From Chitinophagaceae bacterium (GTDB lineage: Bacteria > Bacteroidota > Bacteroidia > Chitinophagales > Chitinophagaceae): a stretch of DNA of 64,000 bases. The notes below the pieces were generated by a model. That model did not search any database. It was not told where the DNA came from and saw only the letters and a list, made by a program, of their open reading frames with translations. Positions 1 to 64,000 of the stretch are shown one piece after another. A program made the position numbers and the translations under genes. The stretch lies in assembly GCA_947455605.1 (NCBI GenBank), contig CANGOX010000006.1, positions 1-64,000 of the forward strand, in the 5' to 3' direction. Position 1 is the stretch's first letter; every line of letters starts with the position of its first letter.

Positions 1-163
1 CAAGGAACAAGAATCAAGGTCCAAGATTCAAGGAAAAGGACCAAGGAACAAGAATCAAGGTCCAAGATTCAAGGAAAAGGACCAAGGAACAAGAATCAAG
101 GTCCAAGATTCAAGGAAAAGGACCAAGGAACAAGAATCAAGGTCCAAGGAAAAAGAACGGGTG
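1..163. repeat. 41-bp tandem word repeat array
   Basis: Three near-identical 41-base units begin at 1, 42 and 83, and a fourth, shortened and diverged, begins at 124. Each unit is itself built from CAAGGAACAAG, AATCAAGG and CCAAGATTCAAGG words. The array begins at the window edge, so it may extend further left. It is the complementary partner of the words at 238-308, so the two blocks could fold into a long imperfect stem. There are no unique spacers, so it is not a CRISPR array. Confidence 0.9.
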
Positions 164-237
164 ATTAAGAGAGTTGGGGGGACTGATTAAGAATGTAAAT
201 CCTTTGCGGGTTCTTCCCCCCCAGGCCCCCTGTTTAC

Positions 238-308
238 TTGATTCTTGATCCTTGATTCTTGATCCTTGTGCCTTGTACCTTGATTCTTGTATCTTGAACC
301 TTGAATCT
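238..308. repeat. Inverted word repeat arm before GT2 gene
   Basis: This stretch is a run of CTTGATTCTTGATC-type words, the reverse complement of the words in the array at 1-163. The roughly 75 bases between the arms carry a C-rich and G-rich run but no gene. The arm ends a few bases before the TTG start of the glycosyltransferase at 315, so the promoter or leader of that gene must lie in or beside the repeat. Confidence 0.8.
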
Positions 309-314
309 TAAGAT

Positions 315-2246
315 TTGCAATTATCCATCATCATAGTCAACTACAACGTCAGGTTCTTTCTGGAACAATGCCTGTATTCTGTGCAAAAGGCGATGGAAGG
401 ATTGGATGCGGAACTGATCGTGGTTGATAATCATTCGGTTGATGGGAGTCTTGAGTATTTGATGCCGCTTTTCCCACAGGTCAGGTTTATCAGTAATCAA
501 CAAAATCTTGGTTTTGCAAAAGCCAATAACCAGGCAATTCCTTTGTGTAAAGGAGAATATCTGCTTTTCCTGAATCCCGACACGTTGGTGCCGGAAGATA
601 GTTTACATAAATGCCTTGCTTTTATCCGTTCAGACGCCAAAACCGGGGCTTTAGGGGTAAGAATGCTGGATGGACGCGGTCGGTTTTTGCCGGAAAGTAA
701 GCGTGCTTTTCCCTCGCCGGGTGCTTCACTTTTTAAATTGACAGGGTTGGCGGGATGGTTTCCCAAATCAGCACTGTTTAACAGCTATGCTTTGGGTAAT
801 CTGAACGAACACCGGAACCATACCGTTGATGTATTGGCCGGCGCATTTATGATGGTGAGAAAAGAATTACTGCTGCAACTCAATGGTTTTGATGAAGACT
901 ATTTTTTATATGGAGAAGATATTGACCTGAGTTACCGCATACAGAAAGCCGGATTTACAAACAGGTATTTTTCCGAAACAAGTATCATTCACTTTAAAGG
1001 AGAGAGCTCGGCCGGCACATCTTTAAACCGGGTAGAATATTTTTATAGAGCCATGTTGGTGTTTGTTGATAAACACTATCGTTTAGGTAGTGCAAAAATA
1101 TTTTCCACTTTTATTCGTGTGGCGATCGCTGTTCGGGGGATCATTTCCGCATTAAATAAAATCATCAAACCGGTAATGTTACCCTTGATGGATGGTGCGA
1201 TGGTTTTCTTATCTCTGCAGGTAGTGAGAATGAGCTGGATCCAGCTGATCCGAAGCGGAAAAGATTTTGGTGTTGCTTTTATCCCCTATGCATTACCCTT
1301 GTTTGCTTTATTATTTGTTGTAGCCGCAGCGGGTGTTGGCTTGTATGATAAGATCTATAAAACCTCCAAAACCCTTGTGTCGATTGCGTTTGCGGCCGTA
1401 AGTATGCTGGCTGTTTATTCACTGCTGCCTGAACAACTGCGTTTTTCAAGAGGGGTTATGACCGGGGGTGGCTTATTGGGATGTTTACTGATCTTGTTGC
1501 TCCGTTGGTTTTTATTGAAGCGATCGCATCAGTTCTTTGGACAGGAAGCCGGTACTGCCGGACAAACAGTGATCGTGAGTAATGAAGAAGAATATAGAGT
1601 AATGATGCACTTATTAACAAAGGCAATGCTTGATAAAAAAATACTGGGTCGTGTTTCCTTACACAAAAACGAAACCGATACATTGTGTGATTTAGACGGT
1701 CTTTCTTTTTCGGCAAAACACCTGTCTGTTACCGAAGTGATCTTTTGTGTTGGTACCCTTTCATTAAAAGAAATCGTTGCAAGAACAGAACAACTGTCCG
1801 TAAACGGTATCCGTTTTTTATTTCATGTAAAGGGAAGTAAAAGTATGGTTGGGAGCGACACTTTGGCTGCCGGTGCAAAAACGATTACTGCTTATATTGA
1901 ATACCGGATCACACAGCCCTATCAACAAAGGATGAAGCGGCTTACGGATATGGTAATATCAATCTTTTTCTTATTAAGCTCTCCCATTCACCTTATTCTT
2001 CATAAAAAAGGAATCTGTTTGATACAAAACGCATGGTCTGTTCTTTTGAATAAACAAACCTGGATCGGCTATGCTTCAAATGCTACTTCTTTACCTTATA
2101 TAAAATCTGCTGTGGTTTCGCATATGGGCAGTAAAACCGGTTTTCCCGAAACTGTTTTGGAGAAAGCAGACAGACTCTATGCAAAAGAGTATGATTGGTG
2201 GCCCGATCTGCAGCTGGTTTTTCAATATTACCAACAACTCGGATAA
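315..2246 (+). CDS. GT2 glycosyltransferase fused to phosphoglycosyltransferase-like membrane region
   Basis: Residues 1 to about 230 form a family 2 glycosyltransferase domain: N-terminal SIIIVNYN, the nucleotide-site stretch LIVVDNHSVDGS, the metal-site region FLNPDTLVP and the acceptor-side motif FLYGEDIDLSYR. Rhamnosyltransferase-like enzymes of this type build cell-surface polysaccharides from nucleotide sugars. From about 265 to 400 there are several membrane segments, then a Rossmann-like region (about 420-530), then KRLTDMVISIFFLLSSP, which resembles the start of a bacterial sugar transferase (WbaP/PssY type) domain. The usual catalytic part of that domain, with its Asp-Glu pair, is not visible. 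The start is a TTG, chosen because translation from it gives the expected domain edge. The next gene follows 77 bases downstream. Donor and acceptor sugars cannot be told. Confidence 0.85.
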   Translation: MQLSIIIVNYNVRFFLEQCLYSVQKAMEGLDAELIVVDNHSVDGSLEYLMPLFPQVRFISNQQNLGFAKANNQAIPLCKGEYLLFLNPDTLVPEDSLHKCLAFIRSDAKTGALGVRMLDGRGRFLPESKRAFPSPGASLFKLTGLAGWFPKSALFNSYALGNLNEHRNHTVDVLAGAFMMVRKELLLQLNGFDEDYFLYGEDIDLSYRIQKAGFTNRYFSETSIIHFKGESSAGTSLNRVEYFYRAMLVFVDKHYRLGSAKIFSTFIRVAIAVRGIISALNKIIKPVMLPLMDGAMVFLSLQVVRMSWIQLIRSGKDFGVAFIPYALPLFALLFVVAAAGVGLYDKIYKTSKTLVSIAFAAVSMLAVYSLLPEQLRFSRGVMTGGGLLGCLLILLLRWFLLKRSHQFFGQEAGTAGQTVIVSNEEEYRVMMHLLTKAMLDKKILGRVSLHKNETDTLCDLDGLSFSAKHLSVTEVIFCVGTLSLKEIVARTEQLSVNGIRFLFHVKGSKSMVGSDTLAAGAKTITAYIEYRITQPYQQRMKRLTDMVISIFFLLSSPIHLILHKKGICLIQNAWSVLLNKQTWIGYASNATSLPYIKSAVVSHMGSKTGFPETVLEKADRLYAKEYDWWPDLQLVFQYYQQLG

Positions 2247-2323
2247 CCGGGCTACTGTTAAAACACGCCATTATTACGGCCATTTGTTTTAGCTTTGCCC
2301 TTTCTAAACCCCTGCATCTAACG

Positions 2324-3865
2324 ATGGCGATTCTTGATATCAAGCTTCCGAATACGATCTTAAAAGCCCTGCGTCTCCCGCAAAATAACCCGCGGAGCCA
2401 ACAGATCAAAGTGCTGAAGAAACTGCTGCGAAAAGCCAGGTTTACTGAATTTGGACAACAATATCACTTTGATGATATTCTATTGAGCAAACACCCCGGC
2501 AAACGTTTTCAGGAACTGGTTCCCACGTTTAATTACAATAAGATCTACAAAGATTGGTGGCATAAGACCATCGAAGGTAAACCCGATGTTTGCTGGCCCG
2601 GAAAGATCAAGTTCTATGCCTTGAGCAGCGGTACCAGCGAATCGGCCAGTAAATACATTCCTATTACCAACGACCTGCTCCGCGGAAATAAGATCGTAAT
2701 GGTAAAGCAACTGCTCAGTCTGCGTACCTATGAGGATATACCGTTCAGTTCCATCAGTAAAGGCTGGTTAACACTTGGCGGCAGTACCGATCTTCAAAAG
2801 GGCCCGGGTTATTATGCAGGCGATTTGAGTGGTATCACGGTTAAGAAGGCACCGTTCTGGTTTCAGCCTTTTTATAAACCCGGCAAAAAGATCGCCAAAC
2901 AAAAAGACTGGAATAAAAAACTTGAAGAGATCGTAGAAAAAGCACCTGAATGGGATATCGGCTTTTTGATCGGGGTGCCTGCATGGATTCAGATGTGCAT
3001 GGAAATGGTGATCGCAAAATACAAACTGAATAATATCCACGAAATGTGGCCCAATCTGGCCTTCTTTGTGCATGGCGGTGTGAGTTTTGATCCGTATAAA
3101 AAAGGGTTTGAAAAATTATTGGGTAAACCGATCACTTATATAGAAACCTATCTGGCAAGTGAGGGCTTTATTGCTTACCAGGAAAGACAATATGCCAAAG
3201 GAATGCGCCTGGTAACAGGTGAACATATTTTTATGGAGTTTGTGCCCTTTGATGAAAAGAATTTTGATGCCGATGGTGAAATGGTCAATGATCCTGAAGC
3301 CCTGATGATACATGAAGTAGAAGAAGGAAGAGATTACGCCTTACTGATCAGCACATCTGCCGGCACCTGGCGTTACCTGATAGGCGATACGGTTCGTTTT
3401 ACCGACAAAGAAAAATGTGAGATCGTGATCACGGGCCGTACCAAACATTTCTTAAGTCTGGTGGGTGAGCATTTAAGTGTAGATAATATGAACCACGCCA
3501 TCCAACTGGCCAGCGAAGAATTGAATGTATGTGTACCGGAATTTACAGTTGCCGGCGTACCCTATGGTAATTTCTTTGCACACCACTGGTATGTAGCCTG
3601 CGATGATAAGGTAGATAGTGTAAAGCTGGGTAAACTCATTGATGATAAGTTGAAAGACCTGAACGATGATTATGCAGTTGAAAGAAAAAGTGCTTTAAAA
3701 GAAGTGATCCTTACCGTTTTAAGTGAAAAGCAATTCATGGAGTTTATGCAGTCGAAAGGAAAAGTGGGCGGACAACATAAATTTCCCCGTGTATTGAAAG
3801 GTCAGATGTTGGAAGATTGGCAGGCGTTTCTTCAAAAAGAGCAGGCAAAATCGCCCACTGTATAA
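2324..3865 (+). CDS. GH3 family acyl-adenylating protein
   Basis: This 513-residue protein belongs to the GH3 family, relatives of firefly luciferase that activate a carboxylic acid with ATP and, in plants, join it to an amino acid. The ATP-binding motif SSGTSES is at 101-107; later come YLASEGF and the conserved WRYLIGDTVRFTD and ITGRTKHFLSLVGEHLS blocks, so all three family motifs are present. Length is normal for bacterial members. I use the ATG at 2324; an open frame extends upstream to 2195 inside the previous gene, but those 43 residues look like read-through and the family homology begins at MAILDIKLPN. Its stop is one base before the next start, suggesting co-transcription with the cyclophilin. 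The substrate of bacterial GH3 proteins is unknown. Confidence 0.88.
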   Translation: MAILDIKLPNTILKALRLPQNNPRSQQIKVLKKLLRKARFTEFGQQYHFDDILLSKHPGKRFQELVPTFNYNKIYKDWWHKTIEGKPDVCWPGKIKFYALSSGTSESASKYIPITNDLLRGNKIVMVKQLLSLRTYEDIPFSSISKGWLTLGGSTDLQKGPGYYAGDLSGITVKKAPFWFQPFYKPGKKIAKQKDWNKKLEEIVEKAPEWDIGFLIGVPAWIQMCMEMVIAKYKLNNIHEMWPNLAFFVHGGVSFDPYKKGFEKLLGKPITYIETYLASEGFIAYQERQYAKGMRLVTGEHIFMEFVPFDEKNFDADGEMVNDPEALMIHEVEEGRDYALLISTSAGTWRYLIGDTVRFTDKEKCEIVITGRTKHFLSLVGEHLSVDNMNHAIQLASEELNVCVPEFTVAGVPYGNFFAHHWYVACDDKVDSVKLGKLIDDKLKDLNDDYAVERKSALKEVILTVLSEKQFMEFMQSKGKVGGQHKFPRVLKGQMLEDWQAFLQKEQAKSPTV

Positions 3866-3866
3866 T

Positions 3867-4502
3867 ATGGCGATCATGAAAAGAGCTTTGTTCTTTTACT
3901 TGTTGTTATCCTTTCAATTCCTGTATGCACAGGCTCCGGATCTTTCTGTTCTTAAGGTAAAAGCCCCCGAAAAATTTTCTGCTTCCTTTAAAACCAATAA
4001 AGGAGATTTTATTATTGAAGTGTACCGTAAATGGTCGCCCATGGGTGCCGACAGGATCTATCAACTGATCAAATCCGGCTTTTTTTCCAATGCTTTATTC
4101 TTTCGGGTAGAACCGGATTTTGTGGTGCAGTTTGGCATATCTGCCAATTATGCGGCCAACCGGTTTTGGGATCCGCGTAAATTATCTGATGAGCCTGCAC
4201 TTCAAAAAAACAGTAAGGGCACGCTCTCTTTTGCCCGAGGCGGAACAAACGACAGGGCCACGCAAATTTTCATCAACATAGCAGATAATGCAAAGCTGGA
4301 TACTGCTTTCCGCAATGGCGTAAAAGGATATACTCCCTTTGGTAAAGTAGTCAAAGGCCTGGATGTGATTGCACGGCTAAACAGCCGCTATGGTAAGAAG
4401 CCGGCAATGATACAGGACTCTTTGTATAAATATGGCAATGGCTATTTTGAAAAGGCTTTCCCCGGGCTAGATAAGATCATCTCAGCCACCATCCTGAAAT
4501 GA
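3867..4502 (+). CDS. Secreted cyclophilin-type peptidyl-prolyl isomerase
   Basis: A 211-residue protein with an N-terminal signal peptide (hydrophobic run ending LYAQ|AP) followed by a cyclophilin domain. It should catalyse cis-trans isomerisation of proline peptide bonds in the periplasm. The domain shows FKTNKGDFIIEVY at its start, the FFRV stretch holding the catalytic arginine, and QIFINIADN, which matches the SQFFI region of cyclophilins. The GTLSFARGGTNDRATQ segment fits the GxxSMA region. A second ATG at 3876 could also be the start; both leave an intact signal peptide. It follows the GH3 gene with a one-base gap. Confidence 0.85.
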   Translation: MAIMKRALFFYLLLSFQFLYAQAPDLSVLKVKAPEKFSASFKTNKGDFIIEVYRKWSPMGADRIYQLIKSGFFSNALFFRVEPDFVVQFGISANYAANRFWDPRKLSDEPALQKNSKGTLSFARGGTNDRATQIFINIADNAKLDTAFRNGVKGYTPFGKVVKGLDVIARLNSRYGKKPAMIQDSLYKYGNGYFEKAFPGLDKIISATILK

Positions 4503-4681
4503 TCATCTCTGCATAAACTCCCCGTCTCCTTTTCTCTGCGGTGAAAAGAGCAGGCAAGTTGAAAATACAATTATCACTACCTAGAACAAGGGAGGCAGAG
4601 ATAACCCCAGAGAGTACTAACAAACGATGAATTCTAAATATTACGGCTTACTTTCGGGTATCATTTTAACCGACTATTCTG

Positions 4682-5341
4682 ATGATTGCTCCCCTGCTGA
4701 AAGGATTGGTATTAGGTATATTTCTGGCTATCTCTGTTGGCCCGGTCATTTTTGCTATTCTCAAACAAAGCATTAATCACGGTCACAAAGCCGGTTATTA
4801 TTTTGTAGCAGGCATCTCGGTAAGCGATATCACATTGGTGTTGATCTGTAATTTTTTTACCGGTTTATTTAACCAGGCACTCAATCACCGCACTTTTATT
4901 GCTGTGGCAGGAAGTATCTTTTTAGTGGTGATGGGGATATACACACTCTTCTTTAAAAAAGTAAAGACCGACGAGGACAACAATATCATTGAAAAAAATT
5001 TTAAAGCCCATCATTTCGTAGGACTTTTTGTCTCGGGTTTTTTTATCAATATCCTCAATCCTGGTGTGTTCATTTTCTGGTTTGCCTGGACGGCAGCCAT
5101 TCTTGCCGATTCGCAGACAGCCCCGCACCCACTTGAGTACCGCGCCATTGTGTTTGGCACCTGCCTGCTATTTGTTTTACTTACGGATATTGCGAAAGTG
5201 GCACTGGCATCAAGAGTCCGTTCAAAACTCACACCCAAAATACTGGTTACCATCAACAGGATCTCAGGAATTATCCTGATAGGATTTGGTGTGGCACTTT
5301 GCTGGGGGATTTTGGCGTATGGAGATCAGATAAAGCACTGA
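4682..5341 (+). CDS. LysE family translocator (amino acid exporter-like)
   Basis: This 219-residue membrane protein has about six hydrophobic segments and the LysE/RhtB signature in the first one, LGIFLAISVGPVIFAILKQS. Members export amino acids or related metabolites driven by ion gradients. The middle loop (about 83-105) is charged and cytoplasmic, as in the family, and the second half begins with INILNPGVFIFWFAWT, which repeats the family pattern of a proline-rich membrane helix. It stands alone: the upstream gap carries diverged CTCTGCGG word repeats and the downstream gap a GTGAGT hairpin. The exported compound is unknown. Confidence 0.88.
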   Translation: MIAPLLKGLVLGIFLAISVGPVIFAILKQSINHGHKAGYYFVAGISVSDITLVLICNFFTGLFNQALNHRTFIAVAGSIFLVVMGIYTLFFKKVKTDEDNNIIEKNFKAHHFVGLFVSGFFINILNPGVFIFWFAWTAAILADSQTAPHPLEYRAIVFGTCLLFVLLTDIAKVALASRVRSKLTPKILVTINRISGIILIGFGVALCWGILAYGDQIKH

Positions 5342-5421
5342 TCGTGAGTAGTGAGTAGAACAAGTTCAACGATGTAAAATACGCATTCTCCGAAACTCAC
5401 TCACGACTGACGACTCACGAT
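5341..5421. repeat. GTGAGT word hairpin
   Basis: ATCGTGAGTAGTGAGT at 5341-5356 is complementary, with gaps, to ACTCACTCACGACTGACGACTCACGAT-type words at 5395-5421. It lies directly after the LysE stop codon, where it could end or protect the transcript. There is no uridine run, so a classical intrinsic terminator is not evident. Confidence 0.6.
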
Positions 5422-5466
5422 TCACACTTCCTTAGCTGCCGAATCAAAACCATCCCTTACCTTAGA

Positions 5467-6039
5467 ATGGTGAAACCACTGCTAACTATTGTATTCTTTT
5501 TTTTCTGTTTGAACCAATCCTTCTCACAAAGTGATCTGTTGGTGATGAAACAAAAGAACCAGGTGATACAAACCTGGATACCCGGCAGTGTGATCAATTT
5601 TCAGTTCAGCAATAAACAATGGATAGAGGGGATCGTAAAAACGGTACGCAATGATTCCATCCTTATGGAACAGATTGTAGTAAGAACCATACCGGATGCT
5701 TTTGGCTTCCCCAGGATAGATACAGCCAAACTGGGTTTACTTAAACTGCACGTAAATGAGATCTATGGAATGCCCAGACGTAATTTTGGTGGTGGTTTAT
5801 TCAGTAATGGTGTTCTGTTTCAATTAGGCAGCGGGGCTTATATATTCCTCAATATTTTCAACAGCCTCATACATAATGAACAGGTATTTAGTTCGGCTAA
5901 CCTTACCAGACTGGGTATTGCTGGCGGTGTTTTTGTTGTAGGCAGTCTTTTGAGGGCAAGTCATAAAACCTATATTATAATAGGTAAGAAGTATACAATG
6001 GCAACCATTCATACTGCCATGGTAACGCCAAAACAATAA
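5467..6039 (+). CDS. Secreted or envelope protein of unknown function
   Basis: I do not recognise this 190-residue protein. It starts with a clear signal peptide (hydrophobic core TIVFFFFCL, probable cut after SFSQ). The mature part begins with a beta-rich stretch (about 25-100) containing a phrase common in Bacteroidota envelope proteins, an INFQFSNKQWIEGIVKTVRN region that reads like a small barrel. Two weakly hydrophobic segments follow near 115-135 and 145-165. A TACCTTAG promoter-like element lies immediately before the ATG, so the leader would be very short. It is followed by mtgA, but with its own promoter-like element in between. Confidence 0.7.
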   Translation: MVKPLLTIVFFFFCLNQSFSQSDLLVMKQKNQVIQTWIPGSVINFQFSNKQWIEGIVKTVRNDSILMEQIVVRTIPDAFGFPRIDTAKLGLLKLHVNEIYGMPRRNFGGGLFSNGVLFQLGSGAYIFLNIFNSLIHNEQVFSSANLTRLGIAGGVFVVGSLLRASHKTYIIIGKKYTMATIHTAMVTPKQ

Positions 6040-6091
6040 TTTTTTTCTTCTGCACAAAGTTCAACAGGCGGTTTTAGTATCTTGCCCTTAC

Positions 6092-6808
6092 ATGCAATTC
6101 AAACCGCTACTCAAAAAAACCTGGCATTTTACAAAACGGATCCTGCTCTGGGGTTTTGTTTCCTCCCTTGTTTATATTATTATCTGTATCTGGTTATTGC
6201 CACCCATTACCATCACACAGATCACCAATCTTTTTGGATATGGATTGAAGAGGGATTATGTAAGCTGGAATCAAATATCATCCAATGCAAAACTCGCTGC
6301 CATTGCCAGCGAAGACCAGGCTTTTCCGGATCATGGGGGGTTTGACTGGGATGCGATAGAACATAGCCTGAAACCAAAAAAGAAAGGAAAGAAAACCAAG
6401 ATCCCCTTAGGCGGTGGTGCGAGCACCATTACACAACAGGTGGCCAAGAATGTTTTTTTATGGCAGGGCGGAAGTATTGACCGTTATATCCGTAAAGTAC
6501 CCGAAATGTATTTTACCAAAATGATCGAATGGGTTTGGGGGAAGAAAAGAATTCTGGAAGTTTATCTGAATGTAATAGAAATGGGTCCCGGTGTTTTTGG
6601 TATTGAAGCCGCCTCACAAAAATATTTCGGAAAATCGGCAAAGAACCTGAGCCGTGCAGAAGCTGCTATGATCATAGCCTGCTTACCTAATCCTAAAAGA
6701 TTTTCTGTTAAGCCTATGAGCAGCCGTGTTGGATGGCGCTACCCGCAGATCCTTCGTGAGATGCATAATATTGAAGATGATGAAGACATACAGGCGCTGA
6801 TCAAATAA
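6092..6808 (+). CDS. mtgA: Monofunctional peptidoglycan glycosyltransferase
   Basis: This 238-residue GT51 enzyme polymerises lipid II into glycan strands at the outer face of the inner membrane. One membrane anchor spans about residues 17-37. The GT51 motifs are in order: ASEDQAFPDHGGFD with the catalytic glutamate at 74, then GASTITQQVAKN, then KRILEVYLNVIEMGPGVFGIEAASQKYFGK, and AMIIACLPNPKRFS. No transpeptidase domain follows, so it is the monofunctional type. The length is normal. A TATCTTGC promoter-like element at 6078-6085 lies seven bases before the ATG. A CTCTGTGG word hairpin follows the stop. Confidence 0.95.
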   Translation: MQFKPLLKKTWHFTKRILLWGFVSSLVYIIICIWLLPPITITQITNLFGYGLKRDYVSWNQISSNAKLAAIASEDQAFPDHGGFDWDAIEHSLKPKKKGKKTKIPLGGGASTITQQVAKNVFLWQGGSIDRYIRKVPEMYFTKMIEWVWGKKRILEVYLNVIEMGPGVFGIEAASQKYFGKSAKNLSRAEAAMIIACLPNPKRFSVKPMSSRVGWRYPQILREMHNIEDDEDIQALIK

Positions 6809-6893
6809 ATTTCTGTGTACCTCTGTGGCCTTTGTGTTGAAAGATAACCCCACTTCAGCTGCATTATTTTTCACACAGAGGTCACAGAAACAG
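6809..6893. repeat. CTCTGTG/CTTTGTG word hairpin
   Basis: The left arm (from 6809, TTTCTGTGTACCTCTGTGG words) pairs imperfectly with TTCACACAGAGGTCACAGAAA at about 6870-6891. It sits between the convergent mtgA and NadR-like kinase genes, directly after the mtgA stop, so it may serve as a shared transcript end. Similar words recur at 42019-42144 and 62937-62999. Confidence 0.65.
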
Positions 6894-6911
6894 GGAGTTT
6901 CAGAGAGAAAA

Positions 6912-7505
6912 TCAATGAAGATATTCTTCAACAGCTGCAATCGCCATCAGTACACGATCTTCATAGCTGCTGCCGCTGATCTCCACCCAGGGAACATTTT
7001 GGTTGATGAGGATGTCTTTGTAGATAGCAAACAATTCTTTCCGCACCCCTTCATCAGGATATTCACGCAGATCATCTTTTACCCATGGAAGGTCTGTATT
7101 GCAGAGAAGATAGAGATCATATTTCCGGTTAACAATTTCATCCAGTATAAACTGGTGACATTTCTCAAACACATATTCGCACCATACTTTCATTACATGC
7201 ATATCTGTATCTACAAACAACAGCGGTGGTTTCTTTGTGGTATGAAGCGAATGTGGGTTTACCCAGGTACGTTCATTTACCATTGACCATTGGCTGTTTA
7301 CTGATACCGAATATTCATCTTCCATGGCCAACTGCCCCTTGGCGATCGTGAGCAGATCATCATACGTATACTCCGTACCATTGGTTAATAAATACTCTCT
7401 CGCAAATTCAGGGCACCATTGCATACCATAATGCTGCGCCAGCAATTCGCATAAAGTGCTTTTGCCGGTTGATTCCGGGCCGATGATGACGACTTTTTTG
7501 ATCAT
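6912..7505 (-). CDS. NadR-like nicotinamide riboside kinase (AAA ATPase)
   Basis: This 197-residue protein matches the C-terminal ribosylnicotinamide kinase domain of NadR: Walker A GPESTGKST at 9-17, EFAREYL at 33-39, and FVDTDMHVMKVW at about 97-108. It should phosphorylate nicotinamide riboside to NMN in the cytoplasm. The NMN adenylyltransferase and helix-turn-helix parts of enterobacterial NadR are absent. It lies downstream of pnuC, the transporter of the same substrate, on the same strand. Odd feature: between EDEY (62-65) and LLFVDTD there are about 28 residues where relatives usually have only a few, encoded partly by CAATGGTCAATGGTAAATG words that look like an intergenic repeat. Whether the enzyme still works is open. 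Confidence 0.85.
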   Translation of the reverse strand: MIKKVVIIGPESTGKSTLCELLAQHYGMQWCPEFAREYLLTNGTEYTYDDLLTIAKGQLAMEDEYSVSVNSQWSMVNERTWVNPHSLHTTKKPPLLFVDTDMHVMKVWCEYVFEKCHQFILDEIVNRKYDLYLLCNTDLPWVKDDLREYPDEGVRKELFAIYKDILINQNVPWVEISGSSYEDRVLMAIAAVEEYLH

Positions 7506-7536
7506 GTATATTTCTTAATCTACGCTAAAGAATCCT

Positions 7537-7584
7537 CCCCTCCCAGGGAAGGTGTACCGGCATTGCCGGGACGGAGGGGTTTTT
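7537..7584. repeat. C-rich/G-rich hairpin with T run
   Basis: CCCCTCC at 7537-7543 pairs with GGAGGGG at 7573-7579, enclosing CCGGCATTGCCGG, and is followed by five T on the plus strand. It lies in the gap between the salvage kinase and pnuC, both on the minus strand, so the T run is on the opposite strand to the genes. It may be a mobile word-repeat of the type common in these genomes rather than a working terminator. Confidence 0.55.
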
Positions 7585-7642
7585 GACTTGTGCACTAAAC
7601 AAACTTCTTTACCACCCCGCCCTTCACTATGCCGTTCGGGCA

Positions 7643-7667
7643 CCCATCCTCGCAGAGCGAGGATGGG
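7643..7667. repeat. Perfect 10-bp hairpin between pnuC and kinase
   Basis: CCCATCCTCG and CGAGGATGGG form ten perfect pairs around a five-base loop CAGAG. It lies between the pnuC stop and the kinase start, so within an operon it could attenuate transcription or stabilise the upstream message. No T run follows on the minus strand. Confidence 0.7.
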
Positions 7668-7687
7668 AAATCTTTCAATTGTATTAT

Positions 7688-8332
7688 TTACAAAACAGTT
7701 TTATGTAAATTATTTGCTACTCTTTTCCTCCACTCAACCAACCCCGCTATTGCCAACACCAACAACACTACAAACTGCACACTCGTAAACACATATCCCT
7801 TGATAAAGTATAACGGTATAGAAGCAAAATTTGTTGCGATCCACCAGATCCAGCTTTCTACTTTTTTTCTGGCCATCAGCCACATACCAGTGTAAGCGGT
7901 GGCGCTGGCAAATGCATCGGCCCAGGGGATAGCTTCGGGTGCAAATGCCTGTTTGGCCCAGGTGAGTGAGGCAAAAATAGAGATATAAAAAAAGCCAAAG
8001 AACAACAATTGCTGTATCCATTCTTTACGGCTGCTACGGCTGATATGCAAAATGGCTTCCTGTTTCTGTTTGTCTTTTTTCGCCCACAAGATCCAGCCAT
8101 AGATACTCATGATAGTGTAATACAAGTTAACACTGGCTTCTCCGAGCAAATTACCTTTAATGCTGAGGTAGATATAGAAGATGGTGTTTACCAGCCCAAC
8201 AGGATACACGAGAATATTTTCCTTACGGCTAAACCACACACTGCCAATACCTGCCAGTACAGCAATAAATTCAACAGGGCCCGTTTGCTGTATGCCAGTG
8301 ATGAACTGATGGTAGATCGTTGTTGCATCCAT
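7688..8332 (-). CDS. pnuC: Nicotinamide riboside transporter PnuC
   Basis: This 214-residue membrane protein has about seven hydrophobic segments and the PnuC pattern: WFSRKENILVYPVGLVNTIFY near the N-terminus, YTIMSIYGWILW with its conserved tryptophans mid-protein, and WWIATNFASIPLYFIKG plus a final helix ending in VEWRK. PnuC proteins carry nicotinamide riboside (some relatives carry thiamine) across the inner membrane by facilitated diffusion, with trapping by intracellular phosphorylation. The NadR-like kinase downstream on the same strand supports the nicotinamide riboside assignment rather than thiamine. The ATG at 8332 gives a normal length. Confidence 0.9.
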   Translation of the reverse strand: MDATTIYHQFITGIQQTGPVEFIAVLAGIGSVWFSRKENILVYPVGLVNTIFYIYLSIKGNLLGEASVNLYYTIMSIYGWILWAKKDKQKQEAILHISRSSRKEWIQQLLFFGFFYISIFASLTWAKQAFAPEAIPWADAFASATAYTGMWLMARKKVESWIWWIATNFASIPLYFIKGYVFTSVQFVVLLVLAIAGLVEWRKRVANNLHKTVL

Positions 8333-8384
8333 TATTAAATGTAGGAAATAGCCAATGAAATTAACGCCCGTCCTTAATAAAATT

Positions 8385-8407
8385 CACTCATTCAGTCATT
8401 CACTCAT
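8385..8407. repeat. TGAATGAGTGAATGA word repeat at gene end
   Basis: On the minus strand the words GAGTGAATGACTGAATGAG run through the stop codon of the DUF2891 gene: the TGA stop is itself part of the repeat. Short and simple, so this may be slippage rather than an element, but it fits the pattern of repeated words at gene ends in this window. Confidence 0.45.
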
Positions 8408-9506
8408 TAATCAACGCGTACACTGCAAAACTTGCCAACCAATGTTCACCGCCATAACTACCACTCACTACATTGGGTAAACTGGCATTCAGGTGTTTGA
8501 TGGCAGAACGGATCAGCAATGATTTTCGTTTATCACCAGCGGGTAAAAGTTGTGCGATCCCCTTCATACACCAGCTTCTGCTGAAACACAAACCATCCAG
8601 ATGAACGATCTGCAGATCTGTTCTGTCTGATACAACAGGAAGTTGTGTAAGATGTTGTAAAGATGTATTTGAGATCCAGTTATTGAACCAGGGAAGGAAT
8701 TGTTCTTTTGGTAAAACTTTCCGCATCAGGTCTGCTTCTTCTAATGAAGGCGAAAGAAAATCAGTACCATCGGGTTCCCAAACAGTAGGTGCATTTTTGT
8801 CTTTGCTGTATAACTGTTTGGCTGAACGTACGATAGCTTCTTCAAAAACCTTATTGCCCGCTGTTCTTGCATAATCCAAAGCAAACACCAACCCGAATGC
8901 GGTGTTCGGGTGTACACCTGTGCGGTTGGGATAGGTTTGTTTAGGCAGGTATTTCATCCAGATCTTAACAACGGTATCACAAAAAGGCTGTAATGCAGTA
9001 CGCCATTTAATGGCATCTGCATCGTTCCATGTTAAGAGTTCCTGCTGCAATTTTAATAACCATGCCCATCCATAGGTTCTCTCAAAACTTTTGGCCATTG
9101 CCCCATCAAAATATTTTATCTCCTGCGTAATATTTAAGGGATTGATATTTTTTGAGAGCGACTCCCGTATCTGTTTTGCTTCCGGCAGGTTACTAAAATC
9201 TTTTAATAAGCGAACCAGCATCCAATGTCCGTGAACACTGCTATGCCAGTCGAAACAACCATAAAAAGCAGGGTGTTGTTGGATAGGCGTTAATACCTGA
9301 TCACTATCGCTAAGGGCTGTATGATTGATCTTATTGGGATACTGTTGCTGCATACATTTTAACGGCAAAGAAGCCAGGTGTGAGGCACCGGCTATGGTAA
9401 GTGTAAATTTTGTACTGTCTTTGTTTACACTAAAAAGAGAAGGACTTTGCGAAAAGCTGTTGGTAATACTCAGAACTACAATACACAATAAGCAGGTACG
9501 TAACAT
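8400..9506 (-). CDS. DUF2891 family secreted protein
   Basis: This 368-residue protein has a signal peptide (hydrophobic run to SFSQ) and matches the DUF2891 family in content and length. Recognisable blocks are FYGCFDWHSSVHGHWML (about 80-96), FERTYGWAWLLKLQQEL, NRTGVHPNTAFGLVFALDYA, EPDGTDFLSPSLEEADLM and LDGLCFSRSWCMKGIA, rich in tryptophan, histidine and aspartate, suggestive of an alpha-barrel hydrolase-like fold as in some sugar-processing proteins (inference). The family function is unknown. It lies upstream of pnuC with a 67-base gap, so co-transcription is possible but not evident. Confidence 0.85.
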   Translation of the reverse strand: MLRTCLLCIVVLSITNSFSQSPSLFSVNKDSTKFTLTIAGASHLASLPLKCMQQQYPNKINHTALSDSDQVLTPIQQHPAFYGCFDWHSSVHGHWMLVRLLKDFSNLPEAKQIRESLSKNINPLNITQEIKYFDGAMAKSFERTYGWAWLLKLQQELLTWNDADAIKWRTALQPFCDTVVKIWMKYLPKQTYPNRTGVHPNTAFGLVFALDYARTAGNKVFEEAIVRSAKQLYSKDKNAPTVWEPDGTDFLSPSLEEADLMRKVLPKEQFLPWFNNWISNTSLQHLTQLPVVSDRTDLQIVHLDGLCFSRSWCMKGIAQLLPAGDKRKSLLIRSAIKHLNASLPNVVSGSYGGEHWLASFAVYALINE

Positions 9507-9554
9507 GGATCAAATTTTGATCAAGTTACAGAAACCACCGCGGCTTTCAAACTA

Positions 9555-11075
9555 TCAGTGAGAGTTGGTATTGTCAGAAAAAAGATAGACAGCACCATCT
9601 TCCATTGTTTGAACAGATATAAGTTTCTTGTGTTGTTTAATGAATTCGAGATTTACCAGGTCCGGATTCTCGCCATCAATTAACCATACCAGCCGGAAAG
9701 AAGGCTTTTGTAAAAGTATATCGATCTCAGACTGTATTTCTTTATGCGGAAGTGCCATTGCGTGTACACCACTTAGAAAATAAACAGCATCGTTTGAATT
9801 TGAATAAACAGGTCCGGAAAACAGGGTTTTATGTTTTTTTATATAATCCATGGTAGCAGAATGAACCCAGGGGTTTTCTGTATACCCGGGAATGCCTGCA
9901 TCCTGAATACCTTCCCAGGCTTCTGCATTTAAACGATATTGGTTGTATTGAAAACCGGTATAACAAAACAAGACAAGAGCTAAAATTGTATATCGTTTTA
10001 TGCTGTATGAATGCCGGATGCTCTTTACCAGCCAGCTGCTGCCAACCAATAGTAATGGAATGTACATGGGTGATAATAAACGACTGCTCAGACTTTCAAA
10101 TCTTGAAATTGTAGCGATCACGAGCATAAAGGATGCATACACCACAAAAAGACAAGCTATAATGGTTTCGTAAGCGGCAAAATACTGTTGCTGAAATGTA
10201 CGGTAAAATAATTGCCAGATGCCCAATAGCAGTACCAGGATAAATAGGATAGTGGCCAATATTTCATGCCCCTTTAAAAAAGGAAGCCAATCTGATAAAG
10301 TACCGCCAATCTGGTTCAGGTTATCCATCAAAGAACGGATCGCTTTTTCGCGTACACCTGTTGCATGTCCGGCAACCAGCGAATTTCTGATCAGGTTAGC
10401 GGCTACAAGCGAACAGCTGATCATAGTAAAAAACACCAACTGTTTTATTTTTTTGCCCATCCCCAGTTCGCCATCAAACAATAACAAAAATCCACCGGCA
10501 GCCAATAAAGTGATTCCGGCATAGCGTGTTACAAAAGCCATGGCCGCAATCGAAGCAACCAGTAAGAGCTGCAAATAACTTCGTGATCGAAAATAATTAC
10601 GGTAAGCCACCACAAATAACAGACTCAGAAAAATAAACAGGGTCTCAGACCAAAGCATGGAATACACTTCCAGTAAACAGGGACTGCAGGCCAGTGCCGC
10701 GAGTATCAATATTTTATAGAGCGAAGACCTGTTTTGATATCCCTCAATAATAATGCTTGTAAGAATGATCACCCCGCTGAATAATGCCGCATTGAGAACA
10801 GGAACCAACTGTAAAACCGTTAAACGGCTGATCCAGGAAAACAAAGCCAGAAAACAAGGATATCCCAATGGAAAATCAACGGTTGGTACACCATTGAAAT
10901 CAGTAAAAGAAAAATGCGATTGAATATTGATAGCCGTTGTCTGGTACATCACCGAATCAGGCGAAATGCCAATACCGCTGTGAAGCGTATAATAGTATAT
11001 AAAAAGACAGGCGGCAACCGAAGCAAGCAATGCATCCCAATGTTTGCTTAGAAAAATAGAAAAAGCCTGTTTCAT
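9555..11075 (-). CDS. GT39/ArnT-like multi-spanning membrane glycosyltransferase
   Basis: About eleven to twelve hydrophobic segments cover residues 10-400 of this 506-residue protein, followed by a soluble C-terminal domain of about 110 residues. The layout, with the first outer loop carrying ISPDSVMYQTTA and the later FPLGYPCFLALFSWI, is that of the GT-C family (PMT/ArnT-like) enzymes, which use lipid-linked sugars; the acidic residue in the first loop is the usual catalytic site. I chose the ATG at 11075 (MKQAFSIFLSKHW); an in-frame ATG at 11117 would add 14 residues. Its donor and target are unknown. It could be a hypothetical membrane protein only distantly related to known GT39 enzymes. 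Confidence 0.65.
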   Translation of the reverse strand: MKQAFSIFLSKHWDALLASVAACLFIYYYTLHSGIGISPDSVMYQTTAINIQSHFSFTDFNGVPTVDFPLGYPCFLALFSWISRLTVLQLVPVLNAALFSGVIILTSIIIEGYQNRSSLYKILILAALACSPCLLEVYSMLWSETLFIFLSLLFVVAYRNYFRSRSYLQLLLVASIAAMAFVTRYAGITLLAAGGFLLLFDGELGMGKKIKQLVFFTMISCSLVAANLIRNSLVAGHATGVREKAIRSLMDNLNQIGGTLSDWLPFLKGHEILATILFILVLLLGIWQLFYRTFQQQYFAAYETIIACLFVVYASFMLVIATISRFESLSSRLLSPMYIPLLLVGSSWLVKSIRHSYSIKRYTILALVLFCYTGFQYNQYRLNAEAWEGIQDAGIPGYTENPWVHSATMDYIKKHKTLFSGPVYSNSNDAVYFLSGVHAMALPHKEIQSEIDILLQKPSFRLVWLIDGENPDLVNLEFIKQHKKLISVQTMEDGAVYLFSDNTNSH

Positions 11076-11148
11076 ATAGCTGATAAGAAGATGAAAGCAA
11101 CTAAGGTAGTTCAACATTCAATCATTCCCGCGTTGCCGGATTCAATTT

Positions 11149-11676
11149 TCATTTCTGTTCTAACCCTTTTTCAACCAATTGTCTATGATGTTCCACATGG
11201 TATGCTGTGAAGTATAACATTTCTCGCAGGGTTAGCTTGCCCAGCAATGGGTGTGGTAAAACATATTGATCCAGTGCTTCTTCACTGTGTTTTTGTGTTA
11301 TGCGTGAGAGTTTGTTTACAAGGGTACTCAATTTTGTAAGCAGCAACTCTTTGTTGGCTGCCTCAATCACAGCCGGAATAAAACGACCGGAAGCCCTTCC
11401 ACCCTCCAGTAATTTGCTGTTATACTTTTCAATCAGTTGCTCATAGGTTTTAGAAGGGCGGTAGGCAGTTCCGAATTTCCATTTCAAAACAAATTTTGGT
11501 AGCCGCATAGCCATGTTTACAGGGCTTACCGATCTGATGATATGATCCAATTGTTGCCCGGCACTCCATTTATCCTCGGGGGCATAACAGAAGTTGGCAT
11601 CATTCATTTCACGGAGCCGGTCTATAAAATGTCCATGATAGGTGTGCAGTAATTCAGCGATCTGTTCTTTATTCAT
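11149..11676 (-). CDS. DinB family protein
   Basis: This 175-residue protein has the DinB/YfiT four-helix shape with the metal-binding histidine pattern: QQLDHIIRS near residue 45 and a late YHVEHHRQLVEKG. Members often bind a divalent metal and include thiol-dependent S-transferases of small thiols such as bacillithiol; many have no known role. I use the ATG at 11676 (MNKEQIAELL); the open frame extends upstream for 31 more residues that do not resemble the family. The previous gene on this strand, nfu, ends about 230 bases upstream with a terminator between, so DinB likely has its own promoter. Confidence 0.8.
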   Translation of the reverse strand: MNKEQIAELLHTYHGHFIDRLREMNDANFCYAPEDKWSAGQQLDHIIRSVSPVNMAMRLPKFVLKWKFGTAYRPSKTYEQLIEKYNSKLLEGGRASGRFIPAVIEAANKELLLTKLSTLVNKLSRITQKHSEEALDQYVLPHPLLGKLTLREMLYFTAYHVEHHRQLVEKGLEQK

Positions 11677-11852
11677 ATAGCAGGCTTGATGTATGGAAAG
11701 ATATAAAAAAGACTTCGCAAATGAAAACAACGAGAACGGGCTGAGCTGTTTTTTAAAGCTGCAAGACACTCATTTTCTTATGTCTTTCTCTTAACGGAAC
11801 TTCCTGATTTCAATAAGAGAGAAACGAAGAAAAAAGAGAAAGGAGTAAAACA

Positions 11853-11882
11853 AAAATGTCCCGCTATTAAACGGGACATTTT
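11853..11882 (-). terminator. Intrinsic terminator of nfu gene
   Basis: AAAATGTCCCG and CGGGACATTTT form an 11-base perfect stem with an eight-base loop, 22 bases after the nfu stop codon on the minus strand. A and T runs flank the GC core on both sides, so it can act in both directions. Confidence 0.9.
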
Positions 11883-11904
11883 ACTAATTCAACTCACAAC
11901 TATT

Positions 11905-12504
11905 TTATTCGGCCTCGGCCACTACTTCTTTTACCTCGGGAATCATCCGCTTCATCATTCCTTCAATACCCGCTTTTAAGGTGATCATGGAAGAAGGGCA
12001 ACCGCTGCAGCTTCCCTGTAACATTAGATTTACAACCCCTTCGTTATAGCTTTTAAATTGGATGGCACCACCATCCATTTCAACTGCAGGTTTTACATAA
12101 TTCTCAAGCAGTTCTTTTACACGTTTTACAATATCATCATCATCTGCACTTACCGTATTGCTGGCTTCCTGTTTTACTTTGGCTACTTCCTCATCATTTA
12201 CCACCATGCCACCATTCTCCAGGTAGTCTTTCAAAAAGGTTTTGATGGCAGGGATCACATCCTGCCAATCTTCTGTGTCGGAAGTTTTGGTAAGGGTAAC
12301 AAAATTGCTGGCAATGAATACACTCTTGATAAAAGGAAAACTAAACAATTCTTTTGCCAAAGGCGATGGACCAGAAAGGGTCTCGTCTGCAAAATCAATG
12401 CTCTTACCCGGGTACAATAATTTATTGGCCACGAACTTCATGGTTTCCGGGTTAGGTGTCATTTCGGTGTAGATGCTGATCACCGGGTTGCCTGTTTGTA
12501 TCAT
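11905..12504 (-). CDS. Nfu-type iron-sulfur cluster scaffold protein
   Basis: This 199-residue protein has the Nfu N-terminal domain (TEMTPNPETMKFVANKLL at about 13-30 and SFPFIKSVFIASNFVTLTK) and a NifU C-terminal domain with the cluster-binding pair in GSCSGCPSS (about 168-176) followed by TLKAGIEGMMKRMIPE. Nfu proteins carry [4Fe-4S] clusters to target enzymes in the cytoplasm. The two-domain layout is typical of Bacteroidota. I use the ATG at 12504 (MIQTGNPVI); a nine-residue upstream extension is possible. The pyruvate:ferredoxin oxidoreductase upstream on the same strand is a plausible client but has its own terminator. Confidence 0.93.
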   Translation of the reverse strand: MIQTGNPVISIYTEMTPNPETMKFVANKLLYPGKSIDFADETLSGPSPLAKELFSFPFIKSVFIASNFVTLTKTSDTEDWQDVIPAIKTFLKDYLENGGMVVNDEEVAKVKQEASNTVSADDDDIVKRVKELLENYVKPAVEMDGGAIQFKSYNEGVVNLMLQGSCSGCPSSMITLKAGIEGMMKRMIPEVKEVVAEAE

Positions 12505-12775
12505 AATGCGTTCTTTTATCTTCAGGCACAAAATTAATTAAAACCAGCCCAGAGCGGGGCCGCATGGGGTTAATCTGGCCTAAATCGACCCTATATTTTT
12601 CGGATATCGAAAATTCTGGCTAAAAATCAACCTGTTGTTGTATTTCTTTTTTGTAAAATGATACGGAAAACAAGGCTTTGCAGCAATAAGATCGACCCAA
12701 AAATCGTTTTATACTTACCGAACGGTTTCCTTTAGTTTCCTGCGAAAAATCATATATCTGGTGATTAAAGCCTTC

Positions 12776-12783
12776 TAACTTTG
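12776..12783 (+). promoter_or_regulatory. Bacteroidota-type -7 element for small ORF
   Basis: TAACTTTG matches the TAnnTTTG consensus of the main Bacteroidota sigma factor. It lies 42 bases before the ATG of the small ORF at 12826 and supports that ORF being expressed. No clear upstream TTG element is seen at ideal spacing. Confidence 0.6.
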
Positions 12784-12825
12784 CGGTAGAATTTATAACG
12801 AATAGATTCACAACAATCCAACTCT

Positions 12826-12993
12826 ATGAAAGGAAAATACATTTCCACCTCACTTATGCTGGCAGTGCTGGCCGGAGGAAAAGAAGAATCACTGCTACAT
12901 ATCAACGAAACCAAGGCCTCAACACAAGATCATCAATTGATCTGGGTAAAAAAAAGAGAATTGGCCCGTATCCCTAAAACGAAAGTGCAGTAG
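12826..12993 (+). CDS. Small protein of unknown function (55 aa)
   Basis: The predicted 55-residue product starts MKGKYISTSLMLAVLAGG and ends in a basic tail VKKRELARIPKTKVQ. A short hydrophobic stretch (about 9-17) is too weak for a confident membrane helix. I do not recognise it. Support for it being real: a TAACTTTG promoter element 42 bases upstream, an ATG start in an otherwise empty 660-base gap, and sense codon use like the neighbours. It stands alone between the divergently placed nfu and the end of nifJ, which runs towards it on the other strand. Confidence 0.5.
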   Translation: MKGKYISTSLMLAVLAGGKEESLLHINETKASTQDHQLIWVKKRELARIPKTKVQ

Positions 12994-13133
12994 TACTGCG
13001 TTAGATCTGATTACCGCTGTTTTTACCTTTTTGTTTCAATTGTACATTTCGCTTACCTGCGGGATCTGCCATCCATTTGCTGTTTACAGGCAATACGGCA
13101 AGTAAAAAATCATTCACCTTATTTACGCCAAAT

Positions 13134-13165
13134 AAAAAGGGGAACCTCTTGTGAGATTCCCCCTT
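13134..13165 (-). terminator. Intrinsic terminator of nifJ
   Basis: On the minus strand AAGGGGGAA and TTCCCCTT form a stem around TCTCACAAGAGG, followed by a T-rich run (TTTTTATT). It lies 21 bases after the nifJ stop. Confidence 0.85.
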
Positions 13166-13186
13166 ATGGGTTAGTACGCAATCGAT

Positions 13187-16100
13187 CTATAAGGCTTTTA
13201 ATGCCTGTATTCTGTCCCAGCGTTGCTTAATTCCATCATTAGCCTGTGCTAAGAATTCTGTTGCTTTATCTGGGTCATTGTTTTTAATGGTAGCGAAACG
13301 ATTCTCGTGATACATGAACTCATCCAGTGCAACAGAAGGTTCTTTGCTGTCTAACACAAATCGTTGTCCCTGTTCTTTCATCGGGTTAAAACGGAATAAA
13401 GGCCAGTAACCGGTTTTCACAGCCAGCTCTTGCTGGTCTAAACCATGGCACATATCATATCCGTGAGCAATACAGTGACTGTAAGCAATGATGATAGATG
13501 GTCCGGGATAGGCTTCTGCTTCCAGAATGGTTTTTAATGCGTGAACATCATTGGCACCCATGGCGATCTCTGCAACAAAGGCAGTTCCATGCGCAATGGC
13601 CTGCATGGCAAGATCTTTCTTGCCGGTTGTTTTTCCCTTGATAGAGAATTTGGCACTGGCACCAATGGGTGATGATTTGGATTTTTGTCCGCCGGTATTG
13701 GAATACACTTCTGTATCGAGTACCAGTATGTTCACGTTTTCGCCGGTTGACAATACATGATCCAATCCGCTGAAGCCGATATCATAAGCCCAGCCATCGC
13801 CACCCACGATCCACATGGATTTGTGTTCGAGGAATTCGGCTACCTGGTTTAATAAACGTGCTTCGGGCTTATTGATATTCTGTAAACGGTTTTTTAATTC
13901 GTTCACATTTTTACGTTGCTGGATCACTTCGGTTTCATTGGCTTCCACATTTCCTACGATCGCATCGGTCAGTTCCGCACCCACATCATCGCGCAATGTT
14001 TTCAGCAATGAGAGTCCGTAATTGCGTTTCATATCAGTTGCCAGTTTGATACCTAAACCAAACTCTGCATTATCCTCAAATAAGGAATTGGCCCAGGCCG
14101 GTCCGAGTCCCTGTGCATTTTTGCTCCATGGCGTGGTGGGCAGGTTACCGCCAAAGATGGAAGAACAACCGGTTGCATTGGCAACGATCATCCTGTCGCC
14201 AAACAATTGGGTCAGTAATTTCAGATAAGGTGTTTCACCACATCCGCTGCAGGCACCGGAGAACTCGAATAAAGGTTCCAGTAACTGAGAACCTTTTACA
14301 GTGCTGCGGTTAACCCTGGTTCTGTCAATATCAGGTAGACCAATAAAGAAATCCCAGTTTTGTTTTTCGGTTTCTTTCAAAGGTATTACATCATTCATGT
14401 TGATGGCTTTGTGGCCGGGTTGGGTCTTACTTTCGATAGGACAAACCTCAACACAAAGATTACAACCGGTACAATCTTCAACGGCTACCTGTAAAGTATA
14501 GGATTCGGTTTCTTTAAAGAACTCTTTACCGATCGGTGCCACATGTTTAAAGAAATCGGGTGCATCTTTCAGCAATTCGTTATCGTATACTTTCGGACGG
14601 ATAGCAGCGTGCGGACAAACAAAGAAACACTTACCACACTGAGAGCAAAGGCTTGGATCCCAAACGGGAACCTGTTCGGCAATATTTCTTTTTTCATAAC
14701 GGGTGGTGGCTGATGGATAAGCCCCATCTGCCGGAAATGCGCTAACCGGAAGGGTATCACCATCGCCTGCGATGATCTTAGCCAAAACCTGTTGTACAAA
14801 ATCAGGTGCATTACCTGAGATGGCCGGTTCAGATTCTTTGTTTCCGATAGTGAGTGAAGTATAATCAACCAATGACAGGTTCTCAAGTGTTTTATCAACC
14901 GCATCATAGTTTTTCTGCACCACTGCCTCACCTTTTCTGCCATAAGATTTCTTAATGGCTTTTTTGATATAGCTGATGGCTTCTTCTTTTGGCATCACAT
15001 TAGAGATGGCAAAGAAGCAGGTTTGTAAAATGGAATTGATGCGTGAACCCATGCCGGTTTCCTTGGCTACTTTGGAAGCATTGATCACATAGAGTTTCAA
15101 TTCTTTCTCTTTGATCTCTTCCTGGATATTGCGTGGCAGGTTATGCCAAACATCTTCAGTGGCAAAAGGTGCATTGAGTAAGAAAGTTGCACCATGTTGT
15201 GCATCTTTCAGGATATCGTATTTCTGTAAATACTGAAAGTGGTGACAGGCAACAAAATTAGCTTCATTGATCAGGTAGGTAGACATGATCGGTTTTTCGC
15301 TGAAACGCAGGTGCGATACCGTAAGAGAGCCTGATTTTTTTGAGTCGTAAACAAAATATCCCTGTACGTGGTTATTGGTTACATCACCAATAATTTTAAT
15401 GGTGTTCTTGTTGGCACTTACCGTACCATCGGCACCCAGGCCAAAGAACAGGCCACGGAAAAGGTGTTGGTCTTCCAGTGAAAAATGTTTATCGTACGCA
15501 AGGCTCTTATGGGTAACATCATCTTCAATACCAATACTGAAGCTGTTTTTAGGTTTGTCTTTTTTCAGTTCATCAAATACGGCTTTAACCATACCGGGAT
15601 TGAATTCTTTGGAAGCCAATCCATAACGGCCACCGATCACTGAAGGCATAGTGCCTTCCCATCCTGCATGCAATGCATTGATCACATCCATGTATAAAGG
15701 TTCACCGATTGCACCGGTTTCTTTGCAACGGTCCAGAACGGCAATATGTTTGACAGATTTTGGTAAAGCTCCTATAAAATGTTTTACAGAGAACGGACGA
15801 TACAGGTGTACATGGAGATAACCGGTTTTCTCACCATTCTTATTCAGGTAGTCAACGGTTTCCTGAACAGCACCTGAGCCTGAGCCCATGATGATGATCA
15901 CATTTTCTGCCTGGGGATGTCCATAATATTCAAACAGTTTATAAGCGCGGCCGGTAAGTTGCTCAAACTTCTGCATGGTAGACTCTACGATCTCGGGCAC
16001 TTTCCAGTGGTATTCGTTACAGGCCTCACGGCTTTGGAAATAAACATCCGGGTTTTGTGCAGTACCGCGGATATTAGGATTTTCAGGGTTTAAGGAACGG

Positions 16101-16765
16101 AGACGGTGACGGGCCACATCATTCACATCGATCATTTGTTTGATGATCTCGTCTGAGAGGATATCTGCTTCATTCAACTCGTGAGAAGTACGAAAGCCGT
16201 CAAAAATGTTTAGAAAAGGGATACTTGATCTTAAGGTAGCAGCGGTAGAGATCATAGCCATATCATGAGCCTGCTGAACACTATTGCCAAATAACATGGC
16301 AAAACCGGTAGAACGAACAGCCATCACATCACTATGATCACCAAAAATGGATAAAGCATGGGTAGCCAATGCCCTCGCCGCAATATGAAATACGGTAGGG
16401 GTTAACTCGCCCGCAATTTTGTACATATTCGGGATCATCAGTAATAATCCCTGTGAACAGGTGAAGGTAGAAGCGAGCGCGCCACCCTGTAAAGCACCGT
16501 GAATAGCACCTGCGGCACCGGCTTCACTCTGCATTTCTATGATCTTGGGTACTTCGCCGAAAATATTTTCTTTGAGATCGCTGCTCCACTCATCCGCAAA
16601 CTCGCCCATGGCAGAGGATGGGGTGATAGGATAAATAGCACACACTTCGCTTGTTTTGTAAGCGATGTAAACAGCTGCTTCATTGCCATCCATAATGGCC
16701 ACAGATGTGGCTTTTTTGGAAGCGGTTTCTGCCGCCTCCTTACCTTGTATCAGGGTTGTTTCCAT
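13187..16765 (-). CDS. nifJ: Pyruvate:ferredoxin (flavodoxin) oxidoreductase
   Basis: This 1192-residue single-chain enzyme converts pyruvate and CoA to acetyl-CoA and CO2, passing electrons to ferredoxin or flavodoxin in the cytoplasm. All parts of the family are in order: the pyrimidine-binding domain with VYIAYKTSEVCAIYPITPSS, the CoA-related middle domains, two [4Fe-4S] sites (CSQCGKCFFVCP and CTGCNLCVEVCP) around residues 680-760, and the thiamine diphosphate domain with FSGACSGCGETPYLKLL, NATGCSSIFGG and GGDGWAYDIGFSGLDHV. I start at METTLIQGKEAAE (ATG at 16765); the open frame extends 28 residues further without family resemblance. It is a lone gene with its own terminator. The enzyme is oxygen-sensitive in most organisms, so it suggests a facultative or micro-aerobic life. 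Confidence 0.97.
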   Translation of the reverse strand: METTLIQGKEAAETASKKATSVAIMDGNEAAVYIAYKTSEVCAIYPITPSSAMGEFADEWSSDLKENIFGEVPKIIEMQSEAGAAGAIHGALQGGALASTFTCSQGLLLMIPNMYKIAGELTPTVFHIAARALATHALSIFGDHSDVMAVRSTGFAMLFGNSVQQAHDMAMISTAATLRSSIPFLNIFDGFRTSHELNEADILSDEIIKQMIDVNDVARHRLRSLNPENPNIRGTAQNPDVYFQSREACNEYHWKVPEIVESTMQKFEQLTGRAYKLFEYYGHPQAENVIIIMGSGSGAVQETVDYLNKNGEKTGYLHVHLYRPFSVKHFIGALPKSVKHIAVLDRCKETGAIGEPLYMDVINALHAGWEGTMPSVIGGRYGLASKEFNPGMVKAVFDELKKDKPKNSFSIGIEDDVTHKSLAYDKHFSLEDQHLFRGLFFGLGADGTVSANKNTIKIIGDVTNNHVQGYFVYDSKKSGSLTVSHLRFSEKPIMSTYLINEANFVACHHFQYLQKYDILKDAQHGATFLLNAPFATEDVWHNLPRNIQEEIKEKELKLYVINASKVAKETGMGSRINSILQTCFFAISNVMPKEEAISYIKKAIKKSYGRKGEAVVQKNYDAVDKTLENLSLVDYTSLTIGNKESEPAISGNAPDFVQQVLAKIIAGDGDTLPVSAFPADGAYPSATTRYEKRNIAEQVPVWDPSLCSQCGKCFFVCPHAAIRPKVYDNELLKDAPDFFKHVAPIGKEFFKETESYTLQVAVEDCTGCNLCVEVCPIESKTQPGHKAINMNDVIPLKETEKQNWDFFIGLPDIDRTRVNRSTVKGSQLLEPLFEFSGACSGCGETPYLKLLTQLFGDRMIVANATGCSSIFGGNLPTTPWSKNAQGLGPAWANSLFEDNAEFGLGIKLATDMKRNYGLSLLKTLRDDVGAELTDAIVGNVEANETEVIQQRKNVNELKNRLQNINKPEARLLNQVAEFLEHKSMWIVGGDGWAYDIGFSGLDHVLSTGENVNILVLDTEVYSNTGGQKSKSSPIGASAKFSIKGKTTGKKDLAMQAIAHGTAFVAEIAMGANDVHALKTILEAEAYPGPSIIIAYSHCIAHGYDMCHGLDQQELAVKTGYWPLFRFNPMKEQGQRFVLDSKEPSVALDEFMYHENRFATIKNNDPDKATEFLAQANDGIKQRWDRIQALKAL

Positions 16766-16927
16766 AACTGGTAATTTAGTGTCAATTTTAAGGGTCCAAA
16801 TTAGCACCGTGCCTTGCGCTAAAACATGATTAAAATCAGCCATGGGCATGATTTATATACAGTAGGGCGGGGAGCCCGTTATATAACAAAAGCAGCATCG
16901 GTCTTATTTAGGGTTTTCACTATTAGG

Positions 16928-16946
16928 GATACTATATATAGGTATC
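16928..16946. promoter_or_regulatory. 19-bp palindrome before secreted NTF2-like gene
   Basis: GATACTATATATAGGTATC reads almost the same on both strands (one position off). It lies 22 bases before the ATG of the gene at 16969 and about 160 bases before nifJ on the other strand, so it could be an operator for either, or part of an AT-rich promoter. Confidence 0.4.
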
Positions 16947-16968
16947 ACAACGGCAAAAAGATCATATA

Positions 16969-17799
16969 ATGAGAAAAATACAATTGATGTTTCTGGTGGT
17001 CATTAGCCAGCTTTTGACCTCTTCTGCATTTTCACAAAAGACCATTAAAGGCCTGATCAATGCAGAAAAAGCTTTCGCCGCTTTTACCATGGCCCATACG
17101 ATCAAGGAGGGATTTATAAATTTTATGGATAGTACAGGTGTTGTTTTCAGACAAGGCAACGCCGTTAATGCAATAGAGGCTTTCCGGCAACAGAAAGCCG
17201 GTCCCGCTCTCTTAACTTGGGGGCCTTCTTTTGCCGTGATCAGCGCTTCGGGCGACATGGGTGTTACGGCAGGACCTTTTGAATTCAGAGAGAAAAGCAG
17301 GAATGACACGCCCGTGAATAAGGGAAGTTTTTCTTCTATCTGGAAGATCAATCCCAGGGGCGAATGGAAAAACCTGGCAGATCTTGGGGTTACTTATTAT
17401 AGTGTACCAGCACCGATAAAATCCGTTGAACAGCTAAGCTTGCCCAAAGGAGAGATCATTACGTTCAATTTTCAGGATGTTCTCCTGAACGACCATAAAC
17501 TGAATGAAGCCATACAGCAAAGAGATAAAGAAGCCTGGAAACCTTTTCTGGCCGCAGAAAGCCTTTTTCATATTGAAGGGCATACACCTTATAAAGGAGT
17601 GGAACAGATCAACGTTGGATTAAAAACAGTTCCGAACGGGGCGGTGTTGCAATCACTGAGCGGCGGCATGGCTTCTTCCAGAGATTTTGCTTACACGTAT
17701 GGAACCGTACTGGTTGGCGATAAAAAAGACAATTACCTGCGTGCCTGGATCTGTCGCAATGGTCGCTGGCAGGTGATCATGCAAACGATGAGGTGGTAA
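16969..17799 (+). CDS. Secreted protein with two NTF2-like (DUF4440-type) domains
   Basis: A signal peptide (about 1-22, ending SAFSQ) precedes two similar halves of about 120 residues. The first contains LINAEKAFAAFTMAHTIKEGF and GDMGVTAGPFEFRE, the second EAIQQRDKEAWKPFLAAES and YTYGTVLVG followed by YLRAWICRNGRWQVIMQT. This start, a helix with repeated Ala/Phe followed by a strand ending in a WKI or W-IC-NG-WQV phrase, is the pattern of SnoaL/DUF4440 proteins of the NTF2-like fold. Such proteins are small ligand-binding or enzyme-like domains of mostly unknown role. It stands alone, convergent with the antiporter gene downstream. Confidence 0.75.
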   Translation: MRKIQLMFLVVISQLLTSSAFSQKTIKGLINAEKAFAAFTMAHTIKEGFINFMDSTGVVFRQGNAVNAIEAFRQQKAGPALLTWGPSFAVISASGDMGVTAGPFEFREKSRNDTPVNKGSFSSIWKINPRGEWKNLADLGVTYYSVPAPIKSVEQLSLPKGEIITFNFQDVLLNDHKLNEAIQQRDKEAWKPFLAAESLFHIEGHTPYKGVEQINVGLKTVPNGAVLQSLSGGMASSRDFAYTYGTVLVGDKKDNYLRAWICRNGRWQVIMQTMRW

Positions 17800-17836
17800 T
17801 ACACATATTTGTATACTATAGCATTATCTTAGACTT

Positions 17837-19075
17837 CTATTTTTTAGAAAACCGCCTGGCTACCCCTTCAATCGTTAATCCCTGAACCAAAATACTGAAT
17901 ACTACACAAGTATACGTTGCAATGATCAGTATTTGACGGGTTTCAATATCGGGTAAGGAAAGTACCATTGCAATAGATAGCCCGCCTCTAAGCCCGCCCC
18001 ATACGATCAATTTGACTTCTTTGTTATTCATATCGGTAAATCCGGGAAGTAATAAAGAAGGGAGGTATACAATAATGAACCGGGATAATAAAACGATCAG
18101 AACCGAGAAAAGTCCGATTATCAGGTAAGTGGTTTTAAACTCTATCATTACCAGTACAAAAGCAATACTGATAAACAGAAGCGCATTCAGTATCACGTCT
18201 ACCAGCTCCCAGAATTTGTGAACATAGTCTGAGGAATGATCACTCATGGCTTTATCCTTTTTGTAATTGCCTACAAACAAGCCCATAATTACCATTGCTA
18301 ATGCACCGGATAAATGTAAATAGGTACAAATGGCATATCCCGACATTACAAATGCAATTGTAAGCAGCACCTCTGTTTCATAATTATCTATTGACCTGAG
18401 TAATTTATGCAGGAGAAAGCCCAGTGCCAAACCGAAAATAATACCGCCAAGAGCCTCCCTTAGAAAAAGGATACCAAAATGCGAGAAATCAATTTTATCA
18501 TTTCCGAGCTGCAGGGTTTCAAGGAGTGCAATAAAGACCACTACGCCAACCCCATCATTAAAAAGTGATTCGCCTACTATGGTGGATTCTATTTTTTTGG
18601 GTACGTTGGCTTTTGTTAAGATGCCTAAAACCGCTATCGGATCTGTAGGTGAGATGAGTGCACCAAATATGAGGCAATAAATAAAATTAACAGGCACGCT
18701 CACCAACTGGCATAAGCCATAAAACAGTCCTGCAATAATAATGGTTGAAAGAATCACACCGGCTCCGGCAAACAGGCTGATCGGTTTTAATTGACTACGG
18801 ATCTCTTTCCAGCTTGTATGAAACGATCCTGCAAAAAGTAAAAAACCCAGCATGATGTTCAGAATGATAGAGCTGATGTCTATACCGGTTATTAAATTTT
18901 TAATTTGCAGATAGTGGTGTGTGTCCCAGATCTTACTGCTGATTATGACAAGCGAAAGAAGTGTTGTTAAAAAAAACAACCCGATCACAAATGGCATTTT
19001 CAGAATCCGGTGATTGATATAGGCAAATGCAGCAGATAATGATAATAACAAGATCAATAATAGATAGGTATTCAA
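17837..19075 (-). CDS. Sodium/proton antiporter (CPA1, NhaP-like)
   Basis: This 412-residue protein has about twelve membrane segments and CPA1 features: FGALISPTDPIAVLGIL (the transport site region) and GESLFNDGVGVVVFIALLE, with the paired acidic and asparagine residues expected for cation exchange, and later GGLRGGLSIAMVLSLP. It should exchange sodium or potassium for protons at the inner membrane, for pH and ion control. No cytoplasmic regulatory tail is present, so it is a compact bacterial form. The start is TTG at 19075, just before a hydrophobic first helix. It follows the DUF2231 gene after a terminator and so is probably a separate unit. Confidence 0.92.
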   Translation of the reverse strand: MNTYLLLILLLSLSAAFAYINHRILKMPFVIGLFFLTTLLSLVIISSKIWDTHHYLQIKNLITGIDISSIILNIMLGFLLFAGSFHTSWKEIRSQLKPISLFAGAGVILSTIIIAGLFYGLCQLVSVPVNFIYCLIFGALISPTDPIAVLGILTKANVPKKIESTIVGESLFNDGVGVVVFIALLETLQLGNDKIDFSHFGILFLREALGGIIFGLALGFLLHKLLRSIDNYETEVLLTIAFVMSGYAICTYLHLSGALAMVIMGLFVGNYKKDKAMSDHSSDYVHKFWELVDVILNALLFISIAFVLVMIEFKTTYLIIGLFSVLIVLLSRFIIVYLPSLLLPGFTDMNNKEVKLIVWGGLRGGLSIAMVLSLPDIETRQILIIATYTCVVFSILVQGLTIEGVARRFSKK

Positions 19076-19189
19076 ATTACAGGTATTAAAAGGTCATCGG
19101 GTCTTATAAAGATATGCCGATTATTTCTTCTAAGCCTGTCACCCGATTACAATACCTGTTTAAAAACAACGGATTTTCTTAAAAAGTAT

Positions 19190-19230
19190 AACCGGCCGGC
19201 CCTTCATAAAAGATAGTGACCGGACCGGTT
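19190..19230 (-). terminator. Hairpin after DUF2231 gene
   Basis: AACCGGCCGG at 19190-19199 pairs with CCGGACCGGTT at 19220-19230 with one bulge. It lies about 30 bases after the DUF2231 stop on the minus strand and is followed there by an A/T-rich stretch, so it likely ends the rubrerythrin-DUF2231 transcript. Confidence 0.7.
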
Positions 19231-19259
19231 AACATTAAGCTTTATCATGCGGGTTCTGT

Positions 19260-19739
19260 TTAATCATCTTTATCCCTACCCGTGGTATTTTGAACAGCAC
19301 CGGTTCGGATCTCAGTGTGTCTTATCTGTCCGCCCAGATTACCGGTCTGTGCTACCAATGCAAAACTGATCAAAGAAACAACCATGGTTATTAGTGAAAA
19401 AGTATTTGCAAAAACCGATTTTTTATAGGTAAGGAATAGACTCACTAAAGAAAGAGCACCCAAAATGAGTAAACTGATCAATGCATACATCGCAAACTGT
19501 TCGTGTTGCTTCATGATCATTTCTGATACACCCGGTAAGTCTTCAACGGCTTCTTCAGCCCCTTCTCCGGTTAGATATGCAATACCCGCTCCGATAGCCG
19601 ATAGAACAAACAAAAGATAAGCGGCTATTTTAGTATGATCATTTTTAACCCATAATCCATAACCTAATACGAAAGCGCCTAATATTGATCCAAACACCGG
19701 CAGGTGGGTGATTAATAAATGCAAATGTACCTGGCTCAT
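19260..19739 (-). CDS. DUF2231-type four-helix membrane protein
   Basis: This 159-residue membrane protein has four hydrophobic segments. It resembles the protein at 22711-23178: both start with HLHxxxxHxP, both have IAY(L/V)TG after helix 2, HEQ(F/A)A before helix 3, and QTGNLGGQIRH or RTGYLGGQLVYKH after helix 4. These shared histidines could bind heme or a metal (inference); family function is not established. The gene follows the lipoprotein rubrerythrin by 11 bases and so is probably its operon partner. The N-terminal part matches what DUF2231 proteins usually look like, but the assignment is from pattern memory only. Confidence 0.75.
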   Translation of the reverse strand: MSQVHLHLLITHLPVFGSILGAFVLGYGLWVKNDHTKIAAYLLFVLSAIGAGIAYLTGEGAEEAVEDLPGVSEMIMKQHEQFAMYALISLLILGALSLVSLFLTYKKSVFANTFSLITMVVSLISFALVAQTGNLGGQIRHTEIRTGAVQNTTGRDKDD

Positions 19740-19750
19740 GTTTTTTTATT

Positions 19751-20545
19751 TTATAATGATAGAATAGTGATGAATTTTTCCCTCGGCGTCATAGAAATAC
19801 CACAACGGGCAGGTGCTTTTGTTTCATAGGTATTTCCGCAGGTAGGGCATACATAATAAACAGTAGGTAAGGTTTTTACAGCACCATTTTGTAAAGCTGC
19901 CATAGCAGTTTCGTACAATACTTTGTGTTTCTTTTCTGTTTTATAAGCATAGTTCAAGCTGATCAAAGCGATCTGATTTTCTGCTTCATTGGCGGTTTTT
20001 ATGAAATCGGGATACATGGTGTCAATTTCATAAGATTCACCTTTAATGGCATCTTCCAGGTTTTCTTTGGTTGATTTAACAGTGTAATCCGGCTTTACAG
20101 CAGGTACCGCTGCACCAGATTCCTGTAAAACGGCTTTGTGGTTATTGGCATGAATATTTTCGGAAGTAGAAGCTGCTTTAAAGAGTAGTGCAATCTGGTG
20201 ATAACCTTCCTGTTCTGCTTTTTTTGCATAATCGGCATATTTTGCACTGGCAGTGGTTTCGCCTTTAAAAGCGTTCTGCATATTTTCGATCGTTTTTATT
20301 TTAGGATCTGAAGATTTTGTCATGTTGCTTTGATTTTGATTTGATTTTTTTTCGTCTTTCTCGTCATTTTTTCCTTCGTTGCGTTCGTTTTCTCCGGTTT
20401 CACTCATTTCACCCGGTTTAGTGGAGTCTGCTGTTTTCAGTGTGGGTGATTTAAGACTTGCGTCAGATCCTGAATTTCCACATGCCGTTAGTAACATACC
20501 GGTAAACAGTAACAGCATAGAAGGGATCAGAAATAATTTTTTCAT
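19751..20545 (-). CDS. Lipoprotein rubrerythrin with altered rubredoxin site
   Basis: A lipoprotein signal peptide (LLLTAC) is followed by a charged, low-complexity linker (about 30-75), then a rubrerythrin diiron domain with the expected GE...ENIHANNH and GE...EKKHKVL ligand pairs (ExxH twice). The C-terminal part is rubredoxin-like: CPTCGNTYE, then APARCGISMTPREKF. The second knuckle should read CxxC; here it is CGIS, a Cys to Ser change that needs only one base (TGT to TCT). Rubrerythrins reduce hydrogen peroxide. A membrane-anchored form outside the cytoplasm is unusual. The gene pairs with the DUF2231 protein downstream and has a direct-repeat site upstream. Confidence 0.88.
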   Translation of the reverse strand: MKKLFLIPSMLLLFTGMLLTACGNSGSDASLKSPTLKTADSTKPGEMSETGENERNEGKNDEKDEKKSNQNQSNMTKSSDPKIKTIENMQNAFKGETTASAKYADYAKKAEQEGYHQIALLFKAASTSENIHANNHKAVLQESGAAVPAVKPDYTVKSTKENLEDAIKGESYEIDTMYPDFIKTANEAENQIALISLNYAYKTEKKHKVLYETAMAALQNGAVKTLPTVYYVCPTCGNTYETKAPARCGISMTPREKFITILSL

Positions 20546-20573
20546 GGTAATGTGGTTTGATGAATTGATTCCA

Positions 20574-20582
20574 CAAAGATTA
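20574..20582 (-). promoter_or_regulatory. Promoter-like element for rubrerythrin operon
   Basis: On the minus strand TAATCTTTG lies 29 bases before the ATG and resembles the TAnnTTTG consensus with one extra base. The G of TTTG is 41 bases from the start of the nearer CTTAAG of the repeat at 20615-20631. Confidence 0.5.
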
Positions 20583-20614
20583 CCCCTACACCCTAAGTGC
20601 AGGCTTTGTACTTT

Positions 20615-20631
20615 CTTAAGTTCGTCTTAAG
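20615..20631 (-). promoter_or_regulatory. CTTAAG direct repeat, candidate response-regulator site
   Basis: CTTAAG occurs twice with an 11-base period (CTTAAG-TTCGT-CTTAAG on the plus strand). It lies directly after the histidine kinase stop and upstream of the rubrerythrin gene. OmpR-family regulators typically bind two direct half-sites spaced 10-11 bases apart, upstream of the promoter. The same layout occurs at 23232-23248. Confidence 0.55.
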
Positions 20632-20632
20632 A

Positions 20633-22000
20633 TTATGCAGGAAACTGTAAGGAAAAAGTAGTTTTTCCGTGAACGCTTTGTACGGAAATAACAATACGTT
20701 GCAGGTCGGATAACTTTTTTACAATAGCTAATCCTAACCCACTACCCGGTATCTGTGTACTTCTGGATTCATCCGTTCGGTAAAACCGGTTAAACACCTG
20801 TGGGATCTGGTTTTCGGTAATGCCCGGACCTTCATTAATGATGGAGAAACAGTTGCTTGGTTTATCCCAGATACAAGTGATCCTGCAGCTGCCGGGACTG
20901 TATTTTATGGCATTGTCTATCAGGTTGTCAATGATGATTGGCAGAAAGAAAGGGTCGGCCATTACGATCGTATCTTTAGGGATAGTGCAATCAAAAGTCA
21001 GCTTCTTTTCAATAATTTGCTTCTCCCACTTTTCAGCAGAAACTGCTAAAATATCTGTAAGCAACACATTTTCTTTTTTTGCAGTGCCTGCCTCTAAACG
21101 GGCCAGTTGCAATAATTGATCTAAAAGAAGATGTAAACGGTCTGCCTGACCTATCACTTCTTTTATTTTTTCTTCATATTGTACAGGCTCTCTTTGTTTA
21201 CGCAATAACACTTCCAGATTGCCACGTATGGCAGATAAAGGTGTTCGTATTTCATGAGACGCATCTGCAGTAAATTGTTTTTGCTGTTGAACGCTGGTTT
21301 CTATGCGACCCAGTAATTCGTTGATCGTTTGGGTTAGCTGATAAAGTTCATCTTCATTCTCGGGTAAGGGCAAACGGTTATTGATATTTGAATCATTAAA
21401 ACCAGATGCGGCCTGTATTAAAGTATTTACCGGTGCAATGGCCCGTGATGCGGCAAGGTAAATCACCATATATAAGATTACCAGCAATACAGGGAAAGAA
21501 ATACAAAGTATTAACAACAGATTGTTTAATACGATATAGGATTCCTGTTGTGAAACACCAATCGTTAACTGTCCTATCACTTTTCCTCTGTCATTCCATA
21601 TAGGAAATTGACCCAGACGTAATCGTTGGTTTTCGATCATCTGGTTATAAAAATATCCGCTTTCATTGGATGGCTTAAATAAAAAATGGTTGGATTTCAG
21701 ATTGGCAGATTTAAAGATCATACTATCCTTATTATCTACTATCTGAATGAACGTTGGATTTACTTCTACCTTTTTATGTTCAGCTTCTTCCCATTCAGGT
21801 ATTTTATTGATGATTACACTATCTTCTTTCCAGGTAAGTGAATGATTGATCTCTTCTTTTTCCTGTACAATATCAACATCCAGGTGCTTATAGGATGTAT
21901 AAGACACAACCTCATAAATAACAACAAACACAATTGCAATGGTGATTGCCACTGCAGTTGTATTTATAAATGCAATTCTTTTTTTAAAACTAAATCTCAC
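20633..22000 (-). CDS. Sensor histidine kinase (HAMP, HisKA, HATPase)
   Basis: This 455-residue kinase has a first membrane helix (about 9-30), a periplasmic sensor region of about 140 residues, a second helix (about 170-190), a HAMP region (IAPVNTLIQAASGF), a HisKA block FTADASHEIRTPLSAIRGNLE carrying the phospho-accepting histidine, and ATPase motifs IIDNLIDNAIKYSP, INEGPGI and SGLGLAIVKKL. It senses an unknown signal outside the inner membrane and phosphorylates the regulator encoded just upstream. The start is GTG at 22000, five bases after the regulator stop. The periplasmic domain resembles none that I can name. Confidence 0.93.
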   Translation of the reverse strand: MRFSFKKRIAFINTTAVAITIAIVFVVIYEVVSYTSYKHLDVDIVQEKEEINHSLTWKEDSVIINKIPEWEEAEHKKVEVNPTFIQIVDNKDSMIFKSANLKSNHFLFKPSNESGYFYNQMIENQRLRLGQFPIWNDRGKVIGQLTIGVSQQESYIVLNNLLLILCISFPVLLVILYMVIYLAASRAIAPVNTLIQAASGFNDSNINNRLPLPENEDELYQLTQTINELLGRIETSVQQQKQFTADASHEIRTPLSAIRGNLEVLLRKQREPVQYEEKIKEVIGQADRLHLLLDQLLQLARLEAGTAKKENVLLTDILAVSAEKWEKQIIEKKLTFDCTIPKDTIVMADPFFLPIIIDNLIDNAIKYSPGSCRITCIWDKPSNCFSIINEGPGITENQIPQVFNRFYRTDESRSTQIPGSGLGLAIVKKLSDLQRIVISVQSVHGKTTFSLQFPA

Positions 22001-22005
22001 TATGT

Positions 22006-22677
22006 TTAGTCATTAATCCTGTAGCCAACTCCACGAATGGTTTGTATAAATGAGTCGTTACCGGGGTCATCTAATTTTTTCCTGATTGCGTTGATAAAAA
22101 CGTCAATCACCGATGTGTCTTTATCAAAATGAATATCCCATATCTTTTCAATTATGCGGGTTCTCCTGCAAACTTTTCCTTTGTTTCGCAACAGATATTC
22201 CAGTAAGGCAAATTCTTTTTGGGTAAGTTCTACTGTCTCGCCATTCTTAAAAACACTATGCACTTCTGTGTTCAGCAACACGCCGCCAGACTCAAAAACA
22301 GTTTGCTCTCCGGTTTTACTTCTCAGTAATACTTTAATACGTGCCAATAATTCTTCAAAAGCAAATGGCTTTTTCAGGTAATCATTTGCACCTGCCTCGA
22401 GGCCAAATACGGTATCGTCTACGGTATCTTTTGCAGTTAAAAAAATGATCGGAATTTCATTGTTGATTTTTCGGATATTTCTGCAGATCTCAATGCCGCT
22501 GATGCCGGGCAGCATCCAATCCAGTAATATCACATCATACTCAGTAAGATTATCTAATGCCAATTCAAGGCCAATCTTACCATTATAGGCTACATCTACA
22601 GCAAAGCCTTCCTCTTCCAGTCCCTGTTTAATAAAACCGGCAATTGCTGCTTCATCTTCTGCCAATAAGATCCTCAT
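22006..22677 (-). CDS. OmpR-family response regulator
   Basis: This 223-residue protein has a receiver domain (MRILLAEDEAAIAGF, phospho-acceptor in VILLDWMLPG, conserved lysine region FLTAKD and YLKKPF) followed by an OmpR/PhoB winged helix (VELTQKEFALLEYLLRNKGKV, IDVFINAIRKKLDD, IQTIRGVGYRIND). It binds DNA once phosphorylated by the kinase downstream. Candidate targets are the CTTAAG repeat sites at 20615 and 23232. It forms one operon with the DUF2231 gene upstream (33-base gap) and the kinase downstream. Confidence 0.95.
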   Translation of the reverse strand: MRILLAEDEAAIAGFIKQGLEEEGFAVDVAYNGKIGLELALDNLTEYDVILLDWMLPGISGIEICRNIRKINNEIPIIFLTAKDTVDDTVFGLEAGANDYLKKPFAFEELLARIKVLLRSKTGEQTVFESGGVLLNTEVHSVFKNGETVELTQKEFALLEYLLRNKGKVCRRTRIIEKIWDIHFDKDTSVIDVFINAIRKKLDDPGNDSFIQTIRGVGYRIND

Positions 22678-22710
22678 ACCTGTAAGTTAAACCAAAAAAA
22701 TGCGTTTGTT

Positions 22711-23178
22711 TTACTTTTCACTACTGCCCGAAAAATCGGGTAATGTTAATTCTACACCTGCCCCGTGTTTATATACCAATTGCCCGCCGAGGTATCCTGT
22801 TCTGGCAACCGATCCGATCACACCTGTAAATAATAATAGACAGAGAACATTTGTCCAGGTTCTTTTTACCTGAAAAAAGTAAATAGACACATATGTGATA
22901 GCGGTTGTTACGGTGAGCCATAATGTTAAAGTAGCTGCTTGCTCATGAAGCTGAATGGCTTTTGCCAGTTCTCCTTCCTCCATACCTTCACCAGCCGCAT
23001 TTCCTGTTACGTAGGCTATGATTGAGCCCAATGTTCCCAGTAATAATAAATAAAAGGCAGCCTGATGGAAAAAAAATCGGTTTCGAAATAAGGCAAGAAT
23101 TTCCGAGAGGAAACCGGCCATTAGTAAAGCAATGGGAAAATGAATCACCATTGCATGTAAATGCGAAGAAGAGAGCAT
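22711..23178 (-). CDS. DUF2231-type four-helix membrane protein
   Basis: This 155-residue protein has four hydrophobic segments and is a relative of the one at 19260-19739, sharing HLHxxxxHxP at the N-terminus, AYVTG, HEQAA and TGYLGGQLVYKHG. It is the first gene of the operon DUF2231-regulator-kinase, and the CTTAAG repeat at 23232 lies upstream. Being within a two-component operon, it may be the sensing partner or the output of the system (inference). The conserved histidines could hold heme or metal. No function is established for this family. Confidence 0.75.
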   Translation of the reverse strand: MLSSSHLHAMVIHFPIALLMAGFLSEILALFRNRFFFHQAAFYLLLLGTLGSIIAYVTGNAAGEGMEEGELAKAIQLHEQAATLTLWLTVTTAITYVSIYFFQVKRTWTNVLCLLLFTGVIGSVARTGYLGGQLVYKHGAGVELTLPDFSGSSEK

Positions 23179-23189
23179 GGATCTTTTTT

Positions 23190-23198
23190 GTAAAGTTG
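23190..23198 (-). promoter_or_regulatory. Promoter-like element for DUF2231-regulator operon
   Basis: On the minus strand CAACTTTAC lies 11 bases before the ATG of the DUF2231 gene. It is a weak TAnnTTTG-like match. Its position relative to the CTTAAG repeat is the same as at the rubrerythrin promoter (41 bases). Confidence 0.4.
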
Positions 23199-23231
23199 CT
23201 CCCGATAATATTTAGTAAAGGTTAGTAGATT

Positions 23232-23248
23232 CTTAAGATTGGCTTAAG
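23232..23248 (-). promoter_or_regulatory. CTTAAG direct repeat, candidate autoregulatory site
   Basis: CTTAAG-ATTGG-CTTAAG, 11-base period, upstream of the DUF2231-regulator-kinase operon. Both this site and the one at 20615 are preceded by TT on the plus strand and share a G four bases into the spacer. The site lies only 10 bases from the helicase stop, inside the short gap. Confidence 0.55.
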
Positions 23249-23258
23249 GGGTTACTGT

Positions 23259-25613
23259 TTATTCTACTATTCTGAGTTTCGCATAGTTGAGCATGATCTT
23301 TTTCTCTCCATTCAGCTTAAAATGGATGGTAGCTACCGGATTATGTGCTGATCCTTCCACTTTGGCAACGGTGCCAAAACCAAATTTCTGGTGCTCTACT
23401 TCTTGCCCGGCCTGCAACGATGAGGTATCACTTGCAACAAAGTCTGCAGCGGGCTTGTGTTCAACCACTTTAGCAGATGGCGGAGTGATGGGGAGGTATT
23501 CGGGTTTGGTGTTTCTTAACTCCGGTTTTTTAGAAGGGGGAGGACCATATCTTCTTTCTGCATTCGATGCGGCATTGCCGTTTCCAAAACCGGAATTGCG
23601 TTGAAAACCGCCACCCCAATCTGCACCAAGATTGCGTGCCCCGCCGCCGGCATAACTTTTATCAATATTGGCTTCCGGCATTTCTTCTATAAATCGGCTG
23701 GGCTCATTCTGTACCAGCTGCCCAAAGCGATAACGGGCGTTGGCATAGGTTAACCAAAGCCTTTGTTTGGCACGGGTAACGGCTACATAAAATAAGCGAC
23801 GTTCTTCTTCCAGTTCTTCGCGGGTATTAATACTCATGCCACTAGGGAAAAGCGTTTCTTCCAACCCACCCACAAATACACAACCAAACTCAAGCCCTTT
23901 GGCGGCGTGAATGGTCATAAGTTTTACCACATCGGTATTTTCTTTATCATCATCCGCATCCGTTAATAAGGTGATCTGTTGTAAGTATGACCCCAGCGTT
24001 TTATCGCCAAGTTCTCCGTCTTCATTACTTGGACTTTCTGTCCACTCCTTAATAGAGTTGAGTAACTCCTGCACGTTTTCATATCGAGCCAGCCCTTCTG
24101 TTGTTTTATCGGTAAAGAGTTCTTTCACCAGATTGGTGTGTTTACCTACCTGAACCGCAACATCATAAGCATTCTTATCCGTTAGCATACTTTGGAAATA
24201 ACGGATCATGGTTACAAAATTCTGTAAGGCTTCCAGTGTGCCTGCTTTAAAACCAAATTCCGCTGCTCTGGAGATCACTTCAAACATGGTAATGTTCTGT
24301 TCGTTGGCATAGATCACACATTTTTCCTGTGTGGTTTTGCCAATACCTCGTGCCGGATAATTAATGATCCTTTTTAAGGATTCCTCATCTCTTGGATTGA
24401 TGATGATCTTTAGGTAGGCAACCACATCTTTGACTTCTTTCCGGGTATAAAAACTTTGCCCGCCATATAACCGATAAGGGATTCCCATGCGCCGCAGACT
24501 TTCTTCAAAAGAACGGCTCTGGGCATTGGTACGGTAGAGAATAGCAAAATCGTGATTGTAATAGTGGTTGCGCAGTTTTTGTTCCTGAATCGTATCAGCT
24601 ACAAATTTTCCTTCATCATTATCTGTCATGGTACGCACCAGACAGATCTTCTCACCTTCGCTGTTCTCTGTCCAAAGATTTTTCGGGATCTGTCCTTTGT
24701 TATTTTTGATCACCGTATTGGCCACGTTCAGGATGCTTTGACTGCTTCGGTAATTCTGTTCCAGCTTTACTACTTTCACATCATCATAATCTTTCTGGAA
24801 CTGCAGGATATTTTCAATGGTAGCCCCGCGAAAACTGTAGATACTCTGTGCATCATCACCAACCACACAAATATTTTCATGCATGGCTGCCAACAGTTTG
24901 GTGATCTGGTACTGAACGGCATTGGTATCCTGGTACTCATCTATGAGTATGTATTTGAATTTACGCTGGTACTTGCTCAATACTTCCGGAATGGTTTGCA
25001 GGATCTCGTTCATTTTTAATAACAGATCATCAAAATCCATTGCGCCGTTTTTAAAACATCGGCTTACATAAGCAGCATAGATCTGGGCAATAGCCGGACG
25101 GTTAGAGCGCATGTCTTCCTGCTGAATGGCGTAATTGGTTGCATATTCTGCAGGATACACAAGATCGTTTTTTGCAGAAGAGATGCGGTTACCCACTACA
25201 CTGGGCTTGTATTGCTTATCATCTAGACCGAGTTCATTGATCACCGCTTTAATTACAGAGCGGCTGTCATCGGTATCGTAGATCGTAAAATTGGTAGGGT
25301 AGCCAATTTTCTGTGCTTCTGCCCGGAGAATCCTGGCAAATACACTGTGGAAAGTGCCGATATATAAATTTCTTGCTTCAGAATTACCCAATATTCTTTC
25401 GATCCGCTCTTTCATTTCAGCGGCTGCTTTATTGGTAAAAGTGAGAGCAAGAATATTAAAAGAATCTACACCATTGGCCATGAGATGGGCAATGCGGGTA
25501 GTGAGTACTTTGGTCTTTCCGCTTCCGGCCCCGGCAATGATCATTAGTGGGCCGTTCAAATGTGTTACCGCTTCTCTTTGCGGCTCGTTCAATCCTTCCA
25601 GGTACGCTTGCAT
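23259..25613 (-). CDS. pcrA: PcrA/UvrD-type superfamily 1 DNA helicase
   Basis: This 784-residue ATP-dependent 3'-5' helicase acts in DNA repair and replication-fork upkeep. It shows the SF1A motifs in order: Q-motif LNEPQREAV, Walker A AGAGSGKTKVL, AKDLVYP region, DEYQDTN (Walker B, motif II), GDDAQSIYSFRGA (motif III), YRSSQSIL (motif IV), VKLMTIHAAKGLEF (motif V) and VAVTRAKQRLWL (motif VI). After a glycine- and proline-rich linker (about 640-720), the C-terminal region HQKFGFGTVAKVEG resembles the Tudor-like end of PcrA that contacts RNA polymerase. Length is normal. It is followed by the DUF2231 operon after a short gap. Confidence 0.95.
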   Translation of the reverse strand: MQAYLEGLNEPQREAVTHLNGPLMIIAGAGSGKTKVLTTRIAHLMANGVDSFNILALTFTNKAAAEMKERIERILGNSEARNLYIGTFHSVFARILRAEAQKIGYPTNFTIYDTDDSRSVIKAVINELGLDDKQYKPSVVGNRISSAKNDLVYPAEYATNYAIQQEDMRSNRPAIAQIYAAYVSRCFKNGAMDFDDLLLKMNEILQTIPEVLSKYQRKFKYILIDEYQDTNAVQYQITKLLAAMHENICVVGDDAQSIYSFRGATIENILQFQKDYDDVKVVKLEQNYRSSQSILNVANTVIKNNKGQIPKNLWTENSEGEKICLVRTMTDNDEGKFVADTIQEQKLRNHYYNHDFAILYRTNAQSRSFEESLRRMGIPYRLYGGQSFYTRKEVKDVVAYLKIIINPRDEESLKRIINYPARGIGKTTQEKCVIYANEQNITMFEVISRAAEFGFKAGTLEALQNFVTMIRYFQSMLTDKNAYDVAVQVGKHTNLVKELFTDKTTEGLARYENVQELLNSIKEWTESPSNEDGELGDKTLGSYLQQITLLTDADDDKENTDVVKLMTIHAAKGLEFGCVFVGGLEETLFPSGMSINTREELEEERRLFYVAVTRAKQRLWLTYANARYRFGQLVQNEPSRFIEEMPEANIDKSYAGGGARNLGADWGGGFQRNSGFGNGNAASNAERRYGPPPSKKPELRNTKPEYLPITPPSAKVVEHKPAADFVASDTSSLQAGQEVEHQKFGFGTVAKVEGSAHNPVATIHFKLNGEKKIMLNYAKLRIVE

Positions 25614-25686
25614 GGGTGCAAGTTAAGGGATGAAGCTGAATGGGGAGATTGACGTGAATAAGTTACACCCTTAAAAAGTATAAACA

Positions 25687-25780
25687 CTCCGCGAAAAATC
25701 TCCGTTCTCTGCGCATCCGCGGTAAAAAGAACGCATTCACCGCGGAGGCACCGAGTGGCAGAGAAAACCGCAGAGAAGCG
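25687..25780. repeat. TCTGCGG word hairpin
   Basis: TCCGCGGT at 25716-25723 pairs with ACCGCGGA at 25739-25746, and the flanks continue with TCTCTGCG- and CAGAGA-type words on the two sides. It lies in the 863-base gap between the helicase gene and the L,D-transpeptidase, upstream of the helicase. Words of the same kind (CTCTGCGG) occur in the gap at 4505-4613. Confidence 0.55.
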
Positions 25781-25927
25781 TAAATATCTGGGCCGGTCTA
25801 AAAAAGCCTATACCTTCTTGATCAATGATGCCCGTGTACATAAACCCCTGGAATAAACTTCCCGCTTAGGGAAGCTGTAATTGCCGGAACCCGGCCGGAG
25901 AATCAGTTGCCCATTACAGGTCTTCCT

Positions 25928-26026
25928 CTAAAAACTTTCTTTTGAACCGGCTTGTCCATACCAGGTTTGTGAATTCATAAACAGAATCACCAAGACGAAC
26001 AGCAGGATGTTTTTTCGAATGAACAC
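25928..26026 (-). other. Possible signal-peptide ORF or gene remnant (32 aa)
   Basis: The GTG-started frame reads MFIRKNILLFVLVILFMNSQ and continues TWYGQAGSKESF before a stop. The basic start, hydrophobic core and GQ|AG cut-like site look like the signal peptide of a secreted Bacteroidota protein with almost nothing after it. It could be the stub of a decayed secreted-protein gene or chance. No promoter is clear upstream. The remaining gap between 25787 and 26089 shows nothing else I can support. Confidence 0.25.
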
Positions 26027-26089
26027 AAGTTAACACTATCTCTATACATCTGAAATGAGAAGGGTAACAGCGCACGTTTACTAAATGCG

Positions 26090-26128
26090 TAATTTATTAA
26101 TCTACTATTATGGTAGACTAATAAATTA
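26090..26128. promoter_or_regulatory. 16-bp inverted repeat upstream of tRNA-Cys promoter
   Basis: Arms at 26090-26105 and 26113-26128 match in 15 of 16 positions around a seven-base loop; the core is TCTAC-N7-GTAGA inside AT-rich flanks. It ends four bases before the TATCTTTG element at 26133, so a protein bound here would cover the upstream promoter region. Such a layout is typical of an operator, although a transcribed hairpin is also possible. Confidence 0.55.
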
Positions 26129-26132
26129 AACT

Positions 26133-26140
26133 TATCTTTG
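26133..26140 (+). promoter_or_regulatory. Bacteroidota -7 element for tRNA-Cys
   Basis: TATCTTTG is a perfect TAnnTTTG match, 51 bases before the tRNA start. The inverted repeat at 26090-26128 lies directly upstream. Confidence 0.65.
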
Positions 26141-26191
26141 CTGTACTAATTACAGTTGAAGAGCTTGTAAAAGTTTGTAAGTAATAAACAG

Positions 26192-26262
26192 GGCCATGTG
26201 ACCGAGCGGTGAGGTGCAGGTCTGCAAAACCTTTTACGGCGGTTCGATTCCGTCCTTGGCCT
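26192..26262 (+). tRNA. tRNA-Cys (GCA)
   Basis: The 71-base gene folds as a cloverleaf. The acceptor stem GGCCATG pairs with CTTGGCC with one U-U mismatch and the discriminator base is T, as usual for tRNA-Cys. The D arm holds the AGCGGTGAGG consensus, the anticodon loop is CTGCAAA (anticodon GCA, cysteine), and the T arm is GGCGG-TTCGATT-CCGTC. The 3' CCA is not encoded. The 52 bases upstream contain a perfect -7 element. Confidence 0.95.
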
Positions 26263-26476
26263 CTTATTTATTGTTTTAGTTTTTATATGGCAAGCAATCG
26301 AAGACGGGGCGGTATTTTTATACTGCCCCTTTTTTTAATATGTTAAAGCTGCTGGCTTTTTTGTGTTAAAGCTGCCCCGTATTACGCCCTATCATAGCGC
26401 TATAGCCGTAACAATCTTATATTTGCTGTTTACCAAAACTGACCCGAACTATTTTTTTCACTACTAAACGGGCAAA

Positions 26477-27211
26477 ATGCAAAAATTACAAATCAGGAAA
26501 TGGAGTTGCGGAGTATTAGCTGTTTCATGTATGTTGATATACATGAGTTTTGCTTTTGTTAATCCGGAACCCGCTTCAACACCGGCTGCTGAAACCGCTG
26601 CCAAACCGGCAATGGACGAGAAAGCGGTATTGTATGAAAACCTGGAATTAGGCGCGTTAGGCTTATCACGCCAGGCTTTTGATTATGCTTTAACCGGCTT
26701 TCATAAATTACTGGATGAAGGAAAAATTCAAAAAGATAATATTTTATCTATCCTTGACTTCAGTTTACCATCAGGAAAGAAACGTTTGTTTGTGATCGAT
26801 CTGGCCAGCGGTGAACTGGTATTTCATACCTATGCCGCTCATGGAAAAAAATCAGGAAGCAATGTTGCTACAGAATTCTCCAATAAAATGAACAGTAATA
26901 AGAGCAGTCTTGGCTTTTATGTTACAGGTGAAACCTATAACGGAAAACATGGCACTTCATTACGTTTGGAAGGAGAAGAAAAAGGCATCAATGATAATGC
27001 TTTAGCAAGAGGTATTGTAATGCACAGTGCCAGCTATGTTGACGAATCGATCATCGCCCAACAGGGTTTTATCGGTCGTAGTCAGGGTTGTCCGGCACTT
27101 CCTGCAAATATTTATAAAGAAGTGATCGAGAAGATCAAGAACGGATCATGTTTGTTTATTTACAGTCCGGATAAGTATTATACTTCGCATTCGAAAATAT
27201 TGAAAGCATAG
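26477..27211 (+). CDS. Secreted L,D-transpeptidase catalytic-domain family protein (YkuD_2)
   Basis: This 244-residue protein has an N-terminal membrane or signal segment (about 10-30, SCMLIYMSFAFVN) and an alanine- and proline-rich linker. The catalytic part then shows FVIDLASGELVFHTYAAHGKKSG, GIVMHSASYVDES with the conserved histidine, and FIGRSQGCPALP with the nucleophilic cysteine. This is the murein L,D-transpeptidase catalytic domain (YkuD_2) group, predicted to cross-link or modify peptidoglycan in the periplasm. Convergent with the second transpeptidase gene downstream; the two share a bidirectional terminator. Confidence 0.9.
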   Translation: MQKLQIRKWSCGVLAVSCMLIYMSFAFVNPEPASTPAAETAAKPAMDEKAVLYENLELGALGLSRQAFDYALTGFHKLLDEGKIQKDNILSILDFSLPSGKKRLFVIDLASGELVFHTYAAHGKKSGSNVATEFSNKMNSNKSSLGFYVTGETYNGKHGTSLRLEGEEKGINDNALARGIVMHSASYVDESIIAQQGFIGRSQGCPALPANIYKEVIEKIKNGSCLFIYSPDKYYTSHSKILKA

Positions 27212-27253
27212 GATCAGATCAGATAATGGTTGTGGCAACACAACCCCTGCGCC

Positions 27254-27288
27254 AAAAAAAGACCCGCTTAAAGAGCGGGTCTTTTTTT
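27254..27288. terminator. Bidirectional intrinsic terminator
   Basis: Perfect 15-base stem (AAAAAAAGACCCGCT and its complement) with a five-base loop TAAAG between the convergent transpeptidase genes. The A and T runs on each side give a T run after the stem on both strands. Confidence 0.95.
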
Positions 27289-27301
27289 AATTGCCAATTA
27301 G

Positions 27302-28939
27302 TTATTTAGCGTCTGAAAACATTTTTGCTGCAACTTCTTTATCATTCTTATAAATATCATCCCTGAAATTGAGCAGCCCATTCTCATCTACCCATGCAGT
27401 ATAATAGGTAATAATCACCGGTATGGATTGTTTTAATACCACCCATTTCTCGGTTGTTTTATTCATCGCTTCCTCAATTTTCTCAGGTGTCCATTCCGGT
27501 ACATCAGCCAATAAATAGTTGGCCATCTTTACTGCATCACTTAAGCGGATACAACCGTGACTGAAAGCTCTGTTATCTTTTTCAAACAGATCTTTGGCAG
27601 GAGTATCGTGAAAATAGATATTAAAACTGTTTGGAAATAAAAATTTCACGCGCCCCAGAGAATTGGTTCTACCAGGTACTTGTCTTATCTCAGGTAAACC
27701 ATTGCTGTAGCGAACGATCTCCATATGGTTCCTGGCAAGATAATTTCTGTTCTTTTCCATGGCAGGAAGCATCTCTTTTCTAACAATACTTGGCGGAACG
27801 TTCCAATATGGACTAAATACAATATTGGTAAGATCATCAGCGAACATGGTGGTATTATGCCCCTCTTTACCTACTACCACAGGCATATGCAAAACGTGTT
27901 TATCACCTTCGGTAATATGCAGCATGAATTCTGGAATATTAACAAGAATCAGTTTACCTTCTTTGTTCACAGGCATCCAGCGCATACGCTCCATATTAAT
28001 GATCAATTGCTGAATCCTGATGATAGAAGGTACGTTCAGGTTTCGAATAACAGTAACGGTGATTTTACCATCGGGTGTAATACCTTGGCAGGACTGGTAT
28101 TTTTTTATCGCTTCTGCAAGCTCAGGCGTAAACAAAGCTGTTGTGTCTATTGCTTTTAACTCTCCTGTTATGGCTAATCGTTTTTTTATTAAACGCATTT
28201 CGGGGTACTCCTTTCCGGTCAACCATTTTGTTTTGCTTACGGGTATGGTATCCCATCCTCCCTTTTTATGGATCGCTACAAATTTTTCCAGTTGGTCTTT
28301 TAATCCATGGTAATAAGGATTAATGAAGGCATATTTTTCATCTTCTTTATTTCTGTCTGAGAGAATGGAATCTGCAAGAAAAAGAACCGCTTGTTTTTTT
28401 ACGGGAATAAAAGTTTCAAAATGTTTGTGGTTCAGATCGGTTTCCCTGAAGGTTGATAAAGAATATTCTACAAAACGTTTGGTAAGTTGTAATTCGATCT
28501 TTACTATGGATGGATCTTTGGGATCGATAATGTTTTCGCGTTGTAACAGTGCATCCAGTTTGGCATCCAGTTGTTTGTTTACACTATCGGTCTTGTACTT
28601 ATAAAGACTGCGAAATCCAAGGGCCTGTTCGGTCAATCCTTTTGAATCAAACCAGGCAAACTGAAAATTTCGAACATTATAAAAGTCCAGCATATTCTCA
28701 CTGATGCTGTCTTCTGTTACCTTCTCCCTGAGAAAGGTATCCAAAGAGATACTGTCAAGAAACAGATCATTATACGCGTTCTCTTTCGTGATTGAATAGT
28801 CACGGGATGGGGCTGATTCATCAACAACCACTTCTGTTGATGGCAGGATTTTTTTTGCAAAAAGTCTGCGGTTTTGTCTCTTACAGGCAGAACTCACTAA
28901 CAGGATAAACAGGGAAATATAAATAAGGCCTTTCTTCAT
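27302..28939 (-). CDS. Lipoprotein L,D-transpeptidase (scaffold, PG-binding, YkuD)
   Basis: This 545-residue lipoprotein (lipobox SSAC) matches large L,D-transpeptidases of the YcbB/LdtD type. Its N-terminal scaffold runs to about residue 260, a peptidoglycan-binding repeat (ELAEAIKKYQSCQGITPDGKIT) lies near 265-300, and the catalytic YkuD domain covers about 320-500 with VVGKEGHNTTMFADD, IYFHDTPAKDLF and FSHGCIRLSDAV (histidine and catalytic cysteine). The expected role is 3-3 cross-linking of peptidoglycan or attachment of proteins to it, in the periplasm. Length is normal. It lies tail-to-tail with another transpeptidase gene but the two are not co-transcribed. Confidence 0.93.
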   Translation of the reverse strand: MKKGLIYISLFILLVSSACKRQNRRLFAKKILPSTEVVVDESAPSRDYSITKENAYNDLFLDSISLDTFLREKVTEDSISENMLDFYNVRNFQFAWFDSKGLTEQALGFRSLYKYKTDSVNKQLDAKLDALLQRENIIDPKDPSIVKIELQLTKRFVEYSLSTFRETDLNHKHFETFIPVKKQAVLFLADSILSDRNKEDEKYAFINPYYHGLKDQLEKFVAIHKKGGWDTIPVSKTKWLTGKEYPEMRLIKKRLAITGELKAIDTTALFTPELAEAIKKYQSCQGITPDGKITVTVIRNLNVPSIIRIQQLIINMERMRWMPVNKEGKLILVNIPEFMLHITEGDKHVLHMPVVVGKEGHNTTMFADDLTNIVFSPYWNVPPSIVRKEMLPAMEKNRNYLARNHMEIVRYSNGLPEIRQVPGRTNSLGRVKFLFPNSFNIYFHDTPAKDLFEKDNRAFSHGCIRLSDAVKMANYLLADVPEWTPEKIEEAMNKTTEKWVVLKQSIPVIITYYTAWVDENGLLNFRDDIYKNDKEVAAKMFSDAK

Positions 28940-29133
28940 TTCTATAAATTAATAAACCTGTCACAAAGGTAAATAACTATACGGCTTTGGCAGGTATCTG
29001 CAACCTAGTCTTTCTTGGTTTGGCATATCTTACACGATTCACAGGTTCAACATTGAGGTGCTATTGCTCAGGCCATTCTGCCTTTCATGTATTTTATGTC
29101 TTACATGCCTTGCAGTCTTTTAATTTTAGGCCA

Positions 29134-29982
29134 ATGCAGCACATTGAGTTTATAGACACCAACCATTTTGAACGGAATTATTTCCGGAAAAAAGCAGCAA
29201 GCAGTCTTTCGCTGTTCATCGATTTTTTCTGGGAAACCGATTTCGGGCATTTATGGAAACAAAACCCATCAGGGTTTTCGGATGTTTTATTCCCCAATAC
29301 CGGATATACCTATTTACTCAATCTGGGAACACCCTTTGTAATGCAGGTAGGAGACAAAAAATTTCCAATGAAAACAGACGGTTTCCTCCCAAGATCGCAG
29401 GTGATCGAATGTTTTCATAAACCCGGTAACCGGCTTTTTGGGGTTAAGTTCAAAACCTCTCCTATTATTTTTGAAAAGAAGATCAATTTTGCCGAATACC
29501 GTGCATCCATTTTCCCGCTCAGTTATCTGGCAGATGTATCGATCATAAAAACAACCAAAGCGGCAGGTTCATTTTCTGAAAGGGTAAAATTAATGTCGGA
29601 GTATTTTAATGGTACGATTCAGCAATATTCCGGCTCCCTCTTACCGGTTCAGATTGTAACGCAGATTCTTGCTGAATTTGATCAGGAGAACAACTTCAGC
29701 AGGTCGGTTGAAGAACTGGCAACACAATACAATGTTTCGAGCCGCACATTGCAACGGTATTTTGAAACCTATACCGGCATCAGTACCAAAAATGTATTAC
29801 AGATCCTGCGTGTTCGTAAGGCGGTGGAAGCATTGGTGCTCTCACCCGATACATTTGATCATACCCATTTTGGATACTACGATCACAGTCATTTTTATAA
29901 ACACCTGAAAAAGTTTTTACAAAAATCTACGCTGGAAAAAATGCAACTGCACATTCCTCTGCTGGCAAAACTGCATAAATAA
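29134..29982 (+). CDS. AraC family transcriptional regulator
   Basis: This 282-residue protein ends with an AraC-type helix-turn-helix (about 190-275: VEELATQYNVSSRTLQRYFETYTGISTKNVLQILRVRKA and DHSHFYKHLKKFL). The N-terminal 150 residues form a ligand-sensing domain of unknown ligand with blocks such as NTGYTYLLNLGTPFVMQVG and FGVKFKTSPIIFEKKINF. The start at 29134 (MQHIEFIDTNHFERNY) is chosen over a TTG-started extension from 28987, whose extra residues have no domain. The promoter is in the 194-base gap shared with the divergent transpeptidase gene. Its target genes are not evident. Confidence 0.9.
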   Translation: MQHIEFIDTNHFERNYFRKKAASSLSLFIDFFWETDFGHLWKQNPSGFSDVLFPNTGYTYLLNLGTPFVMQVGDKKFPMKTDGFLPRSQVIECFHKPGNRLFGVKFKTSPIIFEKKINFAEYRASIFPLSYLADVSIIKTTKAAGSFSERVKLMSEYFNGTIQQYSGSLLPVQIVTQILAEFDQENNFSRSVEELATQYNVSSRTLQRYFETYTGISTKNVLQILRVRKAVEALVLSPDTFDHTHFGYYDHSHFYKHLKKFLQKSTLEKMQLHIPLLAKLHK

Positions 29983-30008
29983 ATAATGAATCTACTGGTT
30001 TGTAAAGC

Positions 30009-30039
30009 AAAACGGCGACCCATCGGATCGCCGTTTTTT
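30009..30039. terminator. Bidirectional intrinsic terminator
   Basis: AAAACGGCGA and TCGCCGTTTT form a ten-base stem around nine bases, with T on both ends, between the convergent AraC and peroxidase genes. Confidence 0.93.
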
Positions 30040-30053
30040 AACCTGCCAGTGGA

Positions 30054-31118
30054 TTATTTAAAAGGATTTGAAAATTTTACATCTGCAATAGTGGTAACAT
30101 CTGTGAGCGTTTGCATAAAAGCAAGTAGTTTTTGCCTGTCTTGTGCAGCCACACCATGCTGCGGAATATTACTGGCCAGCATATCATTTAAAGTAGCTAC
30201 GCTTCCATTATGAAAATAACTTCCGGTAGCGGCAATATTCCTGAGACTTCCGGATTTAAAGCGATCCTGGTTATTGATACCACGGTCTGTTGCATCTTGC
30301 AAGGCAAAGGGTCTGTCCGGATTGGAGGTAAGAAACATGGGCGGTGCATGACATCCTGCGCAGGTAACATTCCCCCTGGTAAGAAAAAGGGTTTCGCCGT
30401 CGCTTTCATCCTGGGTAAAACTGGCCAGTCCCTGTTTTACTTTATCATATTTGGATTGATAAGTTACGATGGACCTTACAAACTGTGCCAATGCCTTAGA
30501 TACTTTATCAGTTGTAATATCTGTGTTGCCAAAAGCTTTTTGAAACAAAGCAGGATAATAGGTTTGTGCCGATACTTTGGAGATCAGTTCATCCAGCGTC
30601 AATCCCATTTCTGTTGTATTCTGTATGGGTTGTAAAACCTGGTCTTCCAGTGTATTGGATCTTTCATCCCAGAACATTTTGCCGGATCTGTAGAACCGCA
30701 CATTTAATAAACGCATAGAATGCCTGGCGGTAAGTCCACCAATAAATCCTCTGCTTTTGATGGCCGAATCCGAAAAAGACATATCTGGTCTGTGACAGCT
30801 TCCGCAGCTGATGGTATTGTTCTTCGAAAGTATTTTATCATAAAATAAAACCCTGCCAAGCGTAGCACCATCATTGGTGATCGGGTTATTTAAGGGTGTA
30901 TTGTCAACAACCGATAATGCATTGGCAATATGTGCCGGGAAACTGACATTACTGTAATTGAATACCGTGGCAGGTAACTGTAATGTGCCAACAGTATTTG
31001 TAACGGTGGTGTTTGTGGAAGAAGAGCTGACGATTGTAGTATCGTTCTTTGAACAGAACTGTAATAAACTGGCGGCACATACCAAGGCGGCCATAACTAA
31101 GGATTGTTTATGTTTCAT
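30054..31118 (-). CDS. Lipoprotein di-heme cytochrome c peroxidase family protein
   Basis: This 354-residue protein has a lipoprotein signal (LQFC) and two c-type heme sites, CGSCH (near 135) and CAGCH (near 280), with the layout of MauG/CcpA di-heme peroxidases. These reduce hydrogen peroxide with electrons from small cytochromes, or oxidise other substrates. Recognisable parts are LGRVLFYDKILSKNNTISCG, LLNVRFYRSGKMFWDERS (the loop before the second heme region) and LTRGNVTCAGCHAPPMF plus GSLRNIAATGSYFHNGS at the C-terminus. The ATG at 31118 is preferred over an upstream extension. No partner cytochrome is nearby. Confidence 0.9.
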   Translation of the reverse strand: MKHKQSLVMAALVCAASLLQFCSKNDTTIVSSSSTNTTVTNTVGTLQLPATVFNYSNVSFPAHIANALSVVDNTPLNNPITNDGATLGRVLFYDKILSKNNTISCGSCHRPDMSFSDSAIKSRGFIGGLTARHSMRLLNVRFYRSGKMFWDERSNTLEDQVLQPIQNTTEMGLTLDELISKVSAQTYYPALFQKAFGNTDITTDKVSKALAQFVRSIVTYQSKYDKVKQGLASFTQDESDGETLFLTRGNVTCAGCHAPPMFLTSNPDRPFALQDATDRGINNQDRFKSGSLRNIAATGSYFHNGSVATLNDMLASNIPQHGVAAQDRQKLLAFMQTLTDVTTIADVKFSNPFK

Positions 31119-31306
31119 GCTGGCTGGTTTTAGGAGGAACACCCCTGTTCCTGTTCTATCAGATACCGTTTTTGCCCAAAACATGTGCCCTTAACAAAAC
31201 TTTAATGTTTTAGCCAAGAACGGTTTCCGCCGCTGATACATAAAGAGCCGTGTAAAATTGCCTTGGGAGTATTGCTGGCATAAAAAGCGCAACCGTTTAT
31301 TTATAC

Positions 31307-31333
31307 AAAGACCCTGGTTATTACCGGGTCTTT
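31307..31333 (-). terminator. Intrinsic terminator overlapping end of hybrid kinase gene
   Basis: AAAGACCC at 31307-31314 pairs with GGGTCTTT at 31326-31333 around an 11-base loop with CTGG/CCGG partial pairing. Its right arm covers the last two bases of the hybrid kinase stop codon on the minus strand. Confidence 0.8.
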
Positions 31334-33737
31334 ATTTTATGGTTGCTGAATGATGAACACCTGTATAATGCAATACAATGCGGAAAAGATCAGTAGGTAC
31401 AAATGGTTTTACCACAATATCTGTAATGCCTACATTTTTTACGCGGTCTTCTACTTCGCGTGGCAGACTGGCAGTTAATGCCACAATAGGTATGGTGATG
31501 CCCATGGAACGTAATCGGCGGGTGGCTTCATAGCCATCCATTACCGGCATATGCATATCCATTAATACCAGCTTATGCCGGCTGCTATCCAGTTTATCCA
31601 AAGCTTCCTGCCCGTTAACTGCCACATCGATCGTTGCACCCCATCGCTCCAGAAAATTCCGGGCCACTAAAACATTCACTTCATTATCTTCTACCAGTAA
31701 GACCGATATGCCGGTTAAGGGTTTGCTTTCTTCTGTTGGCATATGTTCTGTTACAGCATCAGCATTTCCCTCTTCTGTAGTTGACTTATGGAAACTTTGC
31801 GTGAAATAGAAAACAGAACCCTTGCCATCTTCACTTTTCAACTTTAACGGAACACCCTGTAATGCAAGCAAACGTTTACAGATAGCCAGTCCCAAGCCGG
31901 TTCCCCCAAAATTGCGTGAGGTTGAAGTGTCGGCCTGTGTAAACTGGTCAAAGATTACTTTTTGTTTTTCCTGTGCAATACCAATACCTGTATCTTCTAT
32001 GCTGAAGGTTAAAGAAACCTCTTCATCTGTCTGGCTATCTACCTTAATATCCAGTAACACATAACCCTGCTTGGTAAACTTTACAGCATTACTTACCAGG
32101 TTGGTGATCACCTGTCCTAATCGGGTAGGGTCGCCGATAACTTTAGATTGTAATGCTTTATCAATATGCAGTTTCAGTTCAATTCCTTTTTCTTCTGCAG
32201 AAGTGCGCAAACCGGAAACAAGATTCTTCACCACATTTGAAATATCTGTATCGATCATTTCAAAATGCACTTTGCCGGCTTCTATCTTATTGTAGTCAAG
32301 AATATCATTTACAATCGCCAATAAATTATTCGCAGAGAACAACAATACATTCAACTGGTCTTTCTGCTCTGTTCTGGGATTGTCGCGCAGGATCAGATGC
32401 GTCATACCCAATATTGAATTGAGTGGGGTACGGATCTCATGCGACATGGTTGACAGGAATTCATTCTTTGCCTTTAATCCCTGCTCAGCCTGCTCTTTGG
32501 CCTTTTTCAATGCTGAAGCAAAACGGAAAGAGAGGATCAGCGATTGCAGGAAGAAGAAACTGATATACCCAACAAACAGGATTCCTTTTTGAGGAGAAAT
32601 GATATTGAAATACTGCAGGTTGATCACCACAAAAACTATCATAACCACACCGGTACTGATCAAAGCATAATTAGCGCCAAGCCTCTTGTTTCGCATGGCT
32701 TTCACATACACATAAAATGCATAACCGATCACCCCGAACATTACGATCAGAAATGGGTTGATCAACTGTGTAAAAACAGATGGGGGAAAAACAACCACGA
32801 TCGCCGATAAGGTCAAACAAGACCACACTTCAATTTTTGTGGCAAGCTTATTTGAATCTTTTGGATATAGATAATGCGTATACAGACTGAAGAAGACCAC
32901 ACTGATAAAAAGCGTTAGATATTCAAGATGTACTGTGAGGCTCCAGGGTACATCGGGAAAGATGGAGTGCAACACATAACTTCTTGCACCAATCATACGA
33001 TAACTATACGTAATGCAGAATAAGGCAAAATAAAGGATGGATTTATCATGCCGCCCAAACAGAAATAATCCTAAAAAGAATAAACCTCCCATGAATAAAC
33101 ATCCCGTAAGCAACAGGTCAAAAGCAGAATCTACCTGTCTGTCATGAAACAAGGTCTCTCTGTCGCCAATCACGATCTCTTTATACGGGCCACCTTTCGA
33201 ATGCCAGTAATTGGCTACCTGTAATACCAGATGAATTGTATCTGAATTTGTATTGAGTTCAAGTGTTTTCTGAAACCATTTGGGTACCGCTCTTTCTTCA
33301 GTTGAATCCGGCACACCGGAGTCTGCAAAAAGCTCTCCGTTGATGAACAACCGGTAAGAAGCATAGGTATCCGGTACATCCAATGCCAGTTTATGGGTGT
33401 GTTTGGGCAAGAGCACGGTTAGTGCATAAGAGGCATAACCCGTATGAGGCAACGGAGATCCATTCACGATGGTTTTGGTCCATAATTGCGGAAAACTCAC
33501 AAATGTTGCAGCACTGTTTGCGGAATCCTGAGACTTCAGCAATTTCTTCCAGTAAAGTGCCCACTCTCCATGCAGGGCGATACTTTGTTTTTTGAGATCA
33601 ACCTGTCTTAGATCGATCACTCCTTTTTTTGCCTGCGCCAGGAAAGGTGTTTCAGAAGCTTTGGATGAGAAAAAAAGACAGACCGAAAAAAAGATGATCA
33701 GCAAACAGGAATCATATGATCGCTTTGGAATATGCAT
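31332..33737 (-). CDS. Hybrid sensor histidine kinase with 7TMR-DISM sensor and receiver
   Basis: This 801-residue protein starts with a signal sequence (about 9-27), an outside beta-rich domain (about 35-190, 7TMR-DISMED2-like), seven membrane helices (about 205-405), a HisKA domain with the phosphohistidine at 433 (MSHEIRTPLNSILG), a HATPase domain with DPTRLGQVITNLVSNAVKFT and GTGLGLAICKRLL, and a C-terminal receiver domain with LLVEDNEVN and MDMHMPVMDGYEA. The 7TMR-DISM group senses carbohydrates or other extracellular ligands in other bacteria; the ligand here is unknown. No separate output protein is adjacent, so an Hpt and regulator would be elsewhere. Confidence 0.93.
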   Translation of the reverse strand: MHIPKRSYDSCLLIIFFSVCLFFSSKASETPFLAQAKKGVIDLRQVDLKKQSIALHGEWALYWKKLLKSQDSANSAATFVSFPQLWTKTIVNGSPLPHTGYASYALTVLLPKHTHKLALDVPDTYASYRLFINGELFADSGVPDSTEERAVPKWFQKTLELNTNSDTIHLVLQVANYWHSKGGPYKEIVIGDRETLFHDRQVDSAFDLLLTGCLFMGGLFFLGLFLFGRHDKSILYFALFCITYSYRMIGARSYVLHSIFPDVPWSLTVHLEYLTLFISVVFFSLYTHYLYPKDSNKLATKIEVWSCLTLSAIVVVFPPSVFTQLINPFLIVMFGVIGYAFYVYVKAMRNKRLGANYALISTGVVMIVFVVINLQYFNIISPQKGILFVGYISFFFLQSLILSFRFASALKKAKEQAEQGLKAKNEFLSTMSHEIRTPLNSILGMTHLILRDNPRTEQKDQLNVLLFSANNLLAIVNDILDYNKIEAGKVHFEMIDTDISNVVKNLVSGLRTSAEEKGIELKLHIDKALQSKVIGDPTRLGQVITNLVSNAVKFTKQGYVLLDIKVDSQTDEEVSLTFSIEDTGIGIAQEKQKVIFDQFTQADTSTSRNFGGTGLGLAICKRLLALQGVPLKLKSEDGKGSVFYFTQSFHKSTTEEGNADAVTEHMPTEESKPLTGISVLLVEDNEVNVLVARNFLERWGATIDVAVNGQEALDKLDSSRHKLVLMDMHMPVMDGYEATRRLRSMGITIPIVALTASLPREVEDRVKNVGITDIVVKPFVPTDLFRIVLHYTGVHHSATIK

Positions 33738-33881
33738 GTAAAAGGGCCTGTCTTTAAATAGGAAATTGTGATTTTTTCATCCTTAAGCAAACACTAATTT
33801 AGCGAAAAGCGTGTTGTAAAAAAATCTAATATGGTAACCGATTGCAATCAAATCAACTAACTTGGTAATAATATTTACTTT

Positions 33882-34745
33882 ATGAAGCATCTATGGTTTT
33901 TTATCGCCTGTTTTTTGATCGCACAATCAGGTTTTAGCCAAAAAACAGATAAACATTTACAGGAGCAGATCATTGCTTTATGCAGGGATTTTCATGGAGA
34001 GATAGGCGTGTATGTACACGACCTCAAAAAGAACCGTTCTGTGGCTATTCAGGCCGATACTCTTTTTCCAACAGCCAGTATGGTTAAAGTGCCGATCCTT
34101 ACCGGAATCATGGCCAGGATCGAAGCAGGCAGTTTGCGCTATCATCAGCCGCTCATTTATAAAGATTCACTCTTGTATGAGGGAGAAGATATCCTGGGCT
34201 CCCTCAAAACCAATGAAAAGATTGAGTTAAGTAAAGTAATGATGCTGATGTTGACCATGAGTGATAATACAGCCAGCCTCTGGCTACAATCCCTGGCCGG
34301 CACCGGTACCCGCATTAATGAACTGATGGATAGTTTAGGACTAAAAGACACCCGGGTAAACAGCCGAACACCAGGCAGGGAGAGTAACCGTACCAGCTAT
34401 GGCTGGGGACAAACCACACCCCGAGAAATGGCTACATTAATGGAAAAGATCGCAAACAAACAGGTGATCAGCCCGGCGGCCAGTGAAAAAATGCTTCGCT
34501 TGCTTGGCAGAAATTATTGGGATGAGGAAGCGATCTCTCAAATACCATCGGATGTATTCATTGCCAGCAAAAGCGGTGCAGTTGATGCCAGTAGAAGCGA
34601 GGTGTTGTTTGTAAATGGAAAAAAATGCCGCTATATCTTTTGTGTATGCACCAAGAATAATACAGATAAAAGCTGGACCACAAATAATGAAGCCTGGGAA
34701 CTGACCCGCAAAATATCGAAGTTGCTTTGGGAGTATTATCAGTAA
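33882..34745 (+). CDS. Class A beta-lactamase-like serine hydrolase
   Basis: This 287-residue secreted protein (signal peptide to SGFSQ) has the active-site layout of class A penicillin-recognising enzymes: SxxK as SMVK (Ser66, Lys69), SDN (127-129) and KSG (230-232, where true class A enzymes have KTG or KSG). The usual Glu166 is not clearly placed: the nearest acidic residue is Glu167 in RESNRT, without the ExxxN pattern of classical class A enzymes. It may thus be a peptidase-like or antibiotic-hydrolysing relative; resistance cannot be claimed from sequence. TAACTTGG lies about 25 bases before the start as a possible promoter element. Confidence 0.85.
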   Translation: MKHLWFFIACFLIAQSGFSQKTDKHLQEQIIALCRDFHGEIGVYVHDLKKNRSVAIQADTLFPTASMVKVPILTGIMARIEAGSLRYHQPLIYKDSLLYEGEDILGSLKTNEKIELSKVMMLMLTMSDNTASLWLQSLAGTGTRINELMDSLGLKDTRVNSRTPGRESNRTSYGWGQTTPREMATLMEKIANKQVISPAASEKMLRLLGRNYWDEEAISQIPSDVFIASKSGAVDASRSEVLFVNGKKCRYIFCVCTKNNTDKSWTTNNEAWELTRKISKLLWEYYQ

Positions 34746-34822
34746 ACAACAGCATCAACCTATGAAAACTATGTTAACCTTCTTTTCCTAAGGATCTATG
34801 TGTTTAAAATAAGAGCGGCACA

Positions 34823-35458
34823 TTATAAAGTAACCAATCCTCTCCGGATCGCTTCCATGGCAAGTCCTACCCGGCTTTGCACTTTTAATTTTCCGAATAA
34901 AGCTTCGCGGTAACCATCAATGGTGCGTTCGCTCAGGAACATGAGTGCTGCAATTTCCCGGTAAGTAAGATCAGAACAGGCATGTTGCAGAAACTGTTTC
35001 TCTTTTTCATTCAGCTGGATCGCTTCTTTCTCGGATTGTAATAACCTGCGGAAATTGATATTGCTGGCATCGGCATTGTAATACCCTTTGGTATTGATCT
35101 CGTTCAATGCTTTTTCCAGTTCATCCGGATGTGTTTCTTTCAACAGATAGGCACAGCAACCGGCTTTGATCATGTCTATGATAATAGTATCTGTATCATT
35201 CATAGAAAGGGCCACCAGCTTGGTTTCAGGATAATTGGCCGTCATCCATTTTGCCGTTTCCATACCATTCATTTCAGGCATATTCACATCTATCAGCATG
35301 ATGGAAGGAATCACTTTGGTTTGCAGTAGTTTATCCTGCAGTTCCCTGCCATTCAATGCCTCCACAACCACATCATATACTTTGAAACTTTTCAGCATCA
35401 GGCTAAGTGATTTCAGGAACAACTGGTGGTCATCTACTACGCCAATAGGGATTTTCAT
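34823..35458 (-). CDS. NarL/FixJ-family response regulator
   Basis: This 211-residue regulator has a receiver domain (IPIGVVDDHQLFLKSL, IMLIDVNMPEMNGME with the phospho-acceptor) and a LuxR-type helix-turn-helix at the C-terminus (LTYREIAALMFLSERTIDGYREALFGKLKV). It should act as the output of the kinase encoded immediately upstream: its ATG overlaps the kinase stop by four bases (ATGA-type overlap), so the two are translationally coupled. The full unit on the minus strand is membrane protein, kinase, regulator. Confidence 0.95.
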   Translation of the reverse strand: MKIPIGVVDDHQLFLKSLSLMLKSFKVYDVVVEALNGRELQDKLLQTKVIPSIMLIDVNMPEMNGMETAKWMTANYPETKLVALSMNDTDTIIIDMIKAGCCAYLLKETHPDELEKALNEINTKGYYNADASNINFRRLLQSEKEAIQLNEKEKQFLQHACSDLTYREIAALMFLSERTIDGYREALFGKLKVQSRVGLAMEAIRRGLVTL

Positions 35459-36243
35459 AAGTTAGCTGGATTTACAGGTAATTGAATGGTAACCCGGGTG
35501 CCGTTGCCGATAGCAGATTGCCATTGTGCATTACCACCTAATAAGCGAGACCGGTGTTTGATATTCAATATACCTACACTTTTCTGAACGGTGGTTTCAT
35601 CAAACCCTCTGCCATCATCTGCAACAGCAATGGATAATTGCAAACCTTCCTCCTTTATCTGGATACTTACATGTTTGGCCCCGGAATGTTTAATGGCGTT
35701 TTGCAAGATCTCCTGCACAATTCGGAACAGGATGATCTGATGATTGGGTTTGAGCGAAAGTGCATCGGGCCGGCTAAGTTGTATCTGCAAGGCCCTGGAA
35801 GCGTTGATACGATTGATCTCGCTTTCCAGGTTCTCAATAAAATTGAACTGAGCAAGCCACTCCCTGTTCAGCGATTTTGACAGAGAGCGTATTTCATGAA
35901 TGGCTTTGCCTAGTGTTTCGTCTGCAAGGGTTAATGTATCCGGATATTCGGTTAGGGTTCTTTGTGTTATACCAATCAGCAATTTGGTGCTGTTCAATAA
36001 CTGTCCCACGTTATCATGGATCTCGGTACTTAACTGGTTAAGGGTTTCTTCCTGTGTTTCGAGTTGCGACTGTAATAACTGCTTTTCAAAATCGGCCTCC
36101 ATCGATTCTTTCTCTTTCAGGTGCTTCAGATCCCTTCTGAGATAGGCGATCACCAGCATTACAATAAAAAGAGTGATCAATAGCAGGAGGAGAGATGCCC
36201 CCAGAATGATCGTGATATTTTCAGTTAATTGTATTTTTTGCAT
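35455..36243 (-). CDS. Sensor histidine kinase (HisKA_3 type)
   Basis: This 262-residue kinase has one N-terminal membrane helix (about 8-33), a coiled-coil stretch (about 38-70), the HisKA_3 dimerisation helix with EIHDNVGQLLNSTKLLI (phosphohistidine near 78) and an HATPase domain with FRIVQEILQNAIKHSG and VADDGRGFD. There is no sensor domain of its own. It overlaps the upstream membrane protein by 19 bases and its partner regulator by 4 bases. I infer that the membrane protein is its sensing partner. Confidence 0.93.
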   Translation of the reverse strand: MQKIQLTENITIILGASLLLLLITLFIVMLVIAYLRRDLKHLKEKESMEADFEKQLLQSQLETQEETLNQLSTEIHDNVGQLLNSTKLLIGITQRTLTEYPDTLTLADETLGKAIHEIRSLSKSLNREWLAQFNFIENLESEINRINASRALQIQLSRPDALSLKPNHQIILFRIVQEILQNAIKHSGAKHVSIQIKEEGLQLSIAVADDGRGFDETTVQKSVGILNIKHRSRLLGGNAQWQSAIGNGTRVTIQLPVNPANL

Positions 36244-36872
36244 GTAAGGCCGTAAATCGTGTAAAAGCAGAAGACTGCCAATAACAAATTATGAAAACGC
36301 CACAGGATCCCGATCACCCCCTCTCCTTTTTCGATGAGGTAATTGTAAGATATGAATATAAAAAAACTTCCGGTGTAATAAGTAAAAAGCCCAATGATGA
36401 TCCAGAAAAAAGTACTGTCTGTTAACCCCGTCATCCGTTTATCACTAACAAGCTTCCAATAAAAAAAGATAAGACAATAGGCTATGATGATAAAGCCGGC
36501 GAGGGCAGAAACAATACTGTTATACGAGTGGATCCCGTCACCCCTTCCAATGGAGTATACGGTACAGGCTGCAAAAAGTACAGCCGCCAAAATAATAAGC
36601 CGTCGGATGTTTTGATTAAACACATTGTAGAACATCATAGACAATATCAGGAATGACAGTACAATATTTGCCGCATATACCGGGTAATTGGTTGTATGAA
36701 AGATGATCTCCAGCGCCGAAGCTGCGAGATTACATACCAGTTGAGTACAAACAAAAGCAAAGATGTAAAGAAGCTCCCTTGATAATCTTTTAAATGGTTT
36801 TATAAAAAAGAATAACGTGATCAGGGGAGCCCCAACATCAATGTAATTAAGAATAGTAATAATGGTTTTCAA
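36225..36872 (-). CDS. Six-helix membrane protein of unknown function
   Basis: I do not recognise this 215-residue protein. It has about six or seven hydrophobic segments (near 13-30, 35-58, 67-85, 90-105, 115-135, 150-170 and 185-205) and short loops, so it is a polytopic membrane protein. It starts at TTG (36872) and overlaps the start of the kinase gene by 19 bases, so it is expressed with the kinase and regulator. The likeliest role is the signal-receiving part of the split sensor. Confidence 0.7.
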   Translation of the reverse strand: MKTIITILNYIDVGAPLITLFFFIKPFKRLSRELLYIFAFVCTQLVCNLAASALEIIFHTTNYPVYAANIVLSFLILSMMFYNVFNQNIRRLIILAAVLFAACTVYSIGRGDGIHSYNSIVSALAGFIIIAYCLIFFYWKLVSDKRMTGLTDSTFFWIIIGLFTYYTGSFFIFISYNYLIEKGEGVIGILWRFHNLLLAVFCFYTIYGLTCKKYN

Positions 36873-36927
36873 AAAAGCTCTCTGCTGTTTAGTATATAAT
36901 ACGGGTATCCTGTAAATCCTTTATCCT

Positions 36928-37194
36928 TTATGCGTTACAGCCCGGAGGATAAGGGCAACCATCAACGATCTCATCACCCCCGCCGTTTACAGAAGATTTT
37001 TTGGCTCCTTCATGAAGATCAACCCTTGCGGTTAGATGAACCACATTGATATAATGGTCCATTCCGTGGGGTTTTTCCCTGCGGATCTCTTCTGAAATGA
37101 TAATACCCTTGGCATCGGGGTTATCTGTTAGTAGTTTCTGGATTTGATCTGCTTTAAAATAGAACTCAATCCTGCATTGATGAGGTGCTGACAT
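36928..37194 (-). CDS. Small protein with CPYPPGC tail, unknown function
   Basis: This 88-residue protein has a mixed alpha/beta body (MSAPHQCRIEFYFKADQIQ and GIIISEEIRREKP) and ends in GGGDEIVDGCPYPPGCNA, where two cysteines five residues apart could bind a metal or cross-link. I do not recognise it. The ATG at 37194 is preferred over an upstream extension of 13 residues. It lies 55 bases upstream of the membrane protein, kinase and regulator cluster, on the same strand, so it may belong to that operon. Confidence 0.6.
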   Translation of the reverse strand: MSAPHQCRIEFYFKADQIQKLLTDNPDAKGIIISEEIRREKPHGMDHYINVVHLTARVDLHEGAKKSSVNGGGDEIVDGCPYPPGCNA

Positions 37195-37361
37195 GATTTT
37201 TAGGTTTTGGCTGATAAAAGGTAATAGTTTCAAATATTCAAAAAAACTACCGGATAAACATACGGGGAATTTCCCGTTTACGGTACGGGCAAAACCTCAT
37301 ATAGGTATTTTATTATAACCGGAAACAACAGAAGGAAAGGATAAAGAATCGCCGGAATGGA

Positions 37362-39473
37362 TCATTTAAGCAATTGGTAAACCAGAAAACTCATCAGGTA
37401 CGCTAATCCGGTCATATACACAAACTGAAAAACAGGCCATTTCCAGGATTTGGTTTCACGTTTTACCACAGCCAGAGTGCTCATACATTGCATGGCCAGC
37501 ACATAGAAGATCATTAAGGAAAAAGCGGCCGGCAGTGTATACACTTTTCTTCCGTCTGAATAGGTGTCGGCCTGCATTTTCTGACGAAGTGAGGTGTTAT
37601 CCGTTTCTTCCACACTATATAAAGTAGCCATGGTACCCACAAATACCTCTCTTGCCGCAAAAGAAGTGATGAGGGCAATACCGATCTTCCAGTCAAACCC
37701 CAATGGTTCAATTACCGGTTCAATGCCCCGGCCAAGGATACCGGCAAAGGAATTCTCTAATTTCTCGGTCGACTGGTGCTTTTGCAGTGAATCTTTTTTG
37801 GAAGGCATCTGTTGCACGAGGGCCGCATATTTTTCTTCCACTCTCTGCATACGGCTGCCGGGCCCGTAAGAACTGAGGAACCATAACAAAAGGCTGATGA
37901 TCATGATCACCTTACCCGCATCGGTTACAAAGATCCTTGCTTTTTCTACCATGGTAATACCTACATTCTTCCAGCGGGGTGCACGGTAAATAGGCAGTTC
38001 AAGAATAAAAAAACTTTTCTCTTTGATACGGATAAACCATTTCATCACATAACTCACGATCAGTGCCATAACCGTACCCAGCAGGTACAATCCCATCATC
38101 ACCAAACCCTGTAAACTAAGAAAGCCGAAATAATATTTATCGTCGATCACCAATGAGATCAGGATCGTATACACAGGTAAACGCGCACTGCAGCTCATGA
38201 GCGGCGTGACCAATATAGTGAGCAGTCTTTCTTTTTTGTTCTCAATATTTCGCGCACTCATGATGGCAGGCACCGCACAGGCAAAACCACTGATCATGGG
38301 CATCACACTTTTACCGTTCAATCCAACTTTCCGCATCAGCCTGTCGGTAAGAAAACTGATTCTTGCCATATAACCCGAATCTTCCAGCATAGTGATCAAT
38401 CCGAAAAGGATCATGATCTGCGGAACAAACATGAGAATGCCACTAAGGCCGGCAATAAATCCGTTAATGAACAGATCGCTCCACCATGCCTGTGGTAATT
38501 GATGATTCAACCAGAAACTGGCTTCTTTGAAACACCATTCAATGCCATCCATCGGAAAACGGGCCAGCCAGAATATACTCTGGAACAATAAAAAAAGAAC
38601 CGATACCAAAATGAGATAACCCCAGGTACGGTGTAACAGAATATTATCTAAATAATCAGAGAACATTTTTCTCTCCAGCGGTCCCGGCTCTACCACATGC
38701 TGTTTCATGATCTGCCTGATACGTGTGTAACGCTGCATGATCTCTTCTGCCTGTGTTTTGGTAGGGTTGAAATCATTTTTGATCTCGATCTGTTCGATCG
38801 CCTTCTGTTCTGTATCGGTAAGTGGAAAATTTTCGTGGTTGATCAGGTAATGTACGGAAGCATAATTACTGAGTGCCGGAAACAAAGCCTGAACGCCTTC
38901 TATGGAGGCAGGCGCCAGGGTATGGGTATCCATAAACTCATTGGTAATATTCTCTTTGGTTTTAGCAACCTGCCACAACACTTTTTTCAGATCGGTCAAC
39001 CCCTTGTTCTTTCTCGGATTAACCGATACAACAGGGATGCCCAGTTCCGCTTCCAGTCCGGCAATATCTATTTTAATGTCTTTTTTGGCTGCCAGATCGT
39101 TCATCGTTAAAGCCATCACCACCGGAATCTTCAGGTCTATGATCTGACTGCAGAATAAAAGGTTTCTTTTCAGGTTACTGGCATCGGCAACCAATAATAC
39201 CAGATCGGCCTTTATATCCGTATCGGCCCCCATCAATACTTTATACGCAACCCACTCATCTGCCCGGCGCGGATATAAACTGTAAGTACCCGGAAGATCG
39301 ATCAGTTCTGCATGGAGGGAATCGGGTAAAACAATATGTCCGGTCTTTTTATCAACCGTAACACCCGGAAAATTGCCCACTTTCTGGTTAAGCCCCGTAA
39401 GAGCATTGAACAGTGAGGTCTTACCACTGTTGGGGTTACCAACCAACGCTATATGTAGATCTGTTTTTGCCAA
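37362..39473 (-). CDS. feoB: Ferrous iron transporter FeoB
   Basis: This 703-residue protein takes up ferrous iron across the inner membrane. The N-terminal G domain shows GNPNSGKTS (G1), DLPGTYSL (G3) and ALTMNDL (G4), then a helical spacer, then the two Gate/nucleoside-recognition-like membrane domains with MISGFACAVPAIMSARN and AREVFVGTMATLYS. Length is normal. The start is TTG; a TACTTTTG element 16 bases upstream on the minus strand implies a very short leader. No FeoA or FeoC gene is visible nearby. Confidence 0.95.
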   Translation of the reverse strand: MAKTDLHIALVGNPNSGKTSLFNALTGLNQKVGNFPGVTVDKKTGHIVLPDSLHAELIDLPGTYSLYPRRADEWVAYKVLMGADTDIKADLVLLVADASNLKRNLLFCSQIIDLKIPVVMALTMNDLAAKKDIKIDIAGLEAELGIPVVSVNPRKNKGLTDLKKVLWQVAKTKENITNEFMDTHTLAPASIEGVQALFPALSNYASVHYLINHENFPLTDTEQKAIEQIEIKNDFNPTKTQAEEIMQRYTRIRQIMKQHVVEPGPLERKMFSDYLDNILLHRTWGYLILVSVLFLLFQSIFWLARFPMDGIEWCFKEASFWLNHQLPQAWWSDLFINGFIAGLSGILMFVPQIMILFGLITMLEDSGYMARISFLTDRLMRKVGLNGKSVMPMISGFACAVPAIMSARNIENKKERLLTILVTPLMSCSARLPVYTILISLVIDDKYYFGFLSLQGLVMMGLYLLGTVMALIVSYVMKWFIRIKEKSFFILELPIYRAPRWKNVGITMVEKARIFVTDAGKVIMIISLLLWFLSSYGPGSRMQRVEEKYAALVQQMPSKKDSLQKHQSTEKLENSFAGILGRGIEPVIEPLGFDWKIGIALITSFAAREVFVGTMATLYSVEETDNTSLRQKMQADTYSDGRKVYTLPAAFSLMIFYVLAMQCMSTLAVVKRETKSWKWPVFQFVYMTGLAYLMSFLVYQLLK

Positions 39474-39489
39474 TGAAAGGGGATAGTTG

Positions 39490-39497
39490 CAAAAGTA
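39490..39497 (-). promoter_or_regulatory. -7 element of feoB
   Basis: On the minus strand TACTTTTG is a perfect TAnnTTTG match, 16 bases before the TTG start of feoB, so the transcript would begin within about ten bases of the start codon. Confidence 0.65.
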
Positions 39498-39613
39498 GCT
39501 GCAAACAATGGGTTAAGGTTACGAGATTGGGAACAGAATTCACAGGAATTTACGCAACAATTACGGTATGCTGCATACATCCGCTTATTTTTGCCGCTGT
39601 AAAGTTATTATGT

Positions 39614-41254
39614 ATGAAAAAAATGCTGTTGGTTCTTTTGTTAATTCCCGCACTCACGTATGCACAAAGTAAAAAAAAGAAACGCCAGGCAGAGGAAAAA
39701 GCCAATGCAGAACTGGTAGCCAATATCAAATCGCATGTTCAATACCTCGCAGATGATAATCTGGAAGGAAGGATGACGGGCAGCCGGGGCGAACAACTGG
39801 CATTGGAATATATTATTGCGCAATACAAACAAATGGGTCTGGAGCCACAGGGCGTTAACGGATATGTACAGGATTTTATCATTGATCAGGGCAAACAGAT
39901 TGACGGAGTTACCAGACTGAAAGTAGATGAGAAACCACTCACGCTCGATTCTGAATATATACCCCTTGCTTTCAGTGCCGCAAAAACCGTTTCAGGAACA
40001 CCGGCAATGGCCTTAAGCGAACCAAAACAACCCTGGTTCAAAGACCTGAAAGAGATCCTCGAAGAAAATAAAACCAACACACATTTTGATGTGGAAGAAG
40101 AAATCAAGAAGATCGTGAACACGGTGGCAGCCAAAGGGGCAACGGCTTTATTTGTATACAATACCTCTTCCGTTACAGATAATATCCAGTTTAATAAGAA
40201 TGATAAAACAGCCGCCGTAAAGATTCCGGTCATCTACATCACAAAAAAAGGATTTCAAAAATATTTTTCAGACAATGGTGCTACATTATCCATCGATCTC
40301 AATATCAGCTTCTCCGATAAAAAGATCAACGGAAAGAATATCACCGGATTTATTAATAACCATGCTGCCAATACTGTAATACTTGGCGCACACTATGATC
40401 ATCTGGGTTATGGTATTGAAGCCAAAGCATTGGATACAGGTCATATCATACACAATGGCGCTGATGATAATGCCAGCGGTACCGCGGCTTTGATAGAATT
40501 GGCAAGAATGCTCAAGAAAAGTGCTCCGGCAAATAATAATTACCTGATCCTTAATTTTTCAGGAGAAGAGCTGGGTACACTGGGAAGTAAATACTGGGCC
40601 GACAATCCTACCATTGCAGTTACATCCAATTACATGATCAATATGGATATGGTGGGACGATACGATACTTCACACAAACTCACCATCGGCGGTTATGGCA
40701 CCTCACCGGTTTGGGGCGAAGTGTTTGCCAAAGAAAAAACAAACCTTCTCTATAAGTTCGACAGCAGCGGAAGCGGTCCGAGTGATCATGCAGTTTTCTA
40801 TCGTAAAGACATGCCGGTACTTTTCATGTTCACAGGAAGTCATAGCGATTATCATAAAGCAACCGATGATTGGGATAAGATCAATTATGAAGGAGAAAAA
40901 GATATTGTAAAACTCGTTTATCAGATCATTCAATCAACAGACAGTAAAGGCAAACTGCCTTTTACCAAAACACGTGAAGAACAACAGGGCCGCCGCACTT
41001 TTACTGTTAGCCTGGGTGTGATCCCTGATTATGGGTACAGCGGAACGGGTATGCGCATAGATGGTGTGAGTCCGGGTAAAACGGGAGAAAAGATCGGATT
41101 GCAGGCAGGAGATGTATTATTACAACTTGGCGATTTTAAATTTGTAGATGTAAGAAGCTATATGACTGCATTGGCTAATTTTAAGAAAGGCGATAAAGTA
41201 AAACTCAGGATCAAAAGAGGCAATGAAGAAAAAGTGTACGATATAGAATTATAA
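39614..41254 (+). CDS. Secreted M28-family aminopeptidase with PDZ domain
   Basis: This 546-residue protein has a signal peptide (MKKMLLVLLLIPALTYAQ), a protease-associated insert-like region (about 150-260) and a zinc peptidase M28 domain (about 285-460): GAHYDHLG, NGADDNASGTAALIELARM, SGEELGTLGSKYW and HSDYHKATDDWDKI show the metal ligands. A PDZ domain closes it (about 465-545, with DYGYSGTGMRIDGVSPG and KIGLQAGDVLLQLGD). It should cut N-terminal amino acids from peptides outside the inner membrane. The ATG at 39614 is chosen over the open frame that begins inside the feoB gene at 39413. Confidence 0.95.
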   Translation: MKKMLLVLLLIPALTYAQSKKKKRQAEEKANAELVANIKSHVQYLADDNLEGRMTGSRGEQLALEYIIAQYKQMGLEPQGVNGYVQDFIIDQGKQIDGVTRLKVDEKPLTLDSEYIPLAFSAAKTVSGTPAMALSEPKQPWFKDLKEILEENKTNTHFDVEEEIKKIVNTVAAKGATALFVYNTSSVTDNIQFNKNDKTAAVKIPVIYITKKGFQKYFSDNGATLSIDLNISFSDKKINGKNITGFINNHAANTVILGAHYDHLGYGIEAKALDTGHIIHNGADDNASGTAALIELARMLKKSAPANNNYLILNFSGEELGTLGSKYWADNPTIAVTSNYMINMDMVGRYDTSHKLTIGGYGTSPVWGEVFAKEKTNLLYKFDSSGSGPSDHAVFYRKDMPVLFMFTGSHSDYHKATDDWDKINYEGEKDIVKLVYQIIQSTDSKGKLPFTKTREEQQGRRTFTVSLGVIPDYGYSGTGMRIDGVSPGKTGEKIGLQAGDVLLQLGDFKFVDVRSYMTALANFKKGDKVKLRIKRGNEEKVYDIEL

Positions 41255-41263
41255 AACAATCTC

Positions 41264-41698
41264 ATGAAACTGCGCCTGGATGTTGATGAACTGAATGATG
41301 ATTTCTTTGAAGACACACGTCTGCTGGGCATTACAGCCCCGGTGAAGAATTACCAGTTCTGTCTTCAGCTCAACAATATGCTGGGATACAAATTCAGACT
41401 GAACCCCGAAATTGAGATCCATCTCAGAAAAAAGGACCGCAGCTATTATTTTTCCGTTTATCAATCCTTAGAACCCAACAGCTTTCTGGTGCATTATCTT
41501 TACCATAACCAGTTCGATGGCGAATACCTACTTCCTGAATTCAAACACATGGACTTTCTCTGGCTGATGAAAGGCGATTTTGTAGACGATGAAAAATGTA
41601 ACTGGATCAAATCAGCTGTTAAAAATATTGCCGGCGTTCAATTAGTAGCCGAACTTACCAATGAGCAGATAAAGAATAAAGGGAACATGGTCTTCTAA
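41264..41698 (+). CDS. IPExxxVDY family protein
   Basis: This 144-residue protein contains LPEFKHMDFLW (about 95-105), which matches the PExxxVDY signature of a small Bacteroidota family of unknown function. The N-terminal RLDVDELNDDFFEDTRLLGI and the FCLQLNNMLGYKFRL region also fit the family pattern. It follows the M28 peptidase by 9 bases, so it may be co-transcribed. No enzymatic motif is seen. Confidence 0.75.
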   Translation: MKLRLDVDELNDDFFEDTRLLGITAPVKNYQFCLQLNNMLGYKFRLNPEIEIHLRKKDRSYYFSVYQSLEPNSFLVHYLYHNQFDGEYLLPEFKHMDFLWLMKGDFVDDEKCNWIKSAVKNIAGVQLVAELTNEQIKNKGNMVF

Positions 41699-41792
41699 AC
41701 CCCCTAACCCCCTGAAGGGGATACCGATGATCAATGCAAACAAATATATCTTATGGAAAAAAATAGCGCCACTTTAGGGGTTGGGGGTTGGG
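41698..41792. repeat. CCCCTAACCCCC inverted repeat flanking pterin dehydratase start
   Basis: The left arm (41698-41720, AACCCCCTAACCCCCTGAAGGGG words) and the right arm (41769-41792, ACTTTAGGGGTTGGGGGTTGGG words) are near complements of 20 or more bases. The loop holds the start codon and leader of the pterin dehydratase gene. The right arm is translated as residues 6-13 of that protein. Confidence 0.8.
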
Positions 41793-42016
41793 TTCAACAA
41801 AACAATACCCTCTATCAGAAATTTACTTTCAAGAACTTCTCTGAAGCTTTTGCTTTTATGACAAGGGTTGCGATCGAAGCAGAAAAAATGGATCACCATC
41901 CCTTATGGACCAATGTGTGGAATACAGTAGAGATCTGGTTAAATACACATGATGCCGGTGATATCGTTACTGAAAAAGATCACCAGCTCGCAAAAAAAAT
42001 CGATGGATTATTCTAA
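41753..42016 (+). CDS. 4a-hydroxytetrahydrobiopterin dehydratase
   Basis: This 87-residue protein is a pterin-4a-carbinolamine dehydratase, which recycles the pterin cofactor of aromatic amino acid hydroxylases. The family signature FTRV-like block [24 protein letters not shown] and [14 protein letters not shown] are intact, including the active-site histidines. The N-terminus is unusual: residues about 6-13 come from the right arm of the CCCCTAA inverted repeat, although the GW at 12-13 is expected in the family. The start codon lies in the loop of the predicted hairpin, which could control translation. A phenylalanine hydroxylase is not in the window. Confidence 0.9.
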
Positions 42017-42018
42017 CC

Positions 42019-42144
42019 TTTGTGAAGCTCTGTTCCACCATGATCTCTGTGTTAAATAACAGCACTACATACATCAGTCGATATAAAACATCGGGTATGA
42101 TTTTTAACACAGTGGCCACAGAGTTCGCGGAGTTGCACAGAAAG
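42019..42144. repeat. CTCTGTG word hairpin
   Basis: CTGTGTTAAA at 42047-42056 pairs perfectly with TTTAACACAG at 42103-42112; the outer arms continue with CTTTGTG, CTCTG and CACAGAG words. It lies between the convergent pterin dehydratase and selD genes and ends seven bases before the selD stop, so it may be the shared transcript end. Confidence 0.6.
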
Positions 42145-42150
42145 CCGTTC

Positions 42151-43200
42151 TTATGCTACTGTCACTGTTTTTTCTTCACGGGCAGTCATTACGCCGATAG
42201 GTTCAGTAAAATCAACCAGCCCGTAGTCTGCTAATATTTTCTGTACAGTTTCTTTCGATGCAGGATCAACGGCAATCAATAAACCGCCGTTTGTTTGCGG
42301 ATCGGGTAATATGCTGAAAGCTTCTATCACATTTACACCTGGTGCAAATCCTACTTTGCTGCCATAACTGTTCCAGTTACGGAAAGTAGCATCCGGACCC
42401 ACTTTTTGCGCTGCATATTCTTTTGCAGCAGCAATAATGGGTGTTGCTGCATAACTGATCGAAGCACTGATGCCGCTTCCATCAGCCATCTCAATTAAAT
42501 GACCCAGCAAACCAAAACCGGTTACATCCGTCATTGCATGAACGCCCTCAATACTACCCAAAGCCTCACCCACATTGTTTAGGGTACCCAATTGTTTTAA
42601 TAACTGTTCAAGGTATTCCGGTTTTAAGAGATCCCTTTTTTGTGCAGTGGTCAATATACCAACACCCAGGGGTTTCGTAAGGAAGATCAGGTCGCCTTCT
42701 TTGGCGGTATTGTTCTGTTTAAGGTTGTCTATGGGAACCAATCCGTTTACGGAAAGGCCAAAGATAGGTTCAGGTGAGTCGATACTATGACCGCCGGCCA
42801 GCGGAATTCCGGCTTCTGCACAGATCTGACGGGCTCCTTCTAAAACCTGTTGCGCGAGTTCGGGCGCTAAAGTATTCACAGGCCAACCGAGGATCGCAAT
42901 AGCCAGTATAGGTTTACCACCCATGGCGTATACATCACTGATCGCATTGGCGCTGGCAATTCTGCCAAACGAGAATGGATCATCTACTATCGGCATAAAA
43001 AAATCTGTAGTACTGATCAGGGCCATGCCGTTGTCGAGATCGTATACAGCAGCATCATCCTTACTGCTGTTACCCACCAATAATCGTTTATTTACCGGCG
43101 CATGGGAATTACTTTTTAATATCGTGTCCAGTACGGCGGGAGAAATTTTGCAACCACATCCGCCACCATGTGAGTAGCGGGTAAGTTTTACTGTATCCAT
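42151..43200 (-). CDS. selD: Selenide, water dikinase SelD (cysteine form)
   Basis: This 349-residue enzyme makes selenophosphate from selenide and ATP. The sequence follows E. coli SelD closely: YSHGGGCGCKISPAVL at the N-terminus, DDAAVYDLDNGMALISTTDFFMPIVDDPFSFGRIASANAISD-type metal and ATP site, AMGGKP, GGHSIDSPEPIFGL, MTDVTGFGLLGH and a C-terminal DPQTNGGLL. The position that is selenocysteine in some species is cysteine here. No selA, selB or tRNA-Sec is in view, so the selenophosphate may feed selenouridine in tRNA or genes elsewhere. It stands alone. Confidence 0.95.
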   Translation of the reverse strand: MDTVKLTRYSHGGGCGCKISPAVLDTILKSNSHAPVNKRLLVGNSSKDDAAVYDLDNGMALISTTDFFMPIVDDPFSFGRIASANAISDVYAMGGKPILAIAILGWPVNTLAPELAQQVLEGARQICAEAGIPLAGGHSIDSPEPIFGLSVNGLVPIDNLKQNNTAKEGDLIFLTKPLGVGILTTAQKRDLLKPEYLEQLLKQLGTLNNVGEALGSIEGVHAMTDVTGFGLLGHLIEMADGSGISASISYAATPIIAAAKEYAAQKVGPDATFRNWNSYGSKVGFAPGVNVIEAFSILPDPQTNGGLLIAVDPASKETVQKILADYGLVDFTEPIGVMTAREEKTVTVA

Positions 43201-43531
43201 TGCTGCTGTAGAAAATTGTGAAAGATGCCTGCAAAGTACAATCTAATGGCAGAAAAAAGCATAGTGAAGTATATAAACGAAGAAAGCTGCAGAATATGCA
43301 GCTCTCTTACCCCCAATTATTACTGATAAGTAATGAATGCAATTTGATAAATTCATTGGGTTTTATGGCGTTTCTTTTACCAACGGCCTGTTTTTTTACA
43401 CGAAGACCCCTTATTTCCCTATCGGCGGTATTGTGGGCTAAGCGGATTATGGGTTTATAGATAAAATTGACAGGATATCAGTTACAGCTGTTAACTTTAA
43501 ACGTTTTTACACAACTGTTTATAGAGAGATC
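43201..43531. other. Intergenic region with small hairpin and promoter
   Basis: This gap of 331 bases between divergent selD and the LytS-type kinase gene contains AGCTGCA-GAATA-TGCAGCT at 43286-43304, a seven-base hairpin. An ORF at 43218-43460 has no recognisable content and was not called. The promoter of the kinase gene lies at its right end. Confidence 0.5.
43492..43499 (+). promoter_or_regulatory. -7 element for LytS-type kinase gene
   Basis: TAACTTTA differs from TAnnTTTG in the last base and lies 32 bases before the ATG; a TTG triplet lies 22 bases upstream of it at 43467-43469. Confidence 0.5.
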
Positions 43532-46474
43532 ATGCGTTTTTTCTGTGGAATCATATTGTCCATTTTTTTCTTCCAGGCAAGTGGACAGTTCCCCTATGTA
43601 AAAAAGCTGAATTACCCCGAACAACTCCCCACCCAGGTGGTATACGACATGCTTACAGATACAAAAGGGTATATCTGGCTGGGAACCGATAAAGGGATGT
43701 ACAGATTCAATGGTCGAACATTCATTCAGATTCCTTTTGATAACACTTCCTCAAAAGCGGTTAGTTATCTGCAGGAAGACAGCGACGGTAAGATCTGGTG
43801 CATGAATTTTTATAACCAGCTGTTCTATTACCGGAACGACAGTCTGATAAAATTTACCATCGATAATAATGCGATCAAAGAAGCGGCCACTTTTAATAAT
43901 GTAGTGATCGGCTCTAAGCAGATCTGGTTTCATTCATTCAAAGGAATTTACGAATATGATAAAACCGATCACCGGTTATTGAAGATCATTCAGGGGCATA
44001 ATATATACGATCCTATAATTGCCTCTGTTTATTATAAAGACAGGTATTATGCCTTTTCCAATGGTGGCTATATGTATGCCGACAATCTAAAAGAGAATGG
44101 CTGGGTGAATACTGAGCAGAAGTATAAAGACTTCCGTTTTGTAACTAATCAAAACGGGTTAATGGGAATAGGGATCGCGCTTGACAGAACAGAACCTTTT
44201 GAAATAATTGCGGGGAAGTGCAATATTTTACCCAAAATAGACCTGCCGGATGATGTCTATCTTTTTCAAGGTGTTGCTATTGATAACAGTGAGTATTGGC
44301 TATGTACACAAAACGGTGCCTATAAATGGAATAAGCAAACCGGTGAGATCAAGTGTTTTCTTCCTAATGAACGGGTAACAGATGTGGTAAAAGATTACCA
44401 GGGTAATTATTGGTTCAGCACACTCGATGATGGCGTTTTTGTCTGTTCATCCTTATACAATACACTCATTAAAATATACGAAGACCCGCTTTCGGATAAT
44501 TTTACCAAGTTGCAGGCCTTGCCCAACGGTGAAATACTAACAGGTAACAGCCAGGGGTTATTGGCAAAGCTGAATCTTGAGAACCGCCAGAGTTTTGAGT
44601 ATTCCCTTTCTAAAATGCGGGAAACAGAATTTATCCGGTATGATACGACGGCTAATGTAATCATCACCAATCGCGGTGTGTTTAAGCAGGATCAGAAAGA
44701 ACCTGTTGAATTGCTCGATTACAGTAAAGGGATTGAACGAGACAGGTATGGCAACCTGTTGTTTGTAACATTCAATGGCGCACATATCATGAATGATAAA
44801 TTCAATGATACCAACCGGTTTCCGCAGATAAACTGTCCATTGTATGAAAAGTACCAAAATAATTTTGCCAATTATGGTGGTCTTCACTCTGCAATCAACT
44901 TACGCCCCAAAAGAGGGCTTTCCGTTCTTTCGTCTGCAGATAAAGAGGTGTTTTGGATTGGCTATGAAGATGGCTTATATGAATATAATTATAACGGAAC
45001 AGAAAGAATCCTGAAAGATGCAGAAGGCAAACCTGTGGTTGCCAAATCGCTGCAGCAGCAATATAACGGCGATCTGGTAGTGGCTTCTTCAACAAAAGGT
45101 GTGATGATCTTCCGCAATGGAAAGATCATCAGAACCTACACGATAAAAGACGGACTGAGTAGTGTGTATGTGCGCAAAGTACTGAAGGATGATAAATATA
45201 TCTGGGTATTAACAGATGATGGACTCGACAGGATAGATGCCACCAATGGGTCCATAACGAATTACCTGGAAGAATACGGCCTTACCAATACCATCATCAA
45301 TGATTTTATTGTTGAGAAGGGCAAGATCCTTTTTGCCACACCCACCGGTATACTGGTAAGGTATAATGTACCCAGGTATTTTAATTTTGATATCCGGTTT
45401 CCCATGTTAAAAGCAACAAGTAATGGAACGGTTATCCAGGATAAGATGATGTTGCCGGAGAATACCAATGAGATCAGTTTTTATTTTGAAGCACTGCACT
45501 ATATTTCAACAACTGCGTTAACCTATCAATACCGTCTCAAAGGAATTGATACCATCTGGAGGTCTGTAGGAACCTTCAATAACCAGATGGTATTTAACCG
45601 TCTATCACCGGGCAAATATATTTTTGAGATCAAAGCCACTGCCGGAACAAATTATAAGAGTGTGGTGCGCAGTTTTGCATTTGTTGTACCTAAACCCTAT
45701 TGGCAAAAACCTTGGTTTCTGTTTGCGGTACTACTGTTTACGGGAGCCGTATGCTGGCTTTTTCTGCGCAGCTGGAAAAGCAGTCTCTTAAAAAGCCAGC
45801 TGATCAAAGAGCATCTGTTGAAAAGCCAGTTGGTGGCCCTGCGCGCACAAATGAACCCCCACTTTTTGTATAATGTATTGAATACGGTGCAGGGCTTGGT
45901 ATATGGGAACAGGAAAACGGAAGCCGGCGAACTGCTGGGTAATTTCAGTGATCTGATGCGTAAAACATTACAGGCAAGCGATAAGCAGTTATTATCGCTG
46001 GAAGATGAATTAGAAAACCTCAGGCTTTATCTGGAACTGGAAAAAGCAAGATTTGATGGTGGCTTTGGATACAGCATAGAAACCGTGAACATAGACGACC
46101 TCTCCGAAATATTTATTCCCTCCTTATTGTTACAGCCATTTGCCGAGAATTCAGTAAAACACGGATTGATGCACAAAACAGGAGAAAAAAAAGTAGATAT
46201 ATTATTTGAAAAAACACCGGAAGGACTTCGCGTAGTGATCGAAGATAATGGTATTGGAAGGATACAATCCATGGAGATCAATAAACGTAGCAAGAGCAAG
46301 CCGTTCAGTTTTGCCACAGCAGCCTTAACGGAAAGAATGGAATTGTTCAACAGGTTGTTCAAACAAAAGATCACCTGCGAGATCACTGATAAACTGGATG
46401 AAAGAGGGCAACCGCTCGGAACAAAAATTGAACTGATCATCCCGGATTACAGTAAAGATCCACATGCAATTTAA
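43532..46474 (+). CDS. LytS-type histidine kinase with beta-propeller sensor
   Basis: This 980-residue protein has a signal peptide (to ASGQ), a long beta-propeller sensor of repeated short blades (about 25-650, recurring phrases such as GYIWLGTDKGMYRFNG and DSDGKIWCMN), a Y_Y_Y-like domain (about 660-740), one membrane helix (about 735-760) and a LytS-type kinase domain with LKSQLVALRAQMNPHFLYNVLNT (phosphohistidine near 775) and LLLQPFAENSVKHGL. It senses something outside the cell, probably a sugar polymer (inference from relatives), and passes phosphate to the LytTR regulator encoded 45 bases downstream. Confidence 0.93.
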   Translation: MRFFCGIILSIFFFQASGQFPYVKKLNYPEQLPTQVVYDMLTDTKGYIWLGTDKGMYRFNGRTFIQIPFDNTSSKAVSYLQEDSDGKIWCMNFYNQLFYYRNDSLIKFTIDNNAIKEAATFNNVVIGSKQIWFHSFKGIYEYDKTDHRLLKIIQGHNIYDPIIASVYYKDRYYAFSNGGYMYADNLKENGWVNTEQKYKDFRFVTNQNGLMGIGIALDRTEPFEIIAGKCNILPKIDLPDDVYLFQGVAIDNSEYWLCTQNGAYKWNKQTGEIKCFLPNERVTDVVKDYQGNYWFSTLDDGVFVCSSLYNTLIKIYEDPLSDNFTKLQALPNGEILTGNSQGLLAKLNLENRQSFEYSLSKMRETEFIRYDTTANVIITNRGVFKQDQKEPVELLDYSKGIERDRYGNLLFVTFNGAHIMNDKFNDTNRFPQINCPLYEKYQNNFANYGGLHSAINLRPKRGLSVLSSADKEVFWIGYEDGLYEYNYNGTERILKDAEGKPVVAKSLQQQYNGDLVVASSTKGVMIFRNGKIIRTYTIKDGLSSVYVRKVLKDDKYIWVLTDDGLDRIDATNGSITNYLEEYGLTNTIINDFIVEKGKILFATPTGILVRYNVPRYFNFDIRFPMLKATSNGTVIQDKMMLPENTNEISFYFEALHYISTTALTYQYRLKGIDTIWRSVGTFNNQMVFNRLSPGKYIFEIKATAGTNYKSVVRSFAFVVPKPYWQKPWFLFAVLLFTGAVCWLFLRSWKSSLLKSQLIKEHLLKSQLVALRAQMNPHFLYNVLNTVQGLVYGNRKTEAGELLGNFSDLMRKTLQASDKQLLSLEDELENLRLYLELEKARFDGGFGYSIETVNIDDLSEIFIPSLLLQPFAENSVKHGLMHKTGEKKVDILFEKTPEGLRVVIEDNGIGRIQSMEINKRSKSKPFSFATAALTERMELFNRLFKQKITCEITDKLDERGQPLGTKIELIIPDYSKDPHAI

Positions 46475-46519
46475 AAAAATGATCATTCATACATTTACTC
46501 AGTTTAACTTCGGTATCGT

Positions 46520-47266
46520 ATGCAAAAAATAAGGGCCATTATTGTAGATGACGAACCCAATGCCAGACGTGCATTACAGGGCTTGCTGGAAGAGAACTTC
46601 AGTCAGGTAGAAGTAGTGGCCGATTGCAAGAATGTTCCTGAAGCGGTAAAGACGATCAATAAACTTAAGCCGGATCTGGTGTTTCTGGATATTGCGATGC
46701 CCGGATACAGTGGTTTTGAACTGCTTGATTTTTTTGATGAGCAACACCTCAATTTCAAGATCATATTTGTTACAGCCTACAGCGAGCATTCTTTACGTGC
46801 TTTCGAAACTTCTGCAGTTGATTATATTTTAAAACCGGTACGACTGGAGCATCTTACAAGAGCGTTAAAAAAAATAAATACCGAAGAACTGATCAACGAG
46901 AACAAACAGTACAGGGTACTGAAAGATAATTTTTCAAGCCAGCAGGATAAGAAGATCGTATTACAAACCGCCGAGACCATTTTTGTTGTTCGGATGGAAG
47001 ATATCATTTATCTCCAGGCAGAAGGAAGCTATACCAGGTTTTATACTACTTCACACGGGGTGTTGACCATTACCAAGAAGCTCATCGATTTTGAATACCT
47101 GGAAAGCACCGGCCCTTTTTTCAGAACGCATAGAAGCTATCTGGTAAATCTGAACCACATCAAAAAAGTAGATAAGAAAGAATACATCGTGATCATGAAC
47201 AATGATGCGGAAGTATATCTGGCACAGGATAAGAAGAATCAGTTACTTGAAAAGATCATTACCTGA
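46520..47266 (+). CDS. LytTR-family response regulator
   Basis: This 248-residue regulator has a receiver (RAIIVDDEPNARRALQGLLEE, LVFLDIAMPGYSGFELL, VTAYSEHSLRAFE, YILKPV) and a LytTR DNA-binding domain (IVLQTAETIFVVRMEDIIYLQAEGSY, FFRTHRSYLVNLNHIKKVDKKEY). It is the partner of the propeller kinase upstream and binds DNA at direct repeats typical of LytTR proteins. The stop lies two bases from the birA stop on the other strand, so the two genes are tail to tail. Confidence 0.95.
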   Translation: MQKIRAIIVDDEPNARRALQGLLEENFSQVEVVADCKNVPEAVKTINKLKPDLVFLDIAMPGYSGFELLDFFDEQHLNFKIIFVTAYSEHSLRAFETSAVDYILKPVRLEHLTRALKKINTEELINENKQYRVLKDNFSSQQDKKIVLQTAETIFVVRMEDIIYLQAEGSYTRFYTTSHGVLTITKKLIDFEYLESTGPFFRTHRSYLVNLNHIKKVDKKEYIVIMNNDAEVYLAQDKKNQLLEKIIT

Positions 47267-47268
47267 TC

Positions 47269-48039
47269 TCAGTTTTCCGCAGGCAATACCCATTCAATTT
47301 CTCCAAAACGGAAACTTTCATCCAACGCACCTTTTACCATCAACTCGCCATTGGCAGAAACACCCGATACGATTCCCGAAAAGACAACGGGTCCCTTTTT
47401 CAGTTTTACCTGCTCACCGTTCTTATACAGATGGGTATTGTACGCAACAAGCATAGCGGCTTCTCCTCCCTTCTGTAACTGTTCATAGCGATGTTGAAGG
47501 TATTGGCATAATTCATGCGCAAGCGTAACAGTGTTAAAATCCTTTCCGGTGATCTGTTTTAAAGAAACGGGGTTCAGAACAGTTTTCGGGAACCGGGTCT
47601 GGTTAAGGTTTATTCCCATACCCGCAACAGCTGCCTGCCATATATTGCCGCGAACCTGTGTTTCGATTAAAATACCCCCTGCCTTTCTGTCACGCCAATA
47701 AATATCATTAGGCCACTTGATAAAAGTTTCCTCACCTGCATAAGCAGAAAAAAGGTCGAAACAGGCAAGAGAAACCATCACACTAAGGGCAAACTGTTGG
47801 CCCAAAGAAAGGAAAGAACAATCCAATATCACCGACATGGCAATATTGGCCCCGGGCTCAGTAACCCATTGCTTGCCATGCTGGCCTTTGCCCGCTGTTT
47901 GACTATGCGCAAAAAATACGGAACCATGAGCAGCCAAATTAGCCTGCAGATGGTCCATGGCATAGATGTTGGTACTATCCACGGTAACTAATTCCACGAA
48001 TGGTTGCCCAATAGTACTTTTAGCAGGTAAGGGTGACAA
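47269..48039 (-). CDS. birA: Biotin-[acetyl-CoA carboxylase] ligase
   Basis: This 256-residue enzyme attaches biotin to carboxylase carrier proteins. Motifs are VDSTNIYAMDHL, AHSQTAGKGQHGKQWVTEPGANIAMSVIL (biotinyl-AMP site; close to GRGRxG loops), FIKWPNDIYWRDRKAGGILIET and GMGINLNQTRFP. The N-terminal helix-turn-helix found in the E. coli repressor form is absent, so it is a plain ligase with no DNA binding. Length is normal for that type. It is divergent from rsfS, with a 115-base gap. Confidence 0.95.
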   Translation of the reverse strand: MSPLPAKSTIGQPFVELVTVDSTNIYAMDHLQANLAAHGSVFFAHSQTAGKGQHGKQWVTEPGANIAMSVILDCSFLSLGQQFALSVMVSLACFDLFSAYAGEETFIKWPNDIYWRDRKAGGILIETQVRGNIWQAAVAGMGINLNQTRFPKTVLNPVSLKQITGKDFNTVTLAHELCQYLQHRYEQLQKGGEAAMLVAYNTHLYKNGEQVKLKKGPVVFSGIVSGVSANGELMVKGALDESFRFGEIEWVLPAEN

Positions 48040-48154
48040 AGAATTACTATTTTTGACAAAGTTAGTTCAGCGGGGTTCTCTGGCCATAAAATAGTATGGG
48101 TTCAAGCTCCGTTCGCAGCCAACAAACATTATTTCATTAAAACCCGGTTGATTA

Positions 48155-48559
48155 TTGGAACCTCTTTCTGTATTAAAAACCCGTGAAAAAAGTACCATCA
48201 CGAGGCTGACCCGCAATTCAAAGATTTTTAAGACCATCATCAAAGCCATACAGGATAAGAAGGGGGAGAATATTGTGAGTCTCGACCTTCGGAAAATACC
48301 CGAAGCTTCAGCCGATTTTTTTGTGGTTTGTGAAGCATCCAGCACCACACAGGTAAAAGCCATCTGCGATTTTGTGGAAGACCAGGTACAGAAACTTTGT
48401 GGAGAATGGCCCTACAAACATGAGGGAAGACAGTCATTCCAGTGGGTATTGACCGATTATGTGAATATTGTGGTGCATGTAATGCATCCCGATGCCCGGA
48501 AGTTCTACAAACTGGAAGAAATGTGGAGCGACGCCGGCTCACAAATGCACGACGAATAA
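48155..48559 (+). CDS. rsfS: Ribosomal silencing factor RsfS
   Basis: This 134-residue protein prevents the joining of ribosomal subunits when nutrients are short, by binding uL14. Family blocks KAIQDKKGENIVSLDLRKIPEASADFFVVCEASSTTQVKAICDFVEDQV and GRQSFQWVLTDYVNIVVHVM are present. The only possible start ahead of the domain is TTG at 48155, directly after an in-frame stop, so the N-terminal 20 residues are uncertain. It precedes ftsH by 76 bases, a frequent Bacteroidota arrangement (from memory). Confidence 0.93.
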   Translation: MEPLSVLKTREKSTITRLTRNSKIFKTIIKAIQDKKGENIVSLDLRKIPEASADFFVVCEASSTTQVKAICDFVEDQVQKLCGEWPYKHEGRQSFQWVLTDYVNIVVHVMHPDARKFYKLEEMWSDAGSQMHDE

Positions 48560-48635
48560 GCAGATTTTAAAATATCAGTCATAGTCAATCGTTTAACCCA
48601 GTAGAAAACGTAATTATTTACAGAGAGATATTGAT

Positions 48636-50696
48636 ATGTCACAGGAAAACAAGAATATAAGACCAGGTGGCCCGGAAAAAGGCGACGGACCCCGTAAGGG
48701 ATCAAAATTCAACATTTATTGGGTGTATGCAATTATAGCAGCCGTTCTGCTCGCAACCAATTTCATGAAATTTGCACCGGAACTGCTTCCTACCTATGAG
48801 CAGGAGTTCAAACAAAACATGCTGGTTAAAGGCGATGTTGACAAAATGGACCTCATCAAAGGAAAAGATAAAGTAAGGGTATACATCAAACCGGATAGCC
48901 TTTACAAAGAATTTTATAAGTCCAAGTTTGGTAAGACCGTGATCTCCAAAGACAAAGCAAAAGGTTCTCCTTTGTTTGAATTTGAAGTGAACAGTATTGA
49001 TAAATTTCAGGAAAGACTGGCGGATACCTATAAAGAAAACCCCACCCTCACAGAAGTACCGGTAAAATCTTTCTCTGAAGGAGAATGGTTTGGTCCGGTG
49101 GCCAATACCGTTCTATCACTCCTTATCATCATCGGTGCCTGGGTACTGTTGATGCGTAAGATGGGCGGACAGGGCGGAGCGGGTGGTCCAGGTGGTATCT
49201 TCAGTATCGGAAAATCCAAAGCTACCCTGTTTGATAAAGGCGCGAAAGTGAATGTAACATTTGCAGATGTAGCCGGATTGGATGAAGCGAAAGTGGAAGT
49301 GATGGAGATCGTTGACTTCTTAAAGAATCCTAAAAAATATACAGCACTCGGTGGTAAGATCCCTAAAGGAGCTTTGTTGATCGGCCCTCCCGGAACGGGT
49401 AAGACCCTGTTGGCAAAAGCCATGGCGGGTGAAGCACAGGTTCCTTTCTTCAGTTTAAGTGGAAGTGATTTTGTGGAGATGTTTGTAGGTGTGGGCGCCA
49501 GCCGCGTACGTGATCTGTTTAAACAGGCACGCGAAAAAGCACCGTGTATCATCTTTATTGATGAGATCGATGCCATTGGCCGTGCACGTGGGCGTAATGC
49601 CATCATGAGTAATGATGAAAGGGAAAACACCCTGAACCAGTTGCTTGTTGAAATGGATGGTTTTGGTGGAGATACCGGTATCATTATCCTGGCTGCTACC
49701 AACAGACCCGATGTACTGGATACGGCTTTATTAAGACCGGGTCGTTTTGATCGCCAGATCTCTATTGATAAGCCGGATGTAAAAGGACGTGAAACGATCT
49801 TTAAAGTACACCTGTTACCTATCAAAATATCTGAGAACCTCGACCTCCATAAGCTGGCTGAACAAACACCGGGTTTTGCCGGAGCGGATATTGCCAACGT
49901 TTGTAATGAAGCCGCGTTGATCGCCGCAAGAAAAGGAAAAGAGTCTGTAGAAATGATCGATTTCCAGGATGCGATCGACAGGGTGATCGGTGGTCTGGAG
50001 AAAAAGAACAAGATCATTGCACCGCATGAAAAGGCCATCATAGCCTACCACGAAGCCGGTCACGCAGTTTGTGGTTGGTTCCTTGAACATGCTTATCCGT
50101 TATTAAAAGTAACCATCGTACCTCGCGGAACCGCAGCATTGGGTTATGCACAGTATACACCAACCGAACAATATCTATACAATACCGATCAGTTGATGGA
50201 CCAGATCTGTATGACCCTGGGTGGTCGTGCTGCTGAAGAAGTTTTCTTCGGAAAAATATCAACCGGCGCAGCAAACGATCTGCAACAGATCACCAAGATT
50301 GCTTACAGCATGGTTACGGCTTATGGTATGAACAGCAAAGTAGGTAATGTAAGTTTTTATGATCCTACACAGGAAAACACCTTCACCAAACCTTTCAGCG
50401 AAGAAACCGGAAAGATCATTGATGAAGAAGTGAGAGGTATCATAGATGAGGCTTACCAACGCACTTTGAAATTATTAACAGAGAAAAAAGAACAGGTTGA
50501 AAAACTTGCAAAAGAGTTACTCGATAAAGAAGTGTTGCATAAAAGCGATGTTGAATTGCTCATCGGTAAACGACCTTTTGAAGAAAAGAAACTGGTAGAG
50601 ATCGAACCTGAACAGAGTAATGACCATACCGTTGGAGAGCAGACTGCGGGTCCGGGTACCTCATCTGAAAATACTGAACCTTCTATCATCGGATAA
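48636..50696 (+). CDS. ftsH: ATP-dependent zinc metalloprotease FtsH
   Basis: This 686-residue membrane protease degrades damaged or regulatory membrane proteins and is anchored in the inner membrane. Two membrane helices (about 30-50 and 150-170) flank a periplasmic domain. The AAA domain shows Walker [19 protein letters not shown], Walker [12 protein letters not shown] and the pore loop region, followed by the second region of homology with [20 protein letters not shown]. The zinc site HEAGH is present in [13 protein letters not shown]. The C-terminal tail is acidic. The next gene begins two bases after the stop. Confidence 0.97.
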
Positions 50697-50698
50697 TC

Positions 50699-51331
50699 AT
50701 GGCAAGTACATCCAGAGAAAATATCTTACAAAAAATCAAGCAGGCACTGGCTAAACCGGTGCCTGTGCCTTTTCCGGCCAGTGAGGGAAATGAATCTGTA
50801 TTCCTGCCCTCCAAACAGGAACTTGAAATTGAGTTTGCAGAAAATTTCAGCAAACTCGAAGGCCGTTTTTCCTTTTGTGCCGATGAGCATGAACTGGTAA
50901 GCCAGTTGCAGACATTGGTCTCATTGCGTAAATGGACAAAACTCTATTCGCGTGAAACTGTTATGCAGGACAGCCTGTCCAATGCCGGCTTCACCACCAT
51001 TTATACCGATGACCTGGCAGGTTGTGATGCAGCCATCACCGGTTGTGAGGCATTGATTGCCCGTACAGGAAGTATTGTAATGAGCAGCGCACAATTGAGC
51101 GGAAGAACCACAAGCGTGTATGCACCGGTACATATCTGTATTGCCTATACAAAACAATTGGTATACGATATCAGCGAAAGCCTGCAGCAGCTTCGAGAGG
51201 GATATGGACTGCAGTTTCCATCCATGGTTACGCTGGCCACCGGACCTAGCCGCACCGCAGATATTGAAAAAACACTGGTAGTGGGTGTACATGGTCCCAA
51301 AGAAGTGTTTTGCTTTTTAGTAGACAGTTAA
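50699..51331 (+). CDS. LUD domain (LutC/YkgG) protein
   Basis: This 210-residue protein has the LUD fold of LutC, one part of lactate utilisation complexes. Recognisable parts are ENILQKIKQALAKP, CDAAITGCEALIARTGSIVM, THICIAYTKQL-like region and TVATGPSRTADIEKTLVVGVHGPKEV near the C-terminus, whose GxSRTxDIE phrase is the family signature. The other lactate genes (lutA, lutB) are not next to it; here it follows ftsH by two bases and is likely co-transcribed with it. Lone LUD proteins in Bacteroidota have no established role. Confidence 0.88.
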   Translation: MASTSRENILQKIKQALAKPVPVPFPASEGNESVFLPSKQELEIEFAENFSKLEGRFSFCADEHELVSQLQTLVSLRKWTKLYSRETVMQDSLSNAGFTTIYTDDLAGCDAAITGCEALIARTGSIVMSSAQLSGRTTSVYAPVHICIAYTKQLVYDISESLQQLREGYGLQFPSMVTLATGPSRTADIEKTLVVGVHGPKEVFCFLVDS

Positions 51332-51343
51332 TCATCTTCGCTT

Positions 51344-51772
51344 ATGCAGGAATCAATTCACCAGGTATTTGTTTATGGATCATTACGAAGCGGCTTTCAG
51401 CATCCTGCCTATGCCTATATCAGCCATTATTTTATACCGGTGGCCGAAGGAAAAGTGAAAGGTAAATTGTTTGATATGGGTGAATATCCCGCAGCAATCC
51501 CAACGGAAGAAGATATTTTCATTGTGGGCGAATTATACAGGATCAATCATTCCGAAGAATTTGGCTGGGCCATGGCACAGTTAGATGATTATGAAGGATT
51601 GAATACCGAGAATAACGAATTGCCCTTATACCGCAGAGAACCGGTAACGGTTTATTTAAATGGCCAAACCGAACGGGCCTGGGTGTATTGGTTCAATGGC
51701 AATACCCAAGGGAAACCGGTTGTGGAGAGTGGTGATGTATTGCAGTACCTGCAGCAAAAAAAACAAAGCTGA
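51344..51772 (+). CDS. Gamma-glutamylcyclotransferase family protein
   Basis: This 142-residue protein has the GGCT-like fold: VFVYGSLRSGFQHPAY (the YGSLR phosphate-loop motif), GKLFDMGEYPAAIP and LDDYEGLNTENNELPLYRREPVTV with the usual acidic residue in the middle. Members cyclise gamma-glutamyl peptides to pyroglutamate or act in glutathione-like turnover. The real substrate in this organism is unknown. It follows the LUD gene by 12 bases, and lpxH follows by 5 bases. Confidence 0.88.
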   Translation: MQESIHQVFVYGSLRSGFQHPAYAYISHYFIPVAEGKVKGKLFDMGEYPAAIPTEEDIFIVGELYRINHSEEFGWAMAQLDDYEGLNTENNELPLYRREPVTVYLNGQTERAWVYWFNGNTQGKPVVESGDVLQYLQQKKQS

Positions 51773-51777
51773 CCCCA

Positions 51778-52536
51778 ATGAACATCTCTCCTGATAAGAA
51801 AATATACTTCCTCTCCGATTTCCATTTGGGTGCACCGGATCATGCAAGCAGTCTTGTGCGTGAAAAAAAAATAGTGGCCTTCCTGGAAAGCATCCGTTAC
51901 AATGCAGCACAGATCTTTATTGTAGGCGATATTTTCGATTTCTGGTATGAGTATACCAAAGTAGTTCCCAAGGGCTATGTACGTTTACTGGGTAAGCTGG
52001 CAGAACTAACCGATAGTGGAATTGACATACATGTGTTTGTAGGCAATCATGATATGTGGATGAGTGGGTATTTCGAAAAAGAACTGAACATACCTGTGTA
52101 TCATCATCCCAAAACGTTTGAATGGAATAATAAACGATTCTATATAGGACATGGGGATGGACTTGGCCCAGGCGATCATGGTTTTAAATTCATCAAGAAA
52201 ATATTCCGCAGCAAGCTTTGTCAATGGTTGTTTGGACAACTGCATCCCACCTGGGGTATTGGCCTTGCCAATTATTTCAGCCGCAAAAGCAGGGAAAAGA
52301 CCGGTTCATCGGACGAAGTATTTTTAGGTGAAGAAAACGAATGGCTGATCATTTACAGTAAAGAAGTATTACAGAAAGAACATTTCGATTTTTTTATTTT
52401 CGGCCACAGGCACCTGCCATTGAATTGTAAACTGGCCGATAACAGCCGGTATATCAATCTGGGCGACTGGATCCGCAATTTTACCTATGCCGTATTCGAC
52501 GGCAACGATGTGCAATTGCACAAATGGGAGTGTTAA
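51778..52536 (+). CDS. lpxH: UDP-2,3-diacylglucosamine diphosphatase LpxH
   Basis: This 252-residue metallophosphoesterase acts in lipid A synthesis, cutting UDP-diacylglucosamine to lipid X at the inner membrane. The calcineurin-like motifs are in order: FLSDFHLGAP, FIVGDIFDFWYE, VFVGNHDMWM, GHGDGLGP and IFGHRHLPL. The spacing and the DFWYE phrase fit LpxH rather than the functional replacement LpxI. It overlaps neither neighbour and begins 5 bases after the GGCT stop. Confidence 0.93.
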   Translation: MNISPDKKIYFLSDFHLGAPDHASSLVREKKIVAFLESIRYNAAQIFIVGDIFDFWYEYTKVVPKGYVRLLGKLAELTDSGIDIHVFVGNHDMWMSGYFEKELNIPVYHHPKTFEWNNKRFYIGHGDGLGPGDHGFKFIKKIFRSKLCQWLFGQLHPTWGIGLANYFSRKSREKTGSSDEVFLGEENEWLIIYSKEVLQKEHFDFFIFGHRHLPLNCKLADNSRYINLGDWIRNFTYAVFDGNDVQLHKWEC

Positions 52537-52563
52537 GCTTTTCTATCTTTTGTAACTTGCAGT

Positions 52564-53652
52564 ATGGGAAATTTTTTACAACAACAGTTTTTAAATAATA
52601 CCCTCGAGAGCTATTTATATGTAATAGGCACTATTCTGCTGGCTATACTCATTAAACGGTTGATCTCTAAATACCTGGCTAAACTGTTATATAAACTTGT
52701 GGCCAAAGCGGCAAAGAATATTGCCCGTCAATCCTTTCTAGATCTGGTTGTGCAACCGCTGGATACTTTTCTGGTCTTATTAATATCCATCATTGCACTT
52801 GACAAACTGAATTTTCCACAGGAATTTAATTTCAAAGTGTATCATGTGAGTTTTGGAATGATCATTGATTCACTGGCTGCGGGTACCTTGATCATTGTAT
52901 TTATCTGGCTCTGTTTGCGTGTGATCGATTTTGTGGCAATGATACTCGAAGAAAAAGCCAACCTCACGCACGACCAAACAGATAACCAGCTGATCATTTT
53001 CTTCAAAGATTTTTTTAAAGTGATCCTGGTCATCATTGGTATTCTGCTGGTACTTCGTTTTTCTTTCAATAAAAATATTGGTAACCTGTTAACGGGTTTG
53101 AGTATTGTGGGTGCTGCCATAGCGCTGGCAACACGCGAGAGTATGGAGAACCTGATCGCCTCTTTTATTATCTTTTTTGATAAACCCTTTATCACCGGAG
53201 ATCTGGTAAAAGTAAATACGTTTACCGGCCACATCGAAAAGATCGGCTTGCGCAGTACACGTATCCGTACAACAGACAGAACTTATATCACAGTACCCAA
53301 TAAACAAATGGTAGACACCATCATCGACAATATCACATTACGCATTCAAAGAAAAGCAGAACTAAGACTTGAAATTGGCCTGAGTGCCACCGCACAACAA
53401 TTACGTGAACTGACACCCGCGATCAAAATCATTTTACAAAAACCCGGTATAGAAAATACGCTTGTATACCTGATGGATACCGGCAAAACCGCACACATTG
53501 TTGCCGTTGATTATTACACAACCATGGAACAACCCCTTGAAGATTTTTATACTTTAAAAGAAGCCGTAAACCTGGAAATTATCGAGCTACTGGAAAAAAG
53601 TTCCATAGAATTAGCAGCAGCAAATACAGATGTAGTTATTAAATCAAAATAG
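52564..53652 (+). CDS. MscS-family mechanosensitive channel
   Basis: This 362-residue protein has four or five hydrophobic segments in the first 200 residues, ending with the pore helix region GNLLTGLSIVGAAIALATRESMEN, then the beta domain with FDKPFITGDLVKVNTFTGHIEKIGLRSTRIRT, which is a hallmark of MscS. It should open when membrane tension rises, letting ions out during osmotic downshock. It is longer than E. coli MscS, with an extra pair of N-terminal helices. TAACTTGC before the start may act as a promoter element. Confidence 0.93.
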   Translation: MGNFLQQQFLNNTLESYLYVIGTILLAILIKRLISKYLAKLLYKLVAKAAKNIARQSFLDLVVQPLDTFLVLLISIIALDKLNFPQEFNFKVYHVSFGMIIDSLAAGTLIIVFIWLCLRVIDFVAMILEEKANLTHDQTDNQLIIFFKDFFKVILVIIGILLVLRFSFNKNIGNLLTGLSIVGAAIALATRESMENLIASFIIFFDKPFITGDLVKVNTFTGHIEKIGLRSTRIRTTDRTYITVPNKQMVDTIIDNITLRIQRKAELRLEIGLSATAQQLRELTPAIKIILQKPGIENTLVYLMDTGKTAHIVAVDYYTTMEQPLEDFYTLKEAVNLEIIELLEKSSIELAAANTDVVIKSK

Positions 53653-53686
53653 GCGGTTAATTAAATTTCCCAATTCCAAAATTCTT

Positions 53687-54331
53687 CTACGCCTGAAGAT
53701 TTGCCTTCATCTCAAGCAAAAACGATTTAAACCTGGTAAGCGATTCAGAGATCCTTACCTGTTTATCTGCTTCCTGTTTGTTATTCTTGAGATAGTTCTT
53801 AGCGCCATCGATGGAGAATTTTCTCTGGCGTAGCAGAAAATAAATCAGTTGAAGATTCTTGATATCTTCTACCCTGAACAGCCTATCGCCTTTACGGGTC
53901 TTGCGTGGCTGTAAAATATCGAATTCATTTTCCCAGTAACGGAGTAAAGAAGTGTTTACCTTAAACCAACACGCTACTTCGCTGATAGAATAATATAATT
54001 TTTGTTGCAGGATCTCGTCTTCAGGGATCTCGATCAGGTCCGCTTCAGAGTCCATGTCTTTGAATGATTTCCGCCCACGTTTACCAACGGTTTTCTGAAT
54101 AGTGGTAGGTGCAGCCTTGATCTTTTTTTCTGCCTGAATAGCTGAAGTAACTGTATGAATAACCGGTACAGGCTCTTCTGCAACAGTGATAGGCTCCTCT
54201 ATGGTTACCACTTCCATTACCGGTTCAATAACCGGTTTAGGCACAGCAACCACCCTTTCTTTTTTCTTAGGCTGGGGGGCTGTTTCAATGGGCATACCAA
54301 ACAGATCCAGCTGCTGCAGTGTTTTTTGCAT
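53687..54331 (-). CDS. MerR family transcriptional regulator
   Basis: This 214-residue protein carries a MerR-type DNA-binding domain in its C-terminal half (about 115-185): YYSISEVACWFKVNTSLLRYWENEFDILQPRKTRKGDRLFRVEDIKNLQ. The N-terminal 90 residues are a proline- and valine-rich, poorly ordered stretch with repeated EEP phrases. There is no visible metal- or ligand-binding C-terminal part, so the signal sensed is unclear. The start at 54331 (MQKTLQQLDLFGMP) is preferred over one six residues upstream. Convergent with the MscS gene. Confidence 0.9.
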   Translation of the reverse strand: MQKTLQQLDLFGMPIETAPQPKKKERVVAVPKPVIEPVMEVVTIEEPITVAEEPVPVIHTVTSAIQAEKKIKAAPTTIQKTVGKRGRKSFKDMDSEADLIEIPEDEILQQKLYYSISEVACWFKVNTSLLRYWENEFDILQPRKTRKGDRLFRVEDIKNLQLIYFLLRQRKFSIDGAKNYLKNNKQEADKQVRISESLTRFKSFLLEMKANLQA

Positions 54332-54476
54332 GCAATAAAAGTACAACAAGTCTATCGCAGCTTATAACCCGATAGCAGAGAAGTGGAAAAGATGTAAGTA
54401 TCTTAGTGAAGTCTGAAGTTTGGAGTCAAAAGTCGGGAGTGTTTAATTCGGTTTCTGATGCTGTCTATAGCGTTCT

Positions 54477-54499
54477 AACTACACAAAACGTAGTTTTGT
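54477..54499 (+). promoter_or_regulatory. Inverted repeat overlapping promoter of hbd gene
   Basis: AACTAC-N7-GTAGTT (54477-54495) overlaps ACAAAAC-GTA-GTTTTGT (54483-54499), and a perfect TAnnTTTG element, TAGTTTTG, sits at 54491-54498, 15 bases before the hbd ATG. The palindrome covers the promoter, as expected of a repressor site. Confidence 0.5.
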
Positions 54500-54513
54500 T
54501 AAAAGCTTGTCAA

Positions 54514-55365
54514 ATGAATGAGATCAAAACCATATGTGTTTGCGGGGCGGGAACCATGGGAAGGGGTATTGCGCAGGTGGCTGCTATGGCCGGGTTTGCT
54601 ACCATTCAGTTTGATGTGAAGGCAGATATGCTGGATAAAAGCCTTACACTCATTACCAAAAACCTTGATTGGCTGGTGGGAAAGGAAAAGATATCAGCAT
54701 CACAACACAAAGCGGCTTTGGAAGGGATTCGCTTTACTTCAAATGTGAATGATTGTATAGCCGATCTGTTTATTGAAGCGATCATTGAAAAAAAAGAAGC
54801 CAAAACCGGCCTGTTCAATCAACTGGCATCCATCAACGCAGCAAATTCCATTTTTGCAACCAATACTTCTTCAATATCTATTACTGAGATCGCCACGGGT
54901 ATTCAAAATCCTTCAAGGGTTGTAGGAATGCATTTCTTCAATCCCGCTCCGGTTATGAAACTGGTAGAAGTGGTGAAAGCAGATCAAACCGATGAGAGCA
55001 TTGTTCAAAGCATTGTTCAGGTAGCAAAAACCATGGGTAAGGTTCCGGTAGTTTGTAAAGATGCTCCGGGCTTTATTGTGAATCGCGTAGCCCGCCACTA
55101 TTACCTCGAAGCGATGAAATTGCTCGAAGCCGGCCTTGCTACTGTAGAAACCATTGATACTGTAATGGAATCCTCGGGTTTTAAAATGGGTCCTTTCAAA
55201 CTGATGGACCTGATTGGCATGGATATCAACTATGGCGTAAGTAATATCGTTTGGGAAGCTCTTGGTAAACCCGAAAGACTGAAACCCTCCTCCATACAAA
55301 AGCAGAAAGTGGAATCAGGAGAGTTGGGAAGAAAAACAGGCAAGGGGTTTTATAGTTACCAGTAG
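54514..55365 (+). CDS. hbd: 3-hydroxybutyryl-CoA dehydrogenase
   Basis: This 283-residue NAD(P)-dependent dehydrogenase interconverts 3-hydroxyacyl-CoA and acetoacyl-CoA in fatty-acid or butyrate-type metabolism. It shows the Rossmann loop GAGTMGRGIAQVAA, the substrate-side NTSSISITEIA and HFFNPAPVMKLVEVV blocks, and KDAPGFIVNRVARHYYLEAMKLL with the DLIGMDINYGV region. The ATG at 54514 is used; an open frame from 54406 begins inside repeated words and is not part of the enzyme. It has its own promoter-like element. Neighbouring genes are not from the same pathway. Confidence 0.95.
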   Translation: MNEIKTICVCGAGTMGRGIAQVAAMAGFATIQFDVKADMLDKSLTLITKNLDWLVGKEKISASQHKAALEGIRFTSNVNDCIADLFIEAIIEKKEAKTGLFNQLASINAANSIFATNTSSISITEIATGIQNPSRVVGMHFFNPAPVMKLVEVVKADQTDESIVQSIVQVAKTMGKVPVVCKDAPGFIVNRVARHYYLEAMKLLEAGLATVETIDTVMESSGFKMGPFKLMDLIGMDINYGVSNIVWEALGKPERLKPSSIQKQKVESGELGRKTGKGFYSYQ

Positions 55366-55493
55366 CTAATTGTCAACTGTCAGAAAACATTCGCCTGCAA
55401 AGATAAAGACCACCCATTGAGCAATTATATTCACCATTCATCATTGCCCATTCACACCCCGATTCCCTAACTTTAGTTACTTAACCCCGCCTG

Positions 55494-57275
55494 ATGAAAA
55501 AAATTATCTTTCTTCTGTCCATGATTACCCTGCTTGCTTCCTGTAAACTAAGCAACAGCAACCAGAATTTCCAGGATAATACAGAACTATCAGCCTTACT
55601 GGATAAATATTATGAAGAACGCCTGCAGCTGTTTCCTCTGGAAGCCACACAGATTGGCGATAACCGGTATAATGACCAACTGTATATAGACTTTACAGAG
55701 AGTTTCCGGAAAAAGGAAAAAGAATTCTTTAACCGTTACCTGGTGTATATCTCAAAGTTTGAGCGGGAGGCATTGAATGATAACGATAAACTGAGCTACG
55801 ACGATTTCAAACGCGAAATGCAGATAAACATAGAAGGGCTAAGCTTTCATGATAATGAATTTCCGCTTAACCAGTTTGCCAGTGCTCATCTTTTATTTGG
55901 ACAGTTAGGCAGTGGCAGTGTGGTACAGCCTTTTAAAACTGTTGCCGATTATGATAACTGGCTCAAGCGGGTAGCGGTATTTCCTGCTTATTTCGACAGT
56001 GCGATCGTTTACTTCAAAAAAGGAATGGCCGATAGTAATGTGTTACCGCGGGCTGCAGTAGTAAAAATGATTCCGCAAATGCAATCCATGGCAACCGCAG
56101 ATGCCAAACAAAATCTGTTTTATGGTCCGATCAGTCTCATGCCTTCCACTTTCTCTGAAGCAGATAAAAAAAGGTTAACGGATGCGTACACCAAAGCCAT
56201 CAATGAACTGATAACACCTTCATTTAAAAAAGTGGGTGATTTTCTACAGAATGAATACCTGCCAAAATCCAGAACCACAACCGGTATCAGCGGGATCCCC
56301 GGTGGCGATAAATATTACAGCTATCTCATCCGCCAGCAAACCACCACTAATAAAACGCCGGATGAAATTTATAATACCGGTTTATCTGAAGTAAAAAGGA
56401 TCCGTTCAGAAATGGAACGGATCAAAACAGAGACCGGCTTTACCGGCGATCTGAAAGCCTTTTTTACCTATCTCAAAACCGACAAAAAATTTACGCCTTA
56501 CAAAACGCCGAAGCAAGTACTGGATGCCTTTGAGAATATCCACAAAACAATGGAACCGAATCTGCAGAAGCTTTTTGGCCATACACCCAAAACACCCTTC
56601 GAGATCCGGCAAACGGAAGCTTTCCGGGCAGCCAGCGCCAGTGCTGAATACAATGGGGGAAGTGCAGATGGTACCAGACCCGGTATTTTTTATATTCCGA
56701 TCGTAGATGCAACAACTTTTAATATTACCAGCGGCATGGAAAGCCTCTTCCTGCACGAAGCCATCCCTGGACACCATTACCAGATTAGCCTGCAACAGGA
56801 GAATGAGAAACTTCCGCGGTTCCGCCGTTATGGTGGCAACAATGCCTATGTGGAAGGATGGGCATTGTATTGTGAAAGTTTAGGAAAAGAACTGGGATTG
56901 TTTACCGACCCTTATCAATATATGGGTGCCCTTGGTGATGAGATACACCGTGCTATCCGTTTGGTAGTTGATGTTGGCATGCATGCAAAAGGGATGACCC
57001 GCGAAGAAGCCATTCAATACATGACAGATAACGAACAGCTCAGCGAAGAAGGCGCCATTGCAGAAATAGAAAGATACATGGTCATACCCGCACAGGCTCT
57101 GGGTTACAAAATGGGTGCACTAAAGATCCGCGAACTGAGAACCAAATATGAACAACAACTGGGCAAAGATTTCTCTATCTCTGCTTTTCACGATGCAGTT
57201 TTAAAAGACGGTGCATTACCACTCGATGTACTCGAAAAGAAAATGGATACCTGGGCAGAGAAACAGAAGAAATAA
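55494..57275 (+). CDS. DUF885 family lipoprotein, predicted zinc peptidase-like
   Basis: This 593-residue protein has a lipobox signal (LLASC) and belongs to the DUF885 family. The zinc-binding-like motif FLHEAIPGHHYQ (about 420) with a later EGWALYCESLGKELG and EIHRAIRLVVDVGMHAKG give a metallopeptidase-like site. Related proteins act on dipeptides or similar. The N-terminal half is helical with EATQIGDNRYNDQLY. TAACTTTAG about 20 bases before the ATG is a possible promoter element. The substrate is unknown. Confidence 0.88.
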   Translation: MKKIIFLLSMITLLASCKLSNSNQNFQDNTELSALLDKYYEERLQLFPLEATQIGDNRYNDQLYIDFTESFRKKEKEFFNRYLVYISKFEREALNDNDKLSYDDFKREMQINIEGLSFHDNEFPLNQFASAHLLFGQLGSGSVVQPFKTVADYDNWLKRVAVFPAYFDSAIVYFKKGMADSNVLPRAAVVKMIPQMQSMATADAKQNLFYGPISLMPSTFSEADKKRLTDAYTKAINELITPSFKKVGDFLQNEYLPKSRTTTGISGIPGGDKYYSYLIRQQTTTNKTPDEIYNTGLSEVKRIRSEMERIKTETGFTGDLKAFFTYLKTDKKFTPYKTPKQVLDAFENIHKTMEPNLQKLFGHTPKTPFEIRQTEAFRAASASAEYNGGSADGTRPGIFYIPIVDATTFNITSGMESLFLHEAIPGHHYQISLQQENEKLPRFRRYGGNNAYVEGWALYCESLGKELGLFTDPYQYMGALGDEIHRAIRLVVDVGMHAKGMTREEAIQYMTDNEQLSEEGAIAEIERYMVIPAQALGYKMGALKIRELRTKYEQQLGKDFSISAFHDAVLKDGALPLDVLEKKMDTWAEKQKK

Positions 57276-57280
57276 TTTAG

Positions 57281-57327
57281 CCGCAGCTTCGCAGATTAAT
57301 ATTAAAATTCAATCTGCGAATCTGCGG
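57281..57327. repeat. CCGCAG word hairpin
   Basis: CCGCAGCTTCGCAGATT (57281-57297) pairs with AATCTGCGAATCTGCGG (57311-57327) with one mismatch in 17, around 13 bases. It starts five bases after the DUF885 stop, in a gap of 102 bases before the convergent gene, so it may end both transcripts. More words (AATTTCAAAATT) follow to the right. Confidence 0.75.
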
Positions 57328-57377
57328 CCACGTTTTTCAATTTCAAAATTTCCCAATTTCAAAATTCCAAAATTGCC

Positions 57378-58520
57378 TCACTCCCAACTGCTGTCAACAT
57401 TCGTATACCCCTTCACAATAAAATTGTGTCTTGTTCTGCTGTTGGCAGCATACACACCTCTCTTGGTATAAATTGCAATGGCACCGGCCCCGCTGTTGAA
57501 ATTCGATAAATAAGATGGTGGCCGGTACACTTTGATCATAGCTACTTCAGTGGGAGAGATAAAAGTATGGTCATTGTTTTCCAACCGGAACTCATCTAGA
57601 TACAGTTCCACCAGCTCGTTTCGCCATTTGGGTACTTCCATGCCTTCTGCATTTCTTTCAATGGTTAACCCCGCAACCCTGCCTTGTAAAAAAGCCATGA
57701 TGGTTGACGAGCGGCCTATTTCCGTGTTGCTTATCCCGTCAAAAATGATCGCATCATTGTTTTGAAACAATCCCATTGAATATTCTTCATCAAACTGCTG
57801 GATCTTTGATTTGAATTTGGAAGTAACGGTAACATTGGGCAGATCTGGATTCAACACATCATCCGAACTGAAAACATAACTGCTTGTATCTGTTTTTTTC
57901 TGTGTAAGCATTTTGGGGTTGCCTACAGTAATAAAATGGGTCTTCGATAAAACAGGAATGAATGCTGAATCAAGCGGTGTCTCAATATTGATCAGCAGAT
58001 AATTGTTCTTTGTTTTTTTTGCCGGAGAAAAAATAAAAAAAGCAGAATCAGCAAACAAAGTGCTCTTCAAACGGAAGTTTCCGTTGGGTGCCACATGTGT
58101 ATTGTCGAGGAATGTGCCCTTTTTGTTTTTGGTGATCATCATGTAAGTAAGGGTGGAATCATCTTTTTTGCCATGATCCAATACCTGCCCATAAATCTTA
58201 AACAAGCCCCTTTGAACCAGAAAATTTACTGCATAACGGCCGTCTGTTATTTTTCGACTCACAGCCAGTGAAGCAGATACTTCACCATTGATCAGGGGAT
58301 AACGGTATTTCCATCGGTTATGTTTTTCAACATCTTCAATCCATACATTGAGTGTGGCCGACTGCAGTTTCAGTTTTTCAAAATCAGGAACCTTACAGAT
58401 AAATTCGATTGTGTCGCCTTTTACAAAACGTCTGCTATTGAGTTCGATCCTGAGTGAATCGGAAGCCGTTACCGTGGCTACAGTTCCGAATACACTAACC
58501 AAAAAAGCAAGTAGTTTCAT
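57378..58520 (-). CDS. Secreted protein with TonB-plug-like C-terminal region
   Basis: This 380-residue protein has a signal peptide (to TASDS region), a beta-sandwich-like N-terminal part (about 25-120, MG2-like), a middle portion with YLLINIETPLDSAFIPVLS and a C-terminal plug-like region: FQNNDAIIFDGI, IMAFLQGRVAGLTIERN, VELYLDEFRLENND, and PTEVAMIKVYRPPSYLSNFNSGAGAIAIYTKRG. Plug-only proteins without the barrel are found in Bacteroidota and may be surface lipoprotein-like partners or degenerate receptors. The family is not clear to me. The ATG at 58520 is preferred over an upstream extension. Confidence 0.75.
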   Translation of the reverse strand: MKLLAFLVSVFGTVATVTASDSLRIELNSRRFVKGDTIEFICKVPDFEKLKLQSATLNVWIEDVEKHNRWKYRYPLINGEVSASLAVSRKITDGRYAVNFLVQRGLFKIYGQVLDHGKKDDSTLTYMMITKNKKGTFLDNTHVAPNGNFRLKSTLFADSAFFIFSPAKKTKNNYLLINIETPLDSAFIPVLSKTHFITVGNPKMLTQKKTDTSSYVFSSDDVLNPDLPNVTVTSKFKSKIQQFDEEYSMGLFQNNDAIIFDGISNTEIGRSSTIMAFLQGRVAGLTIERNAEGMEVPKWRNELVELYLDEFRLENNDHTFISPTEVAMIKVYRPPSYLSNFNSGAGAIAIYTKRGVYAANSRTRHNFIVKGYTNVDSSWE

Positions 58521-58608
58521 AGTGTTACAATGATAGCTAAAATCAAGAGTGTTTCGGATTTCGCAACCGATTTTAACAATATTGGAAAAATGGCTGCACT
58601 TTTGTCTT

Positions 58609-59739
58609 ATGCGAATTGCAGTAAATACCATCTTTCTCCAAAAAGACCATCTCGAAGGGTACGGCCATTATGCAAATGAAATACTCAACCGCATAGTACA
58701 GCAACACCCGGAACATGAATTCATTTTCGTTTTTGACAGGCCTTACAGCGAATCGTTTATTACTGCAACAAATATTATACCCATTATCGTGTCTCCTCCG
58801 GCAAGACATGCTTTATCTTTTTACTATTGGTATAACCTAAAAGCACCACTGGCTCTCCGTAAATACAAACCCGATATATGGCTGCAACCCTTTGGTTTTT
58901 GCAGCCTTCGTACTAAAATACCGCAGGTCCTGATCGTGCACGATCTGGCTTTTAAACATTATCCTCAATTTGTTGCCTGGCACCATCGTTGGTTTTATCG
59001 GCTGTTTACCAAACGTTTTTTGAATAAAGCAAAAGAAGTGGTTACGGTTTCCGAATTTTCGAAAGCGGATATCATTCAGCAATACCCGTTACCGGCAGAA
59101 AAAATATCGGTCGTGCCCGGAGCAGCCAGAAAAGGTTTTCAGCCCATCGACTGGCAGGAGAAAGAACAGGTAAAAGCCGGCTATGCAGATGGCAGGGAAT
59201 ATTTTCTGTTTACCGGCGGCATCCACCCCCGGAAAAACCTCATGAACCTGCTCAAAGCTTTTTCTTTATTTAAAAAATGGCAGCACAGTAATATGAAACT
59301 GCTTATCGCCGGCAGGTTGGCCTGGCAGTATGATGATGTATTGACCAAACTAAAATCCTATAAATACCGCGATGATGTGGTATTGCTCGATTATTTACCG
59401 GATGATCAACTGATGAAGATAACTGCAGCAGCCTATGCTGTGGTATACCCCTCTTTTTTTGAGGGTTTTGGCCTGCCCATAATTGAAGCCATGCAATCCG
59501 GGGTGCCCGTGATCAGTTCTAATAACAGCAGTATGCCCGAAGTAGGCGCTGATGCCGCATTGTATGCCGATCCCAATAGTCCTGATGATCTTGCCAAACA
59601 CATGCTTAACCTCTACCGAGATGAAACAGTTAGGTCAGAAATGGCAAGAAAAGGAGAAGAAAGGGCTGCTTCATTCAATTGGGACAGATCTGCTGATCAA
59701 TTATGGCAGATCATTGCCCGTGCGGCCGAAAATGGATGA
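58609..59739 (+). CDS. GT4 family glycosyltransferase
   Basis: This 376-residue enzyme has the two-domain fold of GT4 glycosyltransferases (GT-B). The first domain has RIAVNTIFLQKDHLEGYGHYANEIL and a DLAFKHYP region; the C-terminal domain has FTGGIHPRKNLMNLLKAFSLFKK, VVYPSFFEGFGLPIIEAMQSGVPVISSNNSSMPEV and the final ASFNWDRSADQLWQI. It transfers a sugar to a lipid or polysaccharide acceptor. The ATG at 58609 is chosen over one 20 residues upstream; CTTTTGTCTT directly before suggests an extremely short leader. Confidence 0.9.
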   Translation: MRIAVNTIFLQKDHLEGYGHYANEILNRIVQQHPEHEFIFVFDRPYSESFITATNIIPIIVSPPARHALSFYYWYNLKAPLALRKYKPDIWLQPFGFCSLRTKIPQVLIVHDLAFKHYPQFVAWHHRWFYRLFTKRFLNKAKEVVTVSEFSKADIIQQYPLPAEKISVVPGAARKGFQPIDWQEKEQVKAGYADGREYFLFTGGIHPRKNLMNLLKAFSLFKKWQHSNMKLLIAGRLAWQYDDVLTKLKSYKYRDDVVLLDYLPDDQLMKITAAAYAVVYPSFFEGFGLPIIEAMQSGVPVISSNNSSMPEVGADAALYADPNSPDDLAKHMLNLYRDETVRSEMARKGEERAASFNWDRSADQLWQIIARAAENG

Positions 59740-59765
59740 TTGTTTTATCATCTCACGTTTCGTCT

Positions 59766-59773
59766 TACTTTTG
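59766..59773 (+). promoter_or_regulatory. -7 element for gldC
   Basis: TACTTTTG is a perfect TAnnTTTG match, 24 bases before the ATG of gldC; a TTG triplet lies 23 bases further upstream at 59740-59742. Confidence 0.65.
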
Positions 59774-59797
59774 CGCTTCTTATCAATCAAATCAAAC

Positions 59798-60142
59798 ATG
59801 CATACATCAACTATTACCATAGACATCGAATTAGATGAAAACAAAGTACCCCAACAGATCAACTGGCTGGCCAGCGATAGCTCGGCAGATATGAAACAGG
59901 CTGCCAAATCTATGATGGTAGCTTTCTGGGACGGGGCCGATAAAGCCGCTTTACGCATTGACCTCTGGACAAAAGACATGATGGTAGACGAGATGGCCGA
60001 TTTTTATTACCAGACCATGATGGGTATGGCCGATACCTACCTGAGGGCCACACAGCAAAAAGAATTGGTAGACGATATGAAAACATTCGCCAAAGATTTT
60101 TATAAGAAATTCAGGGAAACCCAATTAAAAGAAAACAAATAA
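59798..60142 (+). CDS. gldC: Gliding motility protein GldC
   Basis: This 114-residue soluble protein matches GldC: TITIDIELDENKVPQQINWLASDSS, AFWDGADKAALRIDLWTKDMMVDEMADFYYQTMMGMADTYLRAT. GldC supports, but is not always essential for, gliding motility in Bacteroidota through the type IX secretion-linked motor; its biochemical role is unknown. GldB is not next to it. The start at 59798 is preferred over the open frame that begins within the previous gene, because a promoter element lies just upstream. Confidence 0.9.
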   Translation: MHTSTITIDIELDENKVPQQINWLASDSSADMKQAAKSMMVAFWDGADKAALRIDLWTKDMMVDEMADFYYQTMMGMADTYLRATQQKELVDDMKTFAKDFYKKFRETQLKENK

Positions 60143-60152
60143 AAACATTGAT

Positions 60153-60605
60153 ATGAGTCTCGAAACAGAAGTGATGGCACAAATGAAGGATGCCATGAAA
60201 GCAAAAGACGAAGCTTTATTGCGTGGATTAAGAGCCATAAAAGCAGAGATCATCAAAGCCAAAACAGAACCCGGTGCCAATGGCGAAGTTACTGCCGACG
60301 GTGAGATGAAGATCTTACAGAAACTGGTCAAATCACGGAAAGATTCGCTGGAGATCTACCAAACGCAAAACCGTCCGGACCTTGCTACCAAAGAGTCTGA
60401 AGAGATCGCCGTGATCGAAAAATTTCTTCCCCAACAAATGAGTGAAGAAGAATTAAAAGCCGCCATCGCTGCCATTATATCCGAAACGGGAGCCACAGGT
60501 CCGCAGGATATGGGCAAAGTAATGGGCATGGCATCCAAACAATTAGCCGGCAAGGCAGATGGGAAAACAATAGCGGCTACGGTAAAGGAATTATTGAGTA
60601 AATAA
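60153..60605 (+). CDS. GatB/YqeY domain protein
   Basis: This 150-residue protein has the YqeY fold, related to the tail domain of GatB amidotransferase. It shows LETEVMAQMKDAMKAKDEALLRGLRAIKAEIIKA, RKDSLEIYQTQNRPDLATKESEEIAVIEKFLPQQMSEEE and the C-terminal GKVMGMASKQLAGKADGKTIAATVKELL. The tRNA-dependent role is likely accessory. It begins 10 bases after gldC, so the two are probably co-transcribed. Its stop overlaps the repeat at 60602-60655. Confidence 0.93.
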   Translation: MSLETEVMAQMKDAMKAKDEALLRGLRAIKAEIIKAKTEPGANGEVTADGEMKILQKLVKSRKDSLEIYQTQNRPDLATKESEEIAVIEKFLPQQMSEEELKAAIAAIISETGATGPQDMGKVMGMASKQLAGKADGKTIAATVKELLSK

Positions 60606-60655
60606 ATATTGAATATTGAATCCCGCAATGGTGGGATTCAATATCCAATATTCAA
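60602..60655. repeat. AATATTGA word hairpin overlapping yqeY stop
   Basis: Arms at 60602-60624 and 60633-60655 pair in 20 of 23 positions around GCAATGGT. The left arm covers the yqeY stop codon and the right arm ends 13 bases before the cvpA start, so it lies within the possible gldC-yqeY-cvpA operon. Confidence 0.75.
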
Positions 60656-60668
60656 ACCCCGGGGTTTC

Positions 60669-61205
60669 ATGATCATCGATGTCATTTTCATTTTTCTGAT
60701 GATTCTCTCAGCTATCAAAGGCTTCCGTAACGGATTCATCGTTGCGGTATTCTCTTTTGTGGGAATTTTTATCGGATTGGCGGCTGCACTCAAACTGTCA
60801 ACCCTTGTTGCCGGTTGGTTGCAGGATAGCACCCATATTGCCGCTGCCTGGCTGCCCTTTCTTTCTTTTCTATTGATCATGATCGGGGTGATATTATTGG
60901 TTCGTTTAGGAGCGCTTTTTATCCAAACGGCGATGGAAGCGGTATTAATGGGCTGGATCAATAAAATAAGCGGGGTTATTTTATATGCCGCACTTTATAC
61001 CACCCTTTTCAGTGTGGTCCTTTTTTATGCAGAAAAGATCCAATGGATAAAACCCAACACATTTATTGCCTCACATACCTATACTTTTATTAAACCCTGG
61101 GGTCCCAAAGCCATTGAATGGTTTGGAGCGGTTGTACCCTGGTTCAAAGGCATGTTTGAGGAGCTTTCTCATTTTTTTGAAAAACTGCCGGCTCAGGTTA
61201 AATAA
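60669..61205 (+). CDS. cvpA: CvpA family membrane protein
   Basis: This 178-residue protein has four hydrophobic segments and the CvpA pattern: VIFIFLMILSAIKGFRNGFIVAVFSFVGIFIGLAAALKLS and later VRLGALFIQTAMEAVLMGWINKISGVILYAALYTTLFSVVLFYAE. It supports envelope processes; the family is linked to colicin V production and stress survival, with no defined activity. I use the ATG at 60669 since the upstream TTG frame starts in the repeat at 60602-60655. Confidence 0.9.
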   Translation: MIIDVIFIFLMILSAIKGFRNGFIVAVFSFVGIFIGLAAALKLSTLVAGWLQDSTHIAAAWLPFLSFLLIMIGVILLVRLGALFIQTAMEAVLMGWINKISGVILYAALYTTLFSVVLFYAEKIQWIKPNTFIASHTYTFIKPWGPKAIEWFGAVVPWFKGMFEELSHFFEKLPAQVK

Positions 61206-61372
61206 TAGTTAAGCAATACAAGCCCTGCAATCACCTGTTTTTGCCGTAAAATCAGTATTTTAGCACGAAGCATATTGATCTGTGGACCAATATGGTTTTC
61301 AGTAAATTGTTTTTGATTGATTTTCCTTTTATTTGTACCGAGCCCAATATTGCTTGCATAAGAAATTGACTA

Positions 61373-62140
61373 ATGAATTACGAGATCAGACAACTGGATA
61401 AATTCAGGTTTATAGAAGAAGGAGAAGGTGAAACTCTGCTGTTATTACATGGACTGTTTGGAGCACTTAGCAACTTTAAAGACCTGGTAGAACATTTCAG
61501 AACACAATACAAAGTGGTGGTGCCGATACTGCCCTTATTTGACCTCGATATTTTTCATACATCGGTTGGCGGACTTGAAAAATATGTACACAAATTTGTA
61601 GAGGCAAAAGGGTATGATCATATTCATCTTTTAGGCAATTCTCTTGGAGGCCATGTGGCGCTGGTTCATATTTTAAAACACCCCGAAAGGATCAAATCAC
61701 TCACCTTAACCGGAAGCAGTGGCTTGTTTGAAAACGGAATGGGAGACAGTTATCCGAAACGTGGTGATTATGAATACATCAAAAAGAAAACACAGTTAAC
61801 TTTTTTCGATCCGGAAACTGCTACCAAAGAACTGGTAGATGAAGTATTTGAGATCACCAATAATCGCATCAAAGTGATCAAGATCATTGCACTGGCCAAA
61901 AGTGCGATTCGCAATAATCTTGGGGAAGAACTGAACCAGATCAAACAACCTACCTGCCTGATATGGGGCAATAATGATACCATTACACCACCTTTTGTAG
62001 GCAAGGAATTCAACCGCCTCATCCCAAATAGTGAATTACATTTTGTAGATAAATGCGGACACGCACCCATGATGGAAGTGCCCGAAGAGTTTAACAAAAT
62101 ATTGGACACTTTTTTACATAAGCTGAAACAACCCGCCTGA
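61373..62140 (+). CDS. Alpha/beta-fold hydrolase
   Basis: This 255-residue protein has the alpha/beta hydrolase fold with LLLHGLFGALSNF (oxyanion hole), the nucleophile elbow GNSLGG at about 90-95, a late aspartate in WGNNDTITPP and the histidine in KCGHAPMMEVPEEF. The catalytic triad Ser-Asp-His is therefore complete. The substrate is unknown; relatives include esterases and haloalkane-dehalogenase-like enzymes. It lies in a run of plus-strand genes with a 167-base gap upstream. Confidence 0.9.
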   Translation: MNYEIRQLDKFRFIEEGEGETLLLLHGLFGALSNFKDLVEHFRTQYKVVVPILPLFDLDIFHTSVGGLEKYVHKFVEAKGYDHIHLLGNSLGGHVALVHILKHPERIKSLTLTGSSGLFENGMGDSYPKRGDYEYIKKKTQLTFFDPETATKELVDEVFEITNNRIKVIKIIALAKSAIRNNLGEELNQIKQPTCLIWGNNDTITPPFVGKEFNRLIPNSELHFVDKCGHAPMMEVPEEFNKILDTFLHKLKQPA

Positions 62141-62185
62141 ACCGGGCCCGGTTTTTGAACGTATTCATAGAGGAGATTAAGAGAT

Positions 62186-62845
62186 ATGCTGGCTTCACAA
62201 ATGATCAATACAGGATTTCCGGCTGTCAATTTATTTGACAGGGCATCACTGGCACTCAGCCTGATGGATGAATATGATGTATTGCACCTGCCGGTGTTAA
62301 GCGAAGAAAAATTTGCCGGTGTGATCAGTAAAGATGATCTGTTTGATCTGGATGATCATGCCCTACTCGCTTCAGCAGAATCTGAACTCCAAAAAGTTTC
62401 CGTAAAAGGTGAAGAGCATTTTTTAATTGCACTCAAACTCATTGCAGAGAATGATCTCTCCTTATTACCCGTGGTAAATGAATCTGCCGAATTAATGGGT
62501 GTGATCCCTTCCAAAGAAATGTTACGCACCTTATCCGGCTTTGTGGGTAATGAAGACAAGGGCGGGATCATTGTATTGGAATCAGATAAACGTAATTTCT
62601 CTTTTGGAGAGATCAGCCGTTTGGTAGAAACCAATGATGCCTACATTACACAATTGAATACACATACTGAAGGCGATACCGGACAACTCATCATTACCCT
62701 CAAAGTAAATAAGATCGAGATCTCCGATATCATTGCTACTTTCCAGCGTTACGAATACCAGGTTCGCTTCTATTTTGGCCAGGAAGAATATGCCAATGAA
62801 CTCAAAGAGAACTATAACCACCTGATCTCTTACCTGAACATGTGA
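62186..62845 (+). CDS. CBS domain protein
   Basis: This 219-residue protein has two CBS domains in the first 120 residues (FDRASLALSLMDEYDVLHLPVL and SVKGEEHFLIALKLIAENDLSLLPVVNESAELMGVI) followed by an ACT-like C-terminal part (GDTGQLIITLKVNKIEISDIIATFQRYEYQVRF). CBS pairs usually bind adenine nucleotides to control a partner. No enzyme is fused. It begins 45 bases after the hydrolase gene and is followed by a long perfect hairpin. Confidence 0.88.
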   Translation: MLASQMINTGFPAVNLFDRASLALSLMDEYDVLHLPVLSEEKFAGVISKDDLFDLDDHALLASAESELQKVSVKGEEHFLIALKLIAENDLSLLPVVNESAELMGVIPSKEMLRTLSGFVGNEDKGGIIVLESDKRNFSFGEISRLVETNDAYITQLNTHTEGDTGQLIITLKVNKIEISDIIATFQRYEYQVRFYFGQEEYANELKENYNHLISYLNM

Positions 62846-62936
62846 TCGGGTTTTATTTACGAATTCCTTTCCCGGAAACCGTCTCATGCAGTCAAAGCCT
62901 TATTTTTACAGACAGCCAAGCATACTTTGTAAGTAA

Positions 62937-62999
62937 AACCGTGCCTTTGTGCCTTTGTGTGCAATTTGATTTTTCACACAAAGGCACAAAGGCACGGTT
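62937..62999. repeat. Perfect 25-bp hairpin of CTTTGTG words
   Basis: Arms at 62937-62961 and 62975-62999 are perfect complements over 25 bases with a 13-base loop; each arm repeats GCCTTTGTG twice. It lies in the 198-base gap between the CBS gene and the Omp85-like gene. Such an exact stem is the longest and cleanest repeat in the window. It may act as a terminator or a stabilising RNA element. Confidence 0.9.
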
Positions 63000-63043
63000 G
63001 AAAGGAACCAAGGGGGTTTAGTATTCATCGAATCAATTCATTT

Positions 63044-64000
63044 ATGAGGGTTTTGCGTGTTATTGTTATCTTATTTTTCCTGGTTCAATCTGCCTCATTG
63101 TTGGCTCAGGATAGGCGCATTGCTGCAGACAGTTCTCAACCTTCTTTGTCAGATATCATTGCTTCCCGGAACATGCCCGTCATTATCGGTGATATCAGTT
63201 TAACAGGCAATAAAAAAACAAAAGCACCCATCGTACTCCGTGAGATCCCTTTTCAGAAAGGAGAAAAACTGGTGGAAGGCGATCTGGAAAAACAACTCAT
63301 CATCGCCAAACAGCAGCTTATCAATACGGCTTTGTTTGTAGATGTGAATGTATATGTGTCTTTGCGAAAAGGGAATGTGGTCTATATCAATGTTGACATG
63401 AAAGAACGTTGGTATCTTTTTCCTTTACCGTATTTCCGCCTGGTTGACAGAAATTTTAACCAATGGTGGGTAGAGCAGAATCGAAGTCTCGACCGGGTGA
63501 ATTACGGCATCAAGTTCATACAAAACAATGCCAGTGGCCGTAATGATGAAGTGGATGTATGGCTCATCAATGGCTACACACAACAGGTAACACTTCGATA
63601 CAATCTTCCCTTCTTTGATAAGAAATTAAAAAGCGGATTCAATGTGGGAATGGTCTATGCCACACAGAAAGAACTGAACTATGCCACAGGTGATAACAAA
63701 CAATTATTCTTTAAAGAAGAGCAATCCGTTGTTAAAAAGGCCCTGCGGATAGATTTCACATATTCCTATCGCCCCGATGTAAAACAAAGACATTACTTCC
63801 GGGTATCTTATAATAATGAACAGGTAGCGGATACTGTGTTAAAAATAAATCCTTTGTATTATCCTGATCAAAGAAGCCAGGTTAAATTCATCGACTTCGG
63901 CTATCAGTACAAATATTATAATGTTGATTATATCTCTTACCCTTCCAAAGGTTTTTTATTTGAAGGCAACCTGTATAAACGCGGACTCGATAACATTTCC
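63044..64000 (+). CDS. Omp85/BamA-like outer membrane protein (5' part, cut by window end)
   Basis: The 319 visible residues begin with a signal peptide (MRVLRVIVILFFLVQSASLL, cut near AQ), then a POTRA-like domain (about 40-115: IIGDISLTGNKKTKAPIVLREIPF and LINTALFVDVNVYVSLRKGNVVYINVDM), then alternating beta strands typical of an outer membrane barrel (KSGFNVGMVYATQKELNYATG, HYFRVSYNNEQVADTV, FIDFGYQYKYYNVDYIS). It most resembles Omp85-type proteins with one POTRA domain, used for outer membrane protein or lipid insertion. The gene runs past the window edge, so barrel size and family (BamA or TamA-like) are uncertain. Confidence 0.85.
   Translation, partial: MRVLRVIVILFFLVQSASLLAQDRRIAADSSQPSLSDIIASRNMPVIIGDISLTGNKKTKAPIVLREIPFQKGEKLVEGDLEKQLIIAKQQLINTALFVDVNVYVSLRKGNVVYINVDMKERWYLFPLPYFRLVDRNFNQWWVEQNRSLDRVNYGIKFIQNNASGRNDEVDVWLINGYTQQVTLRYNLPFFDKKLKSGFNVGMVYATQKELNYATGDNKQLFFKEEQSVVKKALRIDFTYSYRPDVKQRHYFRVSYNNEQVADTVLKINPLYYPDQRSQVKFIDFGYQYKYYNVDYISYPSKGFLFEGNLYKRGLDNIS

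Follow-up and report, generated by a model that had tools for sequence, protein, structure and literature searches.

The locus and its genes

The analysed window is a 64,000-nucleotide stretch of a Chitinophagaceae genome (contig CANGOX010000006.1), in which a two-component system, a rubrerythrin and two DUF2231 proteins are encoded in two adjacent operons (Table 1). Each operon is preceded by an exact copy of the repeat CTTAAG-N5-CTTAAG, at the very coordinates given in the original prediction, and at both sites the distance of 41 bases claimed between the repeat and a promoter-like element holds (20615 minus 20574; 23232 minus 23191). A Na+/H+ exchanger gene lies 184 nt further on; it is absent from the conserved neighbours at the loci of relatives, and we are unsure whether it belongs to the unit.

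Table 1. Features of the locus, with positions in the window
Feature	Position	Strand	Basis or remark
Na+/H+ exchanger gene	17837..19075	-	PF00999, 197.8 bits
DUF2231B, paralogue of DUF2231A	19260..19739	-	32% identity to DUF2231A; no own Pfam match
Lipoprotein rubrerythrin, three-Cys rubredoxin-like tail	19751..20545	-	PF02915, 73 bits; alignment; lipobox read by eye
Predicted -7-like promoter element, B: TAATCTTTG	20574..20582	-	TTTG at offset 54 from operator start, 15/19 B promoters
Operator B, CTTAAG-ACGAA-CTTAAG	20615..20631	-	Exact; directly 3' of kinase stop, precedes rubrerythrin operon
Sensor histidine kinase, GTG start, extracytoplasmic EWEEAEH motif	20633..22000	-	HisKA + HATPase_c; motif alignment
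OmpR-type response regulator	22006..22677	-	PF00072 (receiver), 102.9 bits; PF00486 (winged helix), 92.8 bits; OmpR/PhoB type
DUF2231A, predicted four-helix membrane protein	22711..23178	-	PF09990, 68.8 bits; model pLDDT 84
Predicted -7-like promoter element, A: CAACTTTAC	23190..23198	-	Operator offset as in relatives
Degenerate third half-site, 11-base phase	23221..23226	-	ACTAAC, weak in window; TTAAG-like in several relatives (A-promoter alignment)
Operator A, CTTAAG-CCAAT-CTTAAG	23232..23248	-	Exact; precedes DUF2231A-regulator-kinase operon

Distribution and conservation of the repeat

A scan of the whole 4.1 Mb genome, proposed with the original prediction, found the repeat not to be scattered: the two copies at the locus are its only exact matches, compared with about 0.14-0.25 exact pairs expected (estimated from the density of hexamers or with a Markov model built on the window) and none for a reversed-pattern control. 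Allowing one mismatch added five sites versus four for the reversed control, four of the five inside ORFs and the fifth (L076, TTTAAG-N5-CTTAAG) intergenic, about 130 nt before an ORF; thus, no site outside the two operons stands above chance, and a wider regulon in this genome was rejected. With two mismatches allowed, the window holds 3 sites, about as many as shuffled sequence gives (mean 2.76), so that the exact, paired placement alone is out of the ordinary. Across the family, exact matches occur in 22 of 294 genomes, and the reversed control matches in more of them (58, counted from the table). Only three family genomes carry an orthologue of the kinase, all of them among the 22; the exact boxes of the other 19, read by eye from the listed loci, mostly have no evident link to a regulator/kinase pair. 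Some of these boxes are repeat arrays, and those at L004, L011, L012 and L018 may be of interest.

Relatives that have retained the operon have also retained the repeat, as the original prediction required. All 13 genomes with a kinase orthologue contain CTTWAG-N5-CTTAAG, in 27 places, of which 24 are at the locus and the remaining three all within ORFs. The raw counts are less favourable (22 forward and 22 reverse, versus 18 and 18 for the reversed control, with 21 of the 36 control matches coming from G302): what exceeds chance is the near-exclusive placement of the repeat at the locus and not its number, for which the reversed control is about as frequent. Among the distinct loci of relatives, 11 include the operator A region; the operator is exact in 10 of them and has one mismatch in the eleventh. 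Operator B has no more than one mismatch in any of 12 distinct loci, and an alignment of the A promoters shows nearly invariant half-sites amid variable adjoining bases.

The gene unit is widely conserved in Bacteroidota. Distant members also show the order DUF2231, regulator, kinase, box and secreted rubrerythrin, and five of their loci with this gene order have boxes of 10-11/12 at both places; against this, four loci of a single family (L099-L102), of the rubrerythrin or lipoprotein type, reach only 7-10/12. A set of small-genome loci, initially taken as box-free controls, was dropped as offering neither clean negatives nor clear positives: they hold TTTAAG-N5-TTTAAG-like sites (9-10/12) somewhere in the 1.5 kb upstream, yet within the 160 nt that precede the regulator start as placed, eight of the nine reach no more than 7-8/12.

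Architecture of the operator and its promoters

CTTAAG is its own reverse complement, and direct and inverted repeats are therefore indistinguishable at this locus; in relatives, a direction is supplied by the biased spacer, often C-N-A-A-T, and by a one-sided, degenerate third copy. Promoter-like elements are present at both sites, as had been proposed, although the upstream one has TTTA where TTTG is found in the downstream one and in most relatives. In 25 of 36 promoters of rubrerythrin- or lipoprotein-type loci, this Bacteroidota-type TTTG element keeps a constant distance to the repeat: 10 of 17 A promoters and 15 of 19 B promoters have it at offset 53-54. Near matches at chance level in genome and window, together with a reversed control about as frequent in the 13 genomes, could suggest that the two exact repeats are a coincidence or functionless inherited DNA. 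We give this a negligible probability, as it is already contradicted by the conservation of the sites at every close orthologue's locus, the retention of half-sites where flanking bases have diverged, the placement of 24 of the 27 sites and the fixed promoter offset.

The operator has precedents: its sequence is that of the BqsR site and is similar to the PmrA box, and it shares with both systems the form of two TTAAG-type repeats with an 11-base period. In the published study of Pseudomonas aeruginosa BqsRS (CarRS), BqsR is an activator that uses TTAAG-N6-TTAAG with extra phased copies, one of them at the -35 element (PMC4682146), and hundreds of candidate sites are given for that genome, compared with two exact ones here. 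The PmrA box, CTTAAG-N5-NTTAAT, is described as bound head-to-tail (PMC3973317). A further article reports that the BqsRS kinase senses and binds Fe(II) through an ExxE helix, and counts the PmrAB/BasSR kinase among the iron sensors that carry an ExxE motif (PMC12666569). The likeness of BqsRS to the present locus lies in the operator and the sensor helix; the target genes of BqsRS are unlike those of the locus.

Regulator, kinase and candidate signal

The regulator and kinase score best with the heavy-metal models of NCBIfam, namely cztR_silR_copR (TIGR01387; 235 bits, cut-off 279.2) and the CztS/SilS/CopS kinase (TIGR01386; 196.5 bits, cut-off 292.55), but both scores are under the curated cut-offs, and the same is true of every metal-system model shown, which counts against the proposed reading as a whole. 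For PmrA and PmrB, whose box the locus resembles, the regulator and kinase are below the cut-offs (153.7 versus 330 bits and 140.4 versus 314 bits, respectively), and the target genes of PmrAB differ from those found here. Compared with CzcRS, CusRS and CopRS, related loci likewise drive CusA/CzcA-family pumps, whereas the payload of the present locus is a rubrerythrin with DUF2231 proteins; the known operator of CusR also differs from the locus repeat. The extracytoplasmic sensor domain of the kinase (model pLDDT 81) contains an ExxE-type motif, EWEEAEH, with a putative role in metal binding, and its model resembles silver-bound CusS (Z 8.6, rmsd 3.2, 119 aligned).

A metal is the probable signal, with Fe(II) in particular a possible but tentative candidate. 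That the same regulon responds to a non-iron metal (Zn, Co, Cu/Ag or Mn), in the manner of CzcRS or CusRS, is favoured by the best-scoring models, the CusS-like sensor and the pumps at related loci; we consider it rather unlikely, as the present locus has no pump, the rubrerythrin and VIT1 neighbours (see below) point to iron or manganese, and the sensor motif consists of Glu and His without Cys or Met. Peroxide, redox state or envelope damage could instead be sensed by an otherwise unchanged regulon: rubrerythrins are typically peroxidases, and the regulator scores 208 bits (cut-off 353) with the model for HprR, a peroxide-linked regulator. The sensor motif, however, is acidic/His and also occurs in kinases of metal-pump loci, and such a signal appears improbable to us.

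Related regulators with metal pumps

At the loci of related regulator/kinase pairs, the same operator stands before CusA/CzcA-type metal pumps, and the EWxExEH motif is common to the rubrerythrin and pump groups. In one scoring, boxes of 10-12/12 precede the regulator at all 10 pump loci and boxes of 11-12/12 precede the pump at all nine that were scored; in the other, boxes of 10-12/12 follow the kinase at 10 of 10 loci, but the 160 nt before the regulator hold no box of at least 10/12 at eight of the 10. The link between sensor motif and box is loose (32/42 versus 5/14, in statistics that ignore ancestry). The regulator tree places the pump-type regulators in a supported group of 11 rows (95/100), two of which showed no payload, whereas rubrerythrin-type rows form no resolved group and the paralogues from the window's own genome, among them a wrongly picked frame (L116), sit on long branches; the direction of payload change is thus not readable from it.

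The occurrence of the operator before pump genes at related kinases' loci supports the original assignment of the repeats to the adjacent regulator and kinase, with the regulator as the candidate binding protein. Adjacency of gene and site is in itself no proof, and a palindromic half-site might suit other proteins, so that another regulator of the cell could bind the repeats with the neighbouring system as a mere target. This is very unlikely in our estimation, given that 24 of the 27 sites in the 13 genomes are at the locus, that the operators track the regulator/kinase lineage to other payloads, and that eight regulator paralogues of the same genome (L116-L123) have no box above 10/12 within the fetched flanks (one reaches 10/12).

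Rubrerythrin and DUF2231 proteins

The rubrerythrin passes its Pfam threshold (PF02915; 73 versus 22.8 bits) and falls below that of NCBIfam NF045767 (97.7 versus 200 bits). It has the PF02915 domain and, read by eye, the GET/ExxH-type diiron ligand stretches of known rubrerythrins, but differs from them in being a lipoprotein or secreted and in having three tail Cys in place of the four that make up a canonical rubredoxin centre. Three Cys are found in eight of nine aligned rows (the tail of L066 reads off frame) and in all eight proteins of a second set; at L073 and L102, a small lipoprotein replaces the rubrerythrin, which counts against the proposed reading. The phrase "periplasmic rubrerythrin" was not found in the literature searched.

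In seven of 13 loci, the unit has a gene for a VIT1-type iron/manganese transporter as its neighbour, and a separate one is present in L057/L072. The window's own unit has none, and a single VIT1-like gene elsewhere in its genome was rejected as a further regulon member, as its fetched flanks hold no box of at least 9/12. The VIT1-domain protein of L059 carries an N-terminal rubrerythrin-like stretch and thereby resembles MbfA, in which a ferritin-like domain is fused to a VIT1-type iron exporter; the MbfA gene family adjoins the unit in those same seven loci and is absent from the window's locus. MbfA has been reported in alphaproteobacteria under Irr control (PMC7762939).

DUF2231A passes the PF09990 gathering score (68.8 versus 26.4 bits), whereas DUF2231B is placed in the family by its identity to DUF2231A and not by a Pfam match of its own. 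The description of these proteins as histidine-rich did not stand, with only six His in 155 residues and six in 159, but each of the 20 aligned A and B paralogues keeps H6, H8, H13 and H78. Foldseek returned no match for the fold up to E 0.001, its best being CcmF at 0.15, and VIA-align to designed bundles, CcmF and cytochrome b561 gave Z of about 12-14, the level of helical bundles generally, so no function is drawn from it. In a literature collection of 5.39 million papers, the name DUF2231 occurred in one, a database article.

Proposed mechanism and implications

From these observations we infer regulator binding, activation, the signal and the role of the enzyme as follows. By the acidic/His helix EWxExEH in a PAS/PDC-like domain, the kinase would detect an extracytoplasmic metal cation, which may be Fe(II), and would phosphorylate the adjacent OmpR-type regulator. 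The regulator would then bind head-to-tail to (C/T)TTAAG-N5-(C/T)TTAAG, immediately before a -33/-7 promoter of the Bacteroidota type. Two transcripts would be activated: DUF2231A-regulator-kinase, as positive feedback, and rubrerythrin-DUF2231B, as the effector, in which an extracytoplasmic rubrerythrin, accompanied by two four-helix membrane proteins, may act as a peroxidase, a ferroxidase or both. Autoregulation of the unit is highly probable, and the reading as a whole, a self-contained two-component regulon that senses extracytoplasmic metal and deploys a rubrerythrin/DUF2231 effector, is likely. Far more speculatively, the DUF2231 proteins could be membrane electron conduits (four helices with His-bound heme or metal) that pass quinol electrons to the periplasmic three-Cys rubrerythrin; in this picture, which we regard as doubtful, the unit would be a chain devoted to detoxifying Fe(II) and peroxide outside the cytoplasm, and its switch would belong to an ancient clade of Bacteroidota regulators that keeps one operator frame while exchanging the payload behind it (metal pump or rubrerythrin).

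In the most probable reading, the sensor-regulator pair turns on its own genes together with those for a secreted iron enzyme and two small membrane proteins when metal is present outside the cell. No description of this widespread lineage of Bacteroidota regulators was found in the literature searched; the motif has precedents in BqsR and PmrA of Proteobacteria. The analysis provides the lineage with a clear operator and regulon that are open to testing, and the presence of one operator both here and in iron-sensing systems of Proteobacteria raises the question of whether operator and signal share a common inheritance or arose by convergence. For DUF2231 proteins and the secreted three-Cys type of rubrerythrin, the analysis provides a predicted setting: metal and peroxide stress outside the cytoplasm.

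Organization of the Operator Pair

The original prediction placed a direct repeat, CTTAAG-N5-CTTAAG, upstream of two operons encoding an OmpR-type regulator, a kinase, a rubrerythrin, and two DUF2231 proteins, and a sequence check of the window located both 17-mers at the predicted coordinates. Every gene of the unit is on the minus strand.

Features of the regulator-kinase-rubrerythrin locus in the window
Feature	Coordinates	Strand	Position
Operator A	23232-23248	minus	Between the end of the UvrD-type helicase gene and DUF2231A
OmpR-type regulator		minus	After DUF2231A
Kinase (GTG start)		minus	After the regulator
Operator B	20615-20631	minus	Immediately 3' of the kinase stop, ahead of the lipoprotein rubrerythrin and DUF2231B
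Rubrerythrin	19751-20545	minus	After operator B
Na+/H+ exchanger		minus	184 nt downstream of DUF2231B; membership of the unit uncertain

The repeat is not scattered: the two 17-mers are the sole exact matches in the 4,108,705-base genome, where a reversed control pattern has none and approximately 0.14-0.25 exact pairs per genome are expected by chance (estimated either from the density of hexamers or with a Markov model built on the window). Sites with one mismatch number 5 elsewhere in the genome, compared to 4 for the reversed control. Since exact sites occur only at the two operons and one-mismatch sites barely exceed the control, the regulon in this genome looks restricted to these operons. 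At least one exact match is present in 22 of 294 genomes in the family; the reversed control is commoner (58 genomes, by our own count).

Several exact matches elsewhere perhaps concern the same regulator clade, namely those ahead of a TolC-family gene (L011:1501-1540), in the gap separating a kinase gene from one judged TolC-like by eye (L012:1501-1517), and directly 3' of a kinase gene (L018:1501-1517). At L004:1490-1517, a locus distant from any orthologue of the window's kinase, three CTTAAG-type copies in 11-base phase lie upstream of a Na+/H+ antiporter gene (1614-3017; TIGR00831, 323.7 bits, over the cut-off), and the window's unit is likewise adjoined by an exchanger gene. Genome G006 carries tandem arrays of the 11-base unit CTTAAGACATG (L006:1501-1550), which give 16 exact matches there and look like a satellite repeat without relation to the regulon.

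Conservation in Close Relatives

A kinase search of genome contigs returned 15 loci, comprising 11 close orthologues (L057-L067, 65-68% identity) and four distant kinases (L068-L071, 23-30% identity) that were left out of the comparison; a family relative at 47% identity (L073) was added, giving 12 distinct loci. The loci are not all independent, because L072 is the contig of L057, L098 has the coordinates of L059, and L059, L065, and L067 are near-identical. Both operators proved to be kept in these relatives, operator A being exact in 10 of the 11 loci that hold the region (L066 has one mismatch) and operator B showing zero or one mismatch in 12/12 distinct loci (exact in four). The half-sites are near-invariant in aligned promoters in which the surrounding bases have diverged, and the SVIDVFIN stretch of the regulator's recognition helix, placed by eye, is identical in all 12 aligned regulators. 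The relaxed form CTTWAG-N5-CTTAAG occurs at 27 places in 13/13 orthologue-bearing genomes, 24 at the locus and three inside ORFs. Raw matches in these 13 genomes are not above the control (22 forward and 22 reverse vs. 18 and 18, with 21 of the 36 reversed-control matches in the single genome G302); the non-random aspect of the repeat is its placement, not its raw number. A reduced copy at L061:6001-8749 retains the kinase and operator B followed by a VIT1-type gene, and no ORF for the regulator, DUF2231A, or rubrerythrin was found in that stretch.

The Bacteroidota -7 element has the consensus TAnnTTTG, with TTTG as its core. At rubrerythrin- or lipoprotein-type loci, TTTG begins 53-54 nt after the box start in 10/17 A and 15/19 B promoters; the window's A promoter reads TTTA there, and L066 fits if its other register is taken. 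The corresponding counts at loci with metal pumps are 7/10 and 4/9.

Relation to Known Systems

The window's operator matches the BqsR site TTAAG-N6-TTAAG (PMC4682146) and resembles the PmrA box CTTAAG-N5-NTTAAT (PMC3973317). Several relatives have a third, weaker copy after operator A in 11-base phase, which parallels the extra BqsR copies, one overlapping the -35 element, that have been reported (PMC4682146). The window's regulator and kinase do not reach the curated cut-offs of the PmrA and PmrB models or those of the heavy-metal subfamilies. In the literature searched, which includes few subscription journals, no paper bringing together TTAAG, a response regulator, and czcR was found, DUF2231 is named in a single database article, and the combination of regulator, operator, and rubrerythrin/DUF2231 payload seems undescribed.

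Payload Proteins

By eye, the window's rubrerythrin bears a lipoprotein signal and those of L125-L128 an ordinary signal peptide, so the protein should work outside the cytoplasm. Its three-Cys tail (CxxCGNTY...RCGIS) recurs in 8/9 rubrerythrin rows of the alignment (L066 is off frame) and in 8/8 proteins of a second set, with CRVS in L099; this tail of the secreted or lipoprotein rubrerythrins does not contain the fourth rubredoxin Cys. Small charged lipoprotein genes directly follow operator B in three relatives, replacing rubrerythrin at L073:742-1026 and L102:2404-2676 and preceding it at L064:4317-4586; those of L064 and L073 gave no Pfam match. DUF2231A and DUF2231B share invariant H6, H8, H13, H78, and E67 (20/20 aligned rows), and the predicted four-helix bundle (pLDDT 84) had no solved relative recognised by structure comparison. 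A VIT1-type family adjoins the unit in 7/13 loci, its sole tested member (L059) combining Pfam VIT1 with a rubrerythrin stretch, and L057/L072 have a separate VIT1 gene beside the unit.

A Probable Wider Regulator Clade

Kinase matches were found in 19/396 genomes at order level (E 1e-70 or better) and 115/395 at phylum level (E 1e-60 or better), and the best-scoring phylum loci gave 28 new loci (L124-L151). In five (L124-L128) the genes run DUF2231A-regulator-kinase-rubrerythrin, and the best box scores 11, 10, 10, 11, and 10 of 12 before DUF2231A and 11, 11, 10, 10, and 10 after the kinase; letter-shuffled promoter regions reached at least 10/12 in 0.84% of 2750 and 1.1% of 1120 trials (two sets).

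A second group of loci carries metal pumps instead. For L103 and L113, CusA/CzcA-family was the best NCBIfam score, on fragments too short for the full-length cut-off, and other pumps were recognised through BLAST to the L103 fragment. The first such set has boxes of 10-12/12 before the regulator in 10/10 loci (including L112, where no pump was seen) and 11-12/12 ahead of the pump in 9/9 scored. A further set of pump loci has 10-12/12 after the kinase in 10/10, but at least 10/12 before the regulator in just 2/10. Nine small-genome loci, in which neither payload nor sensor motif was found, have TTTAAG-type sites of 9-10/12 within 1.5 kb upstream, mostly outside the 160 nt before the regulator start as placed here. 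Taken together, these scores suggest that the operator, written more generally as (C/T)TTAAG-N5-(C/T)TTAAG, is shared by a broader clade of regulators. Besides the 2/10 count before the regulator, the boxes of L099-L102 weigh against the reading of the repeat as the operator of this lineage: these loci keep rubrerythrin or a lipoprotein, yet their A/B boxes score only 9/9, 10/9, 10/9, and 7/10 of 12.

Sensor Domain and Candidate Signal

The extracytoplasmic domain of the kinase is predicted to be PAS/PDC-like (pLDDT 81). Foldseek ranked an integrative model of WalK first (E 9.1e-7), and the VIA-align matches included PhoQ (Z 8.9, 113 aligned at rmsd 3.7) and silver-bound CusS (Z 8.6, 119 aligned at rmsd 3.2), both near the level of common arrangements. 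An E-W-x-E-x-E-H stretch is near-invariant in both payload groups and occurs with at most one mismatch in 42/56 loci; boxes of at least 10/12 lie within about 240 nt after the kinase in 32/42 motif loci vs. 5/14 others (Fisher p 0.009, ancestry ignored). L108 starts inside the kinase, so its motif is not visible, and the L106 box lies further downstream, past a VIT1-like gene (L106:740-1447) that separates the kinase from the operator of a CusA/CzcA-type pump gene. Known iron-sensing kinases bear Exx(x)E, which in BqsS lies on a helix with Glu48 as the key Fe(II) ligand (PMC12666569). By its resemblance to this motif, EWxExEH makes iron the leading guess for the signal that the kinase may sense.
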